Shown here piece after piece: positions 1 to 32,041 of a stretch of DNA of 32,041 nt (positions are counted from its first letter, which is position 1; every line of letters starts with the position of its first letter). Under the pieces are notes generated by a model. The model was not told the DNA's origin. It did not search any database and saw only the letters and a program-made list of their open reading frames with translations. Source of the DNA: an uncultured Planctomycetales bacterium (GTDB lineage: Bacteria; Planctomycetota; Planctomycetia; Pirellulales; Thermoguttaceae); assembly GCA_946541595.1 (NCBI GenBank), contig CAMNJU010000011.1, positions 1 to 32,041 of the forward strand, written 5' to 3'. The position numbers were made by a program, and so were the translations under genes.

Positions 1-577
1 TGATTCCAAGTTCAGGACAGAGCGAGGCGCCGTCGCTCTTCGCCAGCGGCAGGTCCGCGTACCGTACGTCCTTAGGAGGATCGTGTTCTTCCCAAAGGTC
101 GACTGAATTCGGCAGGATACTGAACGAACGCCGAACGATAATCTCGTCAATCTTGTCTTTCGACCCCTTTTGGGGACGGACGAACGCGGAAACCAGAACG
201 ACGCCTTCAAAGGGCGCGGGCGGCGTCCCTTCGACCGTCAACCGCTCGCCCTCGAGTCGGCAGGCAAGTCCCAGCTCTTCAAATCCCTGCGCGTCTTCCA
301 GTACGTACTCGCCTTTGGGGCGGCGTCCGGGGACGTCGAAAAGCCGGAATTCAGCGCGATAAAACTCGCCGACCTTTCCGTTTTTAAACGACATGCCGAC
401 GACCGCTTCGCGAAAGATAACCTCTTCGACTGTGTCGGGCCCGTCGTAAGGAAGGTCAATATACGCAATCTCAATCGTCAAAACGCTTTTAGGCGAATCG
501 GGCCAATCGGCGAGGTTCGGCGCGTCTTTACGCGGCGTCGGCGGCCTCAGATCTTTTTTACCGAAAAAATATCCCAT
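1..577 (-). CDS. Partial CDS (C-terminus off the left edge): N-terminal Ig-like module protein, paralog of the adjacent 934-aa protein
   Basis: Minus frame from ATG at 577 stays open to position 1: MGYFFGKKDLRPPTPRKDAPNLADWPDSPKSVLTIEIAYIDL...KVGEFYRAEFRL...GFEELGLACRLEGERLTVEGTPPAPFEGVV...EEHDPPKDVRYADLPLAKSDG. It shares KVGExYR, GFEELGLxCR, EGTPxxxFxG and HDPPKD with the downstream protein. It is missing from the ORF track because it has no stop inside the window. Confidence 0.8.
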   Translation of the reverse strand, partial: MGYFFGKKDLRPPTPRKDAPNLADWPDSPKSVLTIEIAYIDLPYDGPDTVEEVIFREAVVGMSFKNGKVGEFYRAEFRLFDVPGRRPKGEYVLEDAQGFEELGLACRLEGERLTVEGTPPAPFEGVVLVSAFVRPQKGSKDKIDEIIVRRSFSILPNSVDLWEEHDPPKDVRYADLPLAKSDGASLCPELGI

Positions 578-600
578 TCGTTCCTCCGGAATCGCAAGCG

Positions 601-3405
601 CTACCTAACAATCCTGATTTCAGCCGGCGGGGGCGGCAGTTCCGAGTCGTCGGGCGGCGCCGCGGCCTGCATGCTGTCGCGGGATACGAACGACGAAACC
701 CAGTCCCAAAACTTCGCGAACGAAGCGACGTCCATCGTTCCGAGCGAATAAATCTCGTCGGTAAGGAGCCGCAGCGGCTCGACTTTCGCGCGCGGACCCG
801 CGCAGCACGCGGCGATCCGCGCAAAAGGATACTTCTTAATCGCGTTCGCCGCGCGTTTAAAGAGCAGCGTGTCGGACGGAGCGCCGTCCGTCATAACGAC
901 CAAAATAGGATTCCAATCCCCTCTAACCGACGCCGTCGAAAGCCGAACTTCATTTCTGAGCCGTTCGACAAGCAGCGCGAGCGCTTCTCCGAGATTCGTC
1001 GGCGACGTCTGCGGTACGGAAAGCGAGGGGAGCGTTACTTTGGAAAGCTCCGTCAGGGGCGTGAGGACTCTCGCGTGAAGATCGTACGAAATAATACTCA
1101 GCCAAACTGTTTCCAACGCGTACGGATCGCGGCGGAGGCTCGACAGGAGCGACTGCAGACCGACCTTCACCGCCTCGATCGGCTCGCCGCGCATCGACCC
1201 CGACGTGTCGAGCAATATGTAGACGGGCAATCTGCGCGAGACTGTTTCTTCAACGGCCGCCTGTCCCTGTTCCGGTTCCTCTTCTTCTCCGGCAGATTTC
1301 GAGATTATAAAGGGTTTAGGCGCGATGGGAATTCTGCTCAAGCGCGTCGTCGTTTGAACCGGGACGAGCCCGGCTTCTTCGGGAGGAAGCGCCGTAATAA
1401 AAGACGTGCCCGAAAGTTCCGAATAAATGTGAGCGACGACGTTTATTGAAATCTGACCCTTAAACCACGGTCGGGATTTCCCGGCGCGGTCGACGCTTCT
1501 AATTCTAAGTTTGCCCCCGTCAATTTCGCAGCGGAAACCGTATTGTTTGAAACCGACCGCGTCGAGGAGCGCAAAGTCGGCTCCGCCGACCGTCTTGTCC
1601 GCCAAAGGAAAGGTAAAATCGTAGCGAACGGCCGTCTCACCTTCGTCAAACGACATTTCCTCAATTCGTTTGAGAAAGCGGTTAAACTGAATGAAACCGT
1701 TGTTAGGATCTAAAAACTGAGCTAAAAGGGTGATTTTAAATTTGGCGCGGTAACGCGAAAGGCTGACCGCGGGCTTGGCGTCGCTCTTTTCAACCGCGCG
1801 CGGCGGCGGGGACAGCGCTGAAAAGAGCGGCGTCAGATCGTCGTCGTTCTCCTCGTCTTCCTCGTCAACAAGATCGCTCGGCGTTATCGAGTCGTCCGGT
1901 TCGTCGTCCGCGTCCGAACGCTCCCGCATTAGCGCGTCGTTGACAATCGCAACGAACGCGCGGTCCCCATAGTAGCCCGGTATTTGAAATTCAAGGCCCT
2001 TTAACGCCGCCTCGGCGCGCTCTTCGCAGCTTAGACCCAAGTCAAACGCGCCGGGCGCTAAACTTGGAAACGTCTTTGTCAGAAACTGCTCCCAAAGAGC
2101 GTACTCGTCCGCGAACGATTCGGGCGGAACAAAGGGCGCCAGCAAGCTTTTCGTCGCTAAAAAAATCCCGCCAAACTCCGTCAGAAACGTTATACGGGCG
2201 CGGTGGCGAACCGTCTTCCAAGGCGCGGACTCTTTCTTTATCTCCCAAGACGCGTCGTCGCGCAGATTCTCATCCCCCAATGGGGTAAGCAGAACGACCC
2301 GTGCGGCGTCGTTGGGGCGGTATATCGCCGTAACTCCGTCCCCGGTCCCATAAGAGAGGACGGCCCAAACGTCGGGGCGTTTCCTATTTCCGGAAAAACG
2401 CTTTATCGCGACGCACTGAAGAGAGGCGCGGTAATCGTCGGGATCGCTCTTTCTGGCCTGCGCCTCGGCGGCTATGATCTCGGCTTCCTTGCGCGCCAGT
2501 TTGGAGAAAAGCGAGTCGACTTGACCGCGCAGCGTCTTCCGCTCGACGCGTTCGGGAAAGACGGCGGCGCCGCCGAGTTCGTAAGCTTCTAAAAGAGCGT
2601 TCTCTACCGCGTCGGAAATCTGACAGGACGGGTCGTTCAAACGCGATTCCAGCCCGCGCGTCCACGCGCCGCGGCGAAGATCGGCGCCTTTATGCGCGTA
2701 CTTCGCCGACTCGCAGCCTTCCGCCGCGGCGAAAACATGCCAACCGTCTTCGTCCGCGCCCAGCGCGCAGGCGTAGCCGCTCTTGCAGTACGCGCCAAGA
2801 TGCTCCCGCAGCCGACCGCGTTTGCTCGCGGCTAAAACGGAAAGCGACTGATCGCCGTCGAGAAAGAATCCGTCGGAGCAGTCGTAGGGAATATCGGCGT
2901 AGAGGCCGTCCTTCGGAGGATCGTGTTTTTCCAGCGCTTCGAAAGGAACGGAGGCGATCGAAATAGGGCGGTAAATGGAAAATTCGCCGCTCCTGCCGAG
3001 CGAAGACTCTTCGTAGCCGTAGAACTCAACGCGACCTTTGAACGTTCGCGTCGGCGTCCCTTCAATCAGTAAAGAAGAGTCGTTAATGCGGCATCTTAAC
3101 CCCAACTCTTCAAATCCCGACGACCGTTTTAAATCGAAACCGTCCGCCGAAAGAAGATCGAACCCGTCCGGCGCCAGATTAATTTCAAAACGGTAGGGTT
3201 CGCCAACCTTACCTGTCGGAAACTCTATCCGTAAGATTGAACTGACAAAGGACGGATAATCAAAGTCGAGAACGTTCTGTCTCCCTTCGGACGCGCCGCC
3301 GCGCGACAATTCAATATAAAGCTCGATTCCCTGCAATTCCGCCACACCTTGTCCGAGCGCTTTCCAACGCCTCGCGCCGTCAAAAGTCCAACCCAATAAA
3401 ACCAA
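601..3405 (-). CDS. Multidomain protein: Ig-like / degenerate PP2C-like / Ig-like / C-terminal TerY-type VWA domain
   Basis: 934-aa ORF. C-terminal MIDAS motif LLDTSGSM, TNLGEAL, VVMTDGAPSD. The central region (LSVLAASKRGR...DGWHVFAAAEGCESAKYAHKGADL...VLSYGTGDGVTAIYR...ARITFLTEF...GDRAFVAIV) follows the PP2C order seen in Ter-associated phosphatases. The 5' end is uncertain: the track start is TTG, and GTG at 3345 is an alternative. Confidence 0.85.
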   Translation of the reverse strand: MVLLGWTFDGARRWKALGQGVAELQGIELYIELSRGGASEGRQNVLDFDYPSFVSSILRIEFPTGKVGEPYRFEINLAPDGFDLLSADGFDLKRSSGFEELGLRCRINDSSLLIEGTPTRTFKGRVEFYGYEESSLGRSGEFSIYRPISIASVPFEALEKHDPPKDGLYADIPYDCSDGFFLDGDQSLSVLAASKRGRLREHLGAYCKSGYACALGADEDGWHVFAAAEGCESAKYAHKGADLRRGAWTRGLESRLNDPSCQISDAVENALLEAYELGGAAVFPERVERKTLRGQVDSLFSKLARKEAEIIAAEAQARKSDPDDYRASLQCVAIKRFSGNRKRPDVWAVLSYGTGDGVTAIYRPNDAARVVLLTPLGDENLRDDASWEIKKESAPWKTVRHRARITFLTEFGGIFLATKSLLAPFVPPESFADEYALWEQFLTKTFPSLAPGAFDLGLSCEERAEAALKGLEFQIPGYYGDRAFVAIVNDALMRERSDADDEPDDSITPSDLVDEEDEENDDDLTPLFSALSPPPRAVEKSDAKPAVSLSRYRAKFKITLLAQFLDPNNGFIQFNRFLKRIEEMSFDEGETAVRYDFTFPLADKTVGGADFALLDAVGFKQYGFRCEIDGGKLRIRSVDRAGKSRPWFKGQISINVVAHIYSELSGTSFITALPPEEAGLVPVQTTTRLSRIPIAPKPFIISKSAGEEEEPEQGQAAVEETVSRRLPVYILLDTSGSMRGEPIEAVKVGLQSLLSSLRRDPYALETVWLSIISYDLHARVLTPLTELSKVTLPSLSVPQTSPTNLGEALALLVERLRNEVRLSTASVRGDWNPILVVMTDGAPSDTLLFKRAANAIKKYPFARIAACCAGPRAKVEPLRLLTDEIYSLGTMDVASFAKFWDWVSSFVSRDSMQAAAPPDDSELPPPPAEIRIVR

Positions 3406-3446
3406 CGTCCGCGCCGAGATAAACGGCGCGGACGCGGCGTCGTCCG

Positions 3447-4088
3447 TTACGGTTTAACCAACGTGATCTCCGGCGGAGGCGGGGGCAGCTCGCTCATTCC
3501 GCTGTCGACCTCGCGGCCCGCGTCGACCTTCTTGCTGCTGGTCGAGATGCTCGCGGAAACCCACTTGAAGTACGCGCCGATCGTCGACGCGTCGGCGACG
3601 TCGAGCGTTACGACGTTCTCGGTAATCTTCTGAAGGGTTCCTACGTCCGCGTCGGCGCCCGCCGCGCACGCGACGACCGTGCCCCACTTATACGTCCGGA
3701 ACGTTTCCAGCCCTTTGTCGACGTCGTCGGTCGGGTATCCGTCGGTCATAACAAAAACGAGCGGCTTCCAGTCGCCCTTTTCCTCGGCGGTCGTCTTCTG
3801 AACTTCGGCGTTCGCGCATTCGGTTACCTTTTTAAGAACGCCGCCGAGCGACGTTCCGCCGTTCGCGGAGATCTGCGGCGGCTGGAACATAGCGACCTCT
3901 GTCAGCGGAACTATCTGCTGAACTTCGCTTCCGAACGTAAGAACGCTGATATACGCCGACTCCAGCGCGTAAGGATCCTTGCGGAGCGCGGAGTGCAGAA
4001 TTTGAATGCCGTTTTTAACCGCTTCGATCGGTTCCCCGCTCATCGAGCCGGAAACGTCGAGCAAAAGGTAAACGGGAAGTCTTCTCAT
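3447..4088 (-). CDS. terY: TerY-like VWA domain protein
   Basis: 213 aa, MRRLPVYLLLDVSGSMSGEPIEAVKNG...GGTSLGGVL...FVMTDGYPTDDVDKG; intact MIDAS motif, TerY-type length and layout, Pro-rich tail SELPPPPPEITLVKP. Confidence 0.88.
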   Translation of the reverse strand: MRRLPVYLLLDVSGSMSGEPIEAVKNGIQILHSALRKDPYALESAYISVLTFGSEVQQIVPLTEVAMFQPPQISANGGTSLGGVLKKVTECANAEVQKTTAEEKGDWKPLVFVMTDGYPTDDVDKGLETFRTYKWGTVVACAAGADADVGTLQKITENVVTLDVADASTIGAYFKWVSASISTSSKKVDAGREVDSGMSELPPPPPEITLVKP

Positions 4089-4357
4089 GGAAACTGTCCT
4101 TTGTTGTTCTCTTCACGCCCGAAAAGACGCGAAAAAACGGTAAAAAATCGACGCGCCGCGAAAACAAACGCGCCGTCAAAATCCGAACGGCGCCGCGCTT
4201 TGCGAACGCCGCGCGTTTCGGGTTAAAACTGATTCGGGTACGGCGCGCCTCGCCGACGGAACGCGTCGGGAAGCGAACGCCCCTTTATAACGTATGCGAT
4301 TCCTCACGGCGAAACGCGGAAAATCGCGCGCTTTTTCGCCGAACGCCAAGCGCGGCG

Positions 4358-4921
4358 CTAACTGCGCTCGACGCCGTAATTGCGCGCGACCGTTCCGAGT
4401 CCGTAACCGAGTCCGGTTCCAAGCGCGCGAAAAACCCACTCGCCGTCGCGACGGCTAAGCTCGCCGAAAATCGCGCTCTGACCGTCGCCTGCGTCCTCAG
4501 GAAGGTCGAACCGGACGAGCTCCTCGTCGGACCGAGCGTCGATAAGCCGTATATACGCTGAGTCGACCTCGCCAAAATCCTGCACGCGCGCCTGAGCGTC
4601 GGATATCGAAACGACAAACGCGATCCGCTCGACGTCTTGCGGCAAGGCGGCTAAATCGACGCAAAACGTCTCCGCTTCGTCTTCCGTATGCCCGACGCGG
4701 CCGCCGCTCATGCGGACGACCGAACCGCACTGCGATTTCGGACGGCCGTAGAAGATAAAATCGGCGTCGCTGCGAACGCGGCGGAACGAATTGAGCAAAA
4801 AAGCGCTCGCGGTAAGGTCGAACTCGACGGCCGCGGGCGCGCGCCACCCGAGCTCGACGTTGACTTGCGTTGCGTCGGAAGGCGTCTCAATATTCTGTCC
4901 CCGGATAAGAGAGACGGCCAT
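4358..4921 (-). CDS. Divergent TerD-family protein
   Basis: Start re-assigned to ATG at 4921 (MAVSLIRGQNIE...). TerD pattern: ELGW...FDLTASAFLLN...DADFIFYG...DVERIAFVVSISDA...VDSAYIRLID...GELSRRDGEWVFRALGTG. Confidence 0.85.
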   Translation of the reverse strand: MAVSLIRGQNIETPSDATQVNVELGWRAPAAVEFDLTASAFLLNSFRRVRSDADFIFYGRPKSQCGSVVRMSGGRVGHTEDEAETFCVDLAALPQDVERIAFVVSISDAQARVQDFGEVDSAYIRLIDARSDEELVRFDLPEDAGDGQSAIFGELSRRDGEWVFRALGTGLGYGLGTVARNYGVERS

Positions 4922-4957
4922 AAACGGCTCCTTCACGTTCTATTTCCACGCGCCGCG

Positions 4958-5524
4958 TTACACAAAACAGCCGAAATGCGCGGCGAGCTCGTTGATTTCG
5001 TAATCGTAACCCTCTCCGATCGCGCGGAATTTCCACGCGCCGTGACGCCGGTAGAGTTCGCCAAAGACGAGCGCCTGATTGATACACGCGTCTTCCGTGA
5101 GTTCGAACCGCGCGATTTCCTCGCCCGTCTTGCCGTCGATAATGCGGATAAACGCGGAGTCGATCATGCCGAAATTCTGACGGCGCTCCTTCGCGCCGTA
5201 AATCGTCACGGCAAAGACGATCCTCTCGACGTCGGCCGGGACTTTCGAGAGGAAGACGCAAATCTTCTCGTCGTCGCCGTCCCCGGCTCCGTCGCAGTTG
5301 TCGCCCATGTGAACGACGGCGCCGCAGGGCGATTGACGCTGATTGAAGTAAATGCAGTCGTCGTTCGAACGAACTTTGCCGTCCGCGTTCAGCAAGAACG
5401 CGCTCGCGTCCAAATCGAAATTGTCGCCGGCGTCGAGACGCGGATTCCAGCCCACGCCGACCGTTACCTGAGTAAGACCGGCGTTCAGCGCCGTCTTCTG
5501 ACCTTTCTCTAGCGATATCGCCAT
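4958..5524 (-). CDS. terD: TerD-family tellurium resistance / stress protein
   Basis: Start re-assigned to ATG at 5524: MAISLEKGQKTAL...GVGWNPR...NFDLDASAFLLNADGKVRSNDDCIYFNQ...HMGDNCDGAGDGDDEKICVFLSKVPADVERIVFAVTIY...DSAFIRIID...LVFGELYRRHGAWKFRAIGEGY. Confidence 0.93.
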   Translation of the reverse strand: MAISLEKGQKTALNAGLTQVTVGVGWNPRLDAGDNFDLDASAFLLNADGKVRSNDDCIYFNQRQSPCGAVVHMGDNCDGAGDGDDEKICVFLSKVPADVERIVFAVTIYGAKERRQNFGMIDSAFIRIIDGKTGEEIARFELTEDACINQALVFGELYRRHGAWKFRAIGEGYDYEINELAAHFGCFV

Positions 5525-5990
5525 CGTTAACCTTTTCAACGCGTTGGGACAACCGCGCGCGGCCGCGTTGCCACACAAATTTTTACCGACTCGACCGCGA
5601 CGCGTCCTCCCTCCCATTATTGTAATTCGGCGAACGCAAAAAGACAAGCGAGTTCACGCAAACAAAATAAATTTCCCACGTTTTCGGGAAACTTGAACTC
5701 AAAAAAAACCGTCGAACCGAAAACAGAACAGCGGCGGAAGTCAGTCCCAAACCGACGTCGCAAAAAGGAAAAACAGAAACTCGCACAGCCGAAAGAAAAA
5801 CTCGACGGAAAGAAAGAAAGAGAAAAAAGCGAAGCGCGCGCCTAGACTGCGAAAGGAGGGAAAAGACAAGGGGGAAACAAGCGGGAAGGGGGGAAAGTCA
5901 CAACCCAAACGCGCGCTTCAAGGGGATTCGGAAATCGCTTTTTTCAAAGCGAGACGCCCGCGCCCAAACGGGAAAACAGGCGCCGTAAGA

Positions 5991-6062
5991 GGCGACCACC
6001 GGATTCGAACCGGTAAATGACGGATTTGCAATCCGTTGCCTTAGCCATTTGGCTAGGTCGCC
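5991..6062 (-). tRNA. tRNA-Cys (anticodon GCA)
   Basis: Minus strand GGCGACCTAGCCAAATGGCTAAGGCAACGGATTGCAAATCCGTCATTTACCGGTTCGAATCCGGTGGTCGCC. 7-bp acceptor stem GGCGACC/GGTCGCC, anticodon stem ACGGA/TCCGT with loop TTGCAAA, T arm CCGGTTCGAATCCGG. Confidence 0.95.
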
Positions 6063-6078
6063 TTGCTGGTACGCTTTT

Positions 6079-6106
6079 ATACTAACTGATAAAACCGAAT
6101 TTGCAA
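6079..6106 (-). promoter_or_regulatory. Putative sigma70-like promoter for tRNA-Cys
   Basis: Minus strand TTGCAA-N16-TAGTAT immediately upstream of the tRNA. Confidence 0.4.
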
Positions 6107-6236
6107 GAGGAAATTTTGCTTTTCGGGCCATTTTTGCCAAAATTCCACGCTTGCGCGTCTATGAGCGGAAACTGTAGATTCAAATTTCCGAACGCCCCCA
6201 AACGCGTCTGGCAAGCCCAAAACGCACGCGCGGCCG

Positions 6237-6755
6237 TCAGCGCAGCGGCGCGTGTTCCGCCGCCTTTTTGCGAACCGCCTCGATGACGCATTCGGGGAGG
6301 AACGACTTCAGTACGCCGTCCTCTTTCGCGCCGGCGATCTCCTTAATGAGCGAGCTCGACACGTGCGCCAGCTCCCCGTCGGCAATGAGAAAAAGCGTCT
6401 CGACGTCCGGCTCGATACGACGGTTCGCCATCATGAGCGTGAGCTCGGCCGGAATGTCGGTCAGCGGCCGAACCCCGCGAACAAGAACGCGCGCGCCGAG
6501 GCTCTTGGCGAAACGCACCGTCAGACCCTCGTAGGTCGTCGCGCGAACGTTGTCGAGCTTGAGCTCCGAGGCTGCCTGACGAATGAACTCGCAGCGCTCT
6601 TCGGAGGAAAACCACGGCGACTTTTCCGAGTTGATCCCGACGGCCACGACAAGCTCGTCGAAAAGCTTGCTCGCGCGCTCGATGACGTTCAGATGTCCGA
6701 GGGTTATCGGGTCGAAAGAACCGGGGTAGACGGCTAGTTTTACAGAAGATCCCAT
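6237..6755 (-). CDS. coaD: Phosphopantetheine adenylyltransferase
   Basis: 172 aa: KLAVYPGSFDPITLGHLNVIERASKLFDELVVAVGIN...VRGVRPLTDIPAELTLMMANRRIEPDVETLFLI...HVSSSLIKEIA. Nucleotidyltransferase motifs of CoaD. Confidence 0.96.
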   Translation of the reverse strand: MGSSVKLAVYPGSFDPITLGHLNVIERASKLFDELVVAVGINSEKSPWFSSEERCEFIRQAASELKLDNVRATTYEGLTVRFAKSLGARVLVRGVRPLTDIPAELTLMMANRRIEPDVETLFLIADGELAHVSSSLIKEIAGAKEDGVLKSFLPECVIEAVRKKAAEHAPLR

Positions 6756-7268
6756 AGCGGCGAAGGCCTCTCCGTTGGAAGACGCGGCGGTCCTCGGCGC
6801 GGACCGGCGGCAAATTTGAGCGCGGCAACCGCAGGCGCGACGGACGCGGAAAACAGGGCTCCGCGACGGGGCGCGCTCTTTGCGATATAATTGAAAAAAA
6901 TGGCTCGGTTGCCCTTTTTAATATCGGGAAAATACGATATAATTGAGCGGCTTGACTCGAGTTTTTTCGACGGGCGGGAGCCGAAACCGAAAACGATTTC
7001 GACTGCGGCGCCAAACTTGCTGCATTATAACAAACTGGAGCCGTTCCTACAGCGCCCCCCGACGGTCCGCGCGCGGGAACGGCGCGTTAATTCGCGTCAA
7101 TCCGTCTGGCGTTTCACTTGACATTCAGCGCCGCCCGGGGCGCTCGGGCCGAAAACGCGGCTCCCCGGCAAGACGCGGCGATTTTTACGGCAGAATACGA
7201 CGTCCGCAATGGGACCGCGCGAGCATGCTGCGCGCGGCCGCGAGGACAAACGATTATTGAGTACAAAG

Positions 7269-9326
7269 ATGAGTTCCGAACAACATTACGACAGGGGTAT
7301 GCTTGAACAAACGAAACAGCAGATTCGCGTTCTCGTTAACGAGATCGCGCAGGTCTCGCGTTCCGACGTCTCTCCCGACGTGTTCCAGGCGGAATTCATG
7401 ACGCGCGTCGTGCGCGCGCTGGGCGCCATCGGCGGCGCGCTCTGGACGACCGACGAGTCCGGACGGCTGACGCTCGGATATCAGGTCAACCTCAAAGAAG
7501 CGAAGCTCCACGAAGACGAGGAAGCGAACAAGACGCACTCGTACCTCCTGTACAACACGCTCCGATCCTCGGAAAACGACCTCATGGTCCCGCCGCACTC
7601 CGGCGGCGAAGGCGCGAACGACGGCGGCAACCCGACCGACTTCCTCATCATCATGGGCGTCATTCAGACGGAGCTCGAAAAGGTCGGCATTGTCGAAGTC
7701 TTTCAGCGGCCCGACTCCAATCCCGCGACGCAGCAGGGCTTCCTCCAGTTCGTCCGGCAGGTTACGCGATACGCGACCGAATACTACAAGAACCGCCAGC
7801 TGAAGAATTTCAGCGACCGGCAAAGTCTCTGGACGCAGCTCGAAGACTTCACGCGCAATATCCACAAGACGCTCGACCTCAAAGAAACGCTCTATACGGT
7901 CGCCAACGAAAGCCGCCGACTCATCGAATGCGACCGCGTTTCGCTCGCCATTATGCGCGGCGGACGCGCGAAAATCGAAGCGGTCAGCGGGCAGGACATG
8001 GTCGATAAACGCTCCGAAACGGTCAAGCTGCTTGGCGACTTGGCGACCGCGGTCGTTAAAGCGAACGAGCCGATGGTCTATTCGGGCGACTCCTCGAACC
8101 TCGCCCCGCAAGTTGAAACGGCTGTGGAAGAGTACGTCGACGCCTCCCACACCAAGACGATCGCCGTATATCCGCTCATTCCGCGCACAATCGACGAAAA
8201 AGACTTCGACGAAACGGAACACGACAAGAAAACCGTAAAGCCGCCGTTCGGAGCGATCGTCGTCGAGCAGATCGAAAACTCGAACGTCTCCGAGCACATG
8301 ATGAAGCGCGTCGAGATCGTCGTCGAGCACGCGCGCGTCGCCGTCGGAAACGCGATCGAGCACAATTCGATCTTTTTAGCGCCACTCTGGCAGGCGATCG
8401 GAAAGTCGAAAGTCCTCACGACCGCGAGAATGCTCCCGAAGACGATCTCCGTCTCGCTCGGTATCCTCGCGGTTATTCTGGCGTTCATTTTCGTTCCGTG
8501 GGACTTCAACATGCACTGCGACGGGTCGCTCGAGCCGGTCGTGCGCCGAAACGTCTTTACGCGCGAGCCGGGCAAGGTCGACGTCCTCAACGTCGAGCAC
8601 GGCCAGCAGGTCAAAGAGGGCGACGTCCTCATGGAGCTCTCGAACAACGAGCTCGAAGCTGAATGGCAGAAGAATTACGGCGAGCTTCAGGAAGTTGAAA
8701 AACAGATCAAGTCTCTGCAGGAACAGAGTTACGACGCGAAAGACGTCGAGCGCACGCGCATCAGCGGGCAGATCGCGCAGTATGAAGAGCGCAGAAAGAC
8801 GCTGGAAATTCAGAAGCAGATTCTCACGCGGCGGCAGGAAGACCTCAAGGTGCGCGCCCCGATCGACGGCGTCGTCATGACGTTCCAGCTCGAAACGACG
8901 CTCAAGAACAGACCGGTGCAGCCCGGGCAAATCCTCATGGAAATCGCCCAGCCCGACGGAAAACTGCAGTTGGAGCTCAATATGCCCGAAAAATACATGG
9001 GGCACATTGAAGATTACCGGCGCGTTATTCAGAAGGACGATCCCAACGAGCCTCTCAAGGTAAAATTCGTCATGACCGTCGATCCGTCGAATTCGCACTT
9101 GGCGACCGTAACTGAAATACACGACCGCGCGGAAAACCGCGGCACGGAAGAGACGACCGTCGAGATTCTCGCCTCGATCGACGACCCGAACGACCTCCCG
9201 GAAGCCGCGTCCGCCGGCATGGGCGTCTCCGCAAAAATATACTGCGGCAAACGGTCGCTCGGATACGTCTGCTTTAACGAACTCGTCGCGTTCCTGCAAA
9301 GGACCGTCTTCTTCTGGTTCCGATAA
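7269..9326 (+). CDS. GAF-domain / transmembrane / HlyD-type membrane fusion protein
   Basis: Start chosen at MSSEQHYDRG (7269) rather than 7209. N-terminal GAF-like region (TLYTVANESRRLIECDRVSLAIMRGG), one TM segment (TISVSLGILAVILAFIFVPW), then lipoyl/HlyD signatures (PGKVDVLNVEHGQQVKEGDVLMEL..., VRAPIDGVVM). Confidence 0.85.
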   Translation: MSSEQHYDRGMLEQTKQQIRVLVNEIAQVSRSDVSPDVFQAEFMTRVVRALGAIGGALWTTDESGRLTLGYQVNLKEAKLHEDEEANKTHSYLLYNTLRSSENDLMVPPHSGGEGANDGGNPTDFLIIMGVIQTELEKVGIVEVFQRPDSNPATQQGFLQFVRQVTRYATEYYKNRQLKNFSDRQSLWTQLEDFTRNIHKTLDLKETLYTVANESRRLIECDRVSLAIMRGGRAKIEAVSGQDMVDKRSETVKLLGDLATAVVKANEPMVYSGDSSNLAPQVETAVEEYVDASHTKTIAVYPLIPRTIDEKDFDETEHDKKTVKPPFGAIVVEQIENSNVSEHMMKRVEIVVEHARVAVGNAIEHNSIFLAPLWQAIGKSKVLTTARMLPKTISVSLGILAVILAFIFVPWDFNMHCDGSLEPVVRRNVFTREPGKVDVLNVEHGQQVKEGDVLMELSNNELEAEWQKNYGELQEVEKQIKSLQEQSYDAKDVERTRISGQIAQYEERRKTLEIQKQILTRRQEDLKVRAPIDGVVMTFQLETTLKNRPVQPGQILMEIAQPDGKLQLELNMPEKYMGHIEDYRRVIQKDDPNEPLKVKFVMTVDPSNSHLATVTEIHDRAENRGTEETTVEILASIDDPNDLPEAASAGMGVSAKIYCGKRSLGYVCFNELVAFLQRTVFFWFR

Positions 9327-9406
9327 TTCGACGCCGCGCCCCGCGCCGCAAGCGCGTGTTAAAACGCTTCGAATAAGCATATAACAAAAAGGATACATGA
9401 GCTGAT

Positions 9407-10741
9407 ATGTCGAAACAAATCGATTGGATCGCGCGCGCCTTCCTCGCGTGCGCTGTTGTCGCGGCGTGCGAACTCGCGTTTGGCCAGGACGATTACGAAA
9501 ACGTCGTTCTCGGAAGGGCCGCCAGTTCGGATTTCGACCAGAACGTTCCCAGTCCGCTCGGTTCGCTCCAAACGCCGGGCAATTCGCCCAGTCTAAACGC
9601 CGCGCCCGCGCCCGACGCCACGATTGAGAGTTCCGCCGTCGCCGCGAGCTCGTCGACGAACGCCGCCGGCGATATCGTCGTGCGCAACGCGAAAGTCGAA
9701 GTCCCCAAGGGCGAAGGGTACGAAGCGCTCATTAGCGCCAACGGCCAAGGGCTCCTCGACGAACTGAGGCTCTATAACGACGACTACGACCTCGGTCAGG
9801 AGCTCCAGAAGCTCTCCGAAAGCATCGCCAAGGAGATCGCGAACGACCAGGCGCAGGATTCCGGAGCGACCGTAAAAGCGCCGGACGAGCCGGAAAGCGC
9901 CGCGGAAACGGAAGCCAACGCGCTCGCGGCCGTCGCAAGGCAGTTTGAGCTCCTGAGCAAATTTGAATTCGCGGAAAAGAACGAAAGCGAACGTCCGCAG
10001 CTAACGCGGGGCATGGTCGTTAAGAAGGGCCAGTATCTCGGCAGACTTCAAGACGACGAGCTCAAGCAAGAATTCGTCGTCGCGCTTCAGGAATTGCTCG
10101 TCGCGCGCAAAGAAGCGGAAAAAACGCTCGAAGTCGACGTCGCGTTCGCAGCCGCAGAAGTCGCCAAAGCGTCCTATCGCCGCGCTACCGCGCTCAATAA
10201 GTCGATGCCCGGCGCTATCTCGCCCGAAGAAATCGACGAAAAGAAATACGACTGGATTCGCGCGAATAAATCGGTCGAAAAGGCCCAGTACGACCTCGAA
10301 GTCAACCGCGAGAAGGTCAAAGTGAGCCTCGCGCGCGCAAACGCCACAATGGTCCAGATCCGCAACCGCAAACTCCGATCCCCGATCGACGGATTCATCG
10401 ACGAAATCTATCAGAACGAAGGACAGTGGGTTCGCGAAGGCGACCAGATTCTTCACATTCTGCGGCTCGATAAAGTCCAGGTTACCGGAACGATCGACGC
10501 GAGTCAGTACGCTCCGGAAGACGTCGACGGCAAAACGATCTTCGTCACGGTGCGCCGGCCCGGCGCCGAACCGGTCGAACTGACCGGCAAGATCGTCTAC
10601 GTGCGCCAGGTAATCGAATCCGGGTGCTACTACTTCTACGCCGACGTGGAAAATAAGACGGTTCGCAATAAAGAGACCGGAAAAGATTATTGGCTCTTGA
10701 ATCCCGGTTCTCTGGTAACCGTAACGATTAAGGCTAAATGA
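9407..10741 (+). CDS. Secreted HlyD-like periplasmic adaptor
   Basis: 444 aa with signal-peptide-like N-terminus (ARAFLACAVVAACELAFGQ), lipoyl half-motif RGMVVKKGQYLGRLQD, coiled-coil hairpin, second half LRSPIDGFIDEIYQNEGQWVREGDQILHI. Confidence 0.85.
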   Translation: MSKQIDWIARAFLACAVVAACELAFGQDDYENVVLGRAASSDFDQNVPSPLGSLQTPGNSPSLNAAPAPDATIESSAVAASSSTNAAGDIVVRNAKVEVPKGEGYEALISANGQGLLDELRLYNDDYDLGQELQKLSESIAKEIANDQAQDSGATVKAPDEPESAAETEANALAAVARQFELLSKFEFAEKNESERPQLTRGMVVKKGQYLGRLQDDELKQEFVVALQELLVARKEAEKTLEVDVAFAAAEVAKASYRRATALNKSMPGAISPEEIDEKKYDWIRANKSVEKAQYDLEVNREKVKVSLARANATMVQIRNRKLRSPIDGFIDEIYQNEGQWVREGDQILHILRLDKVQVTGTIDASQYAPEDVDGKTIFVTVRRPGAEPVELTGKIVYVRQVIESGCYYFYADVENKTVRNKETGKDYWLLNPGSLVTVTIKAK

Positions 10742-10808
10742 GAGCCCTTCGCGTCCGGGCTCGCGCGAGTCCGGACGGCCGCGAACGTATTTTTACCCCA
10801 GTAAAGGA

Positions 10809-13082
10809 TTGACAATGGCTTCTTTGGCGGATAGTTTGGTTTCCAGCGCGGAACGTATTCTTTCGGTATACGCGCGCACCGACTTAGAAGCCAAACGCGC
10901 GACGTATCTCGGCCGTTCGTTCTGGATCGTCAAGGATCCTATCGGGCTCAAATACTACCGTTTTCAGGACGAGGAGTATTTTATTCTCGAGTCTCTGGAC
11001 GGCACGAAATCGCTCGAGACGATCAAAGAAGAATTTGAAGCGAAGTTCCCCCCGCAAAAGATCACGCTTGAAGAAATTCAGAATTTCGTCGGGCAGCTTC
11101 ACCAGTGCAGTTTAATCGTCGTCGGCGTTCCCGATCAGGGGCACGAGCTGCTCAAGCGCCGCAAGAAGCGGCGGCGGAAGGAAATTCTGGCCGCGTGCTC
11201 CAATATTCTGGCGATTCGCTTTAAGGGCGTCGACCCCGACCGGTTCTTTGATAAACTGCTCCCCTACGTGCGCTGGTGTTTTCACCCCGTCACGCTGGCG
11301 TGCTGCCTGCTGCTCATGGCGTCGGCGGCGCTCCTCATCGGAATTGAGTTCGACCATTTCCGCTCGAAACTCCCGGAATTCAATCAGTTTTTCGGGCCGG
11401 GCAACTTAATTCTGCTCAGCGTCGTCCTCTTCTTTACCAAAGTGCTGCACGAGTTCGGGCACGGACTCTCGTGTAAAGTACTGGGAGGCGAGTGTCACGA
11501 ACTGGGCGTCATGATCCTCGTGCTCACTCCGTGCCTGTACTGCAACGTTTCCGACTCATGGATGCTCCCGAGCAAGTGGAAGCGCGCCGGTATCGGGATC
11601 GCGGGCGTTTTCGTCGAATGTACGCTCGCCTCGATCGCGACGTTCGTCTGGTGGTTCACAAAAGAGAACACGCTCCACTATCTCTGTTTGAACATTATGT
11701 TCATTTCGTCCATTAGCACGATCGTTTTCAATATCAATCCGCTCCTGCGGTACGACGGCTACTATATCCTCTCGGACTTGCTCGAAATTCCGAACTTGCG
11801 CCAAAAGGCGACGAAAATCATGTCGCAGAAAGCGCAGGAGTGGTTCCTGGGAATGGAGACGCAGGAGGATCCGTTCCTGCCGAAACGAAATCAGGCGCTC
11901 TTTGCCCTGTATACCGTCGCGGCGGTATGCTACCGCTGGGTCGTTATGGCCTCGATTTTGTTCTTCGTCTACAAATTCTTCGATTCATACGGACTCAAAA
12001 TCATCGCGCAAATCATCGCGGCTATGTCCCTGTACGGACTCCTCGTCATGCCGCTGTGGAAAATCGGAAAATTTTTCTGGGTGCCCGGGCGTATTTATAA
12101 AGTGAAAAAGTCGCATTTTTACCCGTCGTTAGCCGGCGTCTTAGCCATTGCCGCCGTCTGCTGCTTTGTAAAATTCCCTTACTCGATTTACGCGCCCGCC
12201 GTACTGGAACTGCGAACCGGCGCAGACACGTGCGCCAATATCTCCGCGCCGAAGTCGGGCGGGATTATTTCCAAGGTCTACGTCAAAGACGGCGACCGCG
12301 TCAAGGCGGGCGACCTGCTCGTCGAGCTCAGAAATCCGGCCCTCTTCTCCGAACTCAACGACGTCAAGGGGCAGATTCTTGAAATGGAGCGTGAAATCCG
12401 CACGTGCGAACAGATGGGAAATAATCAGGAAGCGGTCGCGCGGCTTCAGGAACTCCGCGCGCGGCTCGAAAGTCAATATCAGGCGCACGACGCGATTCAG
12501 GCGGAAGTCGAACGGCTCAAGCTCGTCTCGCCAATCGACGGCGTCGTCGTCTCGCCCTATTGGCGTATGGATCGCGACAACAAATTCCGCGACGTTTCCT
12601 CAGAATTGCTCCAGTGGGAAGGGACGCCGCTCCTCGAACGGAATCTGAATACGACCGTCGAGCCGGGCGTTACGATCTGCAGCGTCGGCGACCCGAAAAA
12701 ACTCGAAGCGATTATCGTCGTCGATCAGTCGAAAAAAGACGACGTCGTTAAGGGGCAGAAGGTCAAAATTATGCTCACCGAACGGCCCGGCGAGCTCTAT
12801 TACGGCGAAATCAAAGACAACGTCGATATCGAGCGGCGCGCCATGAACAACGTGCCGTATCAGCTCTCTACAAAAGGCGGCGGCCCGATCGCGACCGAAA
12901 CGACCGACGGCGGCGTCGAACGCCCCCAGATGGAGTCGATTCGCGTTCGCGTCGAGCTCGATAACGACGACGAGCTCATGCGCGTCGGCATGACCGCGAA
13001 AGTCAAGATTAAAGCCGCGCCGAAAACGCTGCTCCAGAGACTCACGCGCCTTATCGGCCAAGTCTTCAACTTCAAGCTGTAA
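10809..13082 (+). CDS. M50 (site-2-protease-like) metallopeptidase with PqqD-like N-terminus and HlyD-like C-terminus
   Basis: 757 aa. HEFGH zinc motif in VLHEFGHGLSCKVLGGE, NINPLLRYDGYYILSDLLEIPNLR (second M50 motif), multiple TM segments, C-terminal SGGIISKVYVKDGDRVKAGDLLVEL...VSPIDGVVV. Confidence 0.9.
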   Translation: MTMASLADSLVSSAERILSVYARTDLEAKRATYLGRSFWIVKDPIGLKYYRFQDEEYFILESLDGTKSLETIKEEFEAKFPPQKITLEEIQNFVGQLHQCSLIVVGVPDQGHELLKRRKKRRRKEILAACSNILAIRFKGVDPDRFFDKLLPYVRWCFHPVTLACCLLLMASAALLIGIEFDHFRSKLPEFNQFFGPGNLILLSVVLFFTKVLHEFGHGLSCKVLGGECHELGVMILVLTPCLYCNVSDSWMLPSKWKRAGIGIAGVFVECTLASIATFVWWFTKENTLHYLCLNIMFISSISTIVFNINPLLRYDGYYILSDLLEIPNLRQKATKIMSQKAQEWFLGMETQEDPFLPKRNQALFALYTVAAVCYRWVVMASILFFVYKFFDSYGLKIIAQIIAAMSLYGLLVMPLWKIGKFFWVPGRIYKVKKSHFYPSLAGVLAIAAVCCFVKFPYSIYAPAVLELRTGADTCANISAPKSGGIISKVYVKDGDRVKAGDLLVELRNPALFSELNDVKGQILEMEREIRTCEQMGNNQEAVARLQELRARLESQYQAHDAIQAEVERLKLVSPIDGVVVSPYWRMDRDNKFRDVSSELLQWEGTPLLERNLNTTVEPGVTICSVGDPKKLEAIIVVDQSKKDDVVKGQKVKIMLTERPGELYYGEIKDNVDIERRAMNNVPYQLSTKGGGPIATETTDGGVERPQMESIRVRVELDNDDELMRVGMTAKVKIKAAPKTLLQRLTRLIGQVFNFKL

Positions 13083-13113
13083 CGCGGTTTGCGGCGCGTT
13101 ATAAAACGCAAAA

Positions 13114-13153
13114 GAGCCCCGGTCGAACTTGCTCGGCCGGGGCTCCTTTTTTT
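13114..13153 (+). terminator. Rho-independent terminator, probably bidirectional between convergent genes
   Basis: GAGCCCCGGTCGA...TCGGCCGGGGCTC stem followed by a T run; A-rich on the other side. Confidence 0.85.
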
Positions 13154-13174
13154 GCCGCTAGAAAAGCGCGGAGG

Positions 13175-15001
13175 CTACTTCGTCAGACCGTCGAGAACGG
13201 CGTCGTTCTTCGGAATAAGGCTCGCAGCGTCAATCTTTTCCAGCTTCGCGCCCTTCTCTTCTCCGGCGTCCTTCCGCCAGGCGTCGAATCCGTCGCGGAA
13301 GATTTTCTCTTTGCGCCAGAGGACGTAAGGCAGCGCCTGATTCTCCTGCGAATAAACGTTCCCGTCAAGAACCGGCTGTTCCGGCGTCCACGCGGCGTCG
13401 GACCGAACGAGGCTTTCCGTCGCGTTGGCAAAGACGTTCCCTTTAACGAGGAAATTCTTCGTTTGCGCCGTATTGCTGTAGAACATGAGGCAGCGTCCGT
13501 TCGGATCGGGCCGCTGAACGTGTCCCCAGCCGTAGCCCGCGTTCAGACAGACGTTGTCGACGAACGAAACGTTCTCCGTTGTCGACGTCTCGTCCCGATT
13601 CCAATACTCAAAGGAATACTCGCAGTTCCAAATGAGATTGTCGCGGTACACAATGTTCTTTTCGACGTTCGTTCCGGAACCCTGATTCGTAATCGCGGCG
13701 TCGTAAACTTCCCAAAGGCGGCAGTTTTCGACTAAATTATCTTCCGCGTCGGCCCAAAATTCAATTCCGTTTCCGTACCGCACGCGGCGCCCTTCTCCGC
13801 CCCCGCGGTACTGATCGCCGCCCCCGATCCAGCTGATATCGCAGTTGCGGATGATCAGACGCTTGCTCGACGCGCCGCCGAAACCGTGCGCGGCGCCGTA
13901 GCGGAGATCAAGCCCGTCGAAAACGGCGTCGTGGACAGACGAATGATCGATTACGTGGAGCATAACGGCCGCCTCGAGCGTACGGTACGTCTTGGCGGGG
14001 TTCTCCTTCGAGTAGAAGAAGACGCGCCCTTCTTTGCGGTCGAACCAGAAATCGTCCTGCGCTTTTAAGTCGTCGCGCGTCCAGCGTTTAAACGCCGCTT
14101 TTTTGCCGTCTAAAATAATATTGCCAACGTCGGGTCCGAAATCAAACGCGTCGATCGCGACCTCGTCGACCGAGATATTCGATATTTCGACGGTCGTATC
14201 TTCCGGCAGACCGCCCATATAGAACGTAACGCGCGCGTCCTTCGCGTCGACGCGGGAACGGAAAACGACCGTCTGGCGCGTCGGCTGCGGCTCGCCGTGA
14301 ATCGCGCCGTACGCAACGTCGCCGTAGCTCGACCAAGGGGAGCCCGCCATCATGAGGGACGGAAGAATATCGACCGGTTTCGTCGACTTAACGTCCGCCG
14401 AGAGACGGTAGCAGCGCCCCTTCTCGATCGGGAACGGCGAGTTCATCCATTGGACGTTGTTCGGCTTCGTTCCGAAATTCCCGCCGACAAACACATAGCG
14501 CGAATCCTTCGCTTCATATTGGACTTTCGCGCCGCCTTCCTGATGCAGGCTCCAGCCCTTGTCGCTGAGGAACCCGTCCGCCGGACCGACTTTCCGAACC
14601 TCCGTCGTGCGCGTCGCCCAAAGATTCTCGCCCGCGCGGACCCAGTCCGCCTCGACGTCGAGCGCGACCGAACGCCAAAAGCTCGGTTTCGCGCCGGTTC
14701 CATAACTCGTATAGACGATCGGCTTATTAGGCTCGCCGGAACGCGGTTTGAGACCGCCGCGCCATATTGAACCCGACTTAAACTTAACGGCGTCGCCGGG
14801 CGCGAGTTCTTTCGCCTCGGAGACCCGGTCGAGCGTCTTCCACGCGGTCTCTGGGCTCTTGCCGGACGCTTTGTCGTCGCCCGCGGCAGAGTCGACGTAA
14901 TAGTCGGTCGCCGTCGCGACCGCGGAAAGTGCGAATAGGAACGGCGCGGCTAGGCTCAAAGAGCGCCGCGCGCAAGTCAATACGGCGTCAAACAGCGTCA
15001 T
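13175..15001 (-). CDS. Secreted right-handed parallel beta-helix repeat protein
   Basis: 608 aa; signal peptide; DYYVDSAAGDDKASGKSPETAWKTLDRVSE...GDAVKFKSGSIWRGGLKPRSGEPNKPIVYTSYGTGAKP (typical N-terminus of this class); repeated short strands with N/D-rich turns (VENCRLWEV..., NIVYRDNLIWNCEYSFEYWN). Confidence 0.85.
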   Translation of the reverse strand: MTLFDAVLTCARRSLSLAAPFLFALSAVATATDYYVDSAAGDDKASGKSPETAWKTLDRVSEAKELAPGDAVKFKSGSIWRGGLKPRSGEPNKPIVYTSYGTGAKPSFWRSVALDVEADWVRAGENLWATRTTEVRKVGPADGFLSDKGWSLHQEGGAKVQYEAKDSRYVFVGGNFGTKPNNVQWMNSPFPIEKGRCYRLSADVKSTKPVDILPSLMMAGSPWSSYGDVAYGAIHGEPQPTRQTVVFRSRVDAKDARVTFYMGGLPEDTTVEISNISVDEVAIDAFDFGPDVGNIILDGKKAAFKRWTRDDLKAQDDFWFDRKEGRVFFYSKENPAKTYRTLEAAVMLHVIDHSSVHDAVFDGLDLRYGAAHGFGGASSKRLIIRNCDISWIGGGDQYRGGGEGRRVRYGNGIEFWADAEDNLVENCRLWEVYDAAITNQGSGTNVEKNIVYRDNLIWNCEYSFEYWNRDETSTTENVSFVDNVCLNAGYGWGHVQRPDPNGRCLMFYSNTAQTKNFLVKGNVFANATESLVRSDAAWTPEQPVLDGNVYSQENQALPYVLWRKEKIFRDGFDAWRKDAGEEKGAKLEKIDAASLIPKNDAVLDGLTK

Positions 15002-15116
15002 AACGTCTCCTGTTTCGATTGAAGAACGACCGCAATTCTACGAAAAGCGGCGCGGAACGCGTAAAATCAACGGAGTCGTATTATAACCGCGCGCCGGACG
15101 AAACGCAAGAAATAAC

Positions 15117-15144
15117 AAACGCGGCGGAAAGCGCCGCCGCGTTT
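15117..15144 (-). terminator. Rho-independent-like terminator of the 15181-17961 gene
   Basis: Perfect 11-bp stem AAACGCGGCGG / CCGCCGCGTTT with a 6-nt loop, just after the stop; T-rich (GTTTGTTATTTCTTG) on the minus strand. Confidence 0.65.
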
Positions 15145-15180
15145 GATTTATTGAATATATTTACTATAAACGAGTTAGCG

Positions 15181-17961
15181 TCATCTCGGTTTTTTGAACG
15201 TAGCGGGCGCGTCGGTCGTCGACGCGGTCTCGGCGCCCGAATCGAACGTCGGTATGTACGTCTTTTCGCCGTGTTCCGGCTCCGGTTTCGGATTCTCGAC
15301 CGGGCGCGCGTAACGGCGCGTAATGAATCGGGCGGGAACCTTCGCGTACTGCGCGTCCTCTTTCGGTTCGGCCGGAGCGCGTCTCCACGCCGACTTCGGC
15401 GCCGTCGCGCCGCGTGTTTGCTCTTCGTCCGCGCGCGCGGCTACTTTCACGGCCGGGAGCGGGGACGCGCTTGCCGCGACCGGAACCCAGCCCGCGGCCC
15501 AATTGTCGTCTTTGACGGGCGCGGCCGTCTTCTTTGCGGCCGTCTTGTCGGCGGGCTTCTCGACCGTGGGCGCGGGCGCCGCTTCTTCTTCGACTTCGAC
15601 GGTAAACGGCGCGTTCACAGGCGCCGCTTCCGGTTCGTCGCCGGATTCCGCAGGAATAGCGATCAGATCAGGGCCGGGTTCCGACGCGGTTTCTGGCTCT
15701 TCGGTCGGCAAGACGAGCGCTGGCGCGTCGTCGGACGGCGCCGTCGAGAGATCTTCAGGCAGCAGGAGAATAATCGGCTCCCCTTCGGAACCCTCGGCAG
15801 GCGCAGCCGCTTCTTCTGCCCCGTCTTCGGCAACGAGGGGCGACGCGACGACCGAACTCTCCTTCGTTCCGGCGGCGAGCGTCGACGGTATCGCGACCGG
15901 CGCGTCGAGCGCGTCGGAGTCGTCGGACGCGGCTATGCTCTCAGCGTCGCCGTCCTCTTCCGGCGAGAAATCGTTCAGAGCGGAAAATTCGTCGATTTCT
16001 TCCGGTTCGTCGGTCGAAAGAACGTCGTTCGAATTCGCGGCGTAACTGGGCGCGGAACGGCTCTCCTGTTCTTCAAGCAGCTTCATCGCGTCGAGGTGGG
16101 TCGACGGGCGCGCGCCGACTTTCGCAAGCGACGTCGTCTCTTCGTCGGAGTCGTCTTCCCACTCGTCCACGCCAATATAATCGCCGGTATCGTCGGCGAG
16201 CGCAAACTCGTCGCTCGAGAACGACGACTCAAAATCGGGCGTCTTATCGAGCCCGGCCGTCAGGCCGCGCGTAGAGCGGGAAGAAACGGCAAATCGGCCC
16301 GCGTCCGATTCGCTAAGACTGGGCGGGAGCGCCGGAACCGCCGACGCGGACGGAACCTCGAGAACGCTTCCCTGCTCGGGCAAGACGGTCGGATTCGCAA
16401 CGACGCGCGTCTGCACGTCGCCTCGGGACAGTATGCGCGCGTAGACCGAGTTCGGCTCGTTCATTTTCGCGAGGAGCTGATAGTCGGGCATGCCGCCGCT
16501 CACGCGTGCGCGCGCCTGACTCGCAACGCGTTCCGCCTTGGCGGCAAAGAGGCGCCGCGCGTCGGGAGAAAGACCCGAAAGACTGAACGCGACCTGCATA
16601 AAATCGCGGGGATTGCTCTCGATCGTCTGCGACACGCTGTCGACGAACGCGAGCGTCTGATTGAAATTCGTATCCGCGATCTTGCCGATCGTGGAGCTGA
16701 ACGTGCGCGCGAGAAATTCCGCGCCAGGATTGTTTAGATCGATGAACGCGTCCATACGGCACACCGCGAACGGCGTGCGGTCGGGGCCTTCCGTATACCG
16801 CGTCTGCAGAACCAAAAAGGCTTCGCCGGAAAGCTGGCGCCCAAACGCCGCTCCGCGGTACGCGCCGGAACAGTACGCAACGGCCATTTCGGTATCTTGG
16901 TACAGAATCTGTAATTTGCCGTAAGATCCGCTCTTTTCACGAATCTCGTAAGAGTGGTTCCCTAGATCGACCATCGTAATATCTTCGTAGCCCATCGAGC
17001 GCCACAGTTCGACGACCGTGTTCGGATAGGTGAGGAAGAAGTCGAACAGTTCCGGATTGCAGCGGCAGCCGCCCATCGGGAGACGGCGGTAGAGCGTCGA
17101 CGACGACGTCAGGCTCTGAATCTTCGTCTTCGCCGAGGGCGAGAGCGCGTTCCACGGAATCTTCGTTAAGAGGTCGGCCGCGTCGGCTCGACTGGTCGAC
17201 GGCTGCGCGAGCGATTCCGCGCTCGGCGTTCCGGCAGGAGACTGGCGGTACGGGGAATGCGCGTACTGAGCCTGAGGCCCCGCGTATTCATGATCCGGAC
17301 GCCAAGACTGCGAACTGGCGTATCCGGAAGGCTCTTCCGAACGCGGCTGCGGACGCGCGGCCTTGTCACCCTGCAAACGGTTGAACGAAAGGGAAGAGCG
17401 CTTAAAGAGCGGACGGTATCCGAACGCGTTATTGCGCTCCGGCCCTTCCTGCCGCGGCTCAGGCTGAGACGACTGCTGGAACGGCGCGGTCAGCAGCGGC
17501 TGGCGAGGCTGCGAAACGTTCTGAGATTGGGAAGAAGAACGCGATCCGTCCCAAAGATTCGATATGCCGGAAAACAGACCCTTGGAAGAGCCCGAAGAAG
17601 AACGGCCTTCTTGCGCGGACGCCTGTTCTGCGGCCGCAGTCTGGCGGCGCGCGAGTTCCATGCGGCGAAGATTCTCCGCCTCCGCGGCCTGCCGCTGGAG
17701 AAGGAGCGCCTCCTGCTGGCGCTGGAGCTGCGCCTGCGCCGCTTCCTGCTGGCGCGCGCGGAGATACTGAGATTTAGCCGCGGCGGAAGCCGCGCTCGAA
17801 GAACCGTAGAAATCCGCGGAAAACGCGGCGCACGACGCCGTCAGCATAACCGCGCAAGCCGCCAAAGCGCGCGTAAAAAACCGAGCGCGGCGGTCGCCGA
17901 CCGTCGTCGCGCGTACAGTACGTCCTCTTTGACGGGAAACCGATTCGTCGATACGGGTCAT
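15181..17961 (-). CDS. Large secreted protein of unknown function with Q/A-rich coiled coil, globular core and long acidic low-complexity tail
   Basis: Start re-assigned to ATG at 17961 (MTRIDESVSRQRGR...FFTRALAACAVMLTASCAAFSADFYG). Coiled-coil stretch SQYLRARQQEAAQAQLQRQQEALLLQRQ; core GGCRCNPELFDFFLTYPNTVVELWRSMGYEDI; E/A/P/D/S-rich C-terminus. Confidence 0.85.
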   Translation of the reverse strand: MTRIDESVSRQRGRTVRATTVGDRRARFFTRALAACAVMLTASCAAFSADFYGSSSAASAAAKSQYLRARQQEAAQAQLQRQQEALLLQRQAAEAENLRRMELARRQTAAAEQASAQEGRSSSGSSKGLFSGISNLWDGSRSSSQSQNVSQPRQPLLTAPFQQSSQPEPRQEGPERNNAFGYRPLFKRSSLSFNRLQGDKAARPQPRSEEPSGYASSQSWRPDHEYAGPQAQYAHSPYRQSPAGTPSAESLAQPSTSRADAADLLTKIPWNALSPSAKTKIQSLTSSSTLYRRLPMGGCRCNPELFDFFLTYPNTVVELWRSMGYEDITMVDLGNHSYEIREKSGSYGKLQILYQDTEMAVAYCSGAYRGAAFGRQLSGEAFLVLQTRYTEGPDRTPFAVCRMDAFIDLNNPGAEFLARTFSSTIGKIADTNFNQTLAFVDSVSQTIESNPRDFMQVAFSLSGLSPDARRLFAAKAERVASQARARVSGGMPDYQLLAKMNEPNSVYARILSRGDVQTRVVANPTVLPEQGSVLEVPSASAVPALPPSLSESDAGRFAVSSRSTRGLTAGLDKTPDFESSFSSDEFALADDTGDYIGVDEWEDDSDEETTSLAKVGARPSTHLDAMKLLEEQESRSAPSYAANSNDVLSTDEPEEIDEFSALNDFSPEEDGDAESIAASDDSDALDAPVAIPSTLAAGTKESSVVASPLVAEDGAEEAAAPAEGSEGEPIILLLPEDLSTAPSDDAPALVLPTEEPETASEPGPDLIAIPAESGDEPEAAPVNAPFTVEVEEEAAPAPTVEKPADKTAAKKTAAPVKDDNWAAGWVPVAASASPLPAVKVAARADEEQTRGATAPKSAWRRAPAEPKEDAQYAKVPARFITRRYARPVENPKPEPEHGEKTYIPTFDSGAETASTTDAPATFKKPR

Positions 17962-18303
17962 CTTCAATCCTTTGAACTTTTTGCCGGCAAATGTCCTGCG
18001 TCGTCCTTGACGCATCGGCGCCGCGACTGGTTTGGCGCGTATATAGGCGTATTAGGATTATCGGCGCCCAAACGCTGAAAAAACAGGAATAATTCCTATT
18101 TTTGAAACAACCGCATTTTTTAGCGGAGCCTCCTTTTCGTTCACTTCTATTTTCACGCCGATTATTAATCTGTTTTGCCTAGCCTTTTTATTTTGCGTAT
18201 TTAAACAGAGAACCGTCCTTGACTCGCTTTATTTTTGAAAAAAACAAAGAGATAGGCGGGAACTGCAGTAAATTCGTTCGTATCAAAAAGTGCGCTTGAT
18301 CGC

Positions 18304-18382
18304 GCGCGTTTCAGCCGCGTTCTAGCGGGTAACCGTCCCAAACTCAGACGGTTGAAAAACTCGAAAGCGCGCTGAAACGCAT
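18304..18382. other. Nested inverted repeats, candidate structured RNA or regulatory element
   Basis: GCGTTTCAGC (18306-18315) pairs with GCTGAAACGC (18371-18380); inside it AACCGTC (18331-18337) pairs with GACGGTT (18347-18353). Non-coding AT-rich region. Confidence 0.45.
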
Positions 18383-18471
18383 TTTAAGATTATAACAAAA
18401 TAAGATTCGCTAATCTATAAAATTTCCGGCTTGCAATCGCAACAGTTTACGCAATGCATGCAAACCCTTTT

Positions 18472-18495
18472 TTACAAAAATCCGACTTTTTGTAA
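18472..18495. repeat. Perfect inverted repeat (9-6-9)
   Basis: TTACAAAAA-TCCGAC-TTTTTGTAA. Confidence 0.8.
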
Positions 18496-18631
18496 TGGGA
18501 AGGTCAAAAGTGTTATTGATGAGAGTCGAAATTTAATTAAAATAGCGGGGACTAGGTGTTTTCTTATCTGGCAGACCCTGCTTATCCCAAAAAGGTTTCG
18601 CCTAATTTTGAAAATTTAGTCGAGAGGTTTT

Positions 18632-18677
18632 GTTCCGGCGCCGGTTAGCGGCAGTCACGCCTGCGGAACGCCGGAAC
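18632..18677. repeat. Inverted repeat upstream of the DUF1559 gene
   Basis: GTTCCGGCG (18632-18640) / CGCCGGAAC (18669-18677), with an inner GCAG/CTGC stem. Confidence 0.7.
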
Positions 18678-18686
18678 GGGCTGAAT

Positions 18687-18700
18687 ATATAACGTTATAT
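18687..18700. promoter_or_regulatory. 14-bp perfect palindrome 37 bp upstream of the DUF1559 start codon
   Basis: ATATAACGTTATAT is self-complementary. Confidence 0.5.
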
Positions 18701-18736
18701 CCATATTATTCCCGATAGCAATACAAGGATCCAACA

Positions 18737-19840
18737 ATGTTTGCTACCTCCAAGAATCGCCAGGGCTTCACCCTGGTTGAACTGCTGGTCGTTATCGCGA
18801 TCATCGGTATTTTGATCGGTCTCCTTCTCCCCGCCGTCCAGGCGGCGCGTGAAGCGGCTCGTCGTATGCAGTGCACCAACAACCTCAAGCAGCTCGGTCT
18901 CGCCGTCCAGAACTATCACGACGCGAACAACGGTCTGCCTGCGGCGCGCGCACTTTTCGGTAGAGCTACCTACATTCACAACGGCACCAAAACCGGCGGT
19001 TTCGGAACCGTCATGTTCCTGCTTCCTTACATCGAACAGAACGCCGTTTATACCGAAGCTGTTTCTTACACCGAACCGAATTACAGCCCCGAACGCCTCC
19101 AGCACCCTTGGATGAGAGACTTCAAAGTCGATTATCCGGCTCTGAGCTCCGTAATTCCTCCGTTCCTCTGCCCCTCTGACGGTCTTTCCAAGCAGCTCTC
19201 GACCGACGGTCACCAATCCGGCCGCTGCAACTACATGAGCTCGCGCGGCGACTCCATGTGGAACAACAACCGTCACCCGGACGACGAAGGCGACGCTCGC
19301 GCGAAGACCGCGCACCGCGGATGCTTCTGGATCGGCGAATTCCCGAATCTGTCCATCGTCGTTGACGGAACCTCCAACACGGTCTGCTTCTCCGAATGCG
19401 TTTCCGCGAACGGAACCGGCGGACGCGCCATCAAGGGCAACCTGTTCCAGGAATCCTCCATGTACAACGGCAACTCTCGTCCTGGTCCGTGCCTCGCGCT
19501 CAAAGCCGGCACCGAAGCGACCAAAGACGCCATCACCGCCAACTGGCGCGGTCAGCGTTTCGCCGACGGTCAGGTCCTCGTTCAGGGCTTCAACACGGTT
19601 CTCCCGCCGAACTCGCCTAGCTGCTCCTACGGCGGCGACTCCGTCTGGGGCGTCGCGGCCGCTCAGTCCAACCACAGCGGCGGCGTCAACGCGGCTATGC
19701 TCGACGGTTCCGTTCGTTTCGTCTCCGATACGATCGACTGCGGCGACGCGTACAGCAACGCCGTTACCGCCGGTAAGAGCCCGTACGGCGTCTGGGGCGC
19801 CATGGGATCCGCGCAGGGCGGCGAAACAACCGCGCTGTAA
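18737..19840 (+). CDS. DUF1559 domain protein with type IV pilin-like prepilin N-terminus
   Basis: NRQGFTLVELLVVIAIIGILIGLLLPAVQAAREAARRMQCTNNLKQLGLAVQNYHDANNGLPA; C-terminal SNHSGGVNAAMLDGSVRFVSDTID (H-x-G...DG motif). Confidence 0.95.
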   Translation: MFATSKNRQGFTLVELLVVIAIIGILIGLLLPAVQAAREAARRMQCTNNLKQLGLAVQNYHDANNGLPAARALFGRATYIHNGTKTGGFGTVMFLLPYIEQNAVYTEAVSYTEPNYSPERLQHPWMRDFKVDYPALSSVIPPFLCPSDGLSKQLSTDGHQSGRCNYMSSRGDSMWNNNRHPDDEGDARAKTAHRGCFWIGEFPNLSIVVDGTSNTVCFSECVSANGTGGRAIKGNLFQESSMYNGNSRPGPCLALKAGTEATKDAITANWRGQRFADGQVLVQGFNTVLPPNSPSCSYGGDSVWGVAAAQSNHSGGVNAAMLDGSVRFVSDTIDCGDAYSNAVTAGKSPYGVWGAMGSAQGGETTAL

Positions 19841-19903
19841 TACAGGCCTTTGCTTACGGGCCGCGTCCCGTTACGTAAAGCGCTTCTGTCGCTGATTAGA
19901 TTC

Positions 19904-19932
19904 GGACGCCGAAGCAATTCGGCGTCCTTTTT
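19904..19932 (+). terminator. Rho-independent terminator after the DUF1559 gene
   Basis: GGACGCCGAA-GCAA-TTCGGCGTCC-TTTTT: perfect 10-bp stem, GNRA loop, T tract. Confidence 0.95.
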
Positions 19933-20062
19933 GTTTATAGGCGTCTGCGCGACGGCTGACTTCGCAGACTAGAACTGCACGGCTCTTTCCCCAGTTCCCG
20001 CGGCGTACGTCTCACGCGCGGCGTCTTTCTTCCTTCCACTCGTAGTTTACAGGAAAAAGAAT

Positions 20063-20587
20063 ATGAAAAAATACCTCGTTCTCTCGCTGATCTGCGTATG
20101 CGCCGTCGCGCTCGGGTGCAGCAAAGGCCCGAAAAAGCCCGCCGATCTGCCGGCCCTTAACCCGACGGTCATTACCGTTACCTACGACGACGGCGAACCG
20201 GTTGCCGACGCGCAGGTCGTTCTGCGCAATCCGTCCTCAACCGGCGGACGCGTTTGGAACGTTACCGGCAAGACCGACGCTTCCGGCAAGGCGACCATGA
20301 TGACCGACGGAAACTGGCCCGGCGTTCCGGCTGGCGATTATCAGGGAATGGTCATCAAAGAAGTCTCTGAAATCGAAGAACCGAAAACCGTCGGCGGAAG
20401 CGCCGTCGTTAAAAGCATTAAGCGTTACGTCGAGACGAAATACGGCGATCCTCACGATTCCGGACTGACCGCGTCGATTCAGGCGGGCGACAATCAGGTC
20501 GAATTTAAAGTCGGCAAGAAGCTCGAAGAAGATCTCCAAGTTCAGACGGGCGCTCAGACCGATACGACCGCGGAAGCTGGAAAATAA
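20063..20587 (+). CDS. Small lipoprotein with carboxypeptidase-regulatory / Ig-like fold
   Basis: 174 aa; lipobox VCAVALGCSK; TVTYDDGEPVADAQVVLRNPS...GKTDASGKATMMTDG...VPAGDYQGMV pattern. Confidence 0.85.
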   Translation: MKKYLVLSLICVCAVALGCSKGPKKPADLPALNPTVITVTYDDGEPVADAQVVLRNPSSTGGRVWNVTGKTDASGKATMMTDGNWPGVPAGDYQGMVIKEVSEIEEPKTVGGSAVVKSIKRYVETKYGDPHDSGLTASIQAGDNQVEFKVGKKLEEDLQVQTGAQTDTTAEAGK

Positions 20588-20620
20588 GTTTCCTTCAAGC
20601 CCGGTTTCTATATAAATAAC

Positions 20621-20666
20621 GCCGCCCGGCGGTTTTCTCAAAGGAAGATCGCCGGGCGGCTTTTTT
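20621..20666 (+). terminator. Rho-independent terminator after the lipoprotein gene
   Basis: GCCGCCCGGCG ... CGCCGGGCGGC followed by TTTTTT. Confidence 0.9.
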
Positions 20667-20707
20667 CTTGCCGCAAAACGCGTTCGCGGCTTATCCGGAA
20701 ACCAAGG

Positions 20708-23425
20708 TCAAAGCTCTATAACGTCCAGTCCCTGCGACTCTACGGTTCGCAGTTCCGTTCCGTCGATCAGAATCTGATACGTTATTCCTTTAACGCCGTC
20801 GATATGCAGGGCGTTTCCGACGGCTCGCGCGGGAAAGGGAACGACGGCGCGTTTCCCGGCGGCGTCGACTACGGAAACATTCGTAAACTTACCTTCCAGT
20901 TTTCGACGCAGCATGTGAACGACGCAGGGGTTGATATTGAGCGGATTGCGCTGCTGAGCCGCGATATTATAGGAATCGGGCAGCGTTCCGACAAACGGTC
21001 CGTCCGGATACTCCTGCCGTTCCGCGCTCGAAACGATCCCTTCGGCGACGCGGCGCCAATCGAGCGTATTGTCGTACCGTGCCAGAAGAATGAGCGCGTC
21101 CGCGTAATCAAGCCCGCACCATTGAACGGGCGTTCCGATCCAGCAAGGCGCGATCCAATTCGTCGTACCGTAGACGGGAATCGTCGCGTAACGCATAACG
21201 AATCCGTCGTCCAACCCGTCGCGCGCGTCCCAAAGATAGACGAACGGCAAGCCCGAAAGCGCCCAGCGGCGCGCCGCGTCAAGATAGGCGCGCTCGCCCG
21301 TCGCCTCGTACGCGAGCGTATTGGCGTAAGAACAGCGCGCCGCCGCGACAATATCGGGCGTATGCAGCGACAGCTCCCACGTCTGCGCGCCGCGCGGCGT
21401 CTTCAGTGCGTTGATAAACGCAAGTCCTTTAAGGCCCGCCTGAAGCGACTCTTCGGACCCCGTCAGACGCCAATGTTCAAGCAAAATTGCAACGTATCTG
21501 CCGCAGTCGCCCGAGGCGTAGTCGACCGAGCTGCCGCGAAGGTACGGCCCCGAATAGCGGAACGACCCGTCGTCCTGCTGCTTCTTAATAAGATTCTTCG
21601 CGCTCCCGTTGAACCACGCCTTCGCTAAATCGCCGCGGCGCAGGAGTAGGAGCGACGCGTAATTATGCAGATTCGAACCTCCGGGGTCGACGCGCGGCGT
21701 CGGGACAAGCTCGCCTTTGAGCTCCCAAAGCGTTGAAATAAAATCGCTTCCGTAACTCACGGCGTCCGGCGCGAGCCCCGAGCCGTTCGCGGACGCCCAC
21801 CCGTTCGGCAGTTTAATCCCCGAACGTTCCAGCGCGGCGAGATGAAGCGCGTCTTCTTCCGCGTCCGTACGCGGCCGTTTAGGAGGGGCAGGCAGCCCCA
21901 ACTTCTGAACGGCCCAAAGAATAGACGCCTCGATCGGCTCCGGCGGAGCAAACCGAACGGCGCCCGAGAGCCGCGTTCCGCAAACGTTCACGCGCGCGTT
22001 CGTCTCCTCCCCGTCGAGGAAATTCGGAACGGCAAAGCATACGCGGACGGCGCGCGGATTCTCATATAAAAGCGTCGCCGAACAGCGGTCGGTTACGACC
22101 GTCGCATAGGGCGCCGTAACCCAAAGATTTTCGGGCGCATACCGCGCGCGCTCGTCCGGATTCACGTCGAGGGAAGACGAGCTCCGCTCGCCCGACTCGA
22201 GATACTCCACGCCCGGAAGAACCGCCTGATTCATTTCGCCAAGTACGCGCACGACCGGCGCGTGGACCGGAACGGGCGAATCAAAGTCAAATTCAAGCGC
22301 GTTGCCCGACAGGCGCAGCGTCCCTTCCCCGCGTCCGGCGGGAGTATCGAACGCAAAGCGCGCGCGATCCCCCTCAATTCCCGTAAACTCAGGTTGGATA
22401 AGGGAATAATCGGCGCGCTCTTTCGACGGCTCTTGCGTAAAATCAGGAGGCAAAACGCCCGACGCCAAATTCTCCGCGCACACAATCGGCGCGATCGCCG
22501 CAAGGCGCGCGGAATCCCCGGCGCGAAGAACGAGCGCTCCGGCCCCGTCCGGCGAAACGCGAACCAGAAGTTCGCCGTTCGCGATCTGCGGCCACGCGTT
22601 CGCGCGGTCGGACAGTTCGTCCCAATACGCGTAAAAACGCCGCGTAAGAATCGGCCGCTCTCCGCCCTCGCCGTCGGCGGCGTACACGGACGCGTCGAGC
22701 GTCTCAAAAGGGCGCTCGTGCGGAAACGCGCAAACGCGTTCCGCCGAACCGCGCGCGGGAACCTCCGCGATCCCGTCCAGGCCGGGCGCGGCGATTCGCA
22801 CTTTTACGTCCGCGTCGCCGTCGTTGCGAATTGAGAAACGCAGTTTGCCGTCCGATATAGAGAACACGCCGAATTTCAACGGGTTAAGCTCAATTTGCAC
22901 AAGTTCGATTTTAGCGATCTCGACGACGCCCGAATCGAGCCCGGGATCGACGCGGATCTGCGTCAGAATCCCCTCCGTCTTGAGCGGAACCGTATACTCT
23001 TGAAATTCGCCCTGTTCCGCCATGGCGAACCGAGCGGCGCGCGTCTCGTCGTAATCCGGCTTATCACGTTCGGCGGTAAATATTTGCGCGAATCCGGTCG
23101 TCGTCCGTTTCGCCGTGAGCTTCACGAGAAAATCGCCGCGAATCCCCAGCGAATCGAGCGCCGGGCTGAAAATGTACGGGTCGCTCCCCGTCGACGTAAC
23201 GACCAGTCCCGACGCGCCAGTCGCAAGTTTGACCGTCGGGCCGGGCGTCCACCCGTCCGCCGCGCCCGAATCCGACGCGAAATCGTAGATCGCGGCGGCG
23301 CGCCGACCCGTCTCTTCCCGGGGAATCACGTCAAGCGGCAAATCCGCGCCCTGTCCGAACGCGGCGCCGATCTGCGCCAAAACTAAAATCAACGCGGCTT
23401 CTATCGCCTTTAGCGGTCGTTTCAC
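20708..23425 (-). CDS. Secreted protein with a C-terminal (alpha/alpha) barrel-like region; possible glycosidase-type
   Basis: Start re-assigned to GTG at 23425 (VKRPLKAIEAALILVLAQIGAAFGQG, signal-like); the longer track ORF overlaps the upstream gene. Helical-barrel-like segment LLLLRRGDLAKAWFNGSAKNLIKKQQDDGSFRYSG...YANTLAYEATGERAYLDAARRWALSG. Confidence 0.75.
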   Translation of the reverse strand: MKRPLKAIEAALILVLAQIGAAFGQGADLPLDVIPREETGRRAAAIYDFASDSGAADGWTPGPTVKLATGASGLVVTSTGSDPYIFSPALDSLGIRGDFLVKLTAKRTTTGFAQIFTAERDKPDYDETRAARFAMAEQGEFQEYTVPLKTEGILTQIRVDPGLDSGVVEIAKIELVQIELNPLKFGVFSISDGKLRFSIRNDGDADVKVRIAAPGLDGIAEVPARGSAERVCAFPHERPFETLDASVYAADGEGGERPILTRRFYAYWDELSDRANAWPQIANGELLVRVSPDGAGALVLRAGDSARLAAIAPIVCAENLASGVLPPDFTQEPSKERADYSLIQPEFTGIEGDRARFAFDTPAGRGEGTLRLSGNALEFDFDSPVPVHAPVVRVLGEMNQAVLPGVEYLESGERSSSSLDVNPDERARYAPENLWVTAPYATVVTDRCSATLLYENPRAVRVCFAVPNFLDGEETNARVNVCGTRLSGAVRFAPPEPIEASILWAVQKLGLPAPPKRPRTDAEEDALHLAALERSGIKLPNGWASANGSGLAPDAVSYGSDFISTLWELKGELVPTPRVDPGGSNLHNYASLLLLRRGDLAKAWFNGSAKNLIKKQQDDGSFRYSGPYLRGSSVDYASGDCGRYVAILLEHWRLTGSEESLQAGLKGLAFINALKTPRGAQTWELSLHTPDIVAAARCSYANTLAYEATGERAYLDAARRWALSGLPFVYLWDARDGLDDGFVMRYATIPVYGTTNWIAPCWIGTPVQWCGLDYADALILLARYDNTLDWRRVAEGIVSSAERQEYPDGPFVGTLPDSYNIAAQQRNPLNINPCVVHMLRRKLEGKFTNVSVVDAAGKRAVVPFPARAVGNALHIDGVKGITYQILIDGTELRTVESQGLDVIEL

Positions 23426-23436
23426 TGTTTCAAACC

Positions 23437-26193
23437 TCAATTCGTCTGCTTTTGCGCCTGTTCTTCCAGCCTCGCGGCCCGCCAGCGGTCGACCGCGGCG
23501 CGAATCGCCTCCGCCGTGCGCGTACTGATCGTGCGCTTGCCCGCGCCAGGATAGAGACTCACCGCCTGATCCGGAACGTACGCGTTCACTTCGTCCCAAA
23601 GCGAATTGCAATATTCGTACCGGCCCATGAGCACGTAAAACATCCATCCGTCGAGCCCGTTCTTAATCGACGTATCCATTGGCCCGAACATATCGTTCGG
23701 CGCGCCGGGCGCCTTCTCGCCAAAGCACGGCGTCGTATACGTTAACCGCAGCGCGAACTTGCGCCCTTCCCCGGAAAGCTCTTTCCAATACGCCTCGTTT
23801 CCGCCGCCGCGCTGCCAGTAATGGTCGGCGTAGGGGCAGTAGCAGTCGACGTACGGCGTCATTTTGAGGTCGCTCTCCGGAGGCGCGCCCGCCATTTCCC
23901 CGGGATTGCACCAGATTCGAATCTCCGGCGCGCGCGCTTTAAACTGCTTCGCAAGCTCGACCCACGCGTCCGACGCGCCCGCGCCCGGCTCGTCCATAAA
24001 GCTCCACGCCCAGTCCCCGTACTTATACCCGTACTCCTGAAAACTGCGCTTAACGGCCGCGATATGCTCTTCGGAAACGTCCGCGTCGTTGAGTTTTACG
24101 AAAAGCTTTATTCCGTATTTCTTCGCGTCTTGCGCGGGTATAATCCCGCCGTTGAGCGTATTGACGCCCAAACGCTTAAACGTCTCCCAGCATGAAACGA
24201 GCTCGTACGGAAAGCTCCAGCCGCCGACGTAAGGAACCGGCGCCGAGCGCAAATCCCCTTTCCGAACGACGTCATAGCGCGCCGTCTGATCCCCGATCCG
24301 AACGGCGGCGGACTCGTTCGCGCTCTTAATATCCCCGTTGAACGTCAGCCAGATCCCCGCGGTCTCCCCGGCGGGTACCGTAACCTCCGTCCGTTCAAGG
24401 AGCGGATGCGGCGTCCAGCCGAACTGCGGCGTAAACGTAAACGCCTGCAGGCGCCAAGAAAGGAGCCCCGCGCCGTCCCCGACAATCTGAGGGCGGAACG
24501 TCTGCGCGCGATCGCTTTCGTTGCGAACGAGCAGCGACGCCGAAACGACCGCGCCGTAAGGGAGCGTTATCTCCGTCGGTTTCGTCGTCGGCGTAAGAAC
24601 TTCGTCCGACTTCGGCGCCGAGAACCGCGTGAATCCGCTCCACGGATCCGCGTTCCATAAAACGAGTCCGCCATGATCAAACGGCGCGACAAGCTCGCCC
24701 TGCCCTTCCGGACGCCAGTCGGCGCTGTCGGTTACGACAAGGCAGTCGTAACGGCGGTACGTCAGCCCCGGTCCGTACTCCTTAGACAGCGTAAACGTCG
24801 TCTTTCCCTTGTCAAGTTTCACTTTAAGCTCGCGCCAGCGAAAACCGGGCGACGTCTTATTCTCCTCTTCGTTCGCACAAAAGACGGTCTCCTCGACGGT
24901 TCCGTCCGACGCCTCGACCTGAAGTTTGAATTCAGAAAGATAGCCCGGAAGTTCAAGATAGCGCGACCAAAGGGAATAGACGCCTGATTTCGGCGCGTCG
25001 AACTCGTAACGCGCGCGCGCGAGCCCGTCTCCGTAGCTCGCCACGAGTATCTTGCCCCCCGACGCGTCCGACGAACCTTCGACGCCCCACCCTTCGACCG
25101 GCGTAAATTCTTCGCCTTCAATCTTTCGGAAATACGACTCTTTGGGGAAACCGTCTAAAAATGCGCGCGCGGTCTCTTTTCCGTCCCGTATCTGGCGCGG
25201 CGTGCCGATGAGATTCGAACTTGGATCGAACGCGGCCTCCGACGCCATGCGCCGACCCTCGATTCCCTCGACCTTATATTCCGCGAGCTCGGCAAAAAAC
25301 GCGTCCCGCCATTCCTGCCAGAGCGCGATAAGCCGCGCGTTTGTCTCCCCGACTGCGGGCCGGCGCTTCCACAGTTCCGCGCGCCGTTTCGCTTCGGCGC
25401 TCGGCGCGGCGCGGCGCAAGGCGATCGGTTCGGTCTGCGCGTTCCAATCTTCCGGGGCCGTCGGAATCGCAATCGGCTCTTCGGTTATCGCGATCGCGGC
25501 GATCCGGCGCGGAGCGAACGGACCGTCGTGCATCATGCCCGCGACCGTCAGCGCGCGTTCGCCCTTCTCCAGCCACACCGCGGGCGTCTCTTCCCACAGG
25601 AACCCGGTCGGCTCGTTGCGCCGGTTCGGGAGCAGATCGTCGCGCCGGCCCATTTCCGCAAAGTCAAACCGCCACGACTCGACGTCCTGAACGACCGTCT
25701 GCCCCTCGCCCGTGAGTGTGACGACTTTCGGATCTTCAAGACGCACGGTAAAAGAAGCCGTCGAACCCTGCTCGTGATAGTATTCCGTCCAAACGCGGTA
25801 ATATCCCGACTTCGGTATCGTAACGACCGCGCGCGTCGCGCCTCCGCCGTGACCCGCGTAATAAGAGAGAACGCGCCGGTCCGCGACCGTCTCGAATCCC
25901 CAGCCGCCGCCAAGACGCGGCTCGAACGCCTCGGGCGCGATCCACACGCTCGCCGCCTTGCCGCTAAGCGCCGTAGGACGCGTGTTCTTAGGAGTCTCGG
26001 CCAAGAGCTTGCGCAAATAATCCGGCCGTGCGTCCGCGTACGCGCAAAAATGCGCAAACGAGGTCCGCGAACCGCCGAGCCGATCCCAGTTCAGTTCGTT
26101 CGGCTCGTCGTCAAAAGCAAACGTAACGGTCGAAAATACAAAGAATACGGCGCAGAAGCCGATCGCGAACGCGGTTCTCAGGGCGGGTCTCAT
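23437..26193 (-). CDS. Secreted putative glycoside hydrolase-like protein with TIM-barrel-type C-terminal region
   Basis: Start re-assigned to MRPALRTAFAIGFCAVFFVFSTVTFAF at 26193. C-terminal FKRLGVNTLNGGI...YGIKLFVKLNDADV...YGDWAWSFMDEPGAGASDAW...PEIRIWCNPGEMAG...GLDGWMFYVLMGRYEY resembles DUF4091-like GH domains. Confidence 0.75.
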   Translation of the reverse strand: MRPALRTAFAIGFCAVFFVFSTVTFAFDDEPNELNWDRLGGSRTSFAHFCAYADARPDYLRKLLAETPKNTRPTALSGKAASVWIAPEAFEPRLGGGWGFETVADRRVLSYYAGHGGGATRAVVTIPKSGYYRVWTEYYHEQGSTASFTVRLEDPKVVTLTGEGQTVVQDVESWRFDFAEMGRRDDLLPNRRNEPTGFLWEETPAVWLEKGERALTVAGMMHDGPFAPRRIAAIAITEEPIAIPTAPEDWNAQTEPIALRRAAPSAEAKRRAELWKRRPAVGETNARLIALWQEWRDAFFAELAEYKVEGIEGRRMASEAAFDPSSNLIGTPRQIRDGKETARAFLDGFPKESYFRKIEGEEFTPVEGWGVEGSSDASGGKILVASYGDGLARARYEFDAPKSGVYSLWSRYLELPGYLSEFKLQVEASDGTVEETVFCANEEENKTSPGFRWRELKVKLDKGKTTFTLSKEYGPGLTYRRYDCLVVTDSADWRPEGQGELVAPFDHGGLVLWNADPWSGFTRFSAPKSDEVLTPTTKPTEITLPYGAVVSASLLVRNESDRAQTFRPQIVGDGAGLLSWRLQAFTFTPQFGWTPHPLLERTEVTVPAGETAGIWLTFNGDIKSANESAAVRIGDQTARYDVVRKGDLRSAPVPYVGGWSFPYELVSCWETFKRLGVNTLNGGIIPAQDAKKYGIKLFVKLNDADVSEEHIAAVKRSFQEYGYKYGDWAWSFMDEPGAGASDAWVELAKQFKARAPEIRIWCNPGEMAGAPPESDLKMTPYVDCYCPYADHYWQRGGGNEAYWKELSGEGRKFALRLTYTTPCFGEKAPGAPNDMFGPMDTSIKNGLDGWMFYVLMGRYEYCNSLWDEVNAYVPDQAVSLYPGAGKRTISTRTAEAIRAAVDRWRAARLEEQAQKQTN

Positions 26194-26443
26194 CGTCTGT
26201 TCCTTGAAAGAAAGGGCTGACTGTATGCTTAGGCGTTCATCCATAACGCGGGCGCGCCGTCGGCCGGCAGTCGAACGGAACGCCGACGTTATTGTACGCT
26301 ATGAATTTTTACATGTCAAACGACCTCGCCGAATAAAGAAAAGGAGTCGCCAATACATTGGGGCGACGCCGCTCGCCGCGCGACGGGGAAGAACTCGGCG
26401 TCCGCTTCTTTTAAATAAATTACCCACTTCGCCTCCCCTAACC

Positions 26444-26471
26444 TTGACGCCAGCCGTAATCCATGTATAAT
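26444..26471 (+). promoter_or_regulatory. Sigma70-like promoter of the sdh operon
   Basis: TTGACG (26444-26449)-N16-TATAAT (26466-26471). Confidence 0.75.
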
Positions 26472-26476
26472 GGGGC

Positions 26477-26500
26477 TATTCGATAAATTATTATCGAATA
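26477..26500. promoter_or_regulatory. Perfect 10-4-10 palindrome at the expected transcription start of sdhCAB; candidate operator
   Basis: TATTCGATAA-ATTA-TTATCGAATA begins 6 bp after the -10 box. Confidence 0.65.
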
Positions 26501-26662
26501 AAAATGGGGGAGCGAGTCGGCCCAACGTCGGAGTCGCGCCAGAACGCCGCCTTTACCCAAGGCCGGCGCCCGTTTTACGAAAGAATCGGTCGTAGTCGAC
26601 GCCCCCTGCGCAAGCGGTGGCGCCGCTGTTGTCAACTTAACGCCAAACCGCTTGGAAGCGCC

Positions 26663-27355
26663 ATGGTAAACTTTCTTTGTTCCTCAATCGGTAAGAAACT
26701 GATAATGAGCCTGTCGGGCTTGTTTTTAGTCGTTTTCCTCTTATTGCATCTCGCGCTTAATTTAACGGCGCTCCTTTCCGAGAGCGCCTATAACGCGGTA
26801 TGCGCGTTCATGAACGAAAATATCTTGATTCAGATCATGGTTCCCGTTCTTGCCGGCGGTTTTATCGTTCATATCCTTTTCTCGATGTTCGTCGAGTTCA
26901 AAAACTGGACGGGCCGCCCCCGCGACATGCGTTACGCCGTCGCGAACAAATCGAAGGCGACCTCGTGGGCGTCGAAAAACATGTTCGTTCTCGGCGTGAT
27001 CGTCATTCTCTTCCTGTTCCTTCACCTCTTCCACTTCTGGTCCAAGATGCAGCTCGCGTCGTGGCTCGGAGCGGAGGAAGCGAATCCCTATCAACTGGTC
27101 GTGAAGACGTTTAGCTGCCCCTGCGTATGCGTGCTGTATATCGTTTGGTTCGCCGCAATCTACTATCACGTTTCGCACGGATTCTGGAGCGCGTTCCAGA
27201 CGCTCGGTCTGAGCAACTCGAAGTGGCTGCCCCGGCTGCAGTTCCTCGCGAAGCTCTACGCGATCGTCGTCTTCTGGGGCTTCACGCTCGTTCCGGTATG
27301 CTTCTATCTGCGTAACTGCTGCGGCTGCTGCGGCGCGTCCTCCTGCGGACTGTAA
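26663..27355 (+). CDS. sdhC: Succinate dehydrogenase / fumarate reductase cytochrome b subunit
   Basis: Start re-assigned to ATG at 26663: MVNFLCSSIGKKLIMSLSGLFLVVFLLLHLALNLTALLS...; several TM segments with histidines (LHLFHFWSKMQ, YYHVSHGFWSAFQTLG); followed by sdhA and sdhB. Confidence 0.92.
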   Translation: MVNFLCSSIGKKLIMSLSGLFLVVFLLLHLALNLTALLSESAYNAVCAFMNENILIQIMVPVLAGGFIVHILFSMFVEFKNWTGRPRDMRYAVANKSKATSWASKNMFVLGVIVILFLFLHLFHFWSKMQLASWLGAEEANPYQLVVKTFSCPCVCVLYIVWFAAIYYHVSHGFWSAFQTLGLSNSKWLPRLQFLAKLYAIVVFWGFTLVPVCFYLRNCCGCCGASSCGL

Positions 27356-27473
27356 GCGCGCAGCCGACGTTTTGGATTTGAACACAAACGGCGAAACGCC
27401 TTTCGTTTCCCGCTTACTGCGCGCGAAACATTAAGGGCGGCCCTTTCGCAATACAAACGAATATAAGAGAATC

Positions 27474-29423
27474 ATGTCTGAAATTAAATTAGATTCGAAA
27501 ATTCCGGCCGGGCCTCTGGCGGACAAGTGGACTAACTACAAGTCTCACGTCAAAATCGTAAGCCCCGCGAACAAACGCAAGTTGGAAATTATCGTCGTCG
27601 GAACCGGTCTCGCCGGCGCTTCCGCCGCCGCGACCCTCGGAGAACTCGGCTATAAAGTCAAGATCTTCTGCATCTCCGACAGTCCGCGCCGCGCCCACTC
27701 GATCGCCGCGCAGGGCGGCATCAACGCCGCGAAAAACTATCGCAACGACAACGACTCCGTCTACCGCCTCTTCTACGATACGATTAAAGGCGGCGACTTC
27801 CGCGCGCGCGAAGCGAACGTCTACCGTCTCGCCGAGGTCAGCAACGCGATTATCGACAAGTGCGTCGCGCAAGGCGTCCCGTTCGCGCGCGACTACGCCG
27901 GTCTGCTCGCCAACCGCTCCTTCGGAGGCGCGCAAGTCTCCCGTACCTTCTACGCGCGCGGTCAGACCGGGCAGCAGCTCCTGCTCGGCGCCTACGCCTC
28001 GTTGAACGCCCAGATTGCCGCCGGGAACGTCGTTTCCTACAACCGTCGGGAAATGCTCGATCTCGTCGTCATCGACGGCAAAGCCAAGGGGATTATCGTC
28101 CGCAACTTGGAGACCGGCGAACTCGAACGTTACGGCGCCCACGCCGTCGTGCTCGCGACCGGCGGATACGGCAACACCTACTTCCTGTCCACCAACGCGA
28201 TGAACAGCAACAGCTCCGCCGCGATCCAGTGCTATCGCAAAGGCGCGTGCTTCGCGAACCCGTGCTTCGTCCAGATTCACCCGACGTGCATTCCGGTCCA
28301 CGGCGAACAGCAGTCGAAGCTCACCCTCATGTCCGAGTCGCTTCGAAACGACGGTCGCATCTGGGTCCCCAAAAAGCTCGAAGACGTCGAAAAGCTCCGC
28401 AAAAAGCAGATCAAACCGTCCCAGATTCCGGAAGAAGACCGCGACTACTACCTCGAACGCCGCTATCCCGCGTTCGGCAACCTCGTCCCGCGCGACGTCG
28501 CCTCGAGAGCCGCCAAGGAACGCTGCGACGCCGGATTTGGCGTCAACGAAACCGGGCTCGCCGTCTTCCTCGACTTCGCCGAACCGATTAAACGCCTCGG
28601 CGAACAGGCGATCCGCGAACGGTACGGCAACCTGTTCCAGATGTACGAAAAGATCACCGACGTCAATCCTTACAAGGAACCCATGATGATCTTCCCGGCC
28701 ATCCACTATACGATGGGCGGCATTTGGGTCGACTACAACCTCATGACGACGATCCCCGGCCTATACGCGCTCGGCGAAGCGAACTTCTCCGACCACGGCG
28801 GAAACCGCCTCGGAGCCTCCGCGCTCATGCAGGGCCTCGCCGACGGCTACTACGTCATTCCGTACACGATCGGCGATTATCTCTCGCACGAAATCCAGAC
28901 CCCGAAAACCGATACGAACCATCCGGCGTTCCAGGAAGCGGAAGACGCGGTCAAGGCGCGCATTAAGAAGATCATGAACGTCAAAGGCAAGCAGCCGGTC
29001 GACGAGCTTCACAAGAAGCTCTACCACATTATGTGGGAATACGTCGGCATGGCCCGCAACGAAGCAGGTCTCAAGAAGGCCCTGACCATGATCGAAGATC
29101 TCAAAAAGGAATTCTGGTCCGACGTCTGCGTGCCCGGAACGACCGACGAATTCAATCAGGAACTCGAAAAGGCGAACCGGTTTGTCGATTTCCTCGAAAC
29201 CGCCAAGCTCATCGCGCTCGACGCGCTCAACCGCACCGAGTCCTGCGGCGGACACTTCCGCGAAGAAAGCCAGACGCCCGAAGGAGAAGCCCAGCGGAAA
29301 GACGACGAATTCATGTACGTCGCCGCATGGGAATACAAAGGCGAAGATCAAGATCCGGAACTCCACAAGGAACCGCTGGTTTACGAAGAGGTCAAAGTGG
29401 CGACCAGAAACTACAAAGACTGA
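27474..29423 (+). CDS. sdhA: Succinate dehydrogenase / fumarate reductase flavoprotein subunit
   Basis: 649 aa: [81 protein letters not shown]. Confidence 0.97.
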
Positions 29424-29493
29424 TTTCGGTCCCGCCTCCGCGTATGTTTGTCATATTTTCGTAAACCGCTAAGTTAAAGAGATCGCAATAAAG

Positions 29494-30234
<741 letters not shown>

Positions 30235-30282
30235 TATCGGGCGGTCGGCCGTCTGATACGAACACGGCGCGCGGTTTGGAAC

Positions 30283-30296
30283 GTCGAATATTCGAC
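30283..30296. promoter_or_regulatory. 14-bp perfect palindrome between sdhB and the transporter gene
   Basis: GTCGAATATTCGAC; shares TCGAATA/TATTCGA heptamers with the palindrome at 26477-26500. Confidence 0.4.
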
Positions 30297-30396
30297 TCCG
30301 AGCCTCGCGCCGAACGTCGTTATAGAGAACAAGTAAAGATTTCAACGGTCGCGTTGAATCGGAAAAATACAAAACTTAGATTATTGGAGAAGTCCA

Positions 30397-31923
30397 TTGT
30401 TATCCAAATTTGGAACTGCAAAAAGCGTTGCGATTCTGCTCGTCGCTTCGCTCTGTATTTGCGCGTGGCACGCCGCCATGACCGCGGCTCAGGAAAATAA
30501 CGCGGCTGAACAGCCCGCCGCTGCGGCCGCGGCCGTCGAAGAAACCGCTCAGGAAGCGGCCGCCCCCGCCGCGGAACAGGCCCCGGAACAGGCCCCCGCG
30601 CCCGAAAAGAAAGCCCCTGCCAAAAAGAGCTATCTTGAAAAAGTCTTCGTTACCCCGTTTGCGAATATTCTCTTTTTGACCTTCCTGGTGACCGTCGTCG
30701 GTTACCTCCTCGGCAGAATTGAAATCAAAGGCGTCGGGCTCGGCACCGCGGGCGTATTCCTCGTCGCGCTCGTCTTTGGGCATTACGGCGGCTCCGACAA
30801 TTCCCTGCTTCATCAGATCGGGCTCGTTACCGTCGACGAAGCGAAGCTTAAGTCCTCCATGAAGCTCATTCAGGACCTCGGTCTGCTCTGCTTCGTTACG
30901 GGCGTCGGTTTTATCGCCGGTCCGAAATTCTTCTCCAATCTCCGCCGCAACGCGAAATCGTACGTCCTCCTCGGGATCGTCATTATCGGAACCGCCGCCC
31001 TGTCGTGCGCCGCGATTATGAAATTCACGAGCGTCGACGGCGCTATGGCGGTCGGCATTCTCTCCGGCTCCCTCACGACCACGCCCGGTTTCGCCGCCGC
31101 GAACGAAGTGCTCGGAAACGCGAGCGAGACCCTTCTGCAGGCGTACCGCGATATGAACATCATCACGCCCGACATGACCGACGAAGCCGCGCGCGACGTG
31201 CTTGTCGACCGCTGCACGGTCGGCCACGCGATCGGCTATCCGTTCGGGGTCGTCGGCGTCGTTCTGTTCGTCCAGCTCGTTCCGAAAATTCTCCGCGCCA
31301 ATATGACCGAAGAACAGAAGCTCCTGAGCGCCTCCGACGAAGAGCACGTCGAACGCAAGCTGCCGGAAAATCTTCTCAAGCTCGATCCGATCGGGCTCGG
31401 TCCGTTCGCGCTCGCGATTCTGCTCGGCGTTCTCCTTGGCAAAGTTTACGTTCCGCTTCCGGGCGGCGCGAACTTCTCCCTCGGCAATACGGGCGGCGCG
31501 CTCATTATGGGTCTGATCCTCGGTCACTTCGGCCGGCTCGGCCCGATCAGCATGAAAATTTCCGGCGACTTCCTCAAGTCGTTCCGCGAATTCGGGCTCG
31601 TCTTCTTCCTCATCGGCGCCGGCGTTCCGGGCGGTATGAGCTTCGTCGAGTACGTCTCGCAGTACGGGTTCATTCTGTTCATCTACGGCGCGATTATGGA
31701 AATCATTCCGATGTTCCTGGGCTTCTTCGTCGCGCGTTACCTCGTCAAGCTGTGCTTGCTCAACAACCTCGGCTCCATTACGGGCGGCATGACCTCCACC
31801 CCGGCGCTCGGCGCGTTGATCAATACGGCCAAGACGGACGACGTCGCCGCCGCGTACGCCGCGACCTACCCCGTCGCGCTCGTATTCGTCGTACTCGCCT
31901 CGCAGTTCCTGGCGATGATGTAA
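30397..31923 (+). CDS. Asp-Al_Ex (AspT/YidE-like) family membrane transporter
   Basis: 508 aa, TTG start with GGAG upstream. Duplicated membrane halves: GLLCFVTGVGFIAGPKFFSNLRRN, SGSLTTTPGFAAANEVLG; GLILGHFGRLGPISMKISGDFLKSFREFGLVFFLIGAGVPGG, GGMTSTPALGALI. Confidence 0.85.
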   Translation: MLSKFGTAKSVAILLVASLCICAWHAAMTAAQENNAAEQPAAAAAAVEETAQEAAAPAAEQAPEQAPAPEKKAPAKKSYLEKVFVTPFANILFLTFLVTVVGYLLGRIEIKGVGLGTAGVFLVALVFGHYGGSDNSLLHQIGLVTVDEAKLKSSMKLIQDLGLLCFVTGVGFIAGPKFFSNLRRNAKSYVLLGIVIIGTAALSCAAIMKFTSVDGAMAVGILSGSLTTTPGFAAANEVLGNASETLLQAYRDMNIITPDMTDEAARDVLVDRCTVGHAIGYPFGVVGVVLFVQLVPKILRANMTEEQKLLSASDEEHVERKLPENLLKLDPIGLGPFALAILLGVLLGKVYVPLPGGANFSLGNTGGALIMGLILGHFGRLGPISMKISGDFLKSFREFGLVFFLIGAGVPGGMSFVEYVSQYGFILFIYGAIMEIIPMFLGFFVARYLVKLCLLNNLGSITGGMTSTPALGALINTAKTDDVAAAYAATYPVALVFVVLASQFLAMM

Positions 31924-31947
31924 TCGGAACGGCCCTGTAAAGCAAAA

Positions 31948-31978
31948 AACCGTCCGGCAATTCGACGGACGGTTCTTA
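31948..31978 (+). terminator. Hairpin terminator candidate after the transporter gene
   Basis: AACCGTCCG ... CGGACGGTT then TTCTT. Confidence 0.6.
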
Positions 31979-31987
31979 CGGTCAGAA

Positions 31988-32025
31988 AACGGCCGCGGTT
32001 CTTAACGCCGCGGCCGTTGTTCTTT
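31988..32025 (+). terminator. Second tandem terminator-like hairpin
   Basis: AACGGCCGCGG ... CCGCGGCCGTT (perfect 11-bp stem) followed by GTTCTTTT. Confidence 0.6.
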
Positions 32026-32041
32026 TCGCTCAAAGCGCAAA

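Follow-up and report, generated by a model that had tools for sequence, protein, structure and literature searches.

An apparent PP2C pseudophosphatase fused to a TerY-type VWA protein in a planctomycete Ter locus

The window analyzed here, a stretch of 32,041 nucleotides from an uncultured planctomycete, encodes a protein in which a PP2C phosphatase domain with a broken metal site is joined to a VWA domain of the TerY type. Loss of catalysis in the fused PP2C domain is strongly supported by comparison with its relatives. The domain has probably been kept as a non-catalytic part of TerY2, a tethered module for docking or phospho-binding, and it is a role in binding that we infer. PP2C pseudophosphatases have been described from eukaryotes, while this putative VWA-fused bacterial case is known from two genomes of gut planctomycetes.

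Results

The fusion gene is part of a minus-strand set of Ter genes. The window corresponds to contig C11 of G000, a fragmented assembly (381 contigs, 89.6% complete). Its sequence-matched relatives at the genus and family level belong to Thermoguttaceae or are other planctomycete MAGs, with rumen and gut as frequent sources. Just upstream of the ter operon is a tRNA-Cys(GCA) gene (5989-6062, minus strand). Then follow, all on the minus strand, two TerD-family genes (4958..5521, profile match E 2.6e-72, and 4358..4936, E 7e-53), the standalone VWA gene TerY1 (3447..4088, found by Pfam profile), the fusion gene (601..3345), and the start of the next gene (2..577). The last was assigned by homology to an active-type phosphatase, PP2C-1, and holds a beta-rich module and the first residues of the PP2C domain before leaving the contig. 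VWA genes on Klebsiella ter plasmids share about 62% identity with TerY1.

The start of the fusion gene had been placed at a TTG codon at 3405 in the first-pass annotation, and the ORF as listed spans 601-3405. The orthologue in G072, another species of the same genus, opens with ATG-AELQGIELYIELARGG (L038:9203) where the window has GTG, so the start is most likely the GTG at 3345, giving a protein of 914 amino acids. Residue numbers below follow the 934-residue reading from 3405. The G072 contig that carries this start (C28, L038:9203-11684) seems chimeric: after the opening codons of the fusion it passes directly into unrelated DNA in which a carbohydrate-kinase-like ORF lies, probably through a binning or assembly error.

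The fusion protein consists of a beta-rich module, the pseudo-PP2C domain, a second beta-rich module, and a TerY2-type VWA domain. The VWA domain (661..1242) matches the Pfam VWA profile at residues 728-865 (E 2.8e-10), and its intact MIDAS (DTSGSM, TNLGEA and MTDGAPSD) lies in the same single ORF, as first described. It is about 68% identical (144/211) to the standalone TerY2 of G060 and 42% identical (87/208) to TerY1; judged by sequence, it is a true TerY2, orthologous to the standalone protein. A standalone TerY2 was not found in the G000 assembly, where the locus is incomplete. The protein ends in the tail LPPPPAEIRIVR (604..639), which is common to most TerY-type VWA proteins.

The central region has the profile and the fold of a PP2C phosphatase, so the alternative that it contains no PP2C domain was rejected. 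This domain (1906..2910, residues 166-500) matches Pfam PP2C_2 at residues 206-370 (E 2.2e-6, 27.8 bits versus a 24-bit cut-off), and both the profile and the fold checks proposed for it gave significant results. The AlphaFold2 model has a pLDDT of 84.1 and a pTM of 0.87. Its top-ranked Foldseek matches in the PDB are all PP2C phosphatases, with a probability of 1.00 and a best E of 6.9e-9; TM-scores against these phosphatases are moderate, at 0.4-0.6. A sequence search of solved structures with the active PP2C family gave no match at E 0.01.

Two copies of the beta-rich module, overlooked earlier, flank the PP2C domain. The N-terminal copy (2911..3333, residues 25-165) is homologous to the module of the next gene (2-577), to the N-termini of other PP2C proteins and to kinase C-termini. 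The second (1270..1800, residues 536-712) is related to the N-terminal module of PP2C-2. In general the module is roughly 130-170 amino acids long, and besides its place in the VWA fusion it forms the N-terminus of the other PP2C proteins here and the C-terminus of the TerY-P kinase; further copies are at L035:1903-2457 and L037:8359-8856. It has no Pfam entry: Pfam matches did not exceed chance, and no fold match reached significance. An AlphaFold model of the second copy (pLDDT 83.8) consists of beta strands and one long helix, and its best Foldseek matches are Ig domains, which are weak and not significant.

The binuclear metal site of the fused PP2C domain is broken. According to a survey of 3,573 bacterial PP2Cs (PMC12088040), motifs 2, 8 and 11 supply the Asp residues of the binuclear metal centre, while the Asp of motif 5 binds the third metal. 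The fused domain was aligned with relatives from the same genus, the same family and other phyla, giving 87 distinct sequences with 82-84 covering each column. These relatives have (R/C)(D/E)D in motif 1, (A/S/G)DG in motif 2, GDG in motif 5, (T/S)DG in motif 8 and DDRT in motif 11. The window has CKS in motif 1 in place of (R/C)DD (2779..2787, residues 207-209), AEG in motif 2 in place of ADG (2716..2724, residues 228-230), TKS in motif 8 in place of TDG (2146..2154, residues 418-420), and GDRA in motif 11 in place of DDRT (1957..1968, residues 480-483). GDG of motif 5 is retained (2335..2343, residues 355-357). Thus the metal-binding Asp residues that an active PP2C carries in motifs 1, 2, 8 and 11 are not intact, while the third-metal Asp stays. 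The G072 orthologue has the same motifs except for DDRA in motif 11.

The substituted acidic motifs are present as the first-pass annotation quoted them, and they do not reflect chance: the catalytic motif columns are essentially invariant among the 87 distinct relatives, and the window and the G072 orthologue alone depart from them. The same annotation held that only a late GDR remained. That GDR belongs to motif 11, where the first metal-binding Asp has become Gly, and the surviving fully conserved Asp is residue 356 in GDG, which that annotation did not list. The idea that degeneration is common in the family was rejected, as none of the 87 other distinct sequences is degenerate. In total 23 of 42 near-invariant columns are changed in the window (8 of 10 acidic ones and 15 of 32 others), and the substrate-side loop EFAGQT, conserved in relatives, has been lost.

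Active PP2C genes accompany the fusion. Together the genes make up a TerY-P triad linked to TerD: the locus has TerY-type VWA proteins with MIDAS, TerD genes, a Ser/Thr-type kinase followed by a zinc ribbon, and an intact PP2C_2 gene, and relatives across phyla have the order TerD, TerD, TerY1, TerY2, PP2C, kinase. Further G000 genes of the locus lie on contig C83, which holds the last part of an active-type PP2C (GNHDDRTLLLVV), two kinases and a TerY_C protein. The adjacent kinases, of 684 and 489 amino acids (L035:406-2460 and 2567-4036), each have a zinc-ribbon-like Cys cluster; a Pkinase match in the locus has an E of 1e-8, and the cluster CSNPRC...CPYC was read in the L035 kinase ORF. Evidence for active PP2Cs in the G000 assembly is confined to the intact motif 11 of PP2C-2 on C83 and the start of PP2C-1. 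In G072 both PP2C-1 and PP2C-2 have intact catalytic residues, and the PP2C-1 orthologue (L006:1-894) has CDD and ADG. With active PP2C paralogues, kinases and TerY_C still present in the locus, the dead copy is a duplicated extra phosphatase. Of the original proposal, the fusion of two triad members and the loss of the phosphatase metal site are both supported, but the triad as a whole still has its phosphatase. A comparison with the PADLOC models of anti-phage defence systems matched no family at E up to 1.

The fusion is one continuous ORF in two separate genomes, G000 and G072, whose copies are 89% identical. When the degenerate sequence or the entire fusion was used to search the family, the order and the phylum, G072 alone was found. 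None of the 86 other PP2C ORFs in 79 loci, some of which repeat genomes already counted, is a PP2C-VWA fusion. The contig scan under-samples degenerate copies because its patterns (YWVGDG and GEFAGQT) came from active-type loops; the scans with the degenerate and whole-fusion queries are free of that bias.

The G072 contigs suggest that the fusion arose through tandem duplication. Contigs C198, C209 and C40 have a 78-base end in common, which points to the order fusion, PP2C-1, module-VWA, PP2C-1 copy, PP2C-2, kinase through the repeat. C209 has the unfused arrangement, with the end of PP2C-1 at 1-666 and a separate module plus VWA gene from 686. Its module is identical to the N-terminal module of PP2C-2 at 151 of 185 positions, and over the DNA from the end of PP2C-1 to the close of the module, C209 and C40 share 90.7% identity. 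The C209 VWA together with the PP2C-1 start is 76% identical to the end of the fusion. In the tree, the degenerate domain groups with the G072 PP2C-1 sequences (SH-aLRT 90), which likewise carry C rather than R in motif 1, and its own branch is long, at 2.3 changes per site. On the simplest reading, a tandem duplication of TerY2, PP2C-1 and the N-terminal module of PP2C-2 would have set the PP2C-2 module ahead of a TerY2 copy, and in one duplicate the boundary between PP2C-1 and module-TerY2 would later have been lost, producing the fusion.

Discussion

The pseudo-PP2C domain is constrained, as a role in binding would require, and such a role is probable. Between the window and its G072 orthologue, Ka/Ks is 0.12 for the N-terminal module, 0.385 for the PP2C domain (95% interval 0.27-0.58), 0.19 for the second module and 0.11 for the VWA domain. 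The value for the adjacent TerD gene, 0.355, is close to that of the PP2C domain, whose interval excludes 1. Thus the pseudo-PP2C is clearly under purifying but relaxed selection and is not a dying gene, an estimate that rests on a single species pair because two genomes carry the fusion. A duplicated PP2C copy has lost its metal centre while keeping its fold, and it makes up the N-terminal part of a TerY-type VWA protein. There it may keep the TerY2 VWA domain near the triad kinase, the active PP2C or a phosphorylated client, or it could compete with the active PP2C for the same phosphosites. Loss of the EFAGQT loop weakens the idea that it still binds the ancestral substrate. The fusion of two operon neighbors suggests that PP2C and TerY2 act together.

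The main rival, which we consider rather unlikely, is that the PP2C domain is a passenger: joined by accident once the tandem duplication had happened, it lost its catalytic site and serves as nothing more than an N-terminal tail. It would be kept folded and in frame by the essential TerY2 VWA domain downstream. This reading would fit the Ka/Ks of the pseudo-PP2C, the highest among the folded domains of the protein, as well as the long branch to the degenerate pair and the loss of structural and loop invariants along with the metal ligands. However, the confidence interval excludes neutrality, and the core strands are conserved, with 9% of strand positions changed between the two species versus 22% of loop positions. 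In addition, the CKS, AEG and TKS substitutions are identical in both species, and the domain has no deletions.

A docking or phospho-binding module might also act through its charge. Speculatively, the lysines that replace Asp in motifs 1 and 8 would make the former metal positions positively charged, and phosphate could be held there without being hydrolyzed. A more specific version, which we regard as improbable, is that the positively charged pocket would be a phosphoserine/phosphothreonine-reading domain in TerY, with which TerY2 would sense the phosphorylation set by its own kinase/phosphatase pair.

We give very little credence to a changed enzyme that keeps one metal site (the motif 5 Asp and motif 2 Glu, with C207 nearby) and whose hydrolase activity is weak or altered. 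Motif 5 does still have its Asp, the motif 2 change is conservative, and the eukaryotic pseudophosphatases TAB1 and PHLPP2 retain a single metal at M2 (PMC12002173). Against this, the changes of DD to KS in motif 1 and of D to K in motif 8 remove ligands and add positive charge at the binuclear site, and PHLPP2, with a milder loss, was inactive in that study (PMC12002173). An artefact of assembly or reading frame, in which two genes were joined wrongly, was rejected as next to impossible: both assemblies are fragmented and near-identical repeats in the locus break contigs, but the same ORF was assembled separately in G072 with many synonymous differences, no breakpoint lies inside the gene, and the domain borders agree between the genomes.

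The fusion resembles known systems in part. The TerY-P triad of Ter systems is composed of a TerY VWA protein, a PP2C and a zinc-ribbon kinase (Anantharaman et al. 2012, as cited in PMC11090510). The window locus has the same components, in the order TerD, TerD, TerY1, TerY2, PP2C, kinase, TerY_C, as does the Klebsiella plasmid ter locus, with the order VWA, TerD, VWA, TerY_C, PP2C, kinase. In the triad PP2C and TerY are normally separate genes, whereas in the window an extra PP2C without a metal site is fused to TerY2. Type III-A CoCoNuT operons (PMC11090510) also contain a TerY-P component that was duplicated and then became degenerate inside the operon. There it is a TerY-like VWA without the MIDAS threonine that degenerates, while in the window the VWA is intact and the phosphatase is degenerate.

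Dead enzyme domains have been given comparable roles elsewhere. TAB1 and PHLPP1/2 (PMC12002173) have a PP2C fold with lost metal ligands and are argued to be binding or scaffold proteins. They differ in being eukaryotic, in having unrelated domain partners and in keeping a single metal at M2, while in the window both motif 1 Asp residues and the motif 8 Asp are replaced. MoxR-vWA ternary systems (PMC7159879) likewise have dead enzyme domains on a vWA protein, proposed to be binding, decoy or dominant-negative modules. In those systems the domains are peptidases, cyclases and others, in contrast to a PP2C in a TerD/TerY locus, and no MoxR ATPase gene was seen within the stretches examined around the fusion locus. 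Neither another bacterial PP2C pseudophosphatase nor another PP2C-VWA fusion was found in the sequence scans or in the open papers searched, and an earlier description may exist. The main text of the survey of 3,573 bacterial PP2Cs (PMC12088040) names neither VWA partners nor inactive members.

The fused protein may be useful in the study of Ter systems. A natural fusion with an inert phosphatase and active copies alongside suggests that PP2C and TerY2 belong to one assembly. We know of no experiment on how TerY, PP2C and the kinase of these systems act on each other. The fused pseudo-PP2C would offer a ready-made reagent resembling a substrate trap.

TerY-type VWA proteins also have a conserved C-terminus. 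The tail LPPPPxEIxLV ends 89 of 115 distinct short VWA ORFs across phyla, and most of those without the exact tail carry near variants; in the window tails of this type are at 604-639 and 3450-3480, both on the minus strand. From its sequence the tail looks like a C-terminal docking motif. Other unusual architectures were seen in related loci. PP2C proteins of about 800 amino acids from the same genus (L056:98-2488 and L055:223-2631) have long extensions and intact catalytic motifs, and the first of them bears the LPPPPxEIxLV tail of TerY-type VWA proteins. In the Ter locus of another family member, an FGE-sulfatase-like domain and a WD40 beta-propeller are the fusion partners of VWA domains (L044:7196-8482 and 8725-10491).
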